Under the pieces are notes generated by a model. That model was not told where the DNA came from and made no database searches. It was given only the letters and a program-made list of their open reading frames with translations. From the NCBI GenBank assembly GCA_026388415.1, contig JAPLJV010000040.1, positions 1-64,000 of the forward strand: 64,000 nucleotides of DNA. Direction: 5' to 3'. A program made the position numbers and the translations under genes. This document shows, in pieces, positions 1-64,000 of this stretch. The stretch's first letter is position 1; every line of letters begins with the position of its first letter. This stretch comes from Deltaproteobacteria bacterium (GTDB lineage Bacteria; Desulfobacterota; Syntrophia; Syntrophales; JACQWR01).

Positions 1-105
1 GGCGCCGCGCGAATCAGCAAGCAGGCAACTATCAGGCAGGAGCCTCAGGACTTCCCCAATCCGCCTGACTTGATGCGCCAACATATCGATCAAGCTGTAG
101 CTTAG
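1..105 (+). other. Possible 3' end of a gene cut by the window edge
   Basis: Frame 1 is open from the first base to a TAG at 103-105 (34 codons) and is followed within ten bases by a strong hairpin, so it could be the tail of a plus-strand gene. The short peptide is not recognised. If real, a plus-strand gene sits directly upstream of the integrase, where a cassette array would be expected. Chance openness over this length is quite possible. Confidence 0.2.
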
Positions 106-112
106 CTCCGCC

Positions 113-141
113 GTTGCCGTCGCGCGCAGCGCGACGGCAAC
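113..141. repeat. Perfect 13-bp inverted repeat (hairpin)
   Basis: Arms GTTGCCGTCGCGC (113-125) and GCGCGACGGCAAC (129-141) are exactly complementary around a 3-base centre. No U-run follows on either strand, so it is not a typical intrinsic terminator. It lies between the possible upstream gene and the integrase promoter. The remaining sequence from 142 to 256 is AT-rich and shows nothing else that can be supported. Confidence 0.6.
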
Positions 142-256
142 AATTAATATACATAATACCTAATTCCGCTGTTTTTTCAACAGCGACATTGATTTAATGA
201 GTAATTATCTACGCGAAATTTTATTTAAAAGCAAATAATTATTAAATAAAATATTA

Positions 257-286
257 TTGACATCTTACTTAAAAAGTGTTTATTAT
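257..286 (+). promoter_or_regulatory. Sigma70-type promoter of the integrase gene
   Basis: TTGACA at 257-262 and TATTAT at 281-286 are separated by 18 bases, in an AT-rich stretch ending about 80 bases before the likely start codon. No LexA box of the form CTGT-N8-ACAG was seen. Confidence 0.65.
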
Positions 287-367
287 CTGCAAAAGCGTAA
301 CGCGTATAATCAATGATTATTGGCAAATAATGGCCGGGTTCAACTATTTCATCATCAGGAGCACCAG

Positions 368-1672
368 ATGAATCATATTTTGCCGGAGTTTCAAAAGTTT
401 ATTGCCCAGCGCAAACTGGCGGCGGAAAACCAGATCCCTTTTTACGCTAACTGGGCAAGCAAGTTCTTGCAGTTTTCCAATTCACGGCAAGACAAACCAT
501 TGGATTTAAGAATCCAAATGTTTCTTGATGTTCTGAAGCAGGACAAGAAACTGCAGGACTGGCAATGCACACAGGCCGATAACGCTCTCAAGCTGTATAT
601 TCATCATTTCCTGGCGGGCAATACATCGGTGCTGTCACCCGCTACGGAAACTGCACCCGAAAAAAAATATCCCGACGCCAAAACAGTGCAGGAAAAAATT
701 CGCGAAATTTTGCGCATCAAGCATTATGCCTATAGCACGGAAAGAACTTACATAGACTGGTTCCTGCGTTTTCATGCCTACCTGACGGGCGTAAAAAATA
801 AAGATTGGGAAACTACAGGCGCTGATGAAGCGGATGTCCGGGATTTTCTGGGGCACCTGGCGATCAAGCAGCGGGTGTCGTCCTCTACTCAAAATCAGGC
901 GTTCAACGCGCTGCTGTTTTTGTTCCGCGAGGTTCTCAAAATTGATCTGCATGATCTAAGTAAAACGGTGCGGGCCAAAAGAGGCCCCAAGTTGCCTGCA
1001 GTTCTGACGCAAAATGAAGTACTCGGCCTGCTGGAGCATTTATCCGGCAGGGAACTTCTGCTGGTTCATATCCTCTACGGCACGGGCATGCGGCTGATGG
1101 AGGTGGCCAGACTGAGGGTTCAGGATATTGATTTCGGATTGAATTCCGTTATTGTCCGGGCAGGTAAAGGCGATAAAGACAGAATAACGGTTCTTCCGGA
1201 TGCTGTTAAAAATAAACTTCAAGAGCATCTGGACGCAGTCAAAAAAATTCACGAGCAGGATTTAGCCAAAGGTTTTGGCGAGGCCTATCTGCCGGACGCT
1301 CTCGAAGGAAAATATCCGAATGCCGTCACAGAATGGCGCTGGCAGTATGTCTTCCCCGCCGCGTCACTCTCCGTTGATCCGCGATCCGGCAAGGTGCGCC
1401 GTCATCATATCAGTCCCAGCTCCATTCAGAAAGCTGTTGCGGCCGCGGTCAGAAAGGCCGGCATTCCGAAACACGCCACTGTGCATACGTTACGTCACAG
1501 TTTTGCCACGCATTTACTGATGAACGGAGTCAATATTCGAGAGGTTCAGGAGCTTCTCGGCCACAAGAATGTTGAGACAACGATGATCTATACCCATGTG
1601 CTGCGCAATATGTCGAAAGCACCGCAAAGCCCTCTCGATACGCTTTTAAAAGCAGATGGAAAAAAAGGATGA
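368..1672 (+). CDS. intI: Integron integrase (tyrosine recombinase)
   Basis: Site-specific recombinase that exchanges attI and attC sites of gene cassettes. Numbering starts at the ATG at 368, chosen because AGGAG lies 6 bases upstream; the frame also opens at a TTG at 320. Catalytic residues are all visible: Arg242, Lys267, His373, Arg376, His399 and Tyr408. The integron-specific insert between Lys267 and His373 is present (residues about 306-331, with YLPDAL and EWRWQYVFP), which separates IntI from XerC/D. At 434 residues it is about 100 longer than most IntI. The extra N-terminal part (about 1-95) resembles a second SAM-like DNA-binding domain ahead of the usual one (about 100-205). Cassettes should lie to the left, beyond the window. 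An attI site could not be pinned down. Confidence 0.93.
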
Positions 1673-1739
1673 GGGTTTGCTCGATTGTAAAAAAGGTAAA
1701 CAATTTTGTTATCATGCCCTCGGGGGCCTGTCCGTGCGG

Positions 1740-1790
1740 GTCAGTTCAACGCGTTGAACTGACTTAAAATAATGATATAATTAATTAAAC
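1740..1790. repeat. 24-bp palindrome plus AT-rich repeat shared with 56666-56695
   Basis: Bases 1740-1763 form a perfect 24-bp palindrome whose centre contains GTTCAAC and GTTGAAC, matching the attC core consensus (RYYYAAC/GTTRRRY). The following GAACTGACTTA and AT-rich tail (1756-1790) recur with few changes at 56666-56695 beside the cassette-like block. It sits 67 bases after the integrase stop codon. Confidence 0.6.
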
Positions 1791-2016
1791 AAGCATATGC
1801 CTTTTCATTTGCCTGCCAATTTTTTGCCCCGTTTTTCTGCCTCGGCAGCGGCTGTTTATTGCGCCATTGTCTGAAATTTGGTCTCGATGGTCTGCTTGAG
1901 GTTTTCCAGGGCACTGGCGAAGCTGTCCCCGGAATTCATACTTCGTACTTGAATGGAAGGATTCCGTGTGTCATAATAATCTACGTTTATCAAAGAGAAT
2001 GAAAAAGGGGCAGCCT
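1791..2016. other. Intergenic region with no supported gene
   Basis: Between the repeat and the methyltransferase start there is only a 27-codon minus-strand frame beginning at an ATG near 1940. It has no recognisable homology or ribosome binding site and may be a gene relic. Confidence 0.4.
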
Positions 2017-3009
2017 ATGATCAGCATTACACCTGAAGAGGTCATGAAATTATCCCGTAATTTCATGGAGAGCCGTATCCTGTTAACCGGAGCGGAGTTA
2101 AATATCTTTGACCTGCTGAAAAAAACCTCCCTAACGGTTCAACAAATATCAGCAAGGCTCAGTACCGATATCAGAGCCACGACTATTCTATTAGACGCTC
2201 TTGCCGCGATGGGCCTGCTTGTAAAGAGCAACGAATCATATCAATGCACTCCCTCACTGGCCCCGTATCTTTCTGATAGTGATCCAAATTCAATCTTGCC
2301 CATGATCCTTCATGCCGCCCATCTCTGGGACAGATGGGCCAATTTGACGGATATAGCTAAGGGAAAAACTCCATCGGGCGCCGATAGAGATTCTTCTTTC
2401 AGCGGCCATGAATTAAAATCCTTTATAGGAGCGATGCACACAGTTTCCGGCTCGCGTGCGGGGGAAATTATCAAAGGAATAAATCATGATCGCTCCAAGT
2501 TCCTGCTTGACTTGGGGGGAGCATCGGGCACCTATACCATTGCATTTCTGAAAAGCTCACCCGCAATGAAAGCGACTTTGTTTGACCTGCCCGAAGTCAT
2601 CGAACTGGCCCGGGAACGGCTGGAAGAAGAAGGAATGCTTAATCGGGTCACTCTTGCAGGCGGCGATTACCTGCGCGATGAAATTCCTCAAGGTCATGAT
2701 CTGGCTTTTCTGTCAGCAATTATCCATTCCAATAACCCGGAGCAAAACCTTGACCTTTACAAAAAGGTTTTTCGTTCCCTGATCCCGGGCGGTAAGGTCA
2801 TTATCCGGGATCATGTCATGGAACCGGACAGAACCCGCTCGGAAGCGGGAGCAATATTTGCGGTCAACATGCTCGTTGCCACTAAAGGCGGGAGAACGTA
2901 TACCTTTGATGAAATCAGTACCGGTCTATCGCAAGCTGGTTTTCATAACATCCATTTACTCAACAAATCTGATAGAATGGAAGCACTTGTGGAAGCATTC
3001 AAGCCTTAA
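2017..3009 (+). CDS. SAM-dependent O-methyltransferase (Methyltransf_2 type)
   Basis: Methyl transfer from S-adenosylmethionine to a small-molecule hydroxyl; the substrate is unknown. The N-terminal part (about residues 5-75) is a winged-helix dimerisation domain of the plant-OMT/CrtF type. The C-terminal Rossmann fold carries the glycine-rich SAM loop LDLGGASGTY at about 163-172, an acidic residue in LFDLPEV, and a later GGKVIIRDHV strand. The ATG at 2017 is preferred because AAAGGGG ends 6 bases upstream; the frame opens earlier, at 1966 and 1999, without a good Shine-Dalgarno. At 330 residues it is normal for the family. It stands alone between the integrase and the oxidoreductase operon, so context says little about its substrate. 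Confidence 0.85.
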   Translation: MISITPEEVMKLSRNFMESRILLTGAELNIFDLLKKTSLTVQQISARLSTDIRATTILLDALAAMGLLVKSNESYQCTPSLAPYLSDSDPNSILPMILHAAHLWDRWANLTDIAKGKTPSGADRDSSFSGHELKSFIGAMHTVSGSRAGEIIKGINHDRSKFLLDLGGASGTYTIAFLKSSPAMKATLFDLPEVIELARERLEEEGMLNRVTLAGGDYLRDEIPQGHDLAFLSAIIHSNNPEQNLDLYKKVFRSLIPGGKVIIRDHVMEPDRTRSEAGAIFAVNMLVATKGGRTYTFDEISTGLSQAGFHNIHLLNKSDRMEALVEAFKP

Positions 3010-3064
3010 ACCTGCCGTAAGGGAAATTATTAAAGTGGCGTTGTCCGGGATTCAATAAATTTAA

Positions 3065-3093
3065 TTGACATCCAAAACTGTTCTCCCTATACT
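3065..3093 (+). promoter_or_regulatory. Promoter of the oxidoreductase operon
   Basis: TTGACA (3065-3070) and TATACT (3088-3093) are separated by exactly 17 bases, followed by CCGCCC. The same TTGACA-N17-TATACTCC module occurs before the N-ATPase operon and the thiolase gene. Confidence 0.75.
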
Positions 3094-3141
3094 CCGCCCG
3101 GTTAAAACATAAGCCTTGTCAAATAAAGAAATTACTGCCGG

Positions 3142-3843
3142 TTGGTGCAAGTGGATATCAGTCTTGAGGGAATTGTTGTAATTGTCGGCAACTACGGGAG
3201 CGGGAAAACGGAGATTTCCGTAAATCTGGCGGCAGAGAGAAGGCTGACCGGCCTGGAGGTCAGCATTGCCGATCTTGATCTGGTCAATCCCTATTTCCGG
3301 GCGCGCGAGGCGAGGAAACAGCTTGCCGCGCTGGGTATTAAAGTCATCTTGCCCGCAGATAGATACCTGCAGGCCGACCTGCCGATATTGAGCCCGGCGG
3401 TGGCCGGACTGCTTCGCAGACCCAGCGGACTTACCATCCTCGATGTGGGAGGAGATAAGGTCGGGGCAACCGTGCTGGCGTCTCTGGGCGATGCCATGAA
3501 AGGGCATCCCTTCCGCATGCTGCAGGTGATCAATCCTTTGCGGCCCTTTACGGATAATTTAAGCGGGTGCATGAGGATGAAGGATGAAATAGAGCAGGCT
3601 TCCCGCATGCCGGTAAGCGGTATCATCGGGAATGCCAATCTGATTGATGAAACAACCGCTGATATCATCTATGAAGGGTATGACTTTGTAATGGAGGTAT
3701 CCCATAAAAGCGGTCTTCCCCTGGAATTCATTACTGTTTCTGTCGGGCTCGAGGATGAAATTGACGGGGAGCGTTTCTCATGCCCCCTCTTGGTTTTGCA
3801 CAGGCAGCTTGTTCCGCCTTGGAAAAAAGCCGCCCTGTTGTAA
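3142..3843 (+). CDS. P-loop ATPase encoded with 2-oxoacid oxidoreductase
   Basis: A 233-residue P-loop NTPase with a Walker A motif GNYGSGKT at about residues 16-23, then a Walker B-like TILDVGGD strand (about 97-104). It resembles the MinD/CobQ-like ATPases often encoded just upstream of ferredoxin-dependent 2-oxoacid oxidoreductase subunits. A role in cofactor or cluster maturation is a guess. The start is uncertain: TTG at 3142, GTG at 3145 and GTG at 3151 share the frame and none has a clear Shine-Dalgarno. The stop lies 20 bases before the ferredoxin subunit, so it is probably the first gene of that operon. Confidence 0.75.
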   Translation: MVQVDISLEGIVVIVGNYGSGKTEISVNLAAERRLTGLEVSIADLDLVNPYFRAREARKQLAALGIKVILPADRYLQADLPILSPAVAGLLRRPSGLTILDVGGDKVGATVLASLGDAMKGHPFRMLQVINPLRPFTDNLSGCMRMKDEIEQASRMPVSGIIGNANLIDETTADIIYEGYDFVMEVSHKSGLPLEFITVSVGLEDEIDGERFSCPLLVLHRQLVPPWKKAALL

Positions 3844-3863
3844 GTCGTGGTTAAGGAGTTTAG

Positions 3864-4103
3864 ATGAAATACGAATATTTTATTGAGTTTGACAGATGCA
3901 AGGGGTGCGGTTTGTGTATTGACGTGTGCCCGAAGAAAGTTCTCGCTATCTCGCCGGAGGTAAATACAAAAGGATATTTCCCCGCTTACCAGGCCCGTCC
4001 CGAGGATTGTGTTTATTGTTCAACCTGCTGCATTATGTGCCCCGATGCGGCAATCAGCATAGCGGATGCTGCCGATAAGGGGAAAACCGTGGTAAAGGAG
4101 TAG
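3864..4103 (+). CDS. korD: 2-oxoacid:ferredoxin oxidoreductase, ferredoxin-like delta subunit
   Basis: A 79-residue 2[4Fe-4S] ferredoxin-type subunit that carries electrons out of the oxidoreductase. Both cluster motifs are complete: CKGCGLCIDVCP near residues 12-23 and CVYCSTCCIMCP near residues 50-61. AAGGAG precedes the ATG. It is 10 bases upstream of the alpha subunit gene and 20 bases downstream of the P-loop ATPase gene, which fits one transcript. Whether the enzyme is of the Kor (2-oxoglutarate) or Vor (branched-chain) type cannot be settled from the sequence. Confidence 0.9.
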   Translation: MKYEYFIEFDRCKGCGLCIDVCPKKVLAISPEVNTKGYFPAYQARPEDCVYCSTCCIMCPDAAISIADAADKGKTVVKE

Positions 4104-4113
4104 GAGGAGATAC

Positions 4114-5193
4114 ATGGGCAAGATTTTAATGAAGGGGAACGAAGCGATTGGTGAGGCCGCCATCAGGGCCGGCTGCTTGAACTACTTTGCCTATCCCATT
4201 ACTCCCCAGTCCGAGGTGGCGGAATACCTTTCCCACCGCCTGCCGGAAATCGGCGGTGTTTTTCTGCAGGGAGAAAGCGAGGTAGCCGTCGGGTATATGC
4301 TTTTTGGCGCGGCCGGTTGCGGGGCCCGCGTATTTACGACTTCCTCCAGCCCCGGTGTCAGCTTGATGAGTGAAGCCATAAGCTATCTGGCCGGCGCCCA
4401 GTTGCCGGCGGTCTTTGTCAACATCATGAGAGGGGGACCCGGACTCGGAGGAATACTGCCGTCGCAGGGCGATTATTTTCAAGCGACCAAGGGCGGCGGC
4501 CACGGCGATTACCATCTGCTCGTCATGGCGCCGGCCAGCGTTCAGGAGGCGGCGGAAATGGTCATGCGGGCCTTCCCCCTGGCGGAGAAATACCGGAATC
4601 CCGTCATGATTCTCGGAGACGGATTGATCGGGCAGATGATGGAACCAGTTGAATTTCCGGAGCGCCTGAAGTCAGAACCGAGCAACAAAGATGCCTGGGC
4701 CACAAACGGGATGGGTATGAGAAAGAGCAGCAAGCGCAATCTGGTCAAATCTCTCTTTCTGGATGCCGTGGAACTAAATAACAACAACCTGGTCCTGAAG
4801 GAAAAATACACCCGCATGAAGAGCGAGGAAATAAGGTACGAAAAATATAATATGGATTCCGACTATCGGATGTTTATCGTCAGCTTCGGCACTATGAGCC
4901 GGGTCTGCCGTACGGCCATTGATAGCCTGAAGGAAGAAGGGATTGAGGTAGGCATGATCAGACCCCAGACCCTCTTTCCGTTTCCGGAGGAGGCGGTTTC
5001 CGCCGCTGCCTCGAAAAGCGGCTGCACCATGGCCTTGAGCATCGAAATGAACATGGGCCAGATGGTTGAAGATGTGGAGAGATGTGTGCACGGTAAATGC
5101 CCTGTCGAGTGGTTTGGCAAGTGCGGCGGGGAAGTGCCGACGCCGGAAGAGATAATGGATGTGGTGAAAGGCTTTCTGGCTCAGAGCCGATGA
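4114..5193 (+). CDS. korA: 2-oxoacid:ferredoxin oxidoreductase, alpha subunit
   Basis: The 359-residue alpha subunit of a CoA-acylating 2-oxoacid:ferredoxin oxidoreductase, which oxidises a 2-oxoacid to acyl-CoA and CO2 with reduction of ferredoxin. The N-terminal pyrimidine-binding domain is recognisable from the GNEAIGEAAIRAG start, YPITPQSE, the ESEVAVGYM stretch and TSSSPGVSLMSE. The C-terminal transketolase-like domain runs from about residue 245. GGAGGAG precedes the ATG. Length and subunit order match the four-subunit KorA/VorB family; 2-oxoglutarate and branched-chain 2-oxoacids are the main substrate candidates. Confidence 0.92.
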   Translation: MGKILMKGNEAIGEAAIRAGCLNYFAYPITPQSEVAEYLSHRLPEIGGVFLQGESEVAVGYMLFGAAGCGARVFTTSSSPGVSLMSEAISYLAGAQLPAVFVNIMRGGPGLGGILPSQGDYFQATKGGGHGDYHLLVMAPASVQEAAEMVMRAFPLAEKYRNPVMILGDGLIGQMMEPVEFPERLKSEPSNKDAWATNGMGMRKSSKRNLVKSLFLDAVELNNNNLVLKEKYTRMKSEEIRYEKYNMDSDYRMFIVSFGTMSRVCRTAIDSLKEEGIEVGMIRPQTLFPFPEEAVSAAASKSGCTMALSIEMNMGQMVEDVERCVHGKCPVEWFGKCGGEVPTPEEIMDVVKGFLAQSR

Positions 5194-5211
5194 AACAGGA
5201 GTAAAAAAACA

Positions 5212-5982
5212 ATGGGAAAAACATTCCAGAGACCAGAATCTCTTACTGAAGTTGACACTCACTACTGTCCCGGCTGCACCCACGGGATTGCCCACCGGCT
5301 TATCGCGGAAGTTATTGATGAGCTGGGCATAGTAGGACGAACGGTTGGCATTGCCCCGGTAGGTTGTGCAGTGCTGGCCTACAACTATTTTACCTTTGAT
5401 TTTCAGGAAGCGGCCCATGGCCGGGCGCCGGCCATGGCGACAGGGATAAAAAGGGTGCGCCCCGATCTCATGGTTTTTACTTATCAGGGAGACGGCGATC
5501 TGGCCAGCATCGGTATGGGCGAGATTATTCATGCGGCCAACCGGGGAGAAAAGTTTACGACTATCTTTATCAACAATGCCGTTTATGGCATGACGGGCGG
5601 CCAAATGGCGCCGACCACCATGCCGGGCCAGCGCACGACAACTTCTCCGTTGGGCCGTGATGTCAATGATGTCGGCATGCCGATCCAGATGGCCGAACTG
5701 CTTTCGTCCCTGCAGACTCCGGCCTATATTACGAGGCAGACGATTATTAAACCCAAGTATGTAGTCAAGGCCAAGAAAGCCATTAAAACGGCGTTTGAAT
5801 ATCAATTGGAAGGCCGGTGTTTCAGCTTCGTGGAACTCGTGAGTACCTGCCCGACAAACTGGGGGCTTACTCCTGTTGAAGCCGTGAAATGGGCGGAAGA
5901 AACCCTGCTTCCTTATTACCGGCTTGGCGAATTTAAAAACCCTGGTCATGCGGAAGGGGGAGGGGGCTTTGATGCAAAATGA
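5212..5982 (+). CDS. korB: 2-oxoacid:ferredoxin oxidoreductase, beta (TPP-binding) subunit
   Basis: The 256-residue beta subunit that binds thiamine diphosphate. The TPP/Mg2+ motif is visible as GDGDLASIG followed about 25 residues later by NNAVYGMTGGQ. The N-terminal CPGCTHG is conserved in this subunit. The start follows GGAG, 18 bases after the alpha subunit stop. Its 3' end overlaps the gamma subunit gene by 11 bases, indicating translational coupling. Confidence 0.93.
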   Translation: MGKTFQRPESLTEVDTHYCPGCTHGIAHRLIAEVIDELGIVGRTVGIAPVGCAVLAYNYFTFDFQEAAHGRAPAMATGIKRVRPDLMVFTYQGDGDLASIGMGEIIHAANRGEKFTTIFINNAVYGMTGGQMAPTTMPGQRTTTSPLGRDVNDVGMPIQMAELLSSLQTPAYITRQTIIKPKYVVKAKKAIKTAFEYQLEGRCFSFVELVSTCPTNWGLTPVEAVKWAEETLLPYYRLGEFKNPGHAEGGGGFDAK

Positions 5983-6535
5983 AGTAATGTTTGCGGGGTT
6001 CGGCGGGCAGGGGATACTTTTCAGCGCCAAGATTCTGGCGCATGCGGCCCTGGAACAGGGCTTTGAAGTAGTGTGGATTCCTTCTTACGGCGCGGAGATG
6101 CGCGGCGGCACAGCATATTGCATGGTGGTGATCAGCGACCGGCCCATAGGTTCCCCGATCGTCAGGAATCCGCTGCATCTGGTGGCCATGAACCGGCCTT
6201 CACTGGAGAAATTCGCGCCCGTGGTTAAATCCGGCGGTGTGATAATGATCAACAGCTCTCTTATCTCCTGTGATGCGGGTCGGCAGGATGTAGATGAAAT
6301 AAAGATCCCCGTTAACGATATGGCAATTGCAATCGGCAACAGCAAAGCCGCCAATATTGTTGCCCTGGGAGCATTTGCCGCCCGCAGCAAAATGGTGGAT
6401 TTCGAAATTCTGCAGGAATGTGTCAAGGCGGAATTCGCCTCTAAAGCAAAACTGATTCCCCTGAACATGGCCGCCCTGGAAAAGGGAAGAGAGGCGGCCG
6501 AGGCCTACCGACCACCATCCCACGTATATAATTGA
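5972..6535 (+). CDS. korC: 2-oxoacid:ferredoxin oxidoreductase, gamma subunit
   Basis: The 187-residue gamma subunit (POR/KOR gamma domain), identified by FAGFGGQGILFSAKIL at the N-terminus and the SYGAEMRGGTAYC stretch. The ATG at 5972 is chosen because a purine-rich AGGGGGAGGGGG lies just upstream and the family begins a few residues before the GFGGQG loop; the frame opens further upstream at 5924, inside korB. This is the last gene of the unit. It converges with the minus-strand formate dehydrogenase operon, leaving only 26 bases between stop codons and no obvious terminator. Confidence 0.92.
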   Translation: MQNEVMFAGFGGQGILFSAKILAHAALEQGFEVVWIPSYGAEMRGGTAYCMVVISDRPIGSPIVRNPLHLVAMNRPSLEKFAPVVKSGGVIMINSSLISCDAGRQDVDEIKIPVNDMAIAIGNSKAANIVALGAFAARSKMVDFEILQECVKAEFASKAKLIPLNMAALEKGREAAEAYRPPSHVYN

Positions 6536-6561
6536 CTAAAGTTCCTTGGATAAACTGCCAA

Positions 6562-7761
6562 TTAAGGTTCAGTAACAGGATTTTTCTCGATCCGGCGAAA
6601 ACGGTCGGGAATTGTGTAATCAACTTCTTCGGGGTGGTGCTCAAAAATCGGGAAGTACCTTGCTATTAAAGCAAAAAACAGTATATGGGCCGCGATGATC
6701 CCAACTGTCACGACCGATTCCAGGAATGACGGATAATATATCTTCTGGTCTTTCTGGATCAAGCCGAACATGGAGACATTGAACCGGTTCAGAACAAGAC
6801 CGAAAAAAACGACCATGCTTGCAGCGCGCAACTGCCACCGGCTATCGGTTCTTATGCGTTTGGTCATAAACATAATTAACGGGATTATGATGCCCAGTAC
6901 TACCTCCATAAGAAAAAGAATTGTGAGCCCTGGACGATCAAAGAGCGGTCTTGCACTAAGAAAGAAGAGGGCATAGATTTTGATGAAAAGGTAGATTCCG
7001 AGAAACCAGGGGATGATTTTCGTTAGCGTGGCAAGCAACTCCGTTTCATCCGGTTGTTTCAGATACCGGTGTACCATGATGGCTTCAACAATAACAATGG
7101 CGAGGCCTGTGAAAACAGACGATATCCAGAAGAGCATCGGCAGGAGCGGGTTATACCAGAGGTTGTGCAGCTTATCTACGGCGATGAGAAAGAACGTGCC
7201 GATAGTTGACTGATGTAGCGTGGCAATTGCCGCTCCGAGAACTATTAGAGGCACCTCTATGGTACGGAGCAGACGCAGCGGTACATGAAACCCGAATTTT
7301 TCGCACACAGGTGAAAGAAACTCAAGAAATGCAACTGTCGTATAAGACATGACACAAAGGGCTACTTCAAACATCGGTGAATGCAGATTAGGATATGCGA
7401 AAATGTGCCATCCCCGCTGGGGCTGACCCAGATCAAGTAGAAGACCTATACATACAAGGGAGTAGCCGAGGAAACCGGTCACAATTGCAGGTCGAACCAA
7501 CGGTTCAAGCTTTTTGATATGAAAACAGTGAACCACTGCACCCAAAACGAAAGCGCCTGCCGCTAAAGGAACGGATGTTACAACATCAAAAGAAATCCAG
7601 AGCCCCCAGGGATATACATCGCTCAAGTTGGTGGTGGCGCCGAGACCGAAGATGAAACGGGCGGTAGCGGCAAGCACGCCGGCTGCAACCAGAAGCATGA
7701 GTATCTTGATAAACATGTGATACCCTTTAATCTCCTGTTTTATGTTAGCTATAACAGACAT
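6562..7761 (-). CDS. NrfD/PsrC-family membrane subunit of formate dehydrogenase
   Basis: A 399-residue integral membrane protein of the NrfD/polysulfide-reductase family, with many hydrophobic helices. The N-terminal region has YPWGLWISFDVVTSVPLAAGAF and a later LDLGQPQRGW loop, both typical of the family. It should link the periplasmic Fe-S subunit to the quinone pool in place of the cytochrome b subunit of E. coli FDH-N. Its ATG overlaps the stop of the iron-sulfur subunit gene (TAATG), so translation is coupled. It is the last gene of the three-gene operon. Confidence 0.9.
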   Translation of the reverse strand: MSVIANIKQEIKGYHMFIKILMLLVAAGVLAATARFIFGLGATTNLSDVYPWGLWISFDVVTSVPLAAGAFVLGAVVHCFHIKKLEPLVRPAIVTGFLGYSLVCIGLLLDLGQPQRGWHIFAYPNLHSPMFEVALCVMSYTTVAFLEFLSPVCEKFGFHVPLRLLRTIEVPLIVLGAAIATLHQSTIGTFFLIAVDKLHNLWYNPLLPMLFWISSVFTGLAIVIVEAIMVHRYLKQPDETELLATLTKIIPWFLGIYLFIKIYALFFLSARPLFDRPGLTILFLMEVVLGIIIPLIMFMTKRIRTDSRWQLRAASMVVFFGLVLNRFNVSMFGLIQKDQKIYYPSFLESVVTVGIIAAHILFFALIARYFPIFEHHPEEVDYTIPDRFRRIEKNPVTEP

Positions 7762-8600
7762 TATTCACCCTCCTTTGGCTGAGTCGTCGCAGATTTTCTC
7801 GCCTCCTCTTCTTTACGCAGTCGGTCCTTTCTATGGGTAAGCCATGAGATGAAGGCCAATGAACCGCCCATAGTAAGGAATACGCCTGGCACAAAACGCA
7901 AGGCGGCCCATGTAAGAGAGGGTAGGAGACGTTTGGTGACATGCTTGAATCCGAGTTCATCGAAAGGCTGCTCTGTCAGATAGAGTACGCTGGTACCGCC
8001 CGCCTCTTCGAGTCCATAGATCTTGTTAAAATAACGGTCAGGTTTTGACGCAAGGCGCCGTTTTGCCTCCTGAATCATGTCCGTGCGGCTGCCGTAGGAG
8101 ATGGCCGAGGGACATGCCTTTGCGCATGCAGGTTTAAGTCCTGCCTTAAGCCGGCTGTAGCATCCGGTGCATTTTACCACTAAGGGCAGTGCCTTGCTCC
8201 ATTGGTATTTGGGCACGCCAAAGGGGCAGGCGATCATACAAAAGCGGCAGCCGATGCAACGCTTGGTGTCGTAAACAACCGGCCCTTCAGGGGTCTTGAT
8301 AAGGGCGCTGACAGGGCATACCGATACACAGGCAGGCTCGTTGCAGTGCATACACATTTCCTTGTAGAAGGCGAACTCGTTATGGCCGTTTTTTTCATAA
8401 TCGCAGAACTTGATCTTTGTAAGGGTGTATTCGGACATGGCAGGCGGGTTCTGGTAGCCTGCGCCTTGGAAAAACACGGTCTTTTCAGCCTTCATCTGAT
8501 TCCATTGTTTACATGCCACCTGGCAGGCGCGGCAACCGGTGCATCTTGACAGATCTATCAGGAAAGTTCTATCCTGGGAAAAATCTCTTGCTGCGCTCAT
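7761..8600 (-). CDS. fdhB: Formate dehydrogenase iron-sulfur subunit
   Basis: A 279-residue electron-transfer subunit with four [4Fe-4S] cysteine groups, the first being CTGCRACQVAC at residues 20-30, then CMHCNEPACVSVCP, CIGCRFCMIACP and a CTGC...CAKACP set. A single transmembrane helix near the C-terminus (about 233-252) precedes a charged tail, as in FdnH-type subunits anchored in the membrane. It lacks its own export signal and would be carried out with the Tat substrate FdhA. The start overlaps the fdhA stop by 4 bases (ATGA). Confidence 0.93.
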   Translation of the reverse strand: MSAARDFSQDRTFLIDLSRCTGCRACQVACKQWNQMKAEKTVFFQGAGYQNPPAMSEYTLTKIKFCDYEKNGHNEFAFYKEMCMHCNEPACVSVCPVSALIKTPEGPVVYDTKRCIGCRFCMIACPFGVPKYQWSKALPLVVKCTGCYSRLKAGLKPACAKACPSAISYGSRTDMIQEAKRRLASKPDRYFNKIYGLEEAGGTSVLYLTEQPFDELGFKHVTKRLLPSLTWAALRFVPGVFLTMGGSLAFISWLTHRKDRLRKEEEARKSATTQPKEGE

Positions 8601-11600
8601 GACTTATTACCTCCCTTCTCAACATTACAAAGGAATGCTTTGTACTCGGGGATGTTTGAGGTTGGGCTTAAGACTTCCGGGGTCAGGACGTTGGCGCTAT
8701 CTCCTGTGGCCATGCCGGCGTAACCGAAATGCCACGGCATGCCCACCTGTTCGATGGGCTTGCCGTCAACAACGAACGGTTTAAGGCGGGCAGTAACCAG
8801 TGCGTATGCCTCAATTGAGCCTCTTTCAGTGCTTACATTAACAAGGTCGCCGTTTTTGACCCCCTTTGTCTGTGCCAGCGATTTGCTTATCTCTACAAAC
8901 ATGTTCGGGACCAATTCTACAAGCCAGGGCAGACTGCGTGTCATCCCTCCGGTCTGCCAGTGCTCGGTCATACGGTAAGTAGTGCCGATATAAGGATACT
9001 TGTTCATGTCGCAACTGTCATTTTCAGATAACGCCACACAGGGATTGTTCTGTACCTTGGAGAGAAGATTCCTTGCCGGACTTTCTATCGGTTCATAGTG
9101 CTCCGGGAAAGGACCGTCTGGCATGGTAAGAGCATAGATACGGCCTACACCTTCGGAATTCATGATAAAAGGATTGACCCCTTTTTCATCTTCCACAGGC
9201 GGAGCGCCTCCATCAGGCACATCCCCTTGCCACTTCTTTTCAACAGGATCCCAGGCAATGACAGGACGTTTTGGGTCAAACGGCTGCCCTGCCTTATTAA
9301 CGGAGGCACGGTTGTAAAGGATGCGCCGGTTTACGGGCCAGGCCCATGCCCATTTCGGATACATCCCGAGATTGTTGGGAAGGTCTGTAGAGTCCCGCCT
9401 GGCCATCATATTCCCGTCTTTTGTGTATGAGCCGCAATATATCCAGCAGCCCGACACCGTTGATCCGTCGTCCTGGAGTTGGGCAAAGGCCGGCACCTGA
9501 TCTCCGGCTTTAAACTCCAGGGTTTTGTCTTTATCTTTAATGCTTGTATCGCGTGTAAAGTAGCCGTTGATTTCCTTTGCGACCCGGTGAACATCAGGCT
9601 CATGACCGTCGCCATAGTTCCATGCCATTTTTACAATTGGATCAGGGAAAGCCCCGCCCTCTTTTTTGTAAAGAGCCCTTATCTTTTTGTGGAACTGATC
9701 GAGTATCCAGAGGTCGCTTTTGGCTTCGCCGGGCGGTGAGACCGCGGCATAACGCCACTGGGCCCATCGTCCGGAGTTGCTTATACTTCCCTCTTTCTCC
9801 ATGGATGCAGCCGCAGGCAGCATAAAAACTTCTGTCTTGATATCCTTGGGATTTACTCCGGGACGTTTCCAGAAAATAGCTGTTTCGGTCTCCCAGAGAT
9901 CGGCAGTGACGAGCCATTGGAGCTTTCCAAGGCCTTCACGTGCCTTGAGGGAGTTTGGTCCTCCTACAGCAGGGTTCATCCCCATACAGACCAGACCTTC
10001 AATCTCTCCCTTCAAAATCTTGCGCATAGCCTGGACATAAGAATAGTTGCCGCTTCGTTTTGGCATATAATCATAACAGAAACCGTTTTCAGCAGTTGCA
10101 TTCTCACCCCACCATGCTTTGAGGAGGCTGGTAATATACTTGCCGCCGTTCTGCCACCAGTTGGTGCTCTTAGGCTCCTTTGACTTCGGGAAATATCTGG
10201 CAATGTATGCTTCGAGAGAAGAATCACTGAAATCGGGCGATGCAATGTAACCCGGCAGAACATGGAAGAGAAGGCCGTAGTCAGTGGAGCCCTGAACATT
10301 GGATTCGCCACGCAGTGCATTTACCCCGCCACCGGCGATGCCGATATTGCCAAGCAGCAATTGGAGCAGGGCAGTAGCGCGTACATTCTGGACCCCGTGG
10401 GTAGATTGGGTGATCCCCATGGCGTAAAGTATGGTGCCCGCCTTATCAGGTCTGCTTGTGCCACAGAAGGTCTGGGCAACTTTCAGGTAGTCCTCTTTTT
10501 TAGCGCCTGTAACTGAGCAGACCATATCAACTGTGTAACGGGAGTAGTGTTTTTTCAAGAGCTGGAAAACACAACGGGGGTCTGACAACGTCGGGTCGCG
10601 ACGCGCTTTCCCCGATTCGTCCAGCGCATAGGCCCAGGATTTCATGTTATAAGACTTTTCACGAACATCCCAGTTTGCAAACATCCCCTCTTTAAAGCCA
10701 TACCCTTCGGTAACGATGAAGGAGGCATTTGTATACTCTCTGACATATTCATTTTGGATAAGGTTGTTCTGCAAAGCATAATTAATGAGCCCCCCGAGAA
10801 ATGCGATATCGGTCCCAGGCCTGGTGCGGGCGTAGATACTTGCCTTTGAGGAAGTCCTGGTAAAGCGTGGATCTACAGAGATAAGCGTTGCCCCTTTTTC
10901 CATGGCTGCTTCGATCCATTTGAAAGAGATCGGGTGATTTTCGGCCGGGTTGCAGCCTATGGCCATAATACAATCGCTGTTTTTCAGGTCGTTCCAATGG
11001 TTTGTCATTGCACCCCGTCCAAAAGATGCCGCCAGACCGGCGACGGTGGACGAGTGTCAGAGACGCGCCTGGTGCTCTAAGTAAACCACACCCATAGAAC
11101 GTGCAAATTTGCTTTCAAGGTAGCATTCCTCGTTATCGAGACCTGCCCCTCCAAAGATGGCAATGCCCTCAGTGCGATTTACGGTATATTGGTTGCCGTC
11201 TTTCTTGTTGATCTCCTTAAGTTTGAATGTCCGGTCACGCGTTTCCTTCATGAGCTTTGATATCCGGTCAAGAGCCCAATCCCAGGATTTTTCTTCCCAT
11301 TTTTCTGAGCCCGGGGCGCGGTACATTACTTTTTGAAGGCGCCGTTCGTTGTTTGCCACCTGGAACATGGCTTCGCCTTTTGAACAGAGCGAGCCCTGGT
11401 TGATCGGACTTGACTCATCACCCTCAATATTGACGACCTTGCCGTCTTTTACGTGCACGATCATACTGCACCCTACTGCACAGAATGGGCACACAGTAGT
11501 TGTTGTTTTGAGACCTTTGGTTCGAAGCTCCGGTGAGTCGAAATTGCTGGCACCGGCCGTTTTTTCAGAAATCGCCAGCCCCGCGGCTGCAACTCCGCCC

Positions 11601-11632
11601 CCAATAATGAACTTTCTTCTCGAAATATCCAT
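8597..11632 (-). CDS. fdhA: Formate dehydrogenase catalytic subunit, selenoprotein
   Basis: Molybdopterin-dependent formate dehydrogenase (formate to CO2), 1011 residues including selenocysteine, close to E. coli FdnG in length. A Tat signal with SRRKF is at residues 4-8, followed by a hydrophobic stretch. The [4Fe-4S] ligands are Cys48, Cys51, Cys55 and Cys83. The frame has one in-frame UGA (complement of 11057-11059), codon 192, in the context LEHQARL-U-HSSTVAGLA. That is exactly where FDH-N has its active-site selenocysteine, and the frame continues intact for 819 codons. AAGGAG precedes the ATG. The enzyme should act in the periplasm with the two downstream subunits. A gene caller that stops at UGA will split it into 11057-11632 and 8597-11008. 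Confidence 0.95.
11013..11056 (-). promoter_or_regulatory. Bacterial SECIS element in fdhA
   Basis: Immediately downstream of the UGA the minus strand folds into a hairpin. Outer segments GTCCA and TGGAC pair, an inner GCC/GGC stem follows, and the apical loop is GGTCT (complement of 11034-11038). A GGUCU-type loop on a stem just 3' of the UGA is the known E. coli fdhF/fdnG arrangement recognised by SelB. Confidence 0.8.
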
Positions 11633-11796
11633 AACCTCTTCTCCTTCAGATGGTCATTCAATCAGGTCCGGTCACGGCATATGCCGCTTACGTTCTCCAT
11701 TCTTTGAGGTGTTGCAATTACCGGCGGTCTGTTGTTCAAATCAGTCCAATACTTAGATGCCGGCCGACCTCGACCAGTTTGGGGAACACGGCGCAC

Positions 11797-11823
11797 ATTA
11801 TAATTATTTGCATTTTACGTCAA
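11797..11823 (-). promoter_or_regulatory. Probable promoter of the formate dehydrogenase operon
   Basis: On the minus strand TTGACG (complement of 11818-11823) and TATAAT (complement of 11797-11802) are separated by 15 bases, about 165 bases before the fdhA start. The spacing is shorter than ideal. The leader between them and fdhA has no other recognisable site. Confidence 0.4.
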
Positions 11824-11856
11824 GCTTTGTTTTAGCCACTTTGTAACTATTTTTTT

Positions 11857-12909
11857 CTACAGCCCGTATTGTTCGTCCATCCACTGACGATAGGCGCCCG
11901 TACGCACCTGTTCCAGCCAAAACCAATTTTGCAGATACCACGCGATGGTCTTCCGGAGGCCGGTGGCAAAGGTTTCGCGCGGCGCCCAATGCAGTTCCCG
12001 CTGTAACTTCTCGAAATCAATGGCATACCTGCGGTCATGCCCCGGCCGGTCGGTGACAAAGGTGATCAACTCCCGACGATTGCAACCCGGCAGGGGGGCG
12101 GCGATTTCATCGAGGATATCGCAGATCATCCTGACGATCGTGATATTCTCCATTTCCGCCCGGCCGCCGATGTTATAGGTATCCCCTCTCCGCCCGTGCT
12201 TCATGACCGTCCAGATGGCCTCGCAATGGTCCGCCACGTAGAGCCAGTCCCGGACATTTTTTCCATCTCCATAGACGGGAAGCGGCTTCCCCTCCAGGGC
12301 GTTGATAATAACCAGCGGGATCAATTTCTCGGGAAACTGGCAGGGGCCATAATTATTGGAACAGTTGGAAACCGTGACGGGCAGTCCGTAGGTCTGGTGA
12401 TAGGCCCGCACGAGGTGGTCGGAAGCCGCCTTGGAGGCGGAATAGGGGCTGTTAGGCCGGTAAGGGGTCTCCTCGGTAAAGTAGCCCTCCGGCCCCAAGC
12501 TGCCATATACCTCATCCGTGCTCACATGATGAAAAAGGGAAAGATCAATCTCCCGGGCTGCTTCCAAAAGGTTGAAAGTGCCCATGATGTTGGTCAGCAT
12601 GAAGTCTTCCGGGGATTTTATGGAGCGGTCCACATGCGATTCGGCGGCAAAATGACAGACCGCATCTATCTGGTAGCGGCGGAAAATTTCTTTCATCTTA
12701 CCGGCCTCGCAGATGTCCGCCTGCAGAAACACGTATCTGCCGGGGTGAAGCTCAGTGATATCGCTCAAGTTATGCGGATTCCCGGCATAGGTGAGCTTAT
12801 CAACATTGACAATCCGGCCCTGGAAATCCGGTTGCCCAAGGAGATAACGGATAAAATTGCTGCCGATGAAACCGCAGCCGCCTGTGACTAATAAATTGTC
12901 GCTCTTCAC
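11857..12909 (-). CDS. rfbB: dTDP-glucose 4,6-dehydratase
   Basis: A 350-residue extended SDR enzyme that converts dTDP-glucose to dTDP-4-keto-6-deoxyglucose for rhamnose and other deoxysugars. The NAD-binding [15 protein letters not shown] is near residues 10-24. The family signatures [18 protein letters not shown] and the catalytic YSASK are present. The start is a GTG just after AAGGAGGAAA. No other nucleotide-sugar genes adjoin it; it stands alone between the formate dehydrogenase promoter and the repeat-rich spacer before the N-ATPase. Confidence 0.95.
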
Positions 12910-12963
12910 TTTCCTCCTTCACATTGGGAGAGCTTTGCATAACTACATAAAACCAGCAATTAT

Positions 12964-13034
12964 GTCATACCGGCGAAGGCCGGTATCCAGTATTATCAAC
13001 CACTTCCTGGATTCCGGTTTTCACCGGAATGACG
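12964..13034. repeat. Dispersed palindromic repeat pair (CCGGCGAAGGCCGG type)
   Basis: Two REP-like units lie head to head: GTCATACCGGCGAAGGCCGG followed by TATCCAG, then CTGGATTCCGGTTTTCACC followed by GGAATGACG. Related units occur at 38997-39058, 40028-40090, 56822-56976 and 62450-62536. This kind of ATTCCGGC-centred repeat is widespread in proteobacterial intergenic regions. The rest of 12910-13360 shows only a short TGTCCCCAATTAT stretch resembling remnants near REP-associated transposases. Confidence 0.75.
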
Positions 13035-13364
13035 AATAAGGATGTTGTGCAAAGGTCTCATTGGTAACATTCCATGGGTCAAGCGCCTTCTTTCACCGCC
13101 GTTACAACTAAAACTTCCGCGGAAAAAATTCAAGCGATATTTGGCAAGAAGTCAGTACGAGAGGTACGAGGCCTGATTACCGCTTAGTCTTTTTGTAATG
13201 GAAAGATACTGATAACTACCTATACAGAACTTTCGTTTTGGAATTATCAGCCTGATAGCTAACTTATTTCCCTCTCTGTCGGCTCTGATTGCATAATTTT
13301 AACGCCCCTCGCGCAGCGATAATTAGTGGCTGTCCCCAATTATCTTTTCGATGCCAAATATCCC

Positions 13365-13393
13365 TTGACAAAGAAAAACAGCCCCCCTATACT
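13365..13393 (+). promoter_or_regulatory. Promoter of the N-ATPase operon
   Basis: TTGACA (13365-13370), 17-base spacer, TATACT (13388-13393). Sequence identity with the thiolase promoter at 23559-23587 extends from about 8 bases upstream of the -35 through the -10 and on to an AAAAGCAAT stretch downstream. Confidence 0.78.
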
Positions 13394-13462
13394 CCGAACT
13401 GTCAAAAGCAATAATTTATAAAGGCATTTTTAGGACAATGGCAATATAAATCTGGCGATTAA

Positions 13463-14848
<1,386 letters not shown>

Positions 14849-14849
14849 G

Positions 14850-15236
14850 ATGAAGCTGAAGATCCTGCTTCCGGCCGAGATATTTCTGAGCGAAGAGGTG
14901 ACCAAGGTGGTCGCCGAAGCGGAAAACGGCCTGTTCTGCCTTTTGCCCCTGCATGTCGATTTTACAGCGGCCCTCGTTCCCGGCGTTTTCTCCTACAGCA
15001 CGGCCGGAGGCGAAGACTCCTATCTGGCCATTGATATCGGCACGCTGGTCAAGACAGGGTCCGATGTTCTGGTTTCGACGCGCAACGCCTATCGAAGCCC
15101 CGAACTGGGTCATTTGAAGGAAGTTGTCATTGCCCAGTTCAGGGAAATAGACGAACGTGAGAAGAAGGCCCGGACCGCCGCGGCCAGACTGGAAGTGGAT
15201 CTACTGCGCCGGTTCATCGAGCTGAGACATGAATAG
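14850..15236 (+). CDS. atpC: N-ATPase F1 subunit epsilon
   Basis: A 128-residue epsilon subunit beginning MKLKILLPAEIFLSEEVTKV, with the beta-sandwich pattern (FCLLPLHVDFTAALVPG) and a C-terminal helical part. It belongs to the central stalk. It starts one base after the atpD stop codon. Placement directly after atpD is normal for N-ATPase operons, whereas housekeeping operons end with D-C. Confidence 0.9.
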   Translation: MKLKILLPAEIFLSEEVTKVVAEAENGLFCLLPLHVDFTAALVPGVFSYSTAGGEDSYLAIDIGTLVKTGSDVLVSTRNAYRSPELGHLKEVVIAQFREIDEREKKARTAAARLEVDLLRRFIELRHE

Positions 15237-15287
15237 CGAATTCGCCGCCGGCAGACGATCATTTAGCGATATTTTTACGAGGTCATC

Positions 15288-15650
15288 ATGAGTGACGAAC
15301 AAATGACACCGAAGGAAAGGCGCCTGAAGCAGGAAAAAGAATACACCCGGAAAATCGGGGTGAAGGAATCGCTGCGCATCAAGGGCAAGAAGCACAAAGA
15401 CGAAACGGTCTGGTTCGGTCTCGGCATGATCGGTGTCGTGGGGTGGTCCGTCGCCATTCCCACGCTCATCGGAACAGCACTCGGGCTCTGGATTGACCTG
15501 ACCTGGCCCAGCCGCTTTTCCTGGGCGCTGATGCTTCTGATCCTGGGGGTTGCGCTGGGATCCGCAAACGCCTGGCACTGGGTCAGGAGGGCCAGGGAAG
15601 ACATTATCAAAGACGGGGATGATAGTTCACCGCCGCAGGGGGAAGCTTAG
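15288..15650 (+). CDS. atpQ: N-ATPase accessory subunit AtpQ (AtpI-like)
   Basis: A 120-residue protein with a highly charged N-terminal third and two transmembrane helices (about residues 44-66 and 72-92), followed by a charged tail. This is the AtpI-like layout of the AtpQ proteins encoded in N-ATPase operons. Known roles for AtpI/AtpQ relatives are c-ring assembly and possibly Mg2+ handling. Identification rests mainly on position between atpC and atpR and on the two-helix architecture. Confidence 0.8.
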   Translation: MSDEQMTPKERRLKQEKEYTRKIGVKESLRIKGKKHKDETVWFGLGMIGVVGWSVAIPTLIGTALGLWIDLTWPSRFSWALMLLILGVALGSANAWHWVRRAREDIIKDGDDSSPPQGEA

Positions 15651-15689
15651 GCTGCAGTTGTTTCGACAATGGTGTGAGAGGATCGGCGC

Positions 15690-16013
15690 ATGTTTTCTTT
15701 ATCAACACTTTTAGTCCCCTTCGTCCTCGGCGGTCTGATCGGCTTGGTCTATTTTTTAGGCCTCTGGGAGACAGTGCGCAGGCTCCCTGAAGCGAAAAGC
15801 CCGCACAGGCTCATGATTCTGAGCTTTGCGGCACGGACCATTTTTGCCTTAGGCGGGTTTTTCCTCCTCACAGACGGGGCATGGGAACGTATGGCCGCTG
15901 CCGTCCTGGGATTTTTCATCGTCAAGACGGTTCTGGTCGGCACCCTTGGCAGGATCCCGATGCCGCCGGGTCGGGTGACACGGCCTACAGGAGCATGCTC
16001 ATGGAAATCGTAG
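15690..16013 (+). CDS. atpR: N-ATPase accessory subunit AtpR
   Basis: A 107-residue, three-helix membrane protein at the fixed atpR position of N-ATPase operons. Conserved arginines lie within and beside membrane segments (WETVRRLPEA, FAARTIFALGG), a feature noted for AtpR, which has been suggested to interact with the c-ring carboxylates. GAGAGGA precedes the ATG. Its 3' end overlaps the start of atpB by 13 bases. Confidence 0.82.
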   Translation: MFSLSTLLVPFVLGGLIGLVYFLGLWETVRRLPEAKSPHRLMILSFAARTIFALGGFFLLTDGAWERMAAAVLGFFIVKTVLVGTLGRIPMPPGRVTRPTGACSWKS

Positions 16014-16723
16014 CCATCCATCAGATCAGTCCGGATCAGGTCATTTATTTCGCGTGGCATTTTATCACCATCAGTGCCGCTCTCGTGTACACCTGGATCG
16101 TCATGGTTATCCTGGTCATCGGTTCACTGGCGATCACGCGGAATCTGTCGTCGGACCGCAAAATGTCCCGCTGGCAGAACCTGATGGAGGTGATTGTCGC
16201 CACAATCCGCTCCGAGATCCGGGAAGTCGTCAGCGAAGGCGGGGATTCCTATTTCCCCTTTATCGGAACCCTGTTCATTTTCATCCTCATGTCGAATGTG
16301 TTGACCTTCGTCCCCGGTTATGTGGCGCCGACCTCGTCGCTCACGACGACAGCGGCCCTGTCCGTTCTGGTCTTCTTCGCCGTTCCGATTTTCGGCATTA
16401 CGAAACAGGGTCTTATCGAATATCTCAAGGAATATTTTCGTCCGAACTTTATCTTTTTCCCCCTGCATGTCATGGGCGAAATGGCCAGGACGCTCTCCCT
16501 GGCCGTCCGGCTTTTTGGAAACATGATGAGCCATGAAAAGGTGATCGCCATCCTGCTTTCGGTGACGCCCCTGTTTTTCCCTGTCGCCATGCAGGCCCTG
16601 GGACTGCTGATCGGCATCATTCAGGCATATATCTTTGTAGTCCTGACCATGGTTTACATTGCAGCGGCAACACAGTCGCATGAGGGCACAGAACATAAAC
16701 CCAAAGTGTACAAAACAACCTGA
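16001..16723 (+). CDS. atpB: N-ATPase F0 subunit a
   Basis: The 240-residue stator subunit a forming the ion half-channels. The essential arginine lies in SLAVRLFGNMMSHE. Several transmembrane helices are evident, including GTLFIFILMSNVLTFVPGY and the final IIQAYIFVVLTMVYIAAATQ. The ATG at 16001 is preferred over an upstream in-frame ATG at 15995 because CAGGAG (15988-15993) is 7 bases away. The frame is open back to 15881 within atpR, but that part is not a-subunit-like. Confidence 0.93.
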   Translation: MEIVAIHQISPDQVIYFAWHFITISAALVYTWIVMVILVIGSLAITRNLSSDRKMSRWQNLMEVIVATIRSEIREVVSEGGDSYFPFIGTLFIFILMSNVLTFVPGYVAPTSSLTTTAALSVLVFFAVPIFGITKQGLIEYLKEYFRPNFIFFPLHVMGEMARTLSLAVRLFGNMMSHEKVIAILLSVTPLFFPVAMQALGLLIGIIQAYIFVVLTMVYIAAATQSHEGTEHKPKVYKTT

Positions 16724-16758
16724 AACCGAAAAACAACGAAGGGAGGAAAAAACAAGTT

Positions 16759-17037
16759 ATGGACAACGTGAGCATTGTAGCAACGGTATCGATTATTACG
16801 GCAGGCATCTGTATGGCTGTGGGCTCCATTGCGCCGGCCATGGGGCAGGGACGGGCGATACATGGCGCCTTAAGTTCCATCGCACAGCAGCCGGATGAGC
16901 GCAACTCCCTGACGAGAACGCTTTTCGTGGGTCTCGCAATGATGGAATCCATCGCAATCTACTGCTTTGTCATCTCCATGATTCTGGTGTTCGCCAATCC
17001 GTTCTGGGCATACGTCATCAAGAAAGCGGGGGGATAA
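16759..17037 (+). CDS. atpE: N-ATPase F0 subunit c, probable Na+ type
   Basis: A 92-residue two-helix c subunit forming the rotor ring. The first helix ends in APAMGQG and the second carries MMESIAIY. These provide Gln, Glu, Ser and Tyr at the positions that bind Na+ in the Ilyobacter tartaricus ring (GQG and ESTGIY there). The Thr after the Glu-Ser pair is Ile here. The ligand set supports sodium coupling, which is usual for N-ATPases. AGGGAGG precedes the ATG. Confidence 0.93.
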   Translation: MDNVSIVATVSIITAGICMAVGSIAPAMGQGRAIHGALSSIAQQPDERNSLTRTLFVGLAMMESIAIYCFVISMILVFANPFWAYVIKKAGG

Positions 17038-17041
17038 TTCC

Positions 17042-17839
17042 ATGCATATCGACTGGTTTGTCTTTTTCTCCCAGATCGTCAACTTCCTGATCCTCATGTT
17101 CCTGCTGAAGAAGTTTCTCTTCGGGCGGATCATCGGGGCGATGGACGCCCGGGAGGCGAAGATCGGCGCGGTCTTTATGGAGGCCGAAAAATCCCGGCAA
17201 GCGGCCGAAGCGGCCGCGGAGAGCCACACAAAAAAGCTCCGGGATATCGAGGCGGGTTACGAGCAGATGCTCCTCAAGAGCCGCCAGGATGCGGAGGCCT
17301 ATCAAGGACAACTCCTCGAAAAGGCCCGTGAAGAGGTGGACTTTCTCAAGGCCCGGTGGATGGAGGCCCTGCAGTCTGAACGGGCCAACTTTCTCCAGGA
17401 ATTGCGACGTCTGGCGGGTCATCAGGTTTACGCCGTGAGCCGGCGCGTCCTGAAAGATCTGGCCGACCTCGACCTCGAGGAGCGGATCGTGGAAGTCCTC
17501 ATCGAACGCATCGAAGCCCTGGACGAGCAGGAGCGGAAAAAATTTCAGGGGCCGACCGAAAACGGCAGTATCGTTATTTCCTGCGCCTTTGAGATTCCAC
17601 CGGCGACACAGGCGAGGCTCGACGGCGTTCTGCGCCGTTTCTTTCCGGGCATCAGCGGGATTGTCTATGAACGGTCGGACGACGTCCTGTCCGGATGCGA
17701 GCTGCGGTCGAATGGCCACAAAATCGCCTGGAGCGTCAAGGACTACCTCGACAGCCTCGAGGAAAGATTCTATTCGGCTCTGTACGGAGAGGCCCAGGAT
17801 TTGAAGCAGACGAAAGAAGGAGTGGATCATGAGCGTTGA
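17042..17839 (+). CDS. atpF: N-ATPase subunit b with delta-like C-terminal domain
   Basis: A 265-residue b subunit, about 100 longer than ordinary b. It has an N-terminal membrane helix ([20 protein letters not shown]), a long charged coiled coil (about 40-150), then a globular end. That end (about 165-250: [20 protein letters not shown], then [20 protein letters not shown]) follows the C-terminal pattern of delta (OSCP), where a strand-helix unit precedes an LIGGI-like turn and DGS-like end. No separate atpH is present in the operon, so this protein probably supplies both stator functions. It overlaps atpA by 11 bases. Confidence 0.9.
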
Positions 17840-19388
17840 AGCGACAGAGAAGAATGAATTGAAGGCGTTTCTCGACGGGACCTTCCAGACGCTCGACGAT
17901 GTTCTGGCCAGTCAGGAGGCCGAACTGCGGGAGCGCGAGGTGGGCGTCGTTTCCTATGTCGGGTACGGCATCGTCCGGGTCGAAGGGCTGCCCAGCATCC
18001 GGGCCGACGAGCTCGTTCTGTTTCCTCAAAACCTCCAGGGACTAACCTTCAACATTGATCCCCAGGAAATCGGCGTGATTCTGCTGGGGCCCACGGGTGA
18101 CCTGCGGGCGGGCGCGGAAGTGAGACGCACGGGCAGGATCCTCGACGTTCCCGTCGGTGAGGCTCTCATTGGCCGCGTCGTGGACGCTCTGGGTGTTCCC
18201 CTCGATGACCGTGGAGAGATCCGGACCATGAAACGACTGCCCGTCGAACGCGAAGCGCCGGCGGTCATGGCAAGAGATCCCGTTACGGAGCCCCTTCAAA
18301 CGGGGATCAAGGTGATTGACGCCCTGTTCCCGATCGGCCGGGGTCAGCGGGAGCTGATCGTCGGCGACCGGCAGACGGGCAAGACGGCCATTGCCATAGA
18401 CGCCATCATCAACCAGGCAGACAAAGACGTCCTGTGCATCTATTGCACCGTCGGCAAAAAGGCCTCAGACGTCGCCAAGGTCATTGCGGACCTCAAGCAG
18501 TACAACGCCATGGATTACGTCATTGTCGTTGCCGCCACGGGAGATGACCCGCCGGGCCTCCAGTTTATCGCTCCCTACGCCGCCACCACCATGGGCGAAT
18601 ATTTCATCGCTTCCGGCCGCGACGTCCTGATCGTCTATGATGACCTCACCTCTCACGCCCGCGCCTACCGCGAACTCTCGTTGCTGCTGCGGCGGCCGCC
18701 GGGCCGGGAAGCCTTTCCCGGAGATATTTTTTATATCCATTCCCGTTTGCTAGAGCGCTCGACCCATCTGAGGAAAGAACACGGCGGCGGCTCTTTGACG
18801 TCGCTGCCCATCGTGGAGACGGAGGCGCAGGATATTTCAGGCTATATCCCGACCAATCTGATTTCCATTACGGACGGGCAGCTCTATCTCTCCCCGCGCC
18901 TTTACCAGAAGGGCATTCTCCCTGCCGTGGATGTGGGAAAATCGGTGTCGCGCGTGGGCGGCAAGGCCCAGCTCCCGGCCTTTCGCGCGGTGGCGGGGGA
19001 TCTGCGAATCTCCCATTCCCAGTTCGAGGAGTTAGAGACTTTTTCCCGGTTCGGCACGCGCCTCGATGAGGCGACCCGGAAGGTACTCGAACGCGGCTGG
19101 CGCGTCCGGGAAATCCTCAAGCAGCCCCAGTACAAACCGATCCCGGTGGCGGAGCAGATTGCTGCCATGCTGGCGGTCACCACGGGGCACTTCGACACCA
19201 TAGCCATCGCCGACATCCGGGCGGCAGAAGAATCGCTGCGCAAAAACGTGGCGGTAAACCAGAGCGATTTCTGCTCCCGCATCACCGGAGGAAGTAAACT
19301 TGACGACGCGGACCAGAAAACGATTACCAGCATCGCCAAAGATACGGCGGCCAGTTTTCTGAAGGAGCCCGACCGTGCAAACCCCTGA
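17829..19388 (+). CDS. atpA: N-ATPase F1 subunit alpha
   Basis: The 519-residue non-catalytic alpha subunit. Walker A is GDRQTGKTA; the family run [20 protein letters not shown] and the arginine-finger region [11 protein letters not shown] are present. The ATG overlaps the end of atpF and the 3' end overlaps atpG by 14 bases, so translation is coupled across three genes. Confidence 0.95.
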
Positions 19389-20265
19389 AGCCCTGAAGCG
19401 AACGATAAAGAGCGCTCAGGATCTTCTGGGCGTCGTGAAGACCATGAAGGCCCTGGCCGCCGTCAGCATCCGCCAGTACCAGCGTTCCGTCGAATCCCTC
19501 GCCGATTACAACCGGACCGTCGAGATGGGCCTGCAGATCATTCTGAAAGACCGCCAGGGCGCCCCCGAGCCGCCGCGACAGCGTGCCAAGAAGCAACTGG
19601 GGGCGATTGTCTTCGGCACGGACCAGGGGCTCTGCGGCCAGTTCAACAGTATCATTGCCCAGCATGCCGTCCAAGAGCTGGACAGGACGGACTTCAAAAA
19701 GGAAGACCGGTTTTTCATCGTCGTTGGAGTGAAAGTGGCCGACATCCTCAGCGATACGGGAGAGAACGTCTTTGAAATCCTGACCCAGCCGGGTTCGACG
19801 GCAGGGATCACGGCCATGGTCCAGGATATCACGCTGCTCCTCGAAGACTGGCGCTTCAAACGTTCCGTGGAAAACATGGTTCTTTATTACAACGAGTATC
19901 TCTCCGGCGCGACCTATCGTCCCCGGACGCTCAAACTGCTGCCCGTGGACAAGATATGGCTGGCCGATCTGCAGAAAAAGAAGTGGGACTCCCGGACACT
20001 GCCCATGTTTAACATGGACTGGGAGCGCATATTCCGATCCATGATCCGGGAATACCTGTTTGTTTCGGTTTACCGGGCCTTCGCCAATTCCCTGGCCAGT
20101 GAAAACGCCAGCCGGCTGGCCGCCATGCAGAACGCGGAGAAGAATATCGAAGAACGCCTCGAGGAGTTGCACGTCCAGTTCCACCGGCAGCGTCAGATGA
20201 CCATCACGGAAGAACTGCTGGATATTGTGGCCGGTTTCGAAGTTTTGAAGGAATCGAGAGCCTGA
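19375..20265 (+). CDS. atpG: N-ATPase F1 subunit gamma
   Basis: The 296-residue rotor shaft subunit. The N-terminal helix ([20 protein letters not shown]), the central [12 protein letters not shown] and the C-terminal helix ([20 protein letters not shown]) follow the gamma pattern. The start is GTG with AAGGAG 7 bases upstream. It is the last gene of the N-ATPase operon. The sequence is more divergent than in housekeeping gamma subunits, as expected for the N-ATPase clade. Confidence 0.92.
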
Positions 20266-20338
20266 TGAAGTCAGGCGGTCAGATTATCCAGTACGTGAAG
20301 ACTGAATACTTAAAAATTATAAAAGGAAGGGGTGATTT

Positions 20339-20527
20339 ATGAAGATAAATACAGGTAATAAAATTGACACGGGCGGCAGCGGCAGGACGATTAAGAAGAA
20401 ACTGGAATTGTCAGACAGCTCCCGGGAATCGGAGCATCTGCTGCAAAGCATCGTTCAGGGCTTTTCCATCCCTGCTTTTGTGATTGGAAAGGACCGCAAG
20501 GTGATCTACTGGAACAGGGCCCTGTAG
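20339..20527 (+). pseudogene. N-terminal piece of the tandem-PAS gene, ended by an in-frame TAG
   Basis: AAGGAAGGGG precedes this ATG, the only good start for the PAS gene. The 62 codons include the first half of PAS repeat 1 (FSIPAFVIGKDRKVIYWNRAL) and then meet TAG at 20525-20527. The frame is unchanged and continues HLSKIPMSEVIGTNKQW, which aligns with AKLSKIPAEEVIGTSQHW in repeat 2. A nonsense substitution of a sense codon (for example CAG, GAG or AAG) is the simplest explanation. Readthrough or recoding cannot be excluded. Confidence 0.75.
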
Positions 20528-20545
20528 CATCTGAGTAAAATCCCG

Positions 20546-21745
20546 ATGAGCGAGGTGATCGGCACCAACAAGCAGTGGAAAGCGTTCTATGCCGAAGAAA
20601 GACCCTGCATGGCAGATCTTCTGGTTGATGGGGACTTGGCGCGGATTTCCAGGTGGTTCGAAGGGAAATACACCAAATCCGAACTGCTGGAAGAAGCCTA
20701 TGAGGCGACCGACTTCTTTCCTGATCTCGGGGAGAACGGCAAATGGCTTCGCTTTACGGCTGCAGTCATCAGGGATTCCAAGGGCCGGCTTGTGGGGGCC
20801 GTTGAGACACTGGAGGATATCACGGAACGTGTGGCGGCTGAACTGTCGAAAAAGGAAAGAGAGCAACGGCTATTCAGTGTTATCGAGAGCTCGCCCTTGC
20901 CGACATTCGTCATCAGAGTTGATCACACGGTGATTTACTGGAATCGGGCTCTCGCAAAATTAAGCAAAATTCCGGCGGAAGAGGTGATCGGGACCAGTCA
21001 GCACTGGCGTGCTTTTTATGCCCAAGAAAGGCCTTGCATGGCCGATCTGATCGTAAATCAATCACTTGATACAGTACCGGAATGGTACGGTGGCGTATCT
21101 AAATCGAAACTTCTTGATGAAACTTTTAAAGCGGAGGGATTTTTCCCCGATCTGGGCGAAAACGGTCGCTGGCTATGGTTCACCGCGACGGCAGTCCGTA
21201 ACTCGCAGGGAGCTTTAGTCGGCGCTATCGAGACATTGGGAGATTTTACGGAAACCAAAAGGGAACGCGAAATTGCAGAGCAAAGGTTAGTCAAGAGCGA
21301 AAAAAGAATGAACAGCATTTTCCAGGGTTTTTCCATCCCTGCTTTTGTGATCGGGAGTGACCACAAGGTCATTCTTTGGAACCGGGCTTTGGAAATTTTG
21401 ACCAAAATACCGGCCGAAAAGATGATCGGGACCGATCAGCAATGGAGAGCCTTCTATGGAAGAAAGAGGCCCTGTATGGCCGATCTGCTTGTGGACAGTG
21501 CGGTGAAAAATATTCCCAAGTGGTACAAGGGAAAACACCGAAAATGCGATGTCGATGAAGAGGCATTCGAAGCAACGGATTTCTTCCCCGATCTGGGGGA
21601 AAATGGGCGTTGGCTTCGGTTTACGGCTGCCGTCATCCAGGATAGCCTGGGAGAACTCGTCGGCGCCGTCGAGACCATCGAAGACATTACGGATCAAAAA
21701 ACGGCCGAGGCCGCGCTGAAGGCAAGTGCGCCAAAGAAGAAGTAG
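20546..21745 (+). CDS. Tandem-PAS sensor protein (downstream open part)
   Basis: About 399 codons from an internal ATG to the natural stop, in the same frame as 20339-20527. The full gene would hold three homologous PAS units (boundaries near 20440, 20870 and 21310). Each has an FSIPAFVIG-like start, a WNRAL strand, an RAFYxxxRPCMADL segment and a DFFPDLGENGRWLRFTAAVI core, ending in a GAVETLEDIT helix typical of PAS/PAC. Repeats 1 and 3 are very similar even in DNA, so duplication was recent. No kinase, GGDEF or other output domain follows. If translation begins at 20546, repeat 1 lacks its first half and no good ribosome binding site is seen, so the product may be non-functional. Confidence 0.7.
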   Translation: MSEVIGTNKQWKAFYAEERPCMADLLVDGDLARISRWFEGKYTKSELLEEAYEATDFFPDLGENGKWLRFTAAVIRDSKGRLVGAVETLEDITERVAAELSKKEREQRLFSVIESSPLPTFVIRVDHTVIYWNRALAKLSKIPAEEVIGTSQHWRAFYAQERPCMADLIVNQSLDTVPEWYGGVSKSKLLDETFKAEGFFPDLGENGRWLWFTATAVRNSQGALVGAIETLGDFTETKREREIAEQRLVKSEKRMNSIFQGFSIPAFVIGSDHKVILWNRALEILTKIPAEKMIGTDQQWRAFYGRKRPCMADLLVDSAVKNIPKWYKGKHRKCDVDEEAFEATDFFPDLGENGRWLRFTAAVIQDSLGELVGAVETIEDITDQKTAEAALKASAPKKK

Positions 21746-21835
21746 TCTCTCTCTGGCGTTGCCGAGCGTTCGTCCATTGAGCAGGTCTGTTGAACAGGAG
21801 TCTAATATTTTAGCGGGAATCAAGGAGGTCAGACC

Positions 21836-22345
21836 ATGATGAAATCATACGCCACCCAATTAATAGAGATAACGGAGAAACATGCGGAAGCCATCGCCCG
21901 GCAATGGTATAACAATATCAGAATGAATCCCAAAACGCCCTATTATCATAAAATGCCGGAAGGGAAGGTCATCCAGCAGGCCCTGAATTTTTTCAGCAGA
22001 GTCGGAAAACTGTTCCTCTCCGATAACCCTTTTGATGACGCGCATATCCAGTTTGCCCAACATGCGGAAGAAAGCTATAAGGCGCGTATCCCGCTGTCCC
22101 AGGCTATCTACGCGCTCACGCTCATGAGGCGCCACATTTGGCTCTATGCCGAACCTCAATTTATGACTGCCGTCGAACACCATCATGCCACCGAAAGCCT
22201 GAACCGTACGATTCTGATGTTTGACTATGCAACGTATGTCCTCGCTCTGAAATATGATGAACTGCTCCGCAGGGAAGTTGAGCAACAATTCAAGGCGTCA
22301 AAGGTAAAAGGCGCCATATCACTATGGGAAAGCGCGCAAAAATAG
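21836..22345 (+). CDS. RsbRD_N-like sensory domain protein
   Basis: A 169-residue, mostly helical protein. The pattern ARQWYNNIRMNPKTPYYHKM, then IPLSQAIYALTLMRRHIW and a long C-terminal helix, resembles the RsbRD N-terminal domain found alone or before histidine kinases. No catalytic residues are visible. AAGGAGG lies 7 bases before the first of two adjacent ATGs. It follows the PAS gene by 90 bases and precedes the kinase-like gene by 41 bases, so the three may form one signalling unit. The family assignment is moderate. Confidence 0.6.
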   Translation: MMKSYATQLIEITEKHAEAIARQWYNNIRMNPKTPYYHKMPEGKVIQQALNFFSRVGKLFLSDNPFDDAHIQFAQHAEESYKARIPLSQAIYALTLMRRHIWLYAEPQFMTAVEHHHATESLNRTILMFDYATYVLALKYDELLRREVEQQFKASKVKGAISLWESAQK

Positions 22346-22386
22346 TTGAAATTTCTTAAAGAAAGAGTAAGGGGAAAGGAGGCAAA

Positions 22387-23094
22387 ATGTTAAAAATACC
22401 CCGTAGCTTCAATGTGTTGGTGGAAGAACAGATAAACAAGTGGCGCTCTGTCACCGCTGAACGGGACGGCGAGGTCAAGGTGTATCATCCCGTGATCACC
22501 ATCTCTCGTGAACCCGGCACGGGAGGAACCGTGATTGCCAAGAGATTGGCAGAAGCCCTGGGAATGGACATCATGAGCAACCAGATTATCCATAAAGTAG
22601 CTGAGAGCGTTCAAATGAGCGAGAAAGTCGTCTCTTCACTGGACGAGAAGGATGTCAAAAAACGTGACAACTGGCTGACGTCCCTCTTCGAGTCACGCCA
22701 CCTGTGGCCAGATAATTATCTGCGGCACCTCATGAAAGTTATCAGTACTATTGGACGGCACGGCAACGCCGTTATTCTTGGCCGGGGAGCTAACTATATT
22801 CTCCCCCTTGAAGAAACCTTTCGCGTCAGGCTCGTAGCCCCCAAGGAGGCACGGATCGCCAGGGTCATGGCAAGCCGGGGATCGTCCCGCAAGGAGGCGG
22901 AGGAATATATAACCCAGACCGGCTCAAACCGGGATGCCTTTATTCGGAAGTACTTTCATACAAATATCGCTGATCCTGCTCATTACGATTTAGTGATTGA
23001 TTCAAGCCGTTTGGGTATCGATGGGACAATAGAAACCATCAAGGCGGCCTTTAATTTAATGAATTTTCAACGAAGGATTTTAAAGGAGCCGTGA
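22387..23094 (+). CDS. Cytidylate kinase-like family protein
   Basis: A 235-residue P-loop protein with ITISREPGTGGTVIAKRLAEAL as the nucleotide-binding loop (about residues 38-59), then a GRGANYIL segment and the RVRLVAPKEARIARVM stretch with a lid-like arginine-rich region. This matches the cytidylate-kinase-like family of anaerobic bacteria, which is distinct from housekeeping Cmk and whose substrate is not established. AAGGAGG precedes the ATG. It is the last gene of the PAS/RsbRD_N trio. Confidence 0.82.
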   Translation: MLKIPRSFNVLVEEQINKWRSVTAERDGEVKVYHPVITISREPGTGGTVIAKRLAEALGMDIMSNQIIHKVAESVQMSEKVVSSLDEKDVKKRDNWLTSLFESRHLWPDNYLRHLMKVISTIGRHGNAVILGRGANYILPLEETFRVRLVAPKEARIARVMASRGSSRKEAEEYITQTGSNRDAFIRKYFHTNIADPAHYDLVIDSSRLGIDGTIETIKAAFNLMNFQRRILKEP

Positions 23095-23304
23095 AAATAA
23101 AGGGACATAACACTTGGTGTTGATAAGAATTTCCGATTACAACAATATTCGGTTGGATCCTAAAAAATCAATGGGTTAGGCTTGCAGTAGGCGTCATACT
23201 TCCTCATTGCTTCCATAACTTCCCAAATCAGGCGCGATCTCCGTTCTCAAAAGATACTTCATGGTTGACTTGATTTATCAATAATGACCGGGTTTGATAC
23301 CGGC

Positions 23305-23545
23305 TCACCTCCGAATGGCCACAGGCACCCCACGCCGAAACATTTTGACGAATATGAGCTTGTCTTCGAGCTCCCCCTGTGCCATCGAACTTGTACCGGC
23401 CGTTGGCGCCTTCCCAGACGTCCATGTACCGAATCGCGTAAGACAGATCGAGGGGGTTGCGAGACCCTGTAAACTTGACCGCCTTCGCCAGGATATGCAA
23501 GGCATCGTAGCCTTGGGCGGCCCCTGCTTTTTGACGCAAAATAGA
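23305..23545 (-). pseudogene. Remnant of a branched-chain amino acid ABC transporter binding protein
   Basis: The minus strand encodes AAQGYDALHILAKAV, then GRYKFDGTG, then in a shifted frame GELEDKLIFVKMFRRGVPVA and a stop at 23305. This is the C-terminal pattern of LivK-type periplasmic binding proteins. The frames join if one base is removed from a five-base run (C5 on the plus strand, 23373-23377). The 5' part is absent: homology stops just before the thiolase promoter. The rest of 23095-23300 holds only a short minus-strand frame (IWEVMEAMRKYDAYCKPNP) that may be another relic. Confidence 0.6.
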
Positions 23546-23558
23546 TAAAAAATATCCC

Positions 23559-23587
23559 TTGACAACCAAAAACAGCCACCCTATACT
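23559..23587 (+). promoter_or_regulatory. Promoter of the thiolase gene
   Basis: TTGACA (23559-23564), 17-base spacer, TATACT (23582-23587). It is nearly identical to the N-ATPase promoter, including TATCCC upstream of the -35 and AAAAACAGCC in the spacer. A leader of about 175 bases separates it from the thiolase start. Confidence 0.75.
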
Positions 23588-23767
23588 CCCGCTGTTGAAA
23601 AGCAATGTCTTATCAACTATCAATTTAACGTAGAGAGTCAAATAGTATAAAAGCTGGGGGAGGTAATTTTTACGCAGCATTACCGGTGTGTGACCTACAA
23701 AGGAATGCATGTTTGACAGGACCTTTTACAGCTCAAATTAACTAATTGTTTATAAGGAGGTAGTTAC

Positions 23768-24979
23768 ATGAAAACTTTTACAAAGGCGTATATCCCTTAC
23801 AACGGATACTATTCGACCCCCTTCTGCCGTTGGCAGGGCAGTATGCAAAACGAGAACGCAATCGAGTTAGGCGCAAAGACTGCGAGACGGTGGTTTCTGG
23901 AGAAGAAGAAGATCGATCCAGCCATCCTTGACTATCTGTATTTCGGGATAAGCATTCACCAGCATCACTTGTTCTACAGTCATAACTGGGCTGCCGGCAT
24001 GCTGACAGACAATAAGAAGAACCTGCCTGGTCTTATGGTCAACCAGGCTTGTACGACCTCCACCACAATTCTTAACCTTGCTGCACTAGCCGTAGAGGCA
24101 GGTGCTTTCGATGTGGGTTTCGGTCTTATGACTGACCGCACCTCCAATGGGGCGCACACCGTGTGGCCGAATCCCATGGGTCCAGGTGGCGAGGTCATCC
24201 ATGAAAACTGGCTCATGGACAACTTCAATTCAGATCCCAACGTCTTTCCGCCTACGAAGATGGTAGGGACTGCCGAGAACGTAGCCAAAATAGAAGGATT
24301 CACCAAGGAAGAGTCTGACGCAGTTGTCCTTCGGCGTTACGAGCAGTACATGATGTCCCAAGCCGATGACAGGGCTTTTCAGAAAAGGTATATGTTCCCC
24401 GCAGAAGTGAAAGTCGGCAAGAAAGGGACTAAGTTGGTTGAGCTTGATGAGGGTGTTACCCCTACGACCGCCGAAGGTCTGGCTAAATTGAGACCGGCGG
24501 AGCCAGGCGGTATCCACAGCTTTGGCGCCCAGACATTTCCTGCCGACGGCAACTGCGGGTTCATCGTCACCACCCGTGATAAGGCCAAGGAGTTGAGCGC
24601 TGATCCCAAGATAGAGATACAGATTGTCTCATTCGGCTTTTCCCGCGTGAACCCCGGCTTCATGGCTTCAGCACCGGTACCGGCTGCCGAGATGGCACTT
24701 GCCAACGCAGGTCTCAAGATCACTGACATGAAAGCAATTAAGAGCCACAACCCCTTTACAACGAATGACCTCAACTTTGCCAAGAAGATGGGCATCGATG
24801 TCATGAAGATGAACAACTACGGATGCTCCCTGATCTATGGACATCCCCAAGCTCCTACTGGAGGCAGGATCATTGCTGAGATGCTCGAAGAGATGGCGAT
24901 GATCGGTGGAGGCTATTGCCTCTGGACCGGTTGTGCTGCCGGCGATACCGGTGCTTCCATGATCTTCAAGGTCAGCTAA
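23768..24979 (+). CDS. Thiolase-family protein (SCP2-like acyl-CoA acyltransferase)
   Basis: A 403-residue thiolase fold enzyme expected to cleave or form 3-oxoacyl-CoA. The nucleophilic cysteine is in NQACTTST (about residue 97). The second site is SHNPF instead of the classical NEAF, the histidine is in YGHPQAPTGGR, and the last cysteine in LWTGCAAGDTG. Loss of NEAF is seen in SCP2-type thiolases, so substrate preference may differ from acetyl-CoA acetyltransferase. TAAGGAGG precedes the ATG. It is transcribed alone from its own promoter and ends in a hairpin. Confidence 0.88.
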   Translation: MKTFTKAYIPYNGYYSTPFCRWQGSMQNENAIELGAKTARRWFLEKKKIDPAILDYLYFGISIHQHHLFYSHNWAAGMLTDNKKNLPGLMVNQACTTSTTILNLAALAVEAGAFDVGFGLMTDRTSNGAHTVWPNPMGPGGEVIHENWLMDNFNSDPNVFPPTKMVGTAENVAKIEGFTKEESDAVVLRRYEQYMMSQADDRAFQKRYMFPAEVKVGKKGTKLVELDEGVTPTTAEGLAKLRPAEPGGIHSFGAQTFPADGNCGFIVTTRDKAKELSADPKIEIQIVSFGFSRVNPGFMASAPVPAAEMALANAGLKITDMKAIKSHNPFTTNDLNFAKKMGIDVMKMNNYGCSLIYGHPQAPTGGRIIAEMLEEMAMIGGGYCLWTGCAAGDTGASMIFKVS

Positions 24980-24988
24980 TCAGAAATA

Positions 24989-25027
24989 CATGAGCTGGGG
25001 CCGGAATTTCTGCCGGCTCCAGCTCAT
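24989..25027 (+). terminator. Hairpin after the thiolase gene
   Basis: ATGAGCTGG and CCAGCTCAT form the ends of a long GC-rich stem interrupted by a small mismatch, with CCGG/CCGG inside and an 8-base loop. The following bases are pyrimidine-rich but not a clean U-run, so termination is likely but unproven. Confidence 0.5.
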
Positions 25028-25171
25028 TCTACTTTGGCCGTTCTTCTTTGAAGCTCAGCTTATGGTATTCGAAGATGATAATCAGTGTTTCGTGCGAGGT
25101 CAAGGAGATAAAACCTCCTTATAAGTTCTGATACAGATTGTGAGAATTGCTCCCTCACGCTGGGTTTGTAA

Positions 25172-25936
25172 TTACACAGTCAGGGCGCCTCCATCCACGT
25201 ATATTGATTGACCCGTGATAAAATCGGCCGCTCCCGTGGCCAGAAAAAGAACGGCGCCGACAATATCTTCCGGTTCGGCCAAACGTCCCATCGGAATCTT
25301 TGCAGATACCAGCTTGGCAATCTCCGGATTAGACCACATAGGTTTGCTGAATTCCGTCCGCGTCAAGGCCGGGCCTACAGCGTTAACCCGGATGCCGTAG
25401 GGAGCCCATTCAAGGGCCATGCTGCGGGTCAGCATCTTGAGCGCCGCTTTGCTGCAGCAGTAGGCGGCCATACCCGCCTCAGCCTTTTCCGCACCAATGG
25501 TGGTAATGTTGATAATCTGCCCGCTTTTTTGTTCGACCATCGTCCGGGCCACAAGCCTGCTTAAAAGCCAGACGGCTTTCACATTGGTATCAAACACCTT
25601 ATCCCACCCATCCTCACGCAGATCTATGAGGTTGCGCATGAAGCTCCGGGCGGCATTGTTGACCAGAATATCTATCCGCCCGAATGTACTGATGGTTTTC
25701 TTTACCATATCTTCTAACTGTTCGTTTACAGTCAGATCGGTAACAACGGCGATGGCTTTACCGCCGCTTTTGTTGATTTCTTCGGCCACTGCTTCGATCT
25801 CCTGCGGACTGCGGGCAGCGATGGCCACAGAGGCGCCGGAGGCGGCCAATCCCAGAGCGATAGCCCGGCCGATTCCTTTTCCGCCTCCAGTTACGATAGC
25901 CACCTTGCCGGCGAAATCGTGTTTGACGCCTTCCAT
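25172..25936 (-). CDS. Short-chain dehydrogenase/reductase (FabG-like)
   Basis: A 254-residue classical SDR that oxidises or reduces a hydroxyl/keto group with NAD(P). The cofactor loop TGGGKGIGRAIA is at about residues 16-27, LVNNAA follows, and the catalytic YCCSK is at about 161-165. The C-terminus VDGGALTV is typical. It lies downstream of the acyl-CoA synthetase gene on the same strand; the gap holds a hairpin (25953-25994). A 3-hydroxyacyl-CoA or hydroxy-acid dehydrogenase role is plausible from context only. Confidence 0.88.
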   Translation of the reverse strand: MEGVKHDFAGKVAIVTGGGKGIGRAIALGLAASGASVAIAARSPQEIEAVAEEINKSGGKAIAVVTDLTVNEQLEDMVKKTISTFGRIDILVNNAARSFMRNLIDLREDGWDKVFDTNVKAVWLLSRLVARTMVEQKSGQIINITTIGAEKAEAGMAAYCCSKAALKMLTRSMALEWAPYGIRVNAVGPALTRTEFSKPMWSNPEIAKLVSAKIPMGRLAEPEDIVGAVLFLATGAADFITGQSIYVDGGALTV

Positions 25937-25952
25937 AATATTCTCCTTTTAT

Positions 25953-25994
25953 AATTGGTGAGGGGACAGATTCGAAATCAGCCCCCTCACCAAT
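25953..25994. terminator. Inverted repeat between acyl-CoA synthetase and SDR genes
   Basis: ATTGGTGAGGGG and CCCCTCACCAAT are complementary, with a 16-base loop. It lies just after the acyl-CoA synthetase stop on the minus strand. There is no strong U-run, so it may be an mRNA-stabilising hairpin or a weak terminator. Confidence 0.5.
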
Positions 25995-26002
25995 CTACCT
26001 TG

Positions 26003-27610
26003 CTACTGATGATCGCTCCATTTTCCGAACTGTTCTCTCAGTATCCTGTGGAGTATCTTGCCGGCGCCGCTTCTGGGCATTTCTTCGTCTTTGATAAAGA
26101 CGATGTTTTTGGGAACCTTGAAGCCGGCGATCTTGCCCTTGCAGTGGCCGATAATTTCTTCCGGTGTTGAGGTTTTTCCTTCATGTAATACCACGACGGC
26201 CATTACCTGTTCACCCCATTTTTCGTGAGGAACGCCGATGACGGCAACATCTTTAACTTTCTCAAGACTGCCGACACAGTTCTCTACCTCAGACGGGAAG
26301 ATGTTCTCGCCGCCGGAGATAATCATGTTGGCCTTTCTGTCAACGAGATAGATATACCCGTCTTCATCACGGTATCCCATATCGCCGGCGCTGAAGTATT
26401 CGCCCTTCATCGCTGCTTTGGTCTTCTCGGGCTCTTTCCAGTATTCTTCAAAAACCATGGGGCTTCTTGAGTAGAGTTCGCCCACTTCGTTCGGCTTCGT
26501 TACCAGTTTTCCTTCCTCATCGTAGAATTTGATATAGTCGGTGCCGATAACCTCACGACCGCATGAGCCAAGCTTGGTAAGCTGTTCATGGGGTTTGAGG
26601 ACTGTTACAATGCCTGCTTCCGTAGAGCCGTATGCTTCATTGAGCTCTGAGTTGGAGAACATCTTGAGGACGCCAAGCTTGGTGTCTCTTCTGGCCGGGG
26701 CAGAGGAGATCAGAAGTTTTTTAACGCAGGTCAGATCATATTTCTTCTTCACATCGTCCGGCAGCGCGAGCATCATGATGTAATGGGTGGGAACTAATGA
26801 GGTAAAGGTAACTTTGTGCTCCGCGAAGGTTTTTAACAGATTCTCAGGGCTAAAACTCACCATGTTGTATGCCATCACGGTACCGCCGACCCAGGTAACA
26901 ACAAATGAATAGAAGAGGGAGTTTACATGGCAGCAGGGCATGACCAGGAGATTGCAGTCATCATAATTGAACTGGTGATCAAATATCTGAATAAAATACT
27001 GGGCAAAGAGATTGGCGTGTGTCTTTACGACGCCCTTGGGCCTGCCCGTTGTGCCACCGGTGTACATGATGACCCAGGGATCTTCCGCATCTACCACGGT
27101 CGCCGGTTCTTCCGGGCTCGCTTTGGCCAGCGCTTCTTCGTAAGAAACAAAGCCGTCATATTTCTCATTATTCAAGGCAAAGGAGACATACTTCTTGACG
27201 GTAGTGAGCTTTTTCTTCGTTTCATTCATCTGGTTAATCCAGGGGAATTCTTTGCCGTCGGCGCCATCCTTTCCACCCTGTACGATAAAAACCTTTGCCT
27301 CACAGTGGTTGGTGATATATTCAATATCTACCGGCGCCAGCCTGAACATCAGTGGAACGCATATAAACCCGCCCTTCGCCGCGGCCGCGTAAATCTCCAT
27401 CCATTCCACACAGTTGTAGGCGAGGACGGCAAACCGGTCGCCCTTCTTCATGCCCATATCGGCAAGTGCATTGGCCAGTCGGCATGATCTCTCGTCCCAC
27501 TGTTTGAATGTATAAGCCTTGTACAAGTCTTTGATACCGATTTTATCAGGAAACTTCAGGGCATTTACTCGTACCACGTCTTTTGCTGTTAACCAGTGTC
27601 CGTTCTTCAT
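26003..27610 (-). CDS. Acyl-CoA synthetase (AMP-forming)
   Basis: A 535-residue ANL-superfamily ligase that activates a carboxylic acid to acyl-CoA through an acyl-adenylate. Signature motifs are YTGGTTGRPKG, YGSTEAG, GDMGYRDEDGYIYLVDRKANMI and the catalytic lysine in RSGAGKILHR near the C-terminus. The substrate cannot be read from sequence. It heads the SDR gene and lies downstream of the GlcF/GlcD-like pair on the same strand, suggesting entry of an organic acid into this CoA-ester pathway. Confidence 0.92.
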   Translation of the reverse strand: MKNGHWLTAKDVVRVNALKFPDKIGIKDLYKAYTFKQWDERSCRLANALADMGMKKGDRFAVLAYNCVEWMEIYAAAAKGGFICVPLMFRLAPVDIEYITNHCEAKVFIVQGGKDGADGKEFPWINQMNETKKKLTTVKKYVSFALNNEKYDGFVSYEEALAKASPEEPATVVDAEDPWVIMYTGGTTGRPKGVVKTHANLFAQYFIQIFDHQFNYDDCNLLVMPCCHVNSLFYSFVVTWVGGTVMAYNMVSFSPENLLKTFAEHKVTFTSLVPTHYIMMLALPDDVKKKYDLTCVKKLLISSAPARRDTKLGVLKMFSNSELNEAYGSTEAGIVTVLKPHEQLTKLGSCGREVIGTDYIKFYDEEGKLVTKPNEVGELYSRSPMVFEEYWKEPEKTKAAMKGEYFSAGDMGYRDEDGYIYLVDRKANMIISGGENIFPSEVENCVGSLEKVKDVAVIGVPHEKWGEQVMAVVVLHEGKTSTPEEIIGHCKGKIAGFKVPKNIVFIKDEEMPRSGAGKILHRILREQFGKWSDHQ

Positions 27611-27666
27611 GTTTCGTCCTCCTGAAATTATTTTTTAAAACGATAATTTTTTGGTAAAAACTGCCT

Positions 27667-28935
27667 TTATTCAACGAGCTCCAGGAAATGGTACACCTTC
27701 TGCGGCATCTTGTTTCTCAGGGCGTTGTCTATCAGATTTATCATGCAACCAGGACAGGCAGTGACAACTATATCTGCACCAGTTGCCTTGATACCGTCCA
27801 TCTTCTTATCGGCAATCTTCTTGGTCAGGTCATAGTGATAAACACTGAAGGAACCACCCATGCCGCAGCACATATCGGCATTAGGCATTTCAACATATTT
27901 CAAGCCCTTTAAGGCCTTCAGGATCATCCGGGGCTGGTCTTTGATGTTCTGATACCTTACCAGGTGGCACGGGTCGTGCCATGTGGCCGTCTTGCCTTCG
28001 AATTCCTTTTTCAGCTTGAATTCTTCCAGTGGCACCTTCATCACATCAATAATAAACTCGGTGCTGTCTTTGACCTTCTTTTCAAATTCCTGATATCTTT
28101 TTTTCTGATCCTCGTTATCCGGGAGGTATTTCTGATAATCCTTCAAAGTGGAACTGCACGTGCCGCAACCTGTTACAATATAATCAACATCTTTAAATGC
28201 TTTAATGTTTTCTTCGGCAAGCATCCTGCCGGTCTCAAAATCACCGCTGAAGTAAATGGCCGCGCCGCAGCAGTTCTGACTTTCGGGAACAACCACTTCA
28301 ATACCCTTTTTTGTCAGGAAATCAATAATCTTCAGCCCCAGTTCAGGATATACAAAGTCCATGGCACACCCCATAAAGAAGCCGACCTTCATTTTTGCCG
28401 CCTGACCGTTCTGTGGCTTATAGACAGGTTTAACCTGATCACGCAGAAACTTGTCGGCCAGCGCAGGGATATTCCTTCCCTGGCCCAGCGCCTTCATAAA
28501 ATCGGGCAAGTGCCTGATATTGCCTTCTGTCTTGGGAAGCAGCCACTGGAATGCCTTGGCTAATCTCACATAATTTCCAAAGGCCTTTCTGTTGGACATT
28601 ACCTTCCGAAACGCAAAGTTCTTTATAAAACCCAACCCCTTGTTTTTCACCATCTGGGCCCTTGTCCCCACAACAACCCTGTCAATCTGGGTCTTTGAAG
28701 GACAATTAGCGACGCATCGTTTACACAGAAGGCATTTACTGATGATCGTGCCCATCTCCTCGGTGAATTCCTGATTACCGCTCAGGATCTGTTTAACGAG
28801 GTAGTTTTTACCCCTGGCAACGGAAGTCTCCGTCTTTTCTTCCTGATATACCGGGCAGAAAAAACTGCAAAAACCACATTTCATGCACTGATCTGAAAAC
28901 TCTTCTATTTTTTTAAGCTCTTCTATGTCTTTCAA
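27667..28935 (-). CDS. GlcF/LldE-like iron-sulfur oxidoreductase subunit
   Basis: A 422-residue heterodisulfide-reductase-like protein. Two N-terminal [4Fe-4S] motifs (CMKCGFCSFFCP near residues 17-28; CLLCKRCVANCP near 68-79) precede two CCG domains (NCCGAA and CCGMGGSF). Such subunits pass electrons from a flavin 2-hydroxyacid dehydrogenase to a membrane or ferredoxin acceptor. The start is TTG with AAGGGG upstream. It follows the FAD-linked oxidase gene by 18 bases, so the two are probably one complex. Confidence 0.9.
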   Translation of the reverse strand: MKDIEELKKIEEFSDQCMKCGFCSFFCPVYQEEKTETSVARGKNYLVKQILSGNQEFTEEMGTIISKCLLCKRCVANCPSKTQIDRVVVGTRAQMVKNKGLGFIKNFAFRKVMSNRKAFGNYVRLAKAFQWLLPKTEGNIRHLPDFMKALGQGRNIPALADKFLRDQVKPVYKPQNGQAAKMKVGFFMGCAMDFVYPELGLKIIDFLTKKGIEVVVPESQNCCGAAIYFSGDFETGRMLAEENIKAFKDVDYIVTGCGTCSSTLKDYQKYLPDNEDQKKRYQEFEKKVKDSTEFIIDVMKVPLEEFKLKKEFEGKTATWHDPCHLVRYQNIKDQPRMILKALKGLKYVEMPNADMCCGMGGSFSVYHYDLTKKIADKKMDGIKATGADIVVTACPGCMINLIDNALRNKMPQKVYHFLELVE

Positions 28936-28953
28936 GGAGAACCCCCTTATATG

Positions 28954-30333
28954 CTAATCCCAGATTTTGCCCGGGTTCATGATATTGTTAGGATCAAAAA
29001 GCGCCTTCACATCCTTCATCATTTTTACAACGACGGGGTCTGTGACCCTCATGAAGAATTTCTGTTTTTCGAGACCGATACCGTGTTCACCAGATAACAC
29101 ACCGCCAAATTCAACGGCCGCCTCAATAATGCCTTCCATGGCCTTTACTGCCCGTTCATAGTGATCTTTGTTATTTATATCTGTAAGGACAGCAGGATGG
29201 AGATTCCCGTCTCCGGCATGACCGAGCACGACGATCTCCACATCGTACTTCTTCGCCAGCTCTTTGCATCTGTTGATCAAGGCCGGTATCATTCCTCTCG
29301 GCACGGTCACGTCTTCAGCGAAGACTGTTTTTGTCTTGCCGAAAACAGCAGCAAACCCGGCGCGTCTGGCGAGCCAGTATTTATTTGCTTCATCCACATC
29401 TTTAGCCACCCTTACATCAACGGCGCCGTATTTCTTGGTGATCTCTACAATCTTTTCCGTTTCTTTCTCGACTGCTTCCGCAATGCCATCGCATTCAAAC
29501 AGGAGCACCGCATCGGCATCCTTCGGGAGCCCCATCGGCATCATTTCTTCAATTCTATTGATAACCCAGTTATCGAGAAGTTCGATCTTGTCTGGTATTA
29601 CGCCGTTTTCCAGAACCCTGAACACACTTTCTCCGGCCTTGGCCACATCATCAAAGACAACCATGGTGGTCTTCCTCGCCGGAGGAATCGGGTTAAGTTT
29701 CAATTCCGCCCTGGTCACGACACCAAGGGTGCCTTCGGAGCTGATAAAAATATGAAGCAGGTCATAACCCACAACGTTTTTCAATGTCCGTCCGCCGAGG
29801 CTGACAATTTCACCGGTAGGCAACACGACTTCAATGCCCAGGATATACTGTTTTGTGACGCCATATTTGACACAGGCCGGCCCGCCCGCATTTTCGGCGA
29901 TGATTCCACCCAAAGTAGCACCCAAAAAACTCTGGGGGTCAGGCGGGAAGAAAAGCCCCTCTTTCATGAGTCTGAGAGTCAGATCCTGAAGGACAACGCC
30001 GGGCTCCACGGTGGCGGTGAGGTTCTCTTTGTCAATTTTCAATATCTTGTTCATCTTCGTGGTGCAGAGAACAATGCCGCCATGCCAGGGAACGGAACCA
30101 CCACTTACGTTTGTGCCCCCACCCCTCGGAGTCACGGGGATCTTCTCCGCGTTGGCAATCTTCATGATCTCGGAAATTTCCTTCGTTTTTGTAGGGAATA
30201 TGACTACTTCGGGCTCATGTATCCAGCTTGTGGTCCCGTCATAGGAATATGCCTTCAAAGCCTCAGGCGTTGTGAGGACATTCTCCTTACCAACAATTCT
30301 TTTAAATTCGCCTATTAATGATTCTTTTATCAT
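28954..30333 (-). CDS. FAD-linked 2-hydroxyacid dehydrogenase (GlcD-like)
   Basis: A 459-residue flavoprotein of the FAD_binding_4/GlcD family, which oxidises 2-hydroxyacids such as glycolate or D-lactate. The N-terminal FAD domain contains TPRGGGTNVSGGSVPW and LGGIIAENAGGPACVKYG; the C-terminal FAD-oxidase domain contains LGHAGDGNLHP and SGEHGIGLEKQ. With the downstream GlcF-like partner it forms a two-subunit dehydrogenase. The hydroxyacid may belong to the same pathway as the 2-hydroxyacyl-CoA dehydratase subunit upstream. Confidence 0.92.
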   Translation of the reverse strand: MIKESLIGEFKRIVGKENVLTTPEALKAYSYDGTTSWIHEPEVVIFPTKTKEISEIMKIANAEKIPVTPRGGGTNVSGGSVPWHGGIVLCTTKMNKILKIDKENLTATVEPGVVLQDLTLRLMKEGLFFPPDPQSFLGATLGGIIAENAGGPACVKYGVTKQYILGIEVVLPTGEIVSLGGRTLKNVVGYDLLHIFISSEGTLGVVTRAELKLNPIPPARKTTMVVFDDVAKAGESVFRVLENGVIPDKIELLDNWVINRIEEMMPMGLPKDADAVLLFECDGIAEAVEKETEKIVEITKKYGAVDVRVAKDVDEANKYWLARRAGFAAVFGKTKTVFAEDVTVPRGMIPALINRCKELAKKYDVEIVVLGHAGDGNLHPAVLTDINNKDHYERAVKAMEGIIEAAVEFGGVLSGEHGIGLEKQKFFMRVTDPVVVKMMKDVKALFDPNNIMNPGKIWD

Positions 30334-30400
30334 CCATGCCCCCCTCTTCTAAAGGTTATTTGGTATTGTTACTTATCTCGGTTATATGTACATACCCTGT

Positions 30401-31663
30401 TCACGCTCCAATATCAAGTTTCCTTTCCTCCAGTTGTTCGATAAATGCCTCTATGTTGGTCTTGGTCTGCTCATCGGAGACGCACCGGAGATCATTCAAG
30501 TCCCCATTGATGGTCAGGCTCGGTATTTTTGTTTCTTTTTCCAGTCTTTGGGGCATGCCATAACGGCAATTGGAGTTGTTCGGGCAGGTTTTCGCATCGT
30601 GGTAGATCATGCCGTCAATCTTGAAGAACTTTAACATATCCTTGATATATCGTTCCTTGGCATCTTCGGATCTCACTATAAAGAGCCGGGTGTAGGCCTT
30701 GGCCATGCTCGTAAAGGGGTCGGATGCCTCGAAATCTGTGAATATCCAACTATTGCAATATGTTGAAGCAAGGACGTTCGTGTTCAGATTGGAAAAAAGG
30801 GCGGCATGGTCGCTCAGCCGGCCCCAGACAGGCATCCCGTCCCAATACAACCGAAAACGTTCATTTTCCAGGGCGCCTTCCTTATTCTTGATTCGCTCAT
30901 TCAACTCCGCCAGCAGGAGATTATAGTAATCCACCGCCTGCTTTGTTCCTCTCAGCACCACGGCCGGGCCCATGTGGATGGTACAGTCGAAAAAAGTGAC
31001 CGGCGAGGGCCGCGCGGAGGCAGTGTCCAGGACTTTTTTCCATAGGTCCGAACAGACGCGGGAAAGACCAACCACGTGTTTCAATTCGTCCAGGTCGAAT
31101 TTTTTCCCTGATATAGCCGCTAAAGGTTCGATCAGGTCTTCCATCTGTTTGACAATGGATGATACATGGGCTTCGCCCACATCCCGCACGCCCCGATGGG
31201 AGTTGATGCCCATCAGGGGGACTTTTAACTCCTGCGCATACCACAAAAACCAGTCCTGCACGTCGCGGCACTGATTTGTATTGTAAACCAGCACATCGGG
31301 CCGGGGGACTTTTTCGATGCCCTTGTAAGCCTTGGATAGAGGCGTCACCCCGGCGATGTAGGCCCCCACGTCGGCAGTAAGATAGGAGCAGATTTCGGGA
31401 GAATAACCGCGGGCGTTGGCCAGAGGGATGACGTCCGTGGACATGCGGGTCGCCCCCAGCATGGCGCCGTGGTTTTCGGGAAAGTAAACCAGGAAGCCCA
31501 GGGCTCTGAGAATTTCGGCCGGTCCGACGCTGGTACACCAGGCAATCTTTTTTTCACCCGTTTTGGCGGCATTATCGAGCTCATAGAAATACTCGGCCAT
31601 TATCCTGTTCATCTCGACAGCGGCACGAATCTTTTTTCGCACCGGTTTCTTCTCTTCATTCAT
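30401..31663 (-). CDS. 2-hydroxyacyl-CoA dehydratase/benzoyl-CoA reductase family subunit (HgdB/BcrB-like)
   Basis: A 420-residue HGD-D family protein. These [4Fe-4S] enzymes use one high-energy electron for radical dehydration of 2-hydroxyacyl-CoA or aromatic ring reduction. Conserved features include WCTSVGPAEILRALG, NTNQCRDVQ and HDAKTCPNNSNCRYGMPQRL, with cysteines suited to cluster binding. Most family enzymes use two such subunits; only one is encoded here. Its gene lies just downstream of the activator ATPase, indicating a dedicated partner. Substrate unknown. Confidence 0.88.
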   Translation of the reverse strand: MNEEKKPVRKKIRAAVEMNRIMAEYFYELDNAAKTGEKKIAWCTSVGPAEILRALGFLVYFPENHGAMLGATRMSTDVIPLANARGYSPEICSYLTADVGAYIAGVTPLSKAYKGIEKVPRPDVLVYNTNQCRDVQDWFLWYAQELKVPLMGINSHRGVRDVGEAHVSSIVKQMEDLIEPLAAISGKKFDLDELKHVVGLSRVCSDLWKKVLDTASARPSPVTFFDCTIHMGPAVVLRGTKQAVDYYNLLLAELNERIKNKEGALENERFRLYWDGMPVWGRLSDHAALFSNLNTNVLASTYCNSWIFTDFEASDPFTSMAKAYTRLFIVRSEDAKERYIKDMLKFFKIDGMIYHDAKTCPNNSNCRYGMPQRLEKETKIPSLTINGDLNDLRCVSDEQTKTNIEAFIEQLEERKLDIGA

Positions 31664-31689
31664 ATTGTCGTCTCCATTTGCTTCAATAG

Positions 31690-32496
31690 TTAATCCGCCA
31701 TACTGGCGGAAATATCGGTCTGTGCTTCGCTGGCGTAAAGAGCCGCACCGATGGCGCCCGTGAGCTGGGGATGCTCAGGCACCAGGATCTTCCTTTTAAG
31801 AATTTCTTCAGTCATGGTTACAATATAGGGGTTGTGAGCGACTACGCCTCCCGTCATGACGATATTGTCCGCCAGCGAGTCCATTTCCAGGACCCGCCTT
31901 ATGACCGACAGGAAAAGGCCTTTGGTGATATCGGTCACTTTTTTCCCCTGACGTATTTTTTCCAACACTTCCGTGCCCGAGAAGACGGTACAGAAGCTTC
32001 CCAACTCCACTATGTGCTGCGATTGCCTGGCCAGGCTGTCCATGTTTTCCAGGGGTATGTCCAGACGGGCGGACATCTCTTCCAGAAAGGCGCCCGTTCC
32101 GGCGGCGCATTTGCGGTTCATCTTGAAATTAACCCTGCGCCCTTCGCTATCGAGCCTGATAATTTTGTTGTCCTGTCCTCCGATATCAATAATGGTGATG
32201 GCCAGGGGAAAATAGTAAAAGCATCCTTTCCCATGGCAACTGATTTCTGTCTTGGCATTGTTGGCGAAAGGTACATTTTTTCTACCGTACCCAGTGGAAA
32301 TGGTATGGACGATATCTTCCCTGGACGCCTTGGCCATGGCCAGCGAGGCAGCGAGACATTTCTCCGCCGCCGCGGAAAAATCTGTTCCTGATTTTTCCAC
32401 GGCATACCCGAGAAGACGACGCGTGGCATCCATGACGGCTACTTTGGTCCGGGATGCCCCTATATCAATACCGACAAAAACTTTTTGAATATTCAT
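31690..32496 (-). CDS. 2-hydroxyacyl-CoA dehydratase activator (BadF/BcrA/HgdC-like ATPase)
   Basis: A 268-residue ASKHA-fold ATPase that injects an electron into the dehydratase/reductase subunit with ATP hydrolysis. The phosphate loop GIDIGASRTK is at about residues 9-18, IDIGGQD follows, and the two cysteines that bind the dimer-bridging [4Fe-4S] cluster are in NRKCAAGTGAF and GSFCTVFSGTEV. The MTGGVVAHNP strand and C-terminal GAIGAALYA are typical. It lies 26 bases upstream of the dehydratase subunit gene and 9 bases downstream of iorB. Confidence 0.93.
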   Translation of the reverse strand: MNIQKVFVGIDIGASRTKVAVMDATRRLLGYAVEKSGTDFSAAAEKCLAASLAMAKASREDIVHTISTGYGRKNVPFANNAKTEISCHGKGCFYYFPLAITIIDIGGQDNKIIRLDSEGRRVNFKMNRKCAAGTGAFLEEMSARLDIPLENMDSLARQSQHIVELGSFCTVFSGTEVLEKIRQGKKVTDITKGLFLSVIRRVLEMDSLADNIVMTGGVVAHNPYIVTMTEEILKRKILVPEHPQLTGAIGAALYASEAQTDISASMAD

Positions 32497-32505
32497 CAGG
32501 GTGAA

Positions 32506-33096
32506 CTAACTGAGCTTGGCAGAAGCAAAGCCCAGATCGAACGCCTTAATATTTGCTGCGGAGAATTTACCGGTTCTGGCGACAATCGCCGCTTTCACGT
32601 CCTCAGTCTTGAGAGGGAGAACGCCGGTTTGCAGGAGCGCGCCGAGCAAGACCATATTCACCGACAGGACGTTGCCCGCTTCTTTAGCGAGGGCCGCGGC
32701 GTCGAAGGCGATAAGTCTTTTCGCTTTCTCCCGGATCAGCTTCTGCAGCAAGCCCAAATCGGGGTAAACTCCTTTCCCGATGGCCACCGTGAAGGGGGGG
32801 AGCGGCGCCAGATTGGTTATCACTACGGTGCCGGAGTTGCCCTTGTTCATCGTCCGCAGTGTTTCGGAAGGCTCAAAGCCCACAATGACGTCCGCTTCGC
32901 CATTCGAAATGATCGTGCTTTCCGCCTCGCCAAAGATAAGGGTTGATTCTACAACCCCTCCCCGCTGCGCCATGCCATGGATCTCGCTCAAACGGACCGC
33001 AACTCCGGCCAACAGCGCCGCTTCACCCAAAATGCGCGAAGCCAGCAGGTTTCCCTGACCGCCTACGGCCACAATGACTAATCTTGTTGTTTTCAT
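32506..33096 (-). CDS. iorB: Indolepyruvate ferredoxin oxidoreductase, beta subunit
   Basis: A 196-residue gamma-type POR domain protein, with VAVGGQGNLLASRIL at the N-terminus and EIHGMAQRGGVVES. It pairs with IorA to oxidise arylpyruvates to arylacetyl-CoA with ferredoxin reduction. The gene follows iorA by 20 bases and precedes the dehydratase activator by 9 bases, so reduced ferredoxin could feed the activator directly. Confidence 0.92.
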   Translation of the reverse strand: MKTTRLVIVAVGGQGNLLASRILGEAALLAGVAVRLSEIHGMAQRGGVVESTLIFGEAESTIISNGEADVIVGFEPSETLRTMNKGNSGTVVITNLAPLPPFTVAIGKGVYPDLGLLQKLIREKAKRLIAFDAAALAKEAGNVLSVNMVLLGALLQTGVLPLKTEDVKAAIVARTGKFSAANIKAFDLGFASAKLS

Positions 33097-33116
33097 TTAA
33101 TTTTATACCTCCGACA

Positions 33117-34979
33117 TTACTTGTCTTTTATTGGCAAAATCGCATTTTCCGGGCAAATCTGCGCGCATATCGTGCACCCGACACACTGGATCGGGTCTAT
33201 CTGGACCCGGTTATTCTTTATGAAGAACGCCGGACAGGCAAGTTCATTGACGCAGGTTCGGTGATTCTTGCATTTGTCACTGATGTAAAAAGGCTTTCCC
33301 TGCGCTTTTTTCAGACTCTTGGCATAGAGGGTGCACATCTCCTTGGCAATGATCACGGAAACACCTTTAAAACTCAGGGCTTCCTTGATAGCTTCCATAC
33401 TCTTTTTGATTTTATAAGGCTTGATCACCGTGATGTGTGGAACTCCCAGGGCCTTCACTACGTCTTCAATGACCACGCGCCCGTAACCGGTCAGATTGAA
33501 CTCACTCATGTCAACCCCCGGATTCGGCTGGTGGCCCGTCATGGCCGTGATGCCGTTATCAAGGATAACTAAGGTAAAGTTGTGGTTATTGAAGACTCCA
33601 TTGATCAGGCCCGGTATGCCCGAGTGAAAGAACGTTGAATCCCCGATGAAGGCGATGACCTTTTTATCACCGTTTACCTTGGAAAAACCGCCGGCTGTGC
33701 CTACGGATGAGCCCATGCAGATGACGAAATCGCCCATGCTGAGAGGGGCCAGGAACCCGAGGGTGTAGCAGCCGATGTCGTTGGGGCAGATGGTATCCAT
33801 CCCCAGCTCGGCGGCCGCTTTTTTAACGGCGTAAAATGTGGCCCGGTGAGAGCATCCCGCGCAAAGGGTGGGTGGACGCTGGGGAAGTTCCGGAACGTTG
33901 GAGAGGTCAAGCGGTTTGGGCGCCTTGTAGGCAACCTCGAAATACCGGGCGACGCACTGCCTGACCAGAGCGGGATCATACTCATAAAGACGGGAGAAAA
34001 GATCATCGTCCTTGCCCTTGATCGTCAGAGTAAGCTTCTCTTCCTGGGCAAAGGCCTTGACGGATTCCTCCATGTAGGGTTCGCCTTCTTCCACGATTAA
34101 AATCTTTTTGCAATCCCGCAAAAATTTCTTGATTAAATTTCCCGGCAGGGGATGGGAAAAACCAATGCGCAGCACCCGGACCTTACTTGCCAGTTTCAAG
34201 TCCTTGAGGGCGTCGGTTACGTAAGCATAACTCACCCCGTTGCAGATGATGCCGTAATCACCCCGGCCGACCACAAAATTATAGCTCGACTTGTCGGCCA
34301 GAGCGGTGGCGGCAGCGATGTTCTTCAGCAGCTTGACATGCAGCTTTCTCGACACAGCCGGCACGGTAACGTAGTTTAACGGGTCTTTGGTATAAGTACC
34401 CTTGACCTTTGGTTTTTTAATTTTGCCTAACTCAACGATGCCCGTAGAGTGGTTGAGCCGGGTGGTCGTTCTGAAAATCACCGGCTCCTGCAGTTTTTCC
34501 GAAAGATCGAAGGCATAGGAGAGCATTTCCTTTGCTTCCCCCACCGACGAGGGCTCCAGAATCGGCAACCCGGAGAGTTTGCCGTAGTAGCGGTTGTCCT
34601 GTTCGTTCTGACTGGAAAACATGGCGGGATCATCGGCAGTGACGATGACCATTCCGCCCTTGACGCCTACATATGCCAAGGTCATCAGGGCATCGGCGGC
34701 CACATTGAGCCCCACATGTTTCATGATGCACATGCTGCGCACGCCTGAATTCGCCGCCGCCGCCGCTACTTCCAGCGCCACCATTTCATTGGTGCTGTAT
34801 TCGAAGTAGAGGGCGCTTTCCTGGGCTACCTGGAACAGGTTGAGTGAGATTTCCGAGGAGGGCGTTCCCGGGTAAGTGGCCGCAAACGCAAGTCCCGCCT
34901 CGATCGCTCCCCTGGCAATAGCTTCGTTTCCCAAGAGGAGTATTTTTTCGCCTGAATTATTCGTTAAAAGTTTATGCAT
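33117..34979 (-). CDS. iorA: Indolepyruvate ferredoxin oxidoreductase, alpha subunit
   Basis: A 620-residue fused TPP enzyme. The N-terminal pyrimidine domain (about 10-190) has FAATYPGTPSSE and STNEMVALEVAAAAA. A TPP-binding domain (about 380-550) has CAGCSHRATF and FIGDSTFFHSG, and a C-terminal ferredoxin domain holds CVGCTICAQICP. The first ferredoxin cluster is built from CKNHRTCVNELACP, an atypical spacing also known in IorA. Known substrates are aryl pyruvates from aromatic amino acids; some homologues in aromatic degraders may use others. Confidence 0.93.
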   Translation of the reverse strand: MHKLLTNNSGEKILLLGNEAIARGAIEAGLAFAATYPGTPSSEISLNLFQVAQESALYFEYSTNEMVALEVAAAAANSGVRSMCIMKHVGLNVAADALMTLAYVGVKGGMVIVTADDPAMFSSQNEQDNRYYGKLSGLPILEPSSVGEAKEMLSYAFDLSEKLQEPVIFRTTTRLNHSTGIVELGKIKKPKVKGTYTKDPLNYVTVPAVSRKLHVKLLKNIAAATALADKSSYNFVVGRGDYGIICNGVSYAYVTDALKDLKLASKVRVLRIGFSHPLPGNLIKKFLRDCKKILIVEEGEPYMEESVKAFAQEEKLTLTIKGKDDDLFSRLYEYDPALVRQCVARYFEVAYKAPKPLDLSNVPELPQRPPTLCAGCSHRATFYAVKKAAAELGMDTICPNDIGCYTLGFLAPLSMGDFVICMGSSVGTAGGFSKVNGDKKVIAFIGDSTFFHSGIPGLINGVFNNHNFTLVILDNGITAMTGHQPNPGVDMSEFNLTGYGRVVIEDVVKALGVPHITVIKPYKIKKSMEAIKEALSFKGVSVIIAKEMCTLYAKSLKKAQGKPFYISDKCKNHRTCVNELACPAFFIKNNRVQIDPIQCVGCTICAQICPENAILPIKDK

Positions 34980-35032
34980 GATTCCATCCTTGTTAGCATT
35001 GTCCCGTTAAGCAGCAAATGATCCCCAATTTC

Positions 35033-36970
35033 CTAAATACCTTTATACTCTGGTTTTTTTCTTCCCAGTGAGGAAAGTCCTTCCAGTGCGTCGCTGGTAG
35101 AAAATATTTTTTGCAGACTGCCCAGCTCAATTTCCACCGCCTCCGGAATAGACTTTCCGTTCTGTTGACTAATGATTTCGTCGGCGAACTTCAGTGCCAA
35201 GGGAGCTTTGTAACTCATAGCTTTAAGAGTCTTAGCGGCGAGTTCACCATCGCCTCCGGCGGGCTGCTTCCGGGCGAGCAGTTGGGCAACATTGCCCGGG
35301 CTGCAAAGCTGGGCCCTTGCCTGAAACCGCACGGGCACATCGCGCTTGCGGTATTTGTCCGGCTTGCCTTTCGTCAGCAGATTTTCGATCGCCTGATCTA
35401 TTTCGCCCGGCTCTACCAATGCCGTGACGATGCCCAGCTCGGAGGCGTCTTGGGCGCTGATGGTGGCGCCGGTAAAGGTGAAATATCTGGCCAGCTCCGG
35501 GCCGATCTGACGCGTGAGGCGTAGCATCCCGCCCAGACCGGGATAGATGCCGATGCCTGTTTCGGGCAAAGCCATGGTGGTGGCTGACGTGGAAATTATG
35601 GCTTGGCACGACAGAGCGAATTCCGTGCCCCCGCCCAGAGAAAGCCCATCCATCAGGGCGATGGTCAATTTCTTTGAATTTTCGACTCTCAGCAACAGCT
35701 CGTGCCCTTTTCTCGTGAAGGCAATTATATCGGCAATCCTGCCGGCCTTGATCTTTTCCACAAAGTAACGGATGTCCGCCCCGGCAATGAAAGTTTTGCC
35801 GGCGCCCCGAAACACGATGGCCTTTATTGCCGGGTTGTTTTCCGCCTTGGCAAACCGGTCTGCCAGTTGGGCAAAAATAGCTTCGTTAAACGCGTTCATC
35901 GCCTCCGGTCTGTTGATGGTGATATAGGCAACCGGGCCTTTTTCCTCCAGATCAACATAACTGAAAACAAAGGGCTTACCGGTACTTTTCTGCTTTGCCA
36001 GCAGGTCAGGCATTTTAAAATCCGGGTACTTTTTCGTTATGGCGGAGACTAAGTCGTAAGCGCGTTCAACACCAATCTGATTCATTAGTTCAAAGGGGCC
36101 CAGCGACCAGCGCAGCCCGATCTTGGCGCCCCGGTCCGTGTCTTCCATGGTGGCCACGCCTTCGCCAACCAGCGCCGCGGCTACCCCGAAGCAGACGCCA
36201 TATAATCTGTCGCTCACCGCTTGTATTTTGGATTCATCAACGGCGCCGGATAAATCCCAGAGTGCATTCTTATCCATCTGGGCTTTCAGGGCGGCCGCCG
36301 TAGCATAAAAGGGGCCCAGCTCGTTGCCGAGGGTAGTGGAAGAATGGACCGCTATCGGGATGCCCGTGACATTCATGAGCTCGAACGCCCCCATGCCGAT
36401 ATTGAAGGCCCGTTTAGCAGCTTCATCTATCGTGGCGATATTGGCCACGCCTTCCCCGAGCAGACGCGCCGCTTCGTTCAGGAAGGGGACAAAAAAACGG
36501 TTGACGGCAAATCCCGGCGCATCTTTCACGAGGATAGCCGTTTTTCCATGCAGTTTTGCCGCCAGGAGAGACCTCTCAATGGTTTCCCGGCTCGTTGTTG
36601 CGTGGGGGATAACTTCCAGCAGGCGGTTTTTGGCCGGATGATAGAAATAATGAAAGCCGATAAACCGATCGGGACGTGATGTCTTACAGGCAAAGTCCTT
36701 CACGAAAAAGCTGGATGTATTCGTGGCCAGGATTGTTTGCGCCGAACAAATCTTATCCAGCTTGGCGAACAGCTCCGACTTTACTTTCTTGTCTTCGAAA
36801 ACAGCCTCGATTACCAGGTCGGCATCAGCGACCGCATTAAGGTCTGTTGTGCCGGTGATGCGGGATTGTATTTCCTTAACCTGGGCGGGGGTAAAAAGCT
36901 TACGCTCTATGCCATCGGCAAGAATCTTCGCGATGATGGACAGACCTCGCTGGACAGAACAAAATTTCAA
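35033..36970 (-). CDS. 3-hydroxyacyl-CoA dehydrogenase/enoyl-CoA hydratase fusion, 5'-truncated
   Basis: A 645-codon frame with two 3-hydroxyacyl-CoA dehydrogenase C-terminal domains and an enoyl-CoA hydratase domain (about 340-530, with AGADIRYF and GGGTEFALSCQ). The N-terminus is wrong: the frame opens at a TTG and joins the family alignment at RGLSIIAKILADGIERK, so the first 30-40 residues with the GxGxxG NAD loop are missing. Bases immediately upstream belong to the selB leader and contain no such motif in any frame. The dehydrogenase activity is probably lost; the hydratase domain is intact and could still work if expressed. No Shine-Dalgarno is seen. Confidence 0.75.
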   Translation of the reverse strand: MKFCSVQRGLSIIAKILADGIERKLFTPAQVKEIQSRITGTTDLNAVADADLVIEAVFEDKKVKSELFAKLDKICSAQTILATNTSSFFVKDFACKTSRPDRFIGFHYFYHPAKNRLLEVIPHATTSRETIERSLLAAKLHGKTAILVKDAPGFAVNRFFVPFLNEAARLLGEGVANIATIDEAAKRAFNIGMGAFELMNVTGIPIAVHSSTTLGNELGPFYATAAALKAQMDKNALWDLSGAVDESKIQAVSDRLYGVCFGVAAALVGEGVATMEDTDRGAKIGLRWSLGPFELMNQIGVERAYDLVSAITKKYPDFKMPDLLAKQKSTGKPFVFSYVDLEEKGPVAYITINRPEAMNAFNEAIFAQLADRFAKAENNPAIKAIVFRGAGKTFIAGADIRYFVEKIKAGRIADIIAFTRKGHELLLRVENSKKLTIALMDGLSLGGGTEFALSCQAIISTSATTMALPETGIGIYPGLGGMLRLTRQIGPELARYFTFTGATISAQDASELGIVTALVEPGEIDQAIENLLTKGKPDKYRKRDVPVRFQARAQLCSPGNVAQLLARKQPAGGDGELAAKTLKAMSYKAPLALKFADEIISQQNGKSIPEAVEIELGSLQKIFSTSDALEGLSSLGRKKPEYKGI

Positions 36971-37060
36971 TTGTCAAGAAAAAATCTGGAATAGAATGGA
37001 AAAAATTATGTTTACAATCACCCTTCCATTCGTGGTACAAGCAACGCGGAAAGGGCCAAC

Positions 37061-38986
37061 ATGAAACATATTATTCTGGGCACGGCCGGGCATGTAGATC
37101 ACGGCAAGACATCGCTCGTCAAGGCTCTCACCGGCATAGATACGGACCGACTCAAGGAAGAGAAGGAACGCGGCATTACCATTGAGTTGGGATTTGCCTC
37201 CCTCACCCTTCCCGATGGCCGATTGCTCGGGCTCGTGGATGTGCCGGGTCATGAGCGCTTCATAAAACACATGGTGGCCGGCGCCGGCGGCATTGATATG
37301 GTGGTCCTGGTGATTGCCGCCGACGAAGGGGTGATGCCGCAGACGAAAGAGCATCTGCATATCTGTTCCCTGCTGGGTATTAAAAAGGGCCTGGTCGCCC
37401 TCACGAAGACAGATATTGTTGAGCCATCCTGGCTGGAGCTCGTCACCGATGACGTCCGGGAATATCTGCAAGGCACATTCCTAGCCTCTGCCCCGCTGGT
37501 TCCGGTTTCCGCAGCCAACGGCGAAGGGTTGCCGGAACTTCTGCAGGCAATCTCGAACGTTACTGATCAAATAGAGGATGATTACGACAATGGCATCTTC
37601 CGGCTCCCGATTGACCGGGTCTTTACCATGAAAGGTTTTGGCACGGTTGTGACGGGCACGTTATTGTCGGGGAGTCTCCGCGTGGGAGAGGAAGTGGCCA
37701 TCCTGCCCGGCCAGATCATGGCGAAAGTGCGGGGCTTGCAGGTGCATAACCGGCAGGTGGAGGAAGCCGAAGCGGGGCAGAGGACCGCCGTGAATTTGCA
37801 GGGGATAGAAAAGGCGGCGATTCTAAGAGGCGATGTGCTGGCCCATCCCGCTACCCTGAGCCCGTCGCGTCGCCTGGATGTCAGCCTCGAATATCTGCCT
37901 GCCGCCGGCAAAAAATTAAAGAACCGGGCGCTGGTCAGATTGCACGTGGGCGCCAGTGAGCTTATTACCCGCGTGGTATTGATGGACCAGGACGAACTGG
38001 AGCCGGGGGAAAATGCCTTTGCCCAGTTAGTGCTCGAATCACCGGCCGTGGTCATGACGCGGGACCGCTTTGTTATCAGGAGCTATTCTCCCATGACGAC
38101 GATTGGTGGGGGCATGATTCTTGATTCCCAGGCCGTGAAGCATAAACGACATCTGGAGCAGACAGGGGACGATTTTCGCGTCCTCCGTGATGGCACAGAT
38201 CAGGAACGAACGGCCGTGATGCTGGCCAGGGCGGGTCTGACAGGGATTACCATGCGGCAACTCGCCGTACGAACCGGGCTCCACCAGACAATGATGAAAA
38301 ACATTCTGGCCGAAATGTTTGCCAAAAAACAGGCCGTCCTGATTGATAAAGAAGAAACACGGGCTCTGGCCTTCGGCCTTTATAAAGGCCTTCAAGCGCG
38401 GATCATGTCGCAGACGAAGTTGTATCATGAGAAATTTCCTTTGAAAGAGGGGCTGCAAAAAGAGGAATTGAAGAACTCCCTGGGACGCCCGGTCAGCGCC
38501 AAGCTTTTCCATTTGGTTATGCAGGACATGGAAAAAGGCGGTGGGCTGGTAGTCGAAAGGGAGCATGTCCGACTTGCCGGGCATGCCGTTGACTTGTCCG
38601 GCGAACAGGAGGACCTGCGCGGGGCCTTGGCCCGCGTTTACCTGGATGCGGCGCTGACACCGCCCTCCGTCAAGGAAGTAATGGCAAAATTTGCCGACCG
38701 GAAGGCGCAAATTGATAACGTCTTGGGAGTGATGCTCAAGGAAGGACTGCTTGTAAAAATCAGCGCGGATTTATTTTTTCACAGCGCGGTCATTCAAAAA
38801 CTGAGGAATGATTACAAGGGCTTGCTGATCCGGGAGGAGAAGGCCAACCCGGCGAGCTTCAAGGAACTTACCGGCCTGTCCCGAAAATTTATTATTCCTC
38901 TCATGGAATATTTCGACATGACCAAGCTGACCATCCGGGCGGGCGAGTATCGCCTCCTGAGAGACAAAGCAGAGAACAATCAGTAA
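37061..38986 (+). CDS. selB: Selenocysteine-specific elongation factor
   Basis: A 641-residue EF-Tu-like GTPase that delivers selenocysteyl-tRNA to UGA codons followed by a SECIS hairpin. The G1 loop GHVDHGKT is at residues 10-17, DVPGHE near 60-65, and TKTD near 114. Two beta-barrel domains follow, then a long C-terminal winged-helix region (about 370-640) that binds SECIS RNA. The residues after the G domain ([20 protein letters not shown]) are typical of SelB. It matches the selenoprotein formate dehydrogenase in this window. No selA, selC or selD is visible nearby. Confidence 0.95.
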
Positions 38987-38996
38987 CCTTAACGAC

Positions 38997-39058
38997 CTCG
39001 TCAAAAGTCGTCATACCGGCGAAAGCCGGTATCCAGTGTTTTTGTAACGTGTTGGGAA
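38997..39058. repeat. Dispersed palindromic repeat
   Basis: CGTCAAAAGTCGTCATACC followed by GGCGAAAGCCGGTATCCAGT and TTTTTGTAACGTGTT. It is the same family as the units at 12964-13034, 40028-40090, 56822-56976 and 62450-62536, with the variable tail ending in a TAACGYGTT-like box. It overlaps the leader of the next gene. Confidence 0.7.
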
Positions 39059-39069
39059 AGGAAAATACC

Positions 39070-40026
39070 GTGGAGAAAAAAAATATATATATTCGTGACA
39101 TCAAGTCGGGAGACAAGGTCGGAGATTATTTCCTGGTGGCGGAAAAAAACCTGGCCTTTTCCCAGAAGGGTGCGCCTTATCTCAATGTGCGCCTCAAAGA
39201 CAAAACGGGGGAGCTCGACGGCAAGATATGGGATAATGCCCGGGAATGGGACAAGGCCTTCAAAAAGGGCGACATTGTCCGTATTGAAGCGCGCTCGGCA
39301 AATTATAAGAACGTAATCCAGCTCTCCATCATGGAGCTGAAAAAAGCGGCCGATGAGGACATCACCCTGAGCGACTATCTCCCCGCCGCCAGAAGGGATG
39401 GGGGGGAGATGCTGGCCGAACTGATGATCATTGTGGAAAGCGTGGACAACCCGCACCTGAAAGCCTTATTGAACGCCTTTTTCCGGGATGAGGAGATAGC
39501 TGATCTTTTTAAAAGGGCGCCGGCGGCGAAAGGCTTTCATCACATCTATCTCGGCGGTCTCCTGGAGCATACCCTTTCGGTGGCTCGCCTCCTCGACCTG
39601 GCCTGCGCCCAGTATGAAGGCATTGACCGGGACTTGCTGCTGACAGGCGGCATCCTGCATGATATCGGCAAAATTTATGAATTATCCTATGGCCGGACCG
39701 TTGATTATACCGATGAGGGCCGCCTGGTTGGACATATTGTCATGGGAGCTGAGATGGTGGATAAGCGGATCGCCGCGCTGGAAGATTTCCCCGCTCACCT
39801 GGCGCTGAAGTTAAGGCATGTAATGCTTAGCCATCACGGAGATTTGGAGTATGGTTCGCCGAAGCGCCCCAAGACCGTGGAGGCCCTGATCGTCCATTTT
39901 ATGGACGACCTTGATGCCAAGGTAAACGCCTTTCAGGAATTCATTGCGGCGGCCCCCGATGATGAATCCGGCTGGACCCCTTATCATCGCTTGCTGGAGC
40001 GGTTTATTTACAGAAACAAGGCATGA
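39070..40026 (+). CDS. YhaM-family 3'-5' exoribonuclease (OB-fold plus HD domain)
   Basis: A 318-residue protein with an N-terminal OB-fold nucleic-acid-binding domain (about 1-95, with YLNVRLKDKTGELDGKIW) and a C-terminal HD metal-dependent phosphohydrolase domain. The metal ligands are in HHIYLGGLLEHTLSVA, the LLTGGILHDIGK pair and LSHHG. This is the YhaM/CBF1 layout, a Mn2+-dependent exonuclease acting on short RNA or DNA. The GTG at 39070 is preferred because AAAGGA ends 7 bases upstream; the frame opens at a GTG at 39049. Confidence 0.88.
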   Translation: MEKKNIYIRDIKSGDKVGDYFLVAEKNLAFSQKGAPYLNVRLKDKTGELDGKIWDNAREWDKAFKKGDIVRIEARSANYKNVIQLSIMELKKAADEDITLSDYLPAARRDGGEMLAELMIIVESVDNPHLKALLNAFFRDEEIADLFKRAPAAKGFHHIYLGGLLEHTLSVARLLDLACAQYEGIDRDLLLTGGILHDIGKIYELSYGRTVDYTDEGRLVGHIVMGAEMVDKRIAALEDFPAHLALKLRHVMLSHHGDLEYGSPKRPKTVEALIVHFMDDLDAKVNAFQEFIAAAPDDESGWTPYHRLLERFIYRNKA

Positions 40027-40027
40027 G

Positions 40028-40090
40028 GTCCTCGTCAAAAGTCGTCGCACCGGTGCAAACCGGTGTCCAGTGCTTGTGTAACGCTTCGCA
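40028..40090. repeat. Dispersed palindromic repeat
   Basis: GTCCTCGTCAAAAGTCGTCG, then CACCGGTGCAAACCGGTGTC and CAGTGCTTGTGTAACGCTTCG. It has the same architecture as the unit at 38997-39058, with a different but still self-complementary core (ACCGGTG/CACCGGT type). A GGTGAGCCTGTCGAACC fragment at 40144-40160 resembles another common interspersed repeat. Confidence 0.7.
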
Positions 40091-40165
40091 AATCCACCCT
40101 GCATTACTTTCCCGCTCCTGGTGAGCATAGCCGTTCCGCTCATGGTGAGCCTGTCGAACCAACCA

Positions 40166-40220
40166 CCCCCCCCAAAAAAAAACTTCAAAACTAGTACCAA
40201 GGTACTATAGACTATATAAA
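40166..40220 (+). promoter_or_regulatory. C8/A9 tract, palindrome and -10-like boxes upstream of the adhesin
   Basis: A run of eight C (40166-40173) followed directly by nine A (40174-40182), then the palindrome TAGTACCAAGGTACTA (40192-40207), then TATAGA and TATATA boxes near 40206-40218. The palindrome could be an operator, and the homopolymer tract could vary in length. No clear -35 box is seen. Confidence 0.4.
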
Positions 40221-40287
40221 AACAAAGTTTAAACTGGACTCAAAATAACAATAAACAATTCTTTAACCTTAAAAGGAGGATTTAATC

Positions 40288-42228
40288 ATGGCCAGCAGCG
40301 AAAGCACAACGGGAACAGCAGCAGGAAGTCAGACGGTAGGCAAGGTATTTATTCAATATGGAACGGCAAAAGCCGTGGCGGCGGATGGGACGGAAAGAGC
40401 CCTCGCACCCAACAGCCCGATTTTTGCCCATGACCAGATTATCACCGACAGTGACGGCAGCGTTTCCATCATGATAGACGGCCATGATGGCGCCCCGGCG
40501 ACCCAGTTGGATCTCGGCCGAATGAGCCATGTGACTATTGACGAAGATGTTTATGCCGGAGCAGCGCCGGGAGTAACCGCGGATGCCACCGCCGAGGCCG
40601 ATAAGATTCAGCAGGCCCTCTTAGCGGGCGATCAGCCGATTGACCTGGATGCCACTGCCGCCGGCGGTGACGGCGGGGCAGGCGGAGGAGTCACTTCGCC
40701 CTTCAGTTTATCTCTGACAGGCGCTGAGGGCCAAGTTGGTTCTGGCGCGGGCACCACAGGAACAGAATTTGGAACATCAGGCACCATCCAGGGAGCATTC
40801 GCTGCACCAACCGACGCACCTGTTGTTCCGCCCGACGCACCTGTTGTTCCGCCTTACGTACATGTTGTTCCGCCCGACGCACCTGTTGTTCCGCCCTACG
40901 TACCACCCGTTAACCATGCTCCGACTATTACCGACGGTATAAACCATGTTTCGGATATTACCGGCGGTACCTCTGTATACGAGGCTGCCCTAGCGAATGG
41001 ATCGCACGTTGTTAATACAACGACGGATGTCACCGGGCACTTTACTCTTTCTGATGCCGATGGTCTGGGCGATATCAAGACTGTCACCATCAATGGCGAA
41101 ACAATCAACATTGCCAATTTGGTGGGGCACACCTTTGCAGGAGAGCATGCGCATGGGACATTGACGATTGATGGATACGATACCGCAACCGGAATCGTCG
41201 GCTACCATTATGACTTGACGAGTGCCGCAGTACCAGGAACCCACGATGCACCTGAGAACGACGTATTCACAATGACCACCTCGGACGGTACAGCCAGTTC
41301 TGACCCGGCGCATATTACCATCAATATCATGGATGACGTGCCGGCGGCGTATGACACTTCCGGCGAGGCACATTATATCACAATTCCGCACGCACCTGCA
41401 GACATACTGACTGGTTGGAATGTTGATGATGTTCACGGTGTTGGTCATGCGACTCTAAATGTGCTCGACGCCGATCCTCATAGTTGGGGGATAACGAACC
41501 ATGTATCGATTTCAGATCATATAATAACGATCACGGATCCGGGCTCGGGTAATCCAGAAGTAAGGGCTGTTTCTTCACCCGAATTCGTTGTGGCTGACGG
41601 CCACACGGCCAACATCCACTTCGATGTCAACATCGTAGATAGTACGTCAGGAGACCACTTCAGCTGGACGCTCTACCATGAGGGTAGCAATGGTGATTGG
41701 AGTGCGGTCAACGGCGCAGGCGGCACACTGACAGAGAGTGATTCCGTAAATTACCCATTAAACAATCCAGCAGGGGCCGATGGCACCTATCGCCTGGTCT
41801 TCGATGCAAACGATGTGACGGGTGGATCCGATAAGTTTACGGTACAGATAGACGATATTCATGTGACCACGCCACAGCCAGATACCTATCAAGTCGTAGG
41901 AGATGTCCACGGCACCCTCCAAGGTGAATTTGGCGCCGACGGTGGCCATGTTGATTCGATTGCGGCATTGAGCCATGTCGATGGGAAAGTAATCGATGGA
42001 CACTCCGATACCACCCCCGCAGACGGTTTGAAGGTGACAGGTGAATACGGCGGCGTGCTTGATGTTAATCCCAGCACCGGTGCTTACACTTACACTGCGC
42101 ATGACCCCAGCAATGCAGCAGGCCCAGGGCATGAGACATTTAGCTTCACGCTAATAGATGGTGACGGAGACACGTCAATCGCGCAGCTCGACATGCTTAT
42201 CCATCACGATCCTCCTACTGTTGGTTAA
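40288..42228 (+). CDS. Short LapA-like retention-module adhesin
   Basis: A 646-residue, very acidic, probably secreted surface protein. Residues about 15-110 match the LapA retention module (GKVFIQYGTAKAVAADGTER, then FAHDQIITDSDGSVSIMIDG). A TAAG motif at 123-126, followed by a Gly-rich linker, matches the cleavage site of the periplasmic protease LapG. Four Asp/Val/Pro repeats of 7 residues (about 174-207) make a rigid linker. The rest is beta-rich Ig/cadherin-like sequence ending in a T1SS-143/VCBS-type repeat (DGDGDTSIAQLDMLIHHDPP). No RTX nonapeptides and no further C-terminal secretion domain are present. A strong AAGGAGG precedes the ATG and a terminator follows, so the short length appears real. 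No type I secretion genes are in the window. Confidence 0.8.
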   Translation: MASSESTTGTAAGSQTVGKVFIQYGTAKAVAADGTERALAPNSPIFAHDQIITDSDGSVSIMIDGHDGAPATQLDLGRMSHVTIDEDVYAGAAPGVTADATAEADKIQQALLAGDQPIDLDATAAGGDGGAGGGVTSPFSLSLTGAEGQVGSGAGTTGTEFGTSGTIQGAFAAPTDAPVVPPDAPVVPPYVHVVPPDAPVVPPYVPPVNHAPTITDGINHVSDITGGTSVYEAALANGSHVVNTTTDVTGHFTLSDADGLGDIKTVTINGETINIANLVGHTFAGEHAHGTLTIDGYDTATGIVGYHYDLTSAAVPGTHDAPENDVFTMTTSDGTASSDPAHITINIMDDVPAAYDTSGEAHYITIPHAPADILTGWNVDDVHGVGHATLNVLDADPHSWGITNHVSISDHIITITDPGSGNPEVRAVSSPEFVVADGHTANIHFDVNIVDSTSGDHFSWTLYHEGSNGDWSAVNGAGGTLTESDSVNYPLNNPAGADGTYRLVFDANDVTGGSDKFTVQIDDIHVTTPQPDTYQVVGDVHGTLQGEFGADGGHVDSIAALSHVDGKVIDGHSDTTPADGLKVTGEYGGVLDVNPSTGAYTYTAHDPSNAAGPGHETFSFTLIDGDGDTSIAQLDMLIHHDPPTVG

Positions 42229-42250
42229 GTTTATATCAGTTGTATAAACC

Positions 42251-42290
42251 AGCGCTGTCCGTCTTCTCTCAGGCGGGCAGCGCTTTTTTT
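42251..42290 (+). terminator. Intrinsic terminator of the adhesin gene
   Basis: AGCGCTGTCCG (42251-42261) pairs with CGGGCAGCGCT (42274-42284) with one G-U pair, followed by a run of seven to eight T. It lies 23 bases after the stop codon. Confidence 0.85.
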
Positions 42291-42297
42291 GGGTAAT

Positions 42298-42340
42298 TTT
42301 GGGTGGTAATTTGGGGACGGTAATTTGGGGACACCATACT
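42298..42340. repeat. GGTAATTTGGGGAC repeats
   Basis: Three imperfect copies of GGTAATTTTGGG/GGTAATTTGGGGAC in tandem, ending in GGGGACACCATACTAAATT. Such GGGGACACCATACT stretches are often found beside REP-associated (Y1) transposase genes. No transposase is present here, so this is probably a relic. Confidence 0.45.
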
Positions 42341-42357
42341 AAATTATTGACAAGCCT

Positions 42358-42506
42358 TATGACCCCTTTGTCCGCCTCTGGGCTTTTGAATAGGCATCGA
42401 GTTTTTTTCTCATCCCCACGGCAACGACTATGACTTCAATCATTTCGGGAGTCCCGCGGACAGTAAACTTAATTCTCGGTATCTTTCTTTCTCGGTCCCG
42501 GTTTTG
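42358..42506 (-). pseudogene. RelE-like toxin fragment downstream of the ParE-type toxin
   Basis: After the toxin stop (TGA at 42507-42509) the same minus-strand frame continues for about 48 codons to TAA at 42358. It encodes IPRIKFTVRGTPEMIEVIVV and then GMRKKLDAYSKAQRR, which resembles the last strands of RelE/ParE toxins. It lacks a start codon and N-terminal half, so it is probably a relic of a second toxin gene. Confidence 0.4.
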
Positions 42507-42785
42507 TCAGCTTTTCAGATACTGCTTCAAATCCCGATAGTAGTTTTCGTGGGGACCAATCATAACCAACTCCAGGTCTTGGCCGACCTTTCGATAGGCA
42601 AGAAGATATTGCATGGTATTTATCTTGAACTTATGGACGAATACTCCCGCAAGGTCTCCCTTCTTCTCTTCTCCAAGCGAAGGGTTCTGAGAGATTTTTA
42701 GCACCTCCTGATCCAGGAATTCTTTTTCCTGTTTCAGCATCTTCTTTACCTTCTGGGCGAAAGAGTTTGACTGGTATGTTGTCAT
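42507..42785 (-). CDS. RelE/ParE-family toxin
   Basis: A 92-residue type II toxin. A helical N-terminal half is followed by the beta-sheet segment VFVHKFKINTMQYLLAYRKV, then QDLELVMIGPHENYYRDL, characteristic of RelE/ParE folds that bind a nearby ParD-like antitoxin. It lies 6 bases downstream of the antitoxin gene and is probably co-transcribed. Whether it targets gyrase or mRNA cannot be told from sequence. Confidence 0.75.
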   Translation of the reverse strand: MTTYQSNSFAQKVKKMLKQEKEFLDQEVLKISQNPSLGEEKKGDLAGVFVHKFKINTMQYLLAYRKVGQDLELVMIGPHENYYRDLKQYLKS

Positions 42786-42791
42786 AGCCGC

Positions 42792-43010
42792 CTATCCAAA
42801 TCTGTATTCCGTTTTTTCGCCTTGCTCCAATTCCCCAAGCCCGATCAGAATTTCCTTGATGAGTAAATAGGTCAGGTCCGGATTCTCTTCGACGCATTTA
42901 CCCATTCGAGCCCAATGATCAATCTGGCCTGCTACGGACCGGTGGTCAATTCGACTAAATTTTCTGGCCTCAGTGACAAGTCCTTCAGATACCCTTACGG
43001 CTGTTGCCAT
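42792..43010 (-). CDS. ParD-like antitoxin
   Basis: A 72-residue protein of the ParD-like antitoxin family. The N-terminal part AVRVSEGLVTEARKFSRIDH, then RSVAGQIDHWARMGKCVEENP, is the ribbon-helix-helix DNA-binding segment followed by a helix that grips the toxin. It would repress its own promoter, and the inverted repeat upstream is a candidate operator. The order antitoxin then toxin is the usual one for parDE. Confidence 0.78.
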   Translation of the reverse strand: MATAVRVSEGLVTEARKFSRIDHRSVAGQIDHWARMGKCVEENPDLTYLLIKEILIGLGELEQGEKTEYRFG

Positions 43011-43033
43011 CGCATATTCCTCCCAAAATTATT

Positions 43034-43075
43034 GTTGCATTCTGTAAACACTATACATCTATTGATTGCGTAATG
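43034..43075 (-). promoter_or_regulatory. Promoter and inverted repeat of the toxin-antitoxin pair
   Basis: On the minus strand TTGCAT, a 17-base spacer and TATAGT form a promoter upstream of the antitoxin start. GTTGCATT and AATGCAAC (8-bp arms) bracket it, which suits autoregulation by the antitoxin. Confidence 0.55.
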
Positions 43076-43177
43076 CAACTCGTAAAAAATGGGAGACACT
43101 TCCAATACTGTTCGGTATGGATATACGGACATCGTCCAGTTGCCTCATTGAAAAATGTTACCGAAGGGTGAGATATT

Positions 43178-43342
43178 TTGGATAACGTAAAAGTTTTGGT
43201 TGACCATGGAGCGGATGTCCGTTATCTTTACGGCAATAAGCAAAGCGCCCTGTTTTATGCAGCAGCTCGCAGGCGCTTTGAGATCGCACGGATTTTGATG
43301 GCGAAGGGAAGCGATTCTTGCCTTCTAGCCAACAATGGATAA
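43178..43342 (+). CDS. Small ankyrin-repeat ORF (probable fragment)
   Basis: A 54-codon frame from TTG at 43178 to TAA at 43340. It encodes VKVLVDHGADVRYLYGNKQS, then ALFYAAARRRFEIARILMAKG, which is one and a half ankyrin repeats (LLxxGADV, AxxxxxxEIxxxLLxKG). GAAGGGTGAG lies about 7 bases upstream. Ankyrin proteins are normally much longer, so this is likely the surviving 3' end of a larger gene. It ends 15 bases before the transglutaminase-like gene. Confidence 0.5.
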   Translation: MDNVKVLVDHGADVRYLYGNKQSALFYAAARRRFEIARILMAKGSDSCLLANNG

Positions 43343-43357
43343 CAAATAGAGATAGGC

Positions 43358-44116
43358 GTGGACAAACGAATAATTGGAATCACGATGGCAGAAACACCCG
43401 AGACTGAATTTCAAGGCCAGCAAACCGAAACCGATTCCAGCCTCGCCATTTATCTGGCCGCTACCCCCACCGTCGAAACCAACCACCCTGATATAGTATC
43501 ATTCGCCGCGAAATACGCCTCCGGGGCGAGCGATCACGTCGAAGCCGCAGTCCGCCTCTACTACGCGATACGCGATGGCATCCGATACGACCCCTACACT
43601 TTCTTTGTATCGGTACAGAGCTTCGAGGCGAGCCAAACCCTTAGAGCCGGACGTGCCTGGTGCGTTCCGAAGGCGATTCTGCTCGCGGCCTGCTGCCGCG
43701 CACTGGGTATCCCGGCGAGGCTCGGCTTTGCCGATGTCCGTAACCACCTTTCCACGGAGCGCATGCGACAGATGATGCGGACAGATATCTTCTACTGGCA
43801 TGGATACACCTCGCTCTACCTTGAGGGGCGGTGGGTCAGGGCCACGCCGGCGTTCAATATCCAGCTCTGCCGGAAGTTCAACCTTCTTCCCCTGGAGTTC
43901 GACGGACGATCGGACTCGCTCTTCCATTCCTTTGATGCGGCGGGCAATCGGCACATGGAGTACATCCATTACCGGGGAGAGTTTGCCGATACACCGATCG
44001 AAAGTATGTTCACCACGTTCCGGGAACTCTACCCCGGCTTATGGCGTGCAGAAGGACAGGATATCGGCGCTTGGGCCGACTTCGAGCAGGATGTGGAAGC
44101 CGAGACGAAAGGATGA
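43358..44116 (+). CDS. Transglutaminase-like domain protein
   Basis: A 252-residue protein of the transglutaminase/protease-like superfamily. The nucleophilic cysteine is in GRAWCVPKAILLAACCRALG, with the histidine in YWHGYTSLYLEGRWV. The usual third residue (Asp in a Dxx motif) is replaced by ATPAFN, as in a conserved subgroup that also has HMEYIHYRGEFADTP. Cytosolic location is expected because no signal peptide is seen. The start is either GTG at 43358 (weak AGATAGG) or ATG at 43385. Substrate unknown. Confidence 0.78.
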   Translation: MDKRIIGITMAETPETEFQGQQTETDSSLAIYLAATPTVETNHPDIVSFAAKYASGASDHVEAAVRLYYAIRDGIRYDPYTFFVSVQSFEASQTLRAGRAWCVPKAILLAACCRALGIPARLGFADVRNHLSTERMRQMMRTDIFYWHGYTSLYLEGRWVRATPAFNIQLCRKFNLLPLEFDGRSDSLFHSFDAAGNRHMEYIHYRGEFADTPIESMFTTFRELYPGLWRAEGQDIGAWADFEQDVEAETKG

Positions 44117-44140
44117 GCATACGGGAATTTGATAAGACTG

Positions 44141-44375
44141 TCAGGCCAGGAAAAGGTCCCTGGTGGAAATATTGAGTCCACTGGTGAGATTGACGCCCAG
44201 GCGCCTCAATCCCGCTTCGATAATATTGCCGGATGACTTCCTGCTTGGCCGCTTCTCTGGCCGGAACCGGTCACAATCATAAGAGGTTTATCGGTTTCAA
44301 TGTGGTCATTGGCGCCGTATCCCTCATAGAGCCGTACATGCTTCTTCCTGAAAACAGTAAAACGTCATCCTTGAA
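44141..44375 (-). pseudogene. Degraded gene fragment, possibly DUF1846-like
   Basis: Two minus-strand frames carry peptide pieces that read as one decayed gene: HVRLYEGYGANDHIETDKPL then MIVTGSGQRSG, and after a frame change IIEAGLRRLGVNLTSGLNIS with a stop at 44141. The first piece resembles the EGYGxNxxIxTxRPLVVVTAPGPGSGK region of DUF1846 proteins and the second a C-terminal LGxNLTS motif. Identification is tentative. Confidence 0.35.
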
Positions 44376-44394
44376 GAAGGTGCTTGATTATTTC

Positions 44395-44423
44395 TTGACA
44401 TCGGCGCGCCGTTGAGCTAAAAA
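44395..44423 (+). promoter_or_regulatory. Probable promoter of the TRAP transporter operon
   Basis: TTGACA at 44395-44400, a 17-base spacer containing the palindrome GGCGCGCC, then TAAAAA at 44418-44423. The -35 is perfect and the -10 weak, which may mean activator dependence. Confidence 0.45.
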
Positions 44424-44494
44424 TAGCCACATAATAGCTTCCATGTCGTAAATTGTTCATGGATAAACTTTAACCTTTAACAAAGGAGAAAAAA

Positions 44495-45511
44495 ATGAAA
44501 CACTTTAAGATGGTGCCTTTCACTCTCGTTGCAGTAATGGTAGGCATTTTATTTTCCACAACGGCCTTTGCAGTAACAAAGCTCAATTACTCAATATTCT
44601 TCCCTGCACCTCACAAAAATAGCGTATTGGCTACGGAATGGGGTAAAGAGATCGAGAAAAGGACCAAGGGAGAGGTTGTGGTCACGATGTTTTACGGTGG
44701 TACGCTGACCCCGGCCGACAAGTGCTACGATGGCGTGGTTAAAGGTATTTCGGACATCGGTAGCTCGGTATTTTCTTATACGATGGGCAAGTTTCCTCTG
44801 ACGGAGGTCCTCGACCTGCCCATGGGATCCAAGACCGCCGCTACGGCCACCCGCATGGTTAATGATTATTACAACAAATTCAAGCCTAAAGAGTTGGAAG
44901 AAGTGCAGATAATGTACCTGCACGCCCATGGCCCCGGAATCATCCATAACAAATCCAAAGCTATCGCCACACTTGAGGACCTCAAGGGCATGAAGATCCG
45001 GGCCACCGGCACCACCGGCAAGCTTGTAAGTCACCTCGGCGCCACAGCCGTGGGTATGCCCATGGGTGAAACTTACGATGCCATCAGCAGAGGCGTGGCC
45101 GAAGGTGTGGCGTGCCCTGTGGAGACGCTGCAGGGATGGAAAATCGGTGAAGTCGTAAAATATACGACTCAGAACTTCGGTACGGCCTATAACATCTCAT
45201 TCTTTGTGGCGATGAATAAAAGCAAATGGAATGCGCTGACTCCCGAGATCCGGAAAATCATCGAAAAGATCAATGAGGAGTGGATTGTCAAGACCGGACA
45301 GGCCTGGGATGATATAGACAAGTCCGGCTATGATTTTTACCAGAAGCAGGGCGGCAAAATTACCACGCTTTCCAAAACGGAAGAAGCCAGATGGATCAAG
45401 GCGGTACAGCCCATGTTTGAAGAATATGTAAAAGAAAAGACGGCCAAGGGTCTGCCGGCAAAGGAGGCTTTGAAATTCTGCCAGGATCGCCTGCTGCAAC
45501 TGCAGAAATAG
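44495..45511 (+). CDS. dctP: TRAP transporter substrate-binding protein (DctP family)
   Basis: A 338-residue periplasmic binding protein with a signal peptide (hydrophobic segment about 7-26, cleavage near AFA). The conserved ATEWGKEIEKRTKGEVVVTM, a DLKGMKIRATGTTGKLVSHL segment with the carboxylate-binding arginine, and a PMGETYDAISRGVAEG run mark the DctP fold. It captures an organic acid for the DctQM permease encoded next. AAAGGAG precedes the ATG. Confidence 0.93.
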   Translation: MKHFKMVPFTLVAVMVGILFSTTAFAVTKLNYSIFFPAPHKNSVLATEWGKEIEKRTKGEVVVTMFYGGTLTPADKCYDGVVKGISDIGSSVFSYTMGKFPLTEVLDLPMGSKTAATATRMVNDYYNKFKPKELEEVQIMYLHAHGPGIIHNKSKAIATLEDLKGMKIRATGTTGKLVSHLGATAVGMPMGETYDAISRGVAEGVACPVETLQGWKIGEVVKYTTQNFGTAYNISFFVAMNKSKWNALTPEIRKIIEKINEEWIVKTGQAWDDIDKSGYDFYQKQGGKITTLSKTEEARWIKAVQPMFEEYVKEKTAKGLPAKEALKFCQDRLLQLQK

Positions 45512-45561
45512 GATGGAGAATTGAGGGGTAATATAAGAAACATATAATTTAGGAGCGCCTC

Positions 45562-46044
45562 ATGAAAGGATTCATCAACGTTATCAAGGGAATATGTAGT
45601 TTGCTGAATGTTATCGCCGGGATCAGCCTGACATTTCTCATGCTCTTGACCATTGCTGACGTAGTCTTAAGGTTTTGCAAGATGCCTGTTCGCGGCACCT
45701 ATGAAATGGTGGCTTATGCCGGCGCCATTGTCATCGGCTTTTCCCTGCCAATCACCTCCTGGATGAGAGGGCATATCTTCGTTGACTTTCTGGTTTTGAA
45801 ATTTTCCAAGCCAGTCCAGAACATCATTAACCTGACCACCAGATGCGTCGTCATCGTGTTATTCCTGCTGATCGGTTGGAACCTCATGAAATACGGCATG
45901 GATCTTTTCCAATCGGGTGAAGTCACGACCACTCTGCGGCTCCCCTTTTACCCGATTGCCTACGGAGTGGGCCTGTGCTGCTTTATGGAGTGTCTGGTCA
46001 TGGTCGGCGACATCTACAAGATACTGGGAGGCGAATATGAATGA
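45562..46044 (+). CDS. dctQ: TRAP transporter small permease (DctQ)
   Basis: A 160-residue four-helix membrane protein of the DctQ family; the stretch VLRFCKMPVRGTYEMVAYAG is typical. It forms the small subunit of the Na+-driven TRAP permease with DctM. TAGGAG precedes the ATG. Its 3' end overlaps the dctM start by 8 bases, so translation is coupled. Sodium dependence of TRAP systems fits a cell that also carries an N-ATPase. Confidence 0.9.
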   Translation: MKGFINVIKGICSLLNVIAGISLTFLMLLTIADVVLRFCKMPVRGTYEMVAYAGAIVIGFSLPITSWMRGHIFVDFLVLKFSKPVQNIINLTTRCVVIVLFLLIGWNLMKYGMDLFQSGEVTTTLRLPFYPIAYGVGLCCFMECLVMVGDIYKILGGEYE

Positions 46045-47338
46045 GGTAACCATCGGCCTTGCGGGTCTGGCGATAATATTGCTGCTTTTTCTCACGGGCA
46101 TCGAGTTGGGATTTGCTATGGCCCTAATCGGTTTCCTGGGATTCGGTTATATCGTATCTTTCAGCGCCGCCTCCAATCTTTTGGCCAAGGATATTTTCGA
46201 TGTCTTTTCCTCTTACGGATTTACGGTTATTCCCCTCTTTGTGCTCATGGGCCAAGTCGCTTTTAATGCCGGCATTGCCCGCCGGTTATTCAATGCCTCC
46301 TACAAATTCATTGGACATATTCCCGGCGGGCTGGCTATGGCAACGGTGGCCGGCGCCACGGCCTTCAAGGCCATTTGCGGATCTTCCCCGGCTACGGCGG
46401 CAACGTTTGCCGTGGTGGCCGTGCCGGAAATGGATCGCTACGGATATGGCAAGAAGCTCTCCACCGGCATCGTCGCCGTAGTGGGAACGCTGGGTATTCT
46501 CATCCCGCCCAGCGTTACGCTGATCGTCTTCGGCATCATTACCGAGCAGTCCATCGGCAAGCTCTTTCTGGCCGGATTGATACCGGGATTGATGATTGCC
46601 TTCTTTTTCATCTGCATCATCTATATCTGGTGCAAAATTGATCCGGCCCTCGGCCCAAAAGGCGAAAAATCCACATGGAAAGAGCGCCTCCTTGCCTTGC
46701 CCGAGATTGCCTGGGTGGTGGCCATTTTCCTGTTTATGGTCGGGGGGCTGATGTCGGGATTATTCACTCCCACGGAAGCGGGCAGCGTGGGGACTTTTTT
46801 TGTGCTCATATTATCGTTTGCCAAGCGGGACATAAAATTGAAGGGCTACATCACGTCGGTGGCGGAATCTTTGCGCACCGCGTGCATGGTCCTGATGCTC
46901 ATCGCGGGCTCAGCCGTCCTGGGGCACTTTCTGGCCGTGACCAGGATTCCCATGATCGCCGCGGACTGGGTAGGTGCGCTGGCCCTGAATCGCTACATAA
47001 TCATGATTATTATCAGCATTATCTATCTAATCGGCGGTTCATTTATTGATGATCTGGCTTTCATGATTCTTGCCACCCCGATCTTCTATCCGTGTATCAT
47101 CAAGCTCGGCTTTGATCCCATCTGGTTCGGCATGATCATCGCCATCACGGTCATGGTCGGGGTAGTAGTCCCGCCTGTTGCCATTAACGTCTTTGTGGTC
47201 AACAAGATCACCAAGGTTCCTTTTGGCGTGATTTACGCCGGGGTCTATCCCTTTTTAATCAGTCTCGTCGTTTGCGCGGCTCTGCTTTTCATCTTCCCGC
47301 AACTGGCGCTCTGGCTTCCGAATCTGCTTATGGGGTAA
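46037..47338 (+). CDS. dctM: TRAP transporter large permease (DctM)
   Basis: A 433-residue membrane protein with about 12 helices that forms the transport channel. Family signatures include GSSPATAATFAVVAVPEMDR, GTLGILIPPSVTLIVFG and FTPTEAGSVG. The ATG at 46037 overlaps dctQ; the frame extends further upstream within dctQ but without homology. It is the last gene of the operon and is followed by a strong terminator. Confidence 0.93.
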   Translation: MNEVTIGLAGLAIILLLFLTGIELGFAMALIGFLGFGYIVSFSAASNLLAKDIFDVFSSYGFTVIPLFVLMGQVAFNAGIARRLFNASYKFIGHIPGGLAMATVAGATAFKAICGSSPATAATFAVVAVPEMDRYGYGKKLSTGIVAVVGTLGILIPPSVTLIVFGIITEQSIGKLFLAGLIPGLMIAFFFICIIYIWCKIDPALGPKGEKSTWKERLLALPEIAWVVAIFLFMVGGLMSGLFTPTEAGSVGTFFVLILSFAKRDIKLKGYITSVAESLRTACMVLMLIAGSAVLGHFLAVTRIPMIAADWVGALALNRYIIMIIISIIYLIGGSFIDDLAFMILATPIFYPCIIKLGFDPIWFGMIIAITVMVGVVVPPVAINVFVVNKITKVPFGVIYAGVYPFLISLVVCAALLFIFPQLALWLPNLLMG

Positions 47339-47361
47339 GGGATAAAGAAAGGGTAAAAGGT

Positions 47362-47400
47362 AAAAGGGGCGCCGGAGAAAGCACCGGCGCCCCTTTTTGT
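47362..47400. terminator. Bidirectional terminator between dctM and acyl-CoA synthetase
   Basis: A 14-bp stem (AAAAGGGGCGCCGG at 47362-47375 with CCGGCGCCCCTTTT at 47384-47397) and an 8-base loop. T-runs follow the stem on both strands, so it can end both converging transcripts. Confidence 0.88.
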
Positions 47401-47438
47401 TTAGGGCCTGAAACGGAAGAACTGTTGCGTTTGTCCGC

Positions 47439-49022
47439 TCAGATTTTGAAGGCTTCGGCAATACCGGCATACTGCTTGCGCAGCTTTGGTTTTTCAATTT
47501 TGCCGGTGGGGTTCCTCGGGATTGGTCCGAAGAATACTTTTCTCGGGCGCTTGTATTTGGGCAGCGCCGCACCGAATTTAAGAACCTCATCCTCGGTCAG
47601 GCTCATGCCCGTTTTCGTTTCAATAACCACGGCGACAATTTCACCGAGACGTTCGTCGGAAAGGCCGATGGCAGCCACGTCCTTGATTTTCGGGTTGGTA
47701 TGGAAGAAATCTTCAACCTCTACGGGAAAGACGTTCTCTCCACCCGTAATGATGATGTCTTTTTTGCGATCCACGAGCCAGATAAAGCCGTCTTCGTCGG
47801 CGCGTGCCATATCGCCCGTAGAGAGCCAGCCGTCAAAGCTTAGCGCTTTCTTTGTCGCCTCCGGGTTTTTATAGTATTCTCTCATGATACCCGGCCCGCG
47901 TACGCACAGCTCTCCCACCTCCTCCTGCTTCAATGTCTGGCCAAACTCGTCCACAACCTTGAATTCCCAGTTGAAACCGGGTAGTCCGATAGCGCCGATC
48001 TTGTGTTCATTGCCCAGACCGAGATGGACACATCCCGGGCCGGTGGACTCGCTGAGACCGTAATTGGTATCGTAATCCATGGCGGGGAAACGCTCTTTCC
48101 ATTGTCTGATCAAGGACGGCGGCACGGGCTGGGCGCCGATGTGCATGAGCCGCCACTGATCCAATTTGTAGTTGGATGCCTTCAGCTCGCCGTTCTCTAA
48201 TTTCATGAGTATATCCTGGGCCCACGGCACCAGCAGCCAAACGATGGTGCCTCCTTCTTCACTAACTGCTTCGAGGGTCCATTCGGGTGATACGCCTTTG
48301 AGAATAACCGCCTTGCCCGCGACGATAAAACTTCCGAACCAGTGCATCTTGGCGCCCGTGTGGTAAAGCGGTGGGATCAGGATAAAACAGTCCTGCCTGG
48401 TTTGTCTATGGTGGGCATTTTCTACGATGCAGGCCCAGAGCATGTTGTCGTGGGTGAGCAGGATTGGCTTGGGCTGCCCGGTGGTGCCGGATGTGAAGTA
48501 GAGTCCGCATTCGTCCTGGGGACCGATTGCTACGCTCAACGGTGTCGTCGGTGCGCCGGCGCGAAGTTTTGCAAAGTCCTGTGCATAATCGGGCATTTTA
48601 TTGCCGACACAGATATATTCTTCCACGGTCGGGAGTTGAGCATTGATGGCCGTTATTCTGTCGGTAAACTCTTGATCGAAAATGATAATTTTCGGTTCTG
48701 CCACGTCACAGCAATACTTGACGTCTTCAGCCATAAAACGGAAATTGAGCGGCACAACCCAAGCTCCCGTTCTTACAATACCGAAATATGCCACTAACCA
48801 ATCAATGGAGTTCATCATGAAGTGAACTATTTTATCGCCTTTCTTGATGCCCTTTTTCAAAAGAACATTGGCAAACTGATTGGCCTGGTCGTCGAATTGC
48901 TTCCAGGTAATTTCCGATCTTTTCTTCTCCGCGGGTATGCGCTCTATAAGCGCTACGTCGTCAGGGTACATTCTGGCATTTCTCGCTAAGATATCGCCGA
49001 TGTGTGTATATGTATTGCCCAT
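47439..49022 (-). CDS. Acyl-CoA synthetase (AMP-forming), second copy
   Basis: A 527-residue ANL-superfamily ligase distinct from the one at 26003-27610. Signatures are FTSGTTGQPKP, YGLSESTG, STGDMARADEDGFIWLVDRK and the C-terminal lysine in NPTGKIEKPKL. It activates an unidentified carboxylic acid to its CoA ester. It is a single-gene unit facing the TRAP operon, which may import its substrate; this is a guess from proximity. Confidence 0.92.
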   Translation of the reverse strand: MGNTYTHIGDILARNARMYPDDVALIERIPAEKKRSEITWKQFDDQANQFANVLLKKGIKKGDKIVHFMMNSIDWLVAYFGIVRTGAWVVPLNFRFMAEDVKYCCDVAEPKIIIFDQEFTDRITAINAQLPTVEEYICVGNKMPDYAQDFAKLRAGAPTTPLSVAIGPQDECGLYFTSGTTGQPKPILLTHDNMLWACIVENAHHRQTRQDCFILIPPLYHTGAKMHWFGSFIVAGKAVILKGVSPEWTLEAVSEEGGTIVWLLVPWAQDILMKLENGELKASNYKLDQWRLMHIGAQPVPPSLIRQWKERFPAMDYDTNYGLSESTGPGCVHLGLGNEHKIGAIGLPGFNWEFKVVDEFGQTLKQEEVGELCVRGPGIMREYYKNPEATKKALSFDGWLSTGDMARADEDGFIWLVDRKKDIIITGGENVFPVEVEDFFHTNPKIKDVAAIGLSDERLGEIVAVVIETKTGMSLTEDEVLKFGAALPKYKRPRKVFFGPIPRNPTGKIEKPKLRKQYAGIAEAFKI

Positions 49023-49196
49023 ATTAATCCTCCCGATTTATTTTTCTGGGATATTAGGCTAAGGTGCCATGTATGTCAAGACAATAAAAAAACAATATTA
49101 AGCAAAATAAACCTTGCATTTCCATAAAAAATCATTTAGGGTGTCCCAGTTGATGTGCAGTATATGTTTGTAGCTAACGAATAACGAAAAGATCGG

Positions 49197-49234
49197 ACCG
49201 CACAATCCACGTTCTCGGAAGGTGCGGTTTTTTT
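49197..49234 (+). terminator. Terminator-like hairpin in the leader of the cold-shock gene
   Basis: ACCGCAC (49197-49203) pairs with GTGCGGT (49222-49228), followed by seven T. It lies about 90 bases upstream of the cold-shock start codon. It could end a short leader transcript or act as an attenuator. The rest of 49023-49319 is leader without another gene; a GTTTGCGCAAAC palindrome follows at 49234-49245. Confidence 0.55.
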
Positions 49235-49319
49235 GTTTGCGCAAACATGCTGCCAGCCGAATAGTTCGGCAACATTTAAATGGTTCCCGCAAGGAACCCA
49301 ATACAAAGGAGTAGTAAAG

Positions 49320-49520
49320 ATGTCAGAAGGAACAGTAAAGTGGTTTAATGATTCAAAGGGTTTCGGCTTTATCGAGCAGGACGGGGGCAAGGACGTATTC
49401 GTGCATCATTCAGCAATCCAGGCAGACGGCTTCAAGTCGCTTGCCGAGGGTGATCGGGTCAGCTTCGAAGTTGTCGCCGGCCCCAAAGGTCCGGCTGCGG
49501 AGAGTGTTCGCAAGCTGTAA
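49320..49520 (+). CDS. cspA: Cold-shock domain protein
   Basis: A 66-residue single-stranded nucleic-acid-binding protein of the CspA family. RNP1 is KGFGFI and RNP2 VFVHHSAI, with the usual [10 protein letters not shown] start. It acts as an RNA chaperone in the cytoplasm. AAAGGAG precedes the ATG. A long leader with hairpins is common for this family. The gene ends in its own terminator. Confidence 0.95.
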
Positions 49521-49541
49521 GACCTGACCTTCGTTTTCATT

Positions 49542-49573
49542 AAAAAAGCTCCCTGTAATGGGGGGCTTTTTTT
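49542..49573 (+). terminator. Intrinsic terminator of the cold-shock gene
   Basis: AAAAAAGCTCCC pairs with GGGGGCTTTTTT (one G-U pair), 6-base loop, T-run of seven. It starts 21 bases after the stop codon. Confidence 0.85.
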
Positions 49574-49615
49574 ATTGTCCCCACTGGGTGGGTAGGGTAA
49601 TAAAAAGTCGCACTG

Positions 49616-49643
49616 AAACCCCGGTGATGATCCGGGGGTTTTT
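49616..49643 (+). terminator. Terminator-like hairpin just upstream of the ABC-F gene
   Basis: AAACCCCGG and CCGGGGGTTTTT form a GC-rich stem with a 7-base loop and five T, ending 19 bases before the ATG of the ABC-F gene. Its position inside the leader suggests transcription attenuation, a mode known for several ABC-F genes; it could also be a second terminator for the gene upstream. Confidence 0.5.
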
Positions 49644-49662
49644 ACGATAAAGGGATCAAGAC

Positions 49663-51300
49663 ATGATAAACGCATCGGACATTGCCCTCTCCTATGGCAA
49701 GAGGATTATCTTCAAAGACGTCAACATAAAGTTTATCCGGGGGAACTGCTATGGACTGATCGGCGCTAATGGCGCGGGCAAATCCACTTTCCTCAAGATA
49801 CTGGCGGGCGAAACCGAACCGGACCAGGGTACCATTTCGGTCAGTCCCGGAGAGAGGATAGCAGTCCTGAGCCAGGACCAGTTTGCCTTCGACGAGGAAA
49901 CCGTATTCAACACCGTTATTATGGGGCACGCACGGCTTTACGAACTGATGGCCGAGCGGGAGGCGATCTACGCCCAGGCGGAGTTCTCGGAGGAGGACGG
50001 AATACGCTGCGGCGAGATAGAGGCCGAATTCGGGGAGATAAACGGTTATGAAGCAGAATCCGAGGCGGCCGTGCTGTTGAGCGGTCTCGGTATTCCGGAG
50101 GAGCTGCGCCCAAAGAAGATGAAGGAACTGGATGGGGGCGATAAGGTGCGAGTGCTTTTGGCCAAGGCCCTCTTCGGCAATCCGGACATCCTCCTGCTGG
50201 ACGAGCCGACCAATCATCTGGACCTGAAATCCATCGCCTGGCTGGAGGATTTCCTCTCCCGCTTTCAGAACACCGTCATTATTGTCTCCCACGACCGCCA
50301 CTTCCTGAACCAGGTCTGTACGCATGTGGCGGATATAGATTTCGGACTGATCAAGGTATTCGTGGGCAACTACGATTTCTGGTACCAGGCGAGCCAGCTC
50401 CATCTGAAACAAAAGTTGAGCGAAAACAAAAAGATCACCGCCAAGGCCGACGAACTGAAGGAATTTATCCAGCGTTTCAGCGCGAATGCCTCCAAGGCCA
50501 AACAGGCCACCTCCAGGAAAAGGCTTCTCGAGAAACTCACGATCGAGGAAATGCCGGTCTCATCCCGAAAATACCCCTTCATCGTCTTCAAGCCCGAGCG
50601 GCCCTGCGGCGACATCATTCTGGAGATAAACGGACTCTCCAAAGCAATCGGCGGGATTCCCGTCTTGAACGACCTCTCGCTAATTGTTAACAAGGGAGAC
50701 AAGATTGCCTTTGTCGGCGCGGACAGTCTAGCCAAGACCACCCTCTTTCAGATCCTGGCCGGGGAAATGTCGCCGGACAGCGGCAGCTTCCGCTGGGGGG
50801 TAACCATCAATCCCGCCTATTTCCCCAAAGAGAACAGTTCTTTTTTCGACAACGACCTGAACCTAGTGGAGTGGCTCGCCCAGTTCTCCCCTGAGGCCGA
50901 GGGGCAGACCTTCGCCCGGGGGTTTCTCGGCAAGATGCTCTTTTCCGGGGAAGAGGCGACGAAGAAGATATCTGTCCTCTCCGGCGGCGAGAGGGTCCGG
51001 TGCATGCTTTCCAAGATGATGCTCACGGGCGCGAACGCCCTCATCCTCGACGAGCCGACCAACCACCTGGACCTGGAGTCCATCACCGCCCTGAACAATG
51101 GCCTGATCGCCTTCACGGAGGTGGTGCTCTTCTCCTCCCACGATCAACAGTTGGTATCTACGGTGGCAGACAGGATCGTGGAGATCACCCCGGCCGGAGT
51201 TATAGACCGGATGATGGGCTTTGATGAATACCTAGAAAATGGCGAGGTGACGATGATCAGGCAGGAGCTTGGCTACGGTCAGCAGGGATTTCGCCTTTAG
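49663..51300 (+). CDS. ABC-F family ATPase (YbiT/Uup-like)
   Basis: A 545-residue soluble protein with two ABC ATPase domains and no membrane segment, the ABC-F layout of ribosome-associated translation factors. Domain 1 has Walker A GANGAGKST (about 34-42) and LLLDEPTNHLDL, but its signature is LDGGD instead of LSGGQ. Domain 2 has a degenerate Walker A (GADSLAKTT), a normal LSGGE signature and LILDEPTNHLDL. The linker between them (about 240-310) is charged and helical, as in ABC-F interdomain arms. Housekeeping translation and antibiotic-resistance roles are both possible. Confidence 0.88.
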   Translation: MINASDIALSYGKRIIFKDVNIKFIRGNCYGLIGANGAGKSTFLKILAGETEPDQGTISVSPGERIAVLSQDQFAFDEETVFNTVIMGHARLYELMAEREAIYAQAEFSEEDGIRCGEIEAEFGEINGYEAESEAAVLLSGLGIPEELRPKKMKELDGGDKVRVLLAKALFGNPDILLLDEPTNHLDLKSIAWLEDFLSRFQNTVIIVSHDRHFLNQVCTHVADIDFGLIKVFVGNYDFWYQASQLHLKQKLSENKKITAKADELKEFIQRFSANASKAKQATSRKRLLEKLTIEEMPVSSRKYPFIVFKPERPCGDIILEINGLSKAIGGIPVLNDLSLIVNKGDKIAFVGADSLAKTTLFQILAGEMSPDSGSFRWGVTINPAYFPKENSSFFDNDLNLVEWLAQFSPEAEGQTFARGFLGKMLFSGEEATKKISVLSGGERVRCMLSKMMLTGANALILDEPTNHLDLESITALNNGLIAFTEVVLFSSHDQQLVSTVADRIVEITPAGVIDRMMGFDEYLENGEVTMIRQELGYGQQGFRL

Positions 51301-51430
51301 TAAGTTAGCATTTGCTTTACCGCGGAAAGCAAATGCGTGAACGCATTAGCAAGTTAGAAATTGTTTACCAGTAAACAATTTCGTTAACGCACTTATCCCG
51401 CTCAGCGGGGCTTATCCCGTTTATCGGGGT
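51301..51430. repeat. Hairpin repeat cluster, left of the tricarboxylate transporter
   Basis: Two repeat units in tandem. Unit A: TAAGTTAG, stem GCATTTGCTTT/AAAGCAAATGC (51308-51336), then CGTGAACGCATTAG. Unit B: AAGTTAG, stem AAATTGTTTAC/GTAAACAATTT (51358-51381), then CGTTAACGCACTTA, followed by CCCGCT/AGCGGG and CCCG/CGGG mini-hairpins. Bases 51411-51429 are the exact reverse complement of 53459-53477 on the other side of the operon. Confidence 0.8.
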
Positions 51431-51443
51431 TAGCATCCCCTCA

Positions 51444-52946
51444 TCATTCTTCGCGAAAGACCTCTTCGCGTTTTTTCCCCAGGGTGGGGATGCAGGCGGC
51501 AATTATCGCCAGAGCGGCAAGACTAAGCAGGGTCAAGCTGATGGGGCGTTGTAAAAAAACCATCGGGTCGCCGCGCGAGAGCAGCATGGCCCGGCGCAGA
51601 TACTCCTCCATCAGCGGGCCGAGGATGAAGGCCAGGAGCAGCGGGGCAGGTTCGCAGTCCAATTTGGTAAATATATATCCCAGGAAGCCGAAAAGCGCCA
51701 TGAAATAGATATCAAACTGGGCATTCTTCAAGCTGAACACGCCGATCCCGCAAAACACGAGGATCGCCGGGTAAAGGAAATGGTAAGGTATCGTAATAAT
51801 CTTCACCCACATGCCGATCATGGGCAGATTGAGGACAAGCAGAAAAAGATTGCCGATCCACATGGAGACGATAATCCCCCAGAACAGCGCCGGCTGCTCG
51901 GTAATTACTGATGGACCGGGCTGGATGCCCTGAATGATCATGGCGCCTACCATAAGCGCCATAACGGGGTTAGACGGGATACCGAGCGTGAGCATAGGAA
52001 TGAAGGAGGTCTGGGCGCCGGCATTGTTAGCCGACTCCGGGGCGGCAACGCCTTCGATGGCACCCTTGCCGAATTCGGCTCGATGCTTCGAGACCTTCTT
52101 GTCAATAGAATAGGCGGCAAAGGCGCCGAGAATGGAGCCGCTGCCCGGCAGAATACCCAGGGCCGAACCGATCGTAGTTCCGCGCAGGATCGGCCAGACC
52201 ATGCGTTTCCAGTCCTCCTTGGTTGGCATCAGGGAAGTGACCTTCGTCACCTCGCCCATGCGGCCTGCTTCGTTTTCCAGATTGCGAATAATTTCGCCGA
52301 GACCGAACATGCCCATGGCAACCACGACAAAACCGATACCATCAGCCAGCTCGATAATGCCGAAGGTAAATCGCTGGACGCCGGAATTGACATCCGTACC
52401 CACCAGCCCGAGCAGAAGGCCCATGATAACCATGCCCACGGCATGCAGCAGGGAACCTTGAGCCAGCACTACGGCGGCCATCAGTCCGAGGACCATGAGC
52501 GAAAAATAATCCGCCGGGCCGAATTTCAGTGCGACTTCGGCAAGGGGCGGCGCAAACAGGGCGATGAGGAAGGTAGCAACAGTACCGGCAAAAAAGGAAC
52601 CGACGGCTGCCGCGGTGAGGGCCACACCGGCCCGTCCCTGACGCGCCATCTGATAACCGTCGAGCGTCGTAACCACCGATGCCGCTTCGCCCGGGACATT
52701 CACCAGAATAGAGGTAGTGGAACCACCGTACTGGGAGCCGTAGTAGATGCCAGCCAGCATAATCAAGGCGGAGACGGGCGGCAGGACAAAGGTAACGGGG
52801 AGCAGCATGGCAATGGTGGCCGTCGGTCCGAGTCCGGGCAAAACGCCGATCAGGGTACCGAGAAAAACACCTGCCAGGCAGTACAACAAGTTGGCGCCCG
52901 TGGCGGCCGTCTGAAAACCTAAACTGAGGTTCGCAATGAGTTCCAT
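51444..52946 (-). CDS. tctA: Tripartite tricarboxylate transporter, large permease (TctA)
   Basis: A 500-residue membrane protein with about 12 helices. The motifs [17 protein letters not shown] (about residues 38-54), [20 protein letters not shown] and a second [16 protein letters not shown] mark the TctA family. It forms the main channel for citrate-like or other carboxylates, usually driven by a sodium or proton gradient. It is the distal gene of the tctC-tctB-tctA unit, 25 bases after tctB. Confidence 0.95.
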
Positions 52947-52971
52947 AATGCCTCTCTAAATAGTGACCAGA

Positions 52972-53433
52972 TTATCCGCCAAACCACGAACCCAATATTG
53001 GGAGCGGAACTCCCAAGCCCTTCAGGAATATCAAAATGCAGCCGAACGTCAGCGCCATTGCCACTGCCAGTGTCGGCTTCCAGCGGAACTGAATGCTCGC
53101 ATAAGAACTGACGATTACCAAAACGGGCAGCGCTATGATGAGCCCGGCGCCCCGAACGATCAGTCCAAACAGCAATACTGAAGCAATAACGAGGAAAAGT
53201 CCCTTGAATGTTATGGTGCTGATCGGAGTGCCGGGCTGGATAAACGATCGGATCATGGAAATAATCCCGATTACGATCAAAAGCAGGCTGAGAACCGTCG
53301 GAAAGTAGGCCGGTCCCATCCTCGTGCCGGTGCCCATTCCATAATCACGGCCGATGAAAATTACGGCCGATCCAAAGGCAATGTAAATGATACCGGTACA
53401 GAAATCCTTGATATTGCGTATGTGTGATGTCAC
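52972..53433 (-). CDS. tctB: Tripartite tricarboxylate transporter, small permease (TctB)
   Basis: A 153-residue membrane protein with four hydrophobic helices; the RDYGMGTGTRMGPAYFPTVL segment is characteristic of TctB. GTG at 53433 is preferred because CAGGAG is 6 bases upstream; the frame also opens at a TTG at 53451. It lies between the binding-protein gene and tctA. The spacer from tctC holds a hairpin repeat. Confidence 0.9.
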   Translation of the reverse strand: MTSHIRNIKDFCTGIIYIAFGSAVIFIGRDYGMGTGTRMGPAYFPTVLSLLLIVIGIISMIRSFIQPGTPISTITFKGLFLVIASVLLFGLIVRGAGLIIALPVLVIVSSYASIQFRWKPTLAVAMALTFGCILIFLKGLGVPLPILGSWFGG

Positions 53434-53458
53434 GACATTCTCCTGCAACAAGCCCTGG

Positions 53459-53526
53459 CCCCGATAAACGGGATAAGTAAGTTAACAAAATTATTTTTTC
53501 CGGAAAAAATAATTTCTCACTTACTA
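53459..53526. repeat. Hairpin repeat, inverted copy between tctC and tctB
   Basis: CCCCGATAAACGGGATAAG (53459-53477) is the exact reverse complement of 51411-51429. Next to it GTTAAC, an AT-only stem (AAATTATTTTTTCC/GGAAAAAATAATTT) and CTCACTTACTAAT follow. Read on the minus strand, the flanks match unit B at 51341-51400 (ATTAGYAAGTKAGAAATT and GTTAAC...ACTTATCCCG), but the stem has a different sequence. Confidence 0.75.
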
Positions 53527-53527
53527 A

Positions 53528-54505
53528 TTAGTCGGCGTAGATGCCCGCTTTCTTGATGATCGGCGCCCACTTGTCAATTTCTGCCTTGAGATGCGCCCGG
53601 AGCGCTTCCGGAGTAGCGCGATTTGCGGCCACCGGTTCGGTGCCCAGTTCGGCAAAGCGCTGTTTTACCGTGGCATCCTTCAACGAATCCTGCAGAGCCT
53701 TCGCCAGCGTATCAATGATGGCCTTCGGTGTGCCCTTGGGCGCATACAGACCGTGCCACGCCGATATTTCAAAGTTCGGCAACCCGGCTTCACCGAGTGT
53801 CGGCACATCCGGCAGCGACGGTACCCGCTTCCTGGTCGTCACTCCATAAACCTTGATTTTTCCACCTTTTATCTGACTGGTGGTGTTGGTGGTCTGATCG
53901 CACATGATGTCCACCTGGCCGCCGAGCAGATCATTCATGGCCGGACCCGTGCCTTTATAGGGAATGGTGGTCAAGTCCGTCTGGATAGCGGTCATGAAAA
54001 GCATGCCGCACAAGTGCGAGACAGCGCCCAGTCCGGCATTGGCCAAATTGATCTTCTCCTTGTTGGCCTTTACATAGGCAATCAGCTCTTTGAGATCCTT
54101 GGCCGGAAAATCCTTCCTCGCGACGAGCGTCATCGGCACCTCGTTAATCAGTCCAATGGGCTCGAAGTCTCTAATGGGATTATAGGGCAGCTTCCGATAG
54201 AGGGACGGGGCGGTGGAATGGCCGATATGATGCAGAAAAAGCGTATATCCGTCCGGGGGAGCATTAGCCACGCGCGCCGCCCCAATGGTGCCTCCGGCGC
54301 CGTCCACATTCTCGACAATGATCTGGGTCTTGAGCGCTGCGCCCATGGACCGGCTAAGCAGACGGGCCACTGTGTCCGTCGGGCCGCCGGCAGTGAACGG
54401 CACGACGATGGTAACCACTTTTGACGGGTACGGTTCTGCTGCGTACGCCGGTAATACGCCAAGAAACACAAGACAAATAAGTATACTCAAAACTTTGTTA
54501 ATCAT
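53528..54505 (-). CDS. tctC: Tripartite tricarboxylate transporter substrate-binding protein (TctC/Bug)
   Basis: A 325-residue Bug-family periplasmic binding protein. The signal peptide (MINKVLSILICLVFLGVLPA, cleavage after AYA) is followed by YPSKVVTIVVPFTAGGPTDT, the hallmark ligand-binding start, then GAAGGTIGAARVANAPPDGYT-like and GLGAVSHLCGMLF segments. It captures a carboxylate for the TctAB permease. AGGAGGGACC precedes the ATG. It is the promoter-proximal gene of the unit. Confidence 0.94.
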   Translation of the reverse strand: MINKVLSILICLVFLGVLPAYAAEPYPSKVVTIVVPFTAGGPTDTVARLLSRSMGAALKTQIIVENVDGAGGTIGAARVANAPPDGYTLFLHHIGHSTAPSLYRKLPYNPIRDFEPIGLINEVPMTLVARKDFPAKDLKELIAYVKANKEKINLANAGLGAVSHLCGMLFMTAIQTDLTTIPYKGTGPAMNDLLGGQVDIMCDQTTNTTSQIKGGKIKVYGVTTRKRVPSLPDVPTLGEAGLPNFEISAWHGLYAPKGTPKAIIDTLAKALQDSLKDATVKQRFAELGTEPVAANRATPEALRAHLKAEIDKWAPIIKKAGIYAD

Positions 54506-54629
54506 GGTCCCTCCTCCATCAACGCCTAGTTATGAATATCAGTTACAAGAAAACAGTACCCACCTCGGATTTCATCGGATAATATTGAAGTCGCCTTTCT
54601 GTGTCAAGATAATAATTCCTCATACGCAA

Positions 54630-54674
54630 AAATCTGCCGGAGCGCAACGATCGGCTGGATTGCCTTTGTTGGGC
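54630..54674 (+). other. Degenerate attC-like site (candidate)
   Basis: On the plus strand ATCTGCCG and CGGCTGGAT pair with one bulged base, and GTTGGGC (54668-54674) is a perfect GTTRRRY core site. The opposite R'' core is poor. It lies right behind the antitoxin gene, on the opposite side from the attC at 55340-55405. Confidence 0.3.
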
Positions 54675-54677
54675 TGA

Positions 54678-54983
54678 TTATTCCGTTGTGCGGGCTGCTT
54701 CTGTGTGCAACTTCAAACCTAGTGCATTTATTACTTTAAGGATGGTATCGAAGCCTGGACTTCTTTCACCGGAGAGAGCCTTATACAGACTTTCCCGAGA
54801 CAAACCGGCATCTCGTGCCACCTGAGACATACCTCTTGCCCTTGCGATGTCCCCCAATGCTTTTGTAATAAACGCTGCATCACCATTCGCTTCTTCAATG
54901 CACATTTCCAGGTAAGCGGCCATTTCTTGAGGAGTGCGAAGGTGCTCGGAGACCTCATATTTTGTTGTAACAGTTTTTGCCAT
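54678..54983 (-). CDS. HTH antitoxin (addiction module antidote type)
   Basis: A 101-residue antitoxin with a helix-turn-helix at the C-terminal half (GMSQVARDAGLSRESLYKAL, about 52-71), typical of the putative antidote proteins paired with short RelE-like killers. TAGGAG lies 6 bases before the ATG at 54983; the frame also opens at a TTG 6 bases earlier. It follows the toxin gene directly, giving the HigBA-like toxin-first order. Confidence 0.85.
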   Translation of the reverse strand: MAKTVTTKYEVSEHLRTPQEMAAYLEMCIEEANGDAAFITKALGDIARARGMSQVARDAGLSRESLYKALSGERSPGFDTILKVINALGLKLHTEAARTTE

Positions 54984-54992
54984 ATTCAACTC

Positions 54993-55283
54993 CTATAAAT
55001 TTCGTGCCAAGCGAAGTGCAGTTTTTATATCTCTGGCTTGCGTGCTTTTATCGCCACCAGCCAGCAAGATTATCACCGATCGCTCACGCTGTATGAAATA
55101 AACCCGATAGCCGGGACCATGATCAATACGCATCTCCGAAACTCCTTCACCCACAGGCTTAACATCCCCAGGATTACCTGCAGCCAGTCTCTCAATTCTT
55201 GCCTGAATGCGTGCACGTGTACGGATATCTTGCAGACTGTCGATCCACTCAGCGAAATGTTCGGTTTTACGAATTTCGATCAT
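54993..55283 (-). CDS. RelE/HigB-like toxin (addiction module killer type)
   Basis: A 96-residue toxin. IEIRKTEHFAEWIDSLQDIR at the start, GDVKPVGEGVSEMRIDHGPG in the middle and the YRVYFIQRERSVIILLAGGDK strand pair followed by DIKTALRLARNL are the standard pattern of this killer-protein family, whose RelE fold suggests mRNA cleavage at the ribosome. It lies 9 bases upstream of the antitoxin gene. Toxin-antitoxin pairs are frequent in integron cassettes, and this one lies next to an attC site. Confidence 0.87.
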   Translation of the reverse strand: MIEIRKTEHFAEWIDSLQDIRTRARIQARIERLAAGNPGDVKPVGEGVSEMRIDHGPGYRVYFIQRERSVIILLAGGDKSTQARDIKTALRLARNL

Positions 55284-55339
55284 GAAAATGTTGTAGCCGT
55301 ATGGCTACACTTTGTCAACAAAATTGTTATAGTGGGGGT

Positions 55340-55405
55340 GCCCAACGCTACGCCTGACCAGCGGGCGCGGTTTTTAGCCCGTCTACGTCCAGGCGCTTGT
55401 TAGCA
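55340..55405 (-). other. attC recombination site of an integron cassette
   Basis: A 66-base imperfect palindrome with attC layout. On the minus strand the 3' core is GTTGGGC (complement of 55340-55346; matches GTTRRRY) and the 5' core is GCTAACAA (complement of about 55397-55404). Inner boxes CGCCTGAC (55351-55358) and GTCCAGGCG (55387-55395) pair with one extra base, as the extrahelical base of attC requires, and a GCGGGC/GCCCGT stem follows. It begins a few bases after the stop of the gene at 55409-56608, the normal place for an attC. Confidence 0.75.
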
Positions 55406-55408
55406 CAA

Positions 55409-56608
55409 TCATTTTTTTGAACCAATAACGAGATTGTCCACTACTTTTAGAACTGAGGTGTCCCAAGGGTAATCCTCATTTCTCTTCATCCATTGTTCTG
55501 CCTTCGAAGAAAATGTCGTATCGGAGGCAACTGGGATAAAAAATTGTGATATAATTTCTTTCATGAGGAGCCATTCGCTCTCCAAATCATTCTTTATGTT
55601 TGTACTGCCATGTAAAAACCAAAGAGTGTATTCGCGATCGATGGGCGGAATGACATTGGGTAACATGTGATGCATGACCTTAGAATGCCCAACAATGCTT
55701 GTCCCGCTTGCCATTACCTTAATGCCTAGAAAAATTTCCTTTAAGACCGCCCATTTCATATCGGTCATTTCGTGAAAATCAAATCCCTGCGCCTGGGCAA
55801 TCCCGTTGTTCAGGGGTTCGACACTCTGGAAGAAAGTGTGAAAGCTTTGCATTTTAGGTCCACTACTACCCATTCTATGCATCCCCCAGGAGGCAAGTGT
55901 TGCGTAAACGTATTCTAAATGAGTAGATGACACCGGTGGATTTCGTGTTGCTAACGCGCGCTGATGAAAATAGAGACTCGGACCACTAAAAATCTCAGCT
56001 TTGTAGTAGGTATCGTGATAATTCTCAGCATTTGCCAATATCTCTCTTACCTTGTCCTCATATTTATCTTTGCGTCCAGCAGTGTTCTTGTGCACAGAGC
56101 CACTTTTTGACAGCCGCTGCAAATGCCTGTCAAAGCCAGACAGCGAAACATTCATTGGACTGGTGGTATGCATGCCTGATAGTTCTTCCAAGCGTGCCTT
56201 GGCACGCGATACAACCTCTTCATTAAATGCATCGGGGTGGCGAATAATAACGGCTTCAAATGTTAGATCGTGCATGCCCATTTTCACAAGCGCTTTATAA
56301 CCAGCCGGGTCAATTTTTCTATTCACCGCCTTTTCTGCCGCACGAATGATTCCATCATTTTTAATCATCCGCCACGTATAAGCTGCACGTAGATGTTTCT
56401 TGTGCTTCTCATACAAAAATTCCTCGTATGCATAAACTGACTTAAACAATTCAAGCTCAACCCCGCTATTGCTTCCATGGGAAATAGCACGGAGTTCAAC
56501 TGCTCGTCGTCGAGCTTTTTGTGCAAGATCAGGATTATTGTCACGAACATTCTTTGCAAGCTGCAAACAAACTGCCGGAGTCTTTAGCTCTTGTATTATA
56601 TCTTCCAT
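55409..56608 (-). CDS. Unrecognised cassette-encoded protein
   Basis: A 399-residue protein with no family I can name. The N-terminal half is helical and charged, with WRMIKNDGIIRAAEKAVNRK, AGYKALVKMGMHDLTFEAVI and RHPDAFNEEVVSRAKARLEEL. The C-terminal half contains HLEYVYATLASWGMHRMG and GHSKVMHHMLPNVIPPIDRE. No signal peptide, membrane helix or obvious catalytic motif is seen; the His/Asp-rich C-terminal motif could be functional. The gene is single, ends beside an attC and starts about 30 bases after a GTTAGCC core-like site, so it occupies a whole gene cassette. A weak GAGGGGG lies upstream of the ATG. Confidence 0.75.
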   Translation of the reverse strand: MEDIIQELKTPAVCLQLAKNVRDNNPDLAQKARRRAVELRAISHGSNSGVELELFKSVYAYEEFLYEKHKKHLRAAYTWRMIKNDGIIRAAEKAVNRKIDPAGYKALVKMGMHDLTFEAVIIRHPDAFNEEVVSRAKARLEELSGMHTTSPMNVSLSGFDRHLQRLSKSGSVHKNTAGRKDKYEDKVREILANAENYHDTYYKAEIFSGPSLYFHQRALATRNPPVSSTHLEYVYATLASWGMHRMGSSGPKMQSFHTFFQSVEPLNNGIAQAQGFDFHEMTDMKWAVLKEIFLGIKVMASGTSIVGHSKVMHHMLPNVIPPIDREYTLWFLHGSTNIKNDLESEWLLMKEIISQFFIPVASDTTFSSKAEQWMKRNEDYPWDTSVLKVVDNLVIGSKK

Positions 56609-56637
56609 TTATTCCCCCTCAAATGTGTGTTCAAAAG

Positions 56638-56695
56638 GGCTAACGGCGGAAATCAGCGGCGCGCGGAACTGACTTAATATTATGATATGATTAAC
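56638..56695. repeat. Cassette boundary and repeat shared with 1756-1790
   Basis: On the minus strand GTTAGCC (complement of 56638-56644) is a possible recombination core site at the left end of the cassette gene leader. Beside it, bases 56666-56695 (GAACTGACTTAATATTATGA and onward) repeat the sequence found behind the integrase at 1756-1790, in the same orientation. The arms next to it (TCAGCGGCGCGCG) replace the palindrome half seen there. Confidence 0.55.
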
Positions 56696-56821
56696 ATATT
56701 AACGATGGCGCCGATCATTTTCCCGCTAAAATCCCCCCCCTTTGCTGACCCTCGTCGCGATGAAATCCCAGGGCATGATCTCCGTGGTAAGCAAGAAAAA
56801 AGAATCAAGGTTGACGATTTC

Positions 56822-56976
56822 GTCAAAAGTCGAAAATTCCCAAAAATCGTCATTCCGGTGCTCTTTTCAGTCCTCGCTTGACGGGGAAACACCGGAATCC
56901 AGATATTTCAACGTGTTACAAAAATACTGGACACCGGTTTTCACCGGTGTGACGACTATTGACGACCTCGTCAGTG
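56822..56976. repeat. Composite of dispersed palindromic repeats
   Basis: CGTCAAAAGTCGAAAATTCC, then a CATTCCGGTG...CACCGGAATCCAG unit with a long centre, then ACTGGACACCGGTTTTCACC followed by GGTGTGACGA and GACCTCGTCA. At least two units lie head to head. The rest of 56696-56821 shows no gene. Confidence 0.65.
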
Positions 56977-57612
56977 TCAAATCTTCTTATATTGTGCATC
57001 CGTCAGGCCGGCCAGGCGTTCGTCCCAGGTGGCTGCCAGTTCCCGGTGCAGGCTCCGTCCGTGGGCGTCCATCGTGACAATGCCCATCAGTCCGTCCAGG
57101 CGGATCTTCCACATCGCTTCCGGCAGACCGAATTCCTTTTCTTTGAAGACGTCCAGCACCTCTGTGATCCGGGCAGCGTTGTAAACGCCGGCGCCGCCAA
57201 TGGCGTGCAGGTAAACGGCCCCGTGCTGCTGACAGGCGGCCAGGGTGCGTGGCCCCATCCCCCCCTTGCCGATGACCACACGCAAACCGAAGGCGCCGAT
57301 AACCTTGTCCTGGTAAAGTTCGGCGCGACCGCTGGTGGTGGGGCCGGCCGAGACAAAAGACCAACGGCCGTTTTCCTTTTTGACGATGGGGCCGCTGTGA
57401 TACATTGCCCCGCCTGCGAGCACCTCCCGCAGTTCCCCGTAGATCTGCTCATCTTCTGTTGTCAAAGGCTGGGGGCCTTCAATCAGGGTTTCCACCATGT
57501 ATTTGAGGGCCGTATCCCTCCCCGTCAGGGCCAGGCCCGAAATTCGCACCGCATCACCGGCGCGCAACTGCCGGATTTCTTCCTGGGAAACAGGAGTTTT
57601 CAGTTCTTTCAT
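56977..57612 (-). CDS. fumB: Class I fumarate hydratase, beta subunit
   Basis: A 211-residue C-terminal-type subunit of the oxygen-sensitive [4Fe-4S] fumarase. AGDAVRISGLALTGRDTALK, then YHSGPIVKKENGRWSFVSAG, PTTSGR and a GKGGMG loop are family markers. Together with the alpha subunit it hydrates fumarate to malate. It lies 10 bases after the alpha gene. Tartrate dehydratase TtdB is a close relative and cannot be fully excluded. The symbol follows the two-subunit fumarase convention, not E. coli FumB. Confidence 0.88.
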   Translation of the reverse strand: MKELKTPVSQEEIRQLRAGDAVRISGLALTGRDTALKYMVETLIEGPQPLTTEDEQIYGELREVLAGGAMYHSGPIVKKENGRWSFVSAGPTTSGRAELYQDKVIGAFGLRVVIGKGGMGPRTLAACQQHGAVYLHAIGGAGVYNAARITEVLDVFKEKEFGLPEAMWKIRLDGLMGIVTMDAHGRSLHRELAATWDERLAGLTDAQYKKI

Positions 57613-57622
57613 TTTTCCTCCC

Positions 57623-58534
57623 TCATGCCGAAATTTCGCAGGCGCCGTCCAGCTTCCAGCTCAAGGTCCGGCGGCGGCATTCCCAGCACATGTAGCTTAT
57701 GGTAACAAAAAAACTCGCCGGGAGACGGTGCAGTTTACCGATCTTAACCCCGAGCAGGGTCGTCTTCCCGCCTAATCCGAGCGGACCGATGCCGAGCAGA
57801 TTGGCTTCCCGGAGCAACGACGCCTCCATCTCCGCAAGGACAGGATCGGGATTGATGTCGCCTACAGGGCGCAGAAGCTGGCGTTTGGCCTCCCCATACC
57901 CACCGCCGCGGTCACCGCCGATGCAGATACCGAGTATCCCGGGGGGGCAGCCCATGCCGGCCGCCTTGGCCACCGCCTCCAGCGCCACCAGGCGCACCCC
58001 TTTCAGATCCCGACCGGCTTTCAGAGCGGCGTAGGGCAGGCTGTACTGGGTACTGACATTTTCACTGCCGCCGCCCTTGAGTAGGAGGGAAACTTCAATG
58101 GCTTGCTCCTCAGTTTCCGTAAAGTACAGGGCCGGGAAGCCGTCGCCGAGGTTGTTGCCGCTGTTGACCCCGGTTACGGGATCAACAGCGTTATGCCGCA
58201 GGAGTTGTTCTTCGGTCGCCCGGCGGACCGTGTCACGGATAATCCGGCCGATAATGGCAGTGGAGACCTGCCGGGGATGGCGGATAAAGAAGAGGGGCAG
58301 GCCCGTATCCTGGCACAGAGGGGTATGCGCCGACCGGGCGGCTTTGATATTTTCCAGAAAGACGCCAAAAATAAGCTCGGCGGGGGAACCCGGTTCCTCC
58401 GTCAGGCGGGCTTGCGACAGGGCCTTTTCCACATCCGCCGGCAGTTCGCTCGACGTGCGTTTGATCAGTTCGAAAAGGGCATCTCCGAATCGCCCGTCCG
58501 TGATGAGATGGTCCGTAATTGCTGGCAGACACAT
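57623..58534 (-). CDS. fumA: Class I fumarate hydratase, alpha subunit
   Basis: A 303-residue N-terminal-type subunit carrying the catalytic [4Fe-4S] cluster. Probable ligands are the cysteines in TPLCQDTGLP, GMGCPPGILG and LGICIGGDRGGG. NNLGDGFPALYFTE and GLGGKTTLLGVKIG are also typical. AGGAGG precedes the ATG. The unit lies directly downstream of purL-purQ on the same strand, which links fumarate, a purine-synthesis by-product, with malate formation. A tartrate dehydratase role is an alternative. Confidence 0.9.
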   Translation of the reverse strand: MCLPAITDHLITDGRFGDALFELIKRTSSELPADVEKALSQARLTEEPGSPAELIFGVFLENIKAARSAHTPLCQDTGLPLFFIRHPRQVSTAIIGRIIRDTVRRATEEQLLRHNAVDPVTGVNSGNNLGDGFPALYFTETEEQAIEVSLLLKGGGSENVSTQYSLPYAALKAGRDLKGVRLVALEAVAKAAGMGCPPGILGICIGGDRGGGYGEAKRQLLRPVGDINPDPVLAEMEASLLREANLLGIGPLGLGGKTTLLGVKIGKLHRLPASFFVTISYMCWECRRRTLSWKLDGACEISA

Positions 58535-58543
58535 GACTCCTCC

Positions 58544-59377
58544 TTAGCTTGACAAAAGAGAATTCTTCACAAAATCAACGGCATTCTTAAAAATGGCGAG
58601 CCCCATACCATCCTGGGGCAATTTTTCCCGCGTCCAGCGGGGGTGGTTGGTATAGTGCAGGTAGGCCTCCGGGTGCGGCATGAGACCGAAAATCCGTCCC
58701 GTTTCATCGCAAAGGCCCGCAATACCGGCTACCGAACCGTTAGGATTGGCCGGATAATCCATGGTGGCCGCCCCATAATCCGCCTGGCTGTATTGCAGGG
58801 CGATCAGCCCTTTCCGGGAAATTGCCTGGAGTGTTTGTTCATCCCGGGGGATAAGTTTTCCTTCGCCGTGGCGCACCGGCAAGTAGATGCCCGGGAGGCC
58901 TTGCGTAAAGATGCACGGTGAAGCCGCGTTGCTGCGCAGATATACCCAGCGGTCTTCAAAGCGGCCGGAATCATTCACGGTCAGCGTCACCTGCTGCTCG
59001 TCGTATCTCCCCCCGATGGCCGGCAGCATCCCGAGTTTGACGAGAAGCTGAAACCCGTTGCAGACGCCAAGAATCAGCTTGCCCTGCCGGATAAAGCCGG
59101 CGAATTGCTCGTAGAGCTTTTCCTGCCGGCCATGAATGCCAGCATGCTGAATCCGGTTGGCCCCCGCCTTGGCGGACCCGAGATCGTCCCCGTCGAGAAA
59201 GCCGCCTGGCAGATTGAGGAAATGGTAAGCATCCAGTGTTTTTTCTCCATACAACAGGGCGCTCAGATGGACGATATCCACTGCGTCGGCGCCGGCCAAA
59301 CGACAGGCATGCGCCATTTCCATCTCGCAGTTAGTGCCGTTCCCTGTTATGACGACGGCCTTGACCTTCTTGGACAT
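58544..59377 (-). CDS. purQ: Phosphoribosylformylglycinamidine synthase, glutaminase subunit
   Basis: A 277-residue class I glutamine amidotransferase that supplies ammonia to PurL in step four of purine synthesis. The nucleophile is in LGVCNGFQLLVKLG and the His/Glu pair in LMPHPEAYLH. The N-terminal ITGNGTNCEMEMAHA is typical. It is about 40-50 residues longer than most stand-alone PurQ and resembles the glutaminase domain of large PurL. Its gene starts 13 bases after purL. Confidence 0.92.
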   Translation of the reverse strand: MSKKVKAVVITGNGTNCEMEMAHACRLAGADAVDIVHLSALLYGEKTLDAYHFLNLPGGFLDGDDLGSAKAGANRIQHAGIHGRQEKLYEQFAGFIRQGKLILGVCNGFQLLVKLGMLPAIGGRYDEQQVTLTVNDSGRFEDRWVYLRSNAASPCIFTQGLPGIYLPVRHGEGKLIPRDEQTLQAISRKGLIALQYSQADYGAATMDYPANPNGSVAGIAGLCDETGRIFGLMPHPEAYLHYTNHPRWTREKLPQDGMGLAIFKNAVDFVKNSLLSS

Positions 59378-59390
59378 TCTTTCCCCTCTG

Positions 59391-62387
59391 TTAGAAATTC
59401 AGCGGTTTCTGCCAGGCCGCCTTCAGTTCGTCCAAGTCGGCGGCGATAATCCGGCCGCCCTGGAGGCCATTGATAAGGAGCTGTCCCTCAACGAGCACCG
59501 CACCTACGTGGGCCGCTACACAGCCGGCCAGCATTGACTCGAAATTCTCCTTGTTTTCCGGAGCGATGGTGACCACGAAGCGGCTCTGGGATTCGGAAAA
59601 GAGCAGCGTGTCGTCGCGGTCAATCCCTGCTGCCGGCACACGGACCAGGTCAATCATCATCCCGAGACCGCCCGCAAAGGCCGCCTCGGCCAGCGCCACG
59701 CCCAGGCCTCCGTCCGAACAGTCATGACAGGAGGCCACATACCCGGCCATAATGGCCCGGTGCAGGGCCTCGTAAAGCTTTCGCGCCTTTGTTACGTTCA
59801 CCCTGGGCACATTCCGGCCGATAAAACCGTGGAGCGCGTACCACTCCGAGGCGCCCAGTTCCGCGGCCGTCTCGCCCAGGACATAAACAAGGTGACCGGC
59901 CTCCTTGACATCCATCGTCACCGCCTGCCTCACATCCTCCATCTTGCCGATGACGGAAAAAAGGAGGGTCGGCGGAATGGAAATCTTGCGGTCCCCGATC
60001 TGGTAATCGTTTTTCATGCTGTCCTTGCCCGAGATGCAGGGCACGTCATAGGCCGTTGTAACGTCGTAGAGGGCCTTGTTGGCGCGGACGAGCTGGGCCA
60101 GCTTGTAATAACCGTCGGGCGTCTTTTCCGACTGCACCGGGTCGCACCAGCAGAAGTTGTCCAAGCCCGCGATCCGGTCCGGGGGGCAACCTACGGCCAC
60201 GGCGTTTCGTACTGCCTCATCAATGGCGCAAGCCGCCATGTGATAGGTGTCAATATCGCCGTAACGCGGGCAGATGCCGTTGGCGATCACCACCCCGGCG
60301 AAGGAATCAAGGAGCGGCCGGATCACGGCGGCGTCCGATGGGCCGTCATTGGCGGCGCCCACAAGCGGCTTGATCACGCTCCCCCCCTGCACCTCATGAT
60401 CGTACTGCCGGACAACCGCCTCCTTGCTGCAGATATTCAACCGCGCCAGCAATTGCTTTAAGGCGTCTCCCAAATCCTGGGTGGGCGGGAAAGACGGTTC
60501 CTCATAGTGCGGCGGCGACCAGCGGGCCTGCAACTCAAGCTGGGGCAGTCCGGCATGGAGGAAATCCATGGATAAATAGACCACCATCTCTTCGCCGTAA
60601 CGCACATGGAATATTCCTGAATCCGTGTATTTACCGAGCACCGTTGCTTCCACGCCCATCTTCACCGCCAGGGCAAGAAAATCTTCTGCCTGGAGTGGAT
60701 CTACGGCCACGGTCATCCGTTCCTGCGATTCAGAGATAAGAATTTCCCAGGGATTCAAACCGGGATATTTCAGGGGGGCCATTTTCAGGTCTATGTCGCA
60801 GCCGCCGGCGAGCTGCGCCGTCTCGCCCACGGAGGAGGACAGGCCACCGGCGCCGTTGTCCGTCAGACCGCGATAAAGCCCGCGGTCCCGGGCGACGAGC
60901 AGGAAATCGGTCATCTTTTTCTGGGTGATCGGGTCGCCGATCTGGACGGCAGTCACAGGCGAGCCGGCGTGCAGCTCTTCCGATGAGAAGGTGGCGCCGT
61001 GGATGCCGTCCTTGCCAATGCGTCCGCCTGTCATGACGATCAAGTCGCCGGGCAGGATCTGTTTGCCGTGGGTCGGCTCCCCGTGGAGGCGCGCGGGCAT
61101 GATGCCTCCCGTGCCGCAATAAACCAGAGGTTTGCCTAAGTAACGCTCGTCAAAGACAATACAGCCATTTACCGTGGGGATGCCGCTTTTATTGCCTCCG
61201 TGTTCGACCCCCTCGCGCACACCTTCATATATCCGCCGGGGATGGAGCAGGCGCGGCGGCAGCGGCTGCGCATAATCGGGCGGCGCAAAGCAGAAAACAT
61301 CGGTATTGAAAATCAGTTTGGCCCCCAGACCCGTGCCGAAGGGGTCCCGGTTGACGCCGACGATGCCGGTCAAGGCGCCGCCGTAAGGGTCCAGGGCCGA
61401 AGGGGAATTGTGAGTTTCCACCTTGAATACAAGGTTGTAGTCATCGTCGAATTTTATGATGCCGGCATTGTCACTGAATACCGAAAGACACCAGTCATTT
61501 TTGCCGCGGCGCGCCCTTATTTCCTGCGTAGAGCGCTTGATGCAGCTCGTGAACAGGGAGTCAATCAGCTCCCGGTGGCCTTCGCCATCCTCGTAGGTGA
61601 TCAAGCTGTTGAATATCTTGTGTTTACAGTGCTCGGACCAGGTCTGGGCCAGGCATTCCAGTTCGGCATCGGTAATCCTGTTGCCCAGGCCGACGCCGGC
61701 TCTAGCCTGCCGTATATCCTCCGACTGCAGGTAATCGCGGATGATCTTCAATTCCGAGAGGTTGAGGGCCAATACGCGCTCGTTGCTGATCTTGAGGAGC
61801 GTCAAGTTATCCACGTCAAGATCAATCTCTTCCGTATGGGGACGATCGCTGCCCGTGACGCGGGGCACGTAGGGAGGCAATCCCTGCTCCGTGTTCCAGT
61901 CGCGCCCATCGCTGATTTGATAGTGTTCGATGAGTTCATTGGCCAGCAGGCTCGTGGCGATCGTTTCCGCTTCCGTTCGGACGATGGACCCCGTGATCAG
62001 GTATTGCCGGGAGGTATAGACGGGAGGCGTCGCGGCCGGTTTTCTCCCCCAAAGCAGGCCCAGGGCTTCACGGGCCGTTTTCCCCACATTATCGGTCACG
62101 CCGGGACGGAAACCGACCTCAATCAGCCAGTCAAAACGTCCGGCCAGGGGGCGGTTGATAGCAAATTCCTGAATGATGGGGTCGGAGAAGGGGCCGCTTG
62201 CCGCGGCGCGCAGTTCAGCTTCGGTCAGGGCAGCGACGCCGGTCAGCCCGGAATCAATGGTATAGACCTCAATGGTCTGCACGGCATCCACATGGATGCC
62301 CAAGTGTTCGATGATCCGGCGCCTGATCTTTTCCCCCAGGGCGCCCCTGATGCCTGCTTTAACCCCTATCTCTATCCGGTCGGCCAT
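59391..62387 (-). CDS. purL: Phosphoribosylformylglycinamidine synthase, PurS-PurL fusion
   Basis: A 998-residue FGAM synthase lacking the glutaminase domain. The first 190 residues hold PurS-like sequence, apparently twice (IEIGVKAGIRGALGEKIRRR; LIEVGFRPGVTDNVGKTARE). Two PurM-like halves follow, with WSEHCKHK, KVETHNSPSALDPYGGA and, in the second half, ANDGPSDAAVIRPLLDSF and SCHDCSDGGLGVALAEAAF. It is intermediate between small PurL plus separate PurS and the 1300-residue fused enzyme, matching the PurSL type of some anaerobes. It is the first gene of the purL-purQ-fumAB unit. Confidence 0.93.
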   Translation of the reverse strand: MADRIEIGVKAGIRGALGEKIRRRIIEHLGIHVDAVQTIEVYTIDSGLTGVAALTEAELRAAASGPFSDPIIQEFAINRPLAGRFDWLIEVGFRPGVTDNVGKTAREALGLLWGRKPAATPPVYTSRQYLITGSIVRTEAETIATSLLANELIEHYQISDGRDWNTEQGLPPYVPRVTGSDRPHTEEIDLDVDNLTLLKISNERVLALNLSELKIIRDYLQSEDIRQARAGVGLGNRITDAELECLAQTWSEHCKHKIFNSLITYEDGEGHRELIDSLFTSCIKRSTQEIRARRGKNDWCLSVFSDNAGIIKFDDDYNLVFKVETHNSPSALDPYGGALTGIVGVNRDPFGTGLGAKLIFNTDVFCFAPPDYAQPLPPRLLHPRRIYEGVREGVEHGGNKSGIPTVNGCIVFDERYLGKPLVYCGTGGIMPARLHGEPTHGKQILPGDLIVMTGGRIGKDGIHGATFSSEELHAGSPVTAVQIGDPITQKKMTDFLLVARDRGLYRGLTDNGAGGLSSSVGETAQLAGGCDIDLKMAPLKYPGLNPWEILISESQERMTVAVDPLQAEDFLALAVKMGVEATVLGKYTDSGIFHVRYGEEMVVYLSMDFLHAGLPQLELQARWSPPHYEEPSFPPTQDLGDALKQLLARLNICSKEAVVRQYDHEVQGGSVIKPLVGAANDGPSDAAVIRPLLDSFAGVVIANGICPRYGDIDTYHMAACAIDEAVRNAVAVGCPPDRIAGLDNFCWCDPVQSEKTPDGYYKLAQLVRANKALYDVTTAYDVPCISGKDSMKNDYQIGDRKISIPPTLLFSVIGKMEDVRQAVTMDVKEAGHLVYVLGETAAELGASEWYALHGFIGRNVPRVNVTKARKLYEALHRAIMAGYVASCHDCSDGGLGVALAEAAFAGGLGMMIDLVRVPAAGIDRDDTLLFSESQSRFVVTIAPENKENFESMLAGCVAAHVGAVLVEGQLLINGLQGGRIIAADLDELKAAWQKPLNF

Positions 62388-62449
62388 TTCTTTTGCCTGC
62401 TCTCTTTGTCATATATTCGTCAATTTTAAGTTGTTAGAGCCAATTGCAA

Positions 62450-62536
62450 AACTCGTCACACCGGTGAAAACCGGTGTCCAGTGCGCTTGTAACACGTTTA
62501 AATCCCTGGATTCCGGCCTCCGCCGGAATGACATGC
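62450..62536. repeat. Dispersed palindromic repeat pair
   Basis: CGTCACACCGGTGAAAACCG followed by GTGTCCAGTGCGCTTGTAAC, then CTGGATTCCGGCCTCCGCCG followed by GAATGACATG. The two units are inverted relative to each other, as at 12964-13034. It lies between purL and the hydrolase gene. Confidence 0.75.
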
Positions 62537-62539
62537 GGG

Positions 62540-63160
62540 TCAATTATGCGACCTTTGCAATTGACTCGTATAGTTTTTCACACAGGCGGCAAAATCATTT
62601 TCTCGTGATTGGAAGAAATGATCTGCATCAGGGATGATATCCAGGCGGCAGGCAAGCTCAGCCGCTACGATTTTTATCCTGTCGGTCGGACAGTACTTAT
62701 CCCGGTCACCGCAGATAATAATGCCCACCTTGCCCCGCAATGTCGCTAAGTCAAAACTAAAAAGATCGACCGGTGGTGAAACGAAGACTGCCGGGAGCAG
62801 TTTTCTGCGATTGAGAATACCGGCACTCACCCACGCCCCGAATGAATAACCGGCCAGCATGATCTCTCGCATCCCTTGTTCCTCCAGGAAGGAGATCGCT
62901 GCCAGGACATCATCCTGTTCGCCCCGTCCGTCGTCGTGGGTTCCTGAGCTCTTTCCGACTCCCCGGAAATTGAAACGCAGGGTTGAAATACCAGCGGCAA
63001 AAAGGGCTTCAGCCAGGATATCCACAATTGGATTACTCATATCACCACCCCGGAGAGGATGAGGATGCGAGATCACGGCGCCCACAGCTCCACCCGAGTT
63101 GGCATAGAGCCCCTCCAGGCGGACATCTTCCGGACCGAAAAAAACTTTTCTTTCTTCCAT
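62540..63160 (-). CDS. Alpha/beta hydrolase
   Basis: A 206-residue alpha/beta hydrolase. The nucleophilic serine is in LAGYSFGAWVSAGI, an oxyanion-type HPHPLRGGDMSNPIV stretch lies near the N-terminus, and the catalytic Asp and His are probably in GDRDKYCP and PDADHFF. HPHPLRGGDM is typical of a family of small dienelactone-hydrolase-like proteins annotated only as hydrolases. The ATG at 63160 is favoured over a TTG 6 bases upstream. Substrate unknown. Confidence 0.85.
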   Translation of the reverse strand: MEERKVFFGPEDVRLEGLYANSGGAVGAVISHPHPLRGGDMSNPIVDILAEALFAAGISTLRFNFRGVGKSSGTHDDGRGEQDDVLAAISFLEEQGMREIMLAGYSFGAWVSAGILNRRKLLPAVFVSPPVDLFSFDLATLRGKVGIIICGDRDKYCPTDRIKIVAAELACRLDIIPDADHFFQSRENDFAACVKNYTSQLQRSHN

Positions 63161-63198
63161 CGTCAAGACAACCTTAGATTGGGGGATAAATTTACCTA

Positions 63199-63381
63199 TT
63201 AATCGCTGGCCAGCTTACCCGCCTTCGCCCGATTTTCTTTTTTCCCTTCGTGAATGTGAATGCTGACCATATCCGGTGGGACATTGAAATTTTTACAAAC
63301 GGCGGCGGTGATGTCCTTGACGAGCCCTCTCTTTTGTTCGATGGTTCTTCCCTCGTCGGCTTCAATAATAATTAACGGCAT
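63199..63381 (-). CDS. 4-oxalocrotonate tautomerase family protein
   Basis: A 60-residue tautomerase-superfamily protein. After removal of Met1 the catalytic Pro is N-terminal (MPLIIIEADEGRTIEQKRGL). The KRGLVKDITAAVCKNF helix and a VSIHIHE strand follow the family. The ATG at 63381 is chosen for that reason and because GAGGGGGG lies 8 bases upstream; the frame extends to 63444 without homology. It isomerises an enol/keto compound, identity unknown. Confidence 0.88.
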   Translation of the reverse strand: MPLIIIEADEGRTIEQKRGLVKDITAAVCKNFNVPPDMVSIHIHEGKKENRAKAGKLASD

Positions 63382-63518
63382 CTTGGTGTCCCCCCTCTCG
63401 TTGATATTTTCGCGATAGAATACACGAATGCCGTTAGCAGTCAATCTTTTTTGCTGTTAGTATTTTCCGGTGGTTTGTAGTAAGAGAGCTTATCAAGCTT
63501 GCTAAAGAGAAGGTAGCC

Positions 63519-64000
63519 ATGATCAGTGTTGAGCCGCAGATCAAGGTCGGTATCTGCGCAGGATATGAAAAGGTCAGGATCAGATTCAACGGTTCCTTTC
63601 GTCAGGAGGGCCGCCCGATCTCCGGGATAATAGACCTGTGGACGGAGGCCGGCCAGCTTAGAGGCGTTGAGGAAAGCGGTCAGGAGTTACACCCCGGGCA
63701 GCAGATTCTTGCCCAACCCGAAGAGGACACGACCTTCAGCATCAGCGATGTGACGATCGGCGTCAATTTCCACTGGGAACGCCGGCGGCAGGAGACATTC
63801 CACGGCGACCTGCGGGTGCTGGCATTATCCGACAATACGCTGGCTGTCATTAACGAGATCGGCCTGGAGGAATACTTGGTAAGTGTGATCGCCTCGGAGA
63901 TGAGCGCCGCGGCGCCGCTCGAATTCTTGAAGGCCCATGCCGTTATTTCCCGCAGTTGGCTTGCGGCCGTGCTGGGGCGGAAGGATAAAAAAGCTCCTGC
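63519..64000 (+). CDS. SpoIID/LytB-domain protein, 3' end beyond the window
   Basis: The first 160 codons of a SpoIID-family protein, which in relatives is a lytic transglycosylase or amidase enhancer acting on peptidoglycan. The conserved core NEIGLEEYLVSVIASEMSAA, then PLEFLKAHAVISRSWLAA, lies at about residues 115-153, with the usual catalytic-type glutamate in SEM. No signal peptide precedes it, unusual for a wall enzyme, but many short homologues lack one. AGAGAAGG precedes the ATG. The frame is open at the window edge. Confidence 0.88.
   Translation, partial: MISVEPQIKVGICAGYEKVRIRFNGSFRQEGRPISGIIDLWTEAGQLRGVEESGQELHPGQQILAQPEEDTTFSISDVTIGVNFHWERRRQETFHGDLRVLALSDNTLAVINEIGLEEYLVSVIASEMSAAAPLEFLKAHAVISRSWLAAVLGRKDKKAP

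Follow-up and report, generated by a model that had tools for sequence, protein, structure and literature searches.

A predicted selenocysteine-containing formate dehydrogenase operon with an NrfD-family membrane subunit in a deltaproteobacterial contig

Solved and described formate dehydrogenases (FDHs) provide the background for the operon analysed here. The structures 9qm0 and 6sdr are presumed to represent the periplasmic selenocysteine (Sec) FDH of Desulfovibrio, and E. coli FDH-N (FdnGHI; 1kqf) is likewise taken to contain Sec. Catalytic roles in FDHs are played by Sec, His and Arg residues. According to PMC7894505 and PMC8691401, FdnGHI of Geobacter sulfurreducens (GSU0777-0779) is a selenocysteine FDH that is bound to the membrane and faces the periplasm. 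FqoABC, a formate:quinone oxidoreductase composed of an FDH pair and an NrfD-like subunit, is proposed in PMC8076601, which also reports a Deltaproteobacterial group, FqoC3. FdhA is the most widely distributed bacterial selenoprotein family according to a 2026 review (PMC13188914), and PMC1794560 states that FdhA or SelD was found in every selenoproteome examined.

The DNA analysed, referred to as the window, is a 64,000-nt stretch of contig JAPLJV010000040.1 from a Syntrophales deltaproteobacterium. An FDH alpha chain is encoded on its reverse strand at 8597-11632 in a single frame of 1011 codons plus stop, which runs from an ATG preceded by AGGAG to a terminal UGA. With UGA read through, the only UGAs in this frame are codon 192 (11059-11057) and the terminal stop, and the original prediction had placed both the gene and its single internal UGA exactly. 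When read with table 11, the gene splits into an ORF of 191 aa at 11057-11632 and another of 803 aa at 8597-11008, the latter starting at its own ATG 46 nt past the UGA. The alpha chain scores 1334.3 bits against TIGR01553 (FDH-N alpha; cut-off 814.2) over model positions 1-1009 of 1009 and contains three molybdopterin-oxidoreductase Pfam domains. The 803-aa fragment alone also exceeds the TIGR01553 cut-off (1106.4 bits), whereas the 191-aa fragment falls below it (172.7 bits).

Residues 2-1006 of the alpha chain align with the solved selenocysteine FDHs 9qm0 and 6sdr and with 1kqf. In this alignment codon 192 matches residue 192 of 9qm0, and the next residue is His193, in agreement with the earlier claim that the UGA sits at the FDH active-site position. 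The motifs present are C48, C51, C55 and C83, presumably for a [4Fe-4S] cluster, together with the U192-H193 pair and R441 within an ALRGxxNVQG stretch, presumably the Sec/Cys-His pair and the Arg of the active site. The N-terminus (MDISRRKF) carries the twin-arginine motif RRKF. The Sec motif reads UHSS, and homologues have UHSA, UHSS or UHSP. The FdhA motif tabulated in PMC13188914 is UHxP, which the alpha chain does not match literally.

Conservation of the UGA was examined in an alignment of 110 rows, composed of the gene itself, 29 rows from the same order and 80 rows from named public genomes, the last being the best 80 of 431 matches. The Sec column contains TGA in 106 of the 110 rows, TGT in three and TGC in one, a mixture of TGA and Cys codons that reads as the usual exchange of Sec and Cys; UAG does not occur in this column in any of the 110 rows. 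The original prediction had also raised the matter of a stop followed by decay in close relatives. In the 11 closest homologues among the best 80 of 431 (L050-L060, 71-78% identity), no further stop interrupts the aligned part. An extra stop is present in L036, L042, L043, L045, L046, L099, L101, L116 and L123, in each case at or a few codons from the end of the matched stretch. A further gene flagged with both TGA and TAG (G028:C24:123909-126971) has TGA when its Sec region is read (L141). Among the flagged rows examined, only L048 (1227-4319; G056:C182) has an extra stop inside the matched stretch, a TAG at residue 390. It is a Cys-type FDH with TGC at the Sec column and no SECIS-like hairpin, and may be a broken gene, an error or a case of recoded TAG. 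The gene at L113 (5489-8425) has TGT at the Sec column yet retains a complete hairpin of the second type described below, and looks like a recent change from Sec to Cys.

The putative SECIS element, GUCGCC-GGUCU-GGCGGC, is located at 11028-11044 on the reverse strand. Its 6-bp stem pairs 11044-11039 with 11033-11028 around the GGUCU loop at 11038-11034, it begins 12 nt past the UGA, and the UGA-to-loop spacing is 18 nt. These dimensions fall inside the bacterial SECIS limits quoted in PMC13188914. The 42 nt after the UGA fold at -17.4 kcal/mol. The two strands of the window together contain 2230 TGA triplets, and codon 192 is the sole one followed 16-37 nt downstream by a GGTCT loop whose stem has 6 bp or more, in a scan that covered the GGTCT loop alone among SECIS shapes; the terminal UGA of the alpha gene has no GGUCU hairpin in the same scan. 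In synonymous resampling, loop and stem were retained in 336 of 20000 sequences (1.7%) and a stem of equal length in 2188 of 20000, while a fold at least as stable arose in 0.76% of 5000 resamplings. On the single sequence the hairpin is thus only moderately unusual given the protein, and its identification as a SECIS is made firm by the comparative evidence, namely the UGA column, codon constraint and covariation. No match was found in the window by Rfam at the gathering threshold, and ARAGORN found nothing there.

Codon constraint was measured first within a 14-member clade, in which codons 197, 198, 200 and 201 are identical in 14/14 rows and codon 199 in 13/14; of its 568 eight-codon windows, 193-201 and 192-200 share first place. 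Across all 110 rows, a ranking that mixes hairpin types, codon conservation peaks in windows whose centres lie slightly upstream of the hairpin (186-193 being top), and 192-201 is fourth of 153. For the hairpin itself, 62 TGA rows of the 110 were compared, with the loops GGUCU (49), AGUUU (10), AGUCU (2) and GGGCU (1). The covariation test used 36 of these, chosen by hand from the GGUCU rows plus the one GGGCU row, and left out all 12 AGUUU and AGUCU rows and 14 further GGUCU rows. In 34 distinct rows, stem pair 18-30, which joins the third codon positions of Val197 and Ala201, is never mismatched: 21 rows have C-G and 13 have U-A. The covariation score of 0.266, inflated by the relatedness of the rows, was reached by none of 500 shuffles, and six slid versions gave at most 0.134; two of the five covariation measures are at the shuffle level and not above it. 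Over the full 62 rows, pair 18-30 is standard in all 62, pair 17-31 in 48, pair 16-32 in 52 and pair 15-33 in 45. The GGUCU hairpin claimed in the original prediction is present, constrained and covarying. Scanning 20 further regions and the E. coli locus for the motif gave no match in five of the 21 (L148, L149, L152, L153 and E. coli L154).

A second SECIS shape, CGGCUCU-GGC-AGAGUCG, replaces the GGUCU hairpin in 28 of the 29 same-order rows and 16 of the 80 named rows with UGA, and in the Cys row L113. Its seven pairs form in 45/45 rows and are identical to the letter, so no covariation test is possible. The same-order loci with this shape are L021-L047 and L049, and L134-L143, also of the same order, appear to share it. 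In G001, G047 and G058, where FDH genes of both classes were read, it occurs alongside a hairpin with the loop GGUCU or GGGCU, and for this reason one SelB presumably reads both shapes.

The machinery for Sec insertion is encoded in this genome. The selB gene reported in the original prediction is located in the window at 37061-38986 on the forward strand (TIGR00475, 383 bits, cut-off 242.25), and profile searches for the partners it had named recovered selA, selC and selD, so that all four genes score above their cut-offs. The tRNA-Sec has the anticodon TCA, and selA lies at 64897-66276 of the same contig, just past the window end. The genome also encodes two fdhD genes and two further FDH genes with an in-frame UGA (contigs 57 and 46), both followed by a GGUCU loop at the spacing seen in the alpha gene. 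The selD gene (L132, G000:C21:37500-40870) itself contains a UGA (HGAGUACK), and the hairpin there has the loop CGGGC, unlike the FDH hairpins. Reading of UGA192 as a residue other than Sec, such as Cys or Trp, has in its favour that the inserted residue cannot be told from sequence and that four of the 110 rows carry a Cys codon, but the complete set of selA, selB, selC and selD and the covarying SECIS make it very improbable.

The alpha gene is the first of three that overlap by 4 nt and 1 nt, the beta ATG overlapping the alpha stop. The beta subunit (7761-8600, reverse strand) is predicted by Pfam and profile scores to be an HmcB/HybA-like ferredoxin-type Fe-S protein; it has four cysteine motifs and, towards the C-terminus, a single weak hydrophobic segment. 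It falls below the cut-off of the FDH-beta model TIGR01582 (165.8 against 334.7) and is nearest to HmcB (234.9, cut-off 420) and HybA (213.4, cut-off 263), both also below cut-off. The gamma subunit (6562-7761, reverse strand) has 10 hydrophobic segments by plain hydropathy, and NrfD (PF03916, 2.6e-21) is the sole Pfam family reported for it; no cytochrome b family in Pfam was matched. Its scores against the nearest models, HmcC (264.8, cut-off 550) and HybB-type PRK10881 (261.8, cut-off 450), are again below cut-off. The FDH-N identity given in the original prediction consequently holds for the alpha chain, while the membrane partner is NrfD/HybB-like and not an FdnI-type cytochrome b. Among the best 80 of 431 matches, 29 loci reach an alpha identity of 60% or more, and 26 of them have the alpha-beta-gamma order, with beta 62-77% and gamma 58-81% identical downstream of alpha; in the other three (L054, L058, L074) the contig ends before beta and gamma.

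A broken gene, whether a pseudogene with a genuine stop at the UGA or a sequencing error at that codon, would account for a frame split by a single in-frame stop. It has next to no probability when the UGA is common to 106 of 110 rows, the rest of the frame is open, the hairpin is constrained and covarying, and beta and gamma are intact. That the 191-aa and 803-aa products are translated independently and assemble into one enzyme, as the ATG of the 803-aa ORF might suggest, is scarcely credible, for the 16 residues around the active site (11057 to 11008) would be lost although they are conserved in the aligned rows. The readings as non-Sec read-through, as a broken gene and as two proteins were rejected on these grounds.

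On the sequence evidence of the frame, the conserved UGA, the constrained hairpin, the Sec machinery, the cofactor motifs and the gene order, this locus is almost certainly an ordinary alpha-beta-gamma operon for a Sec-containing respiratory FDH, whose alpha chain carries a Tat-type signal and whose UGA192 is decoded as Sec through the GGUCU hairpin. SelB and Sec-tRNA would read UGA192 because of the hairpin 12 nt downstream, and translation would stop at the terminal UGA, which has no such hairpin. The alpha chain would be exported through its Tat-type signal. Sec192 is predicted to bind the metal (Mo or W) held by the bis-pterin cofactor, where formate would be oxidised. Electrons would pass from the [4Fe-4S] cluster of alpha to the clusters of beta and then to the NrfD-family gamma subunit, which probably exchanges them with the quinone pool.

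The UGA is accordingly a codon and not a break, and the gene should be annotated as one selenoprotein of 1011 residues and a membrane-linked formate dehydrogenase attributed to the organism. The original prediction that annotation would split the gene is true of a plain ORF rule (191 and 803 aa) but not of every pipeline. RefSeq E. coli fdnG is a single CDS in 14 of the 15 rows listed from 5384 matching records, and K-12 RefSeq fdnG is also one CDS; the fifteenth row is a partial match of 156 bases annotated as a hypothetical protein. Automated tools frequently mis-call selenoproteins according to PMC13188914.

Two other features of the window were identified. An integron integrase is encoded at 320-1672 (TIGR02249, 420 bits, cut-off 265), and no attC array is obvious near it, a repeat search of 1-4200 giving two two-copy direct repeats and no inverted repeats. 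Genes for an alternate F1F0 ATPase, presumably the type often called N-ATPase, occupy 13469-19388; the beta gene scores 795 bits against TIGR03305 and the alpha gene 800 bits against TIGR03324, each above its cut-off.

The alpha gene was probably acquired laterally. The best alpha chain in 59 relatives, which all belong to the same order, is 56% identical, whereas the closest of the best 80 of 431 matches, from Geobacter and Syntrophorhabdaceae relatives, are 71-78% identical, including a MAG named Syntrophorhabdaceae (78%) and Geobacter argillaceus (73%). RpoB is 79.9% identical to that of a same-family genome as against 59-65% to four genomes with close FDHs, and SelB is 61.5% identical as against 42-46%. 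By these identities SelB agrees with RpoB, and the FDH is discordant with both. Lateral acquisition is the simplest reading of the conflict between FDH and RpoB, the alternative being old paralogy with losses. Mis-binning is unlikely because selB is on the same contig. A more tentative proposal, which we consider possible but rather doubtful, is that a laterally acquired Sec operon with its own SECIS relies on a resident SelB that shares only 42-46% identity with the SelBs of four genomes carrying the closest FDH homologues. The FDH-N-type alpha chain on a HybA/HybB-like module could then let the proton motive force drive electrons from menaquinol to CO2, a reverse transport that makes formate, in place of an FdnI-style redox loop.

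The finding is sound and ordinary, a Sec FDH as in many anaerobic bacteria, because FdhA is the most widespread bacterial selenoprotein family according to PMC13188914. What is mildly fresh is that the FDH disagrees with RpoB and SelB and that an FDH-N alpha chain is combined with a HybA/HybB-like module; Geobacter relatives have this operon too.

Among solved enzymes, 9qm0 is the closest to the alpha chain (1139 bits), with Sec at position 192 in both. The 9qm0 and 6sdr enzymes differ from this operon in that they are presumably soluble and lack an NrfD subunit. E. coli FDH-N is a Sec enzyme with an alpha chain homologous over its length, but the beta subunit here is below the FDH-beta cut-off and nearer to HmcB/HybA, and gamma is NrfD and not cytochrome b; a search of the E. 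coli fdn region gave no match to gamma. The Hyd-2-type HybA/HybB and HmcB/HmcC pairs have equivalog cut-offs above the beta and gamma scores. The alpha-beta-gamma composition already has precedents in print in GSU0777-0779 (PMC7894505, PMC8691401), likened here by the available published description and not by sequence, and in FqoABC (PMC8076601), which shares an FdnGH-like catalytic pair and an NrfD-like membrane subunit. In PMC8076601, FqoC has 8 helices, whereas the 10 hydrophobic segments of gamma equal the HybB number; FqoC3 is compared by description only. A close likeness is to G. argillaceus (L052), Pelotalea chapellei (L055) and Geomonas silvestris (L064), whose FDHs differ in alpha identity (73%) and phylogenetic background but have the UGA, an identical SECIS and genes arranged alpha-beta-gamma; identity is 71-72% for beta and 68-70% for gamma.
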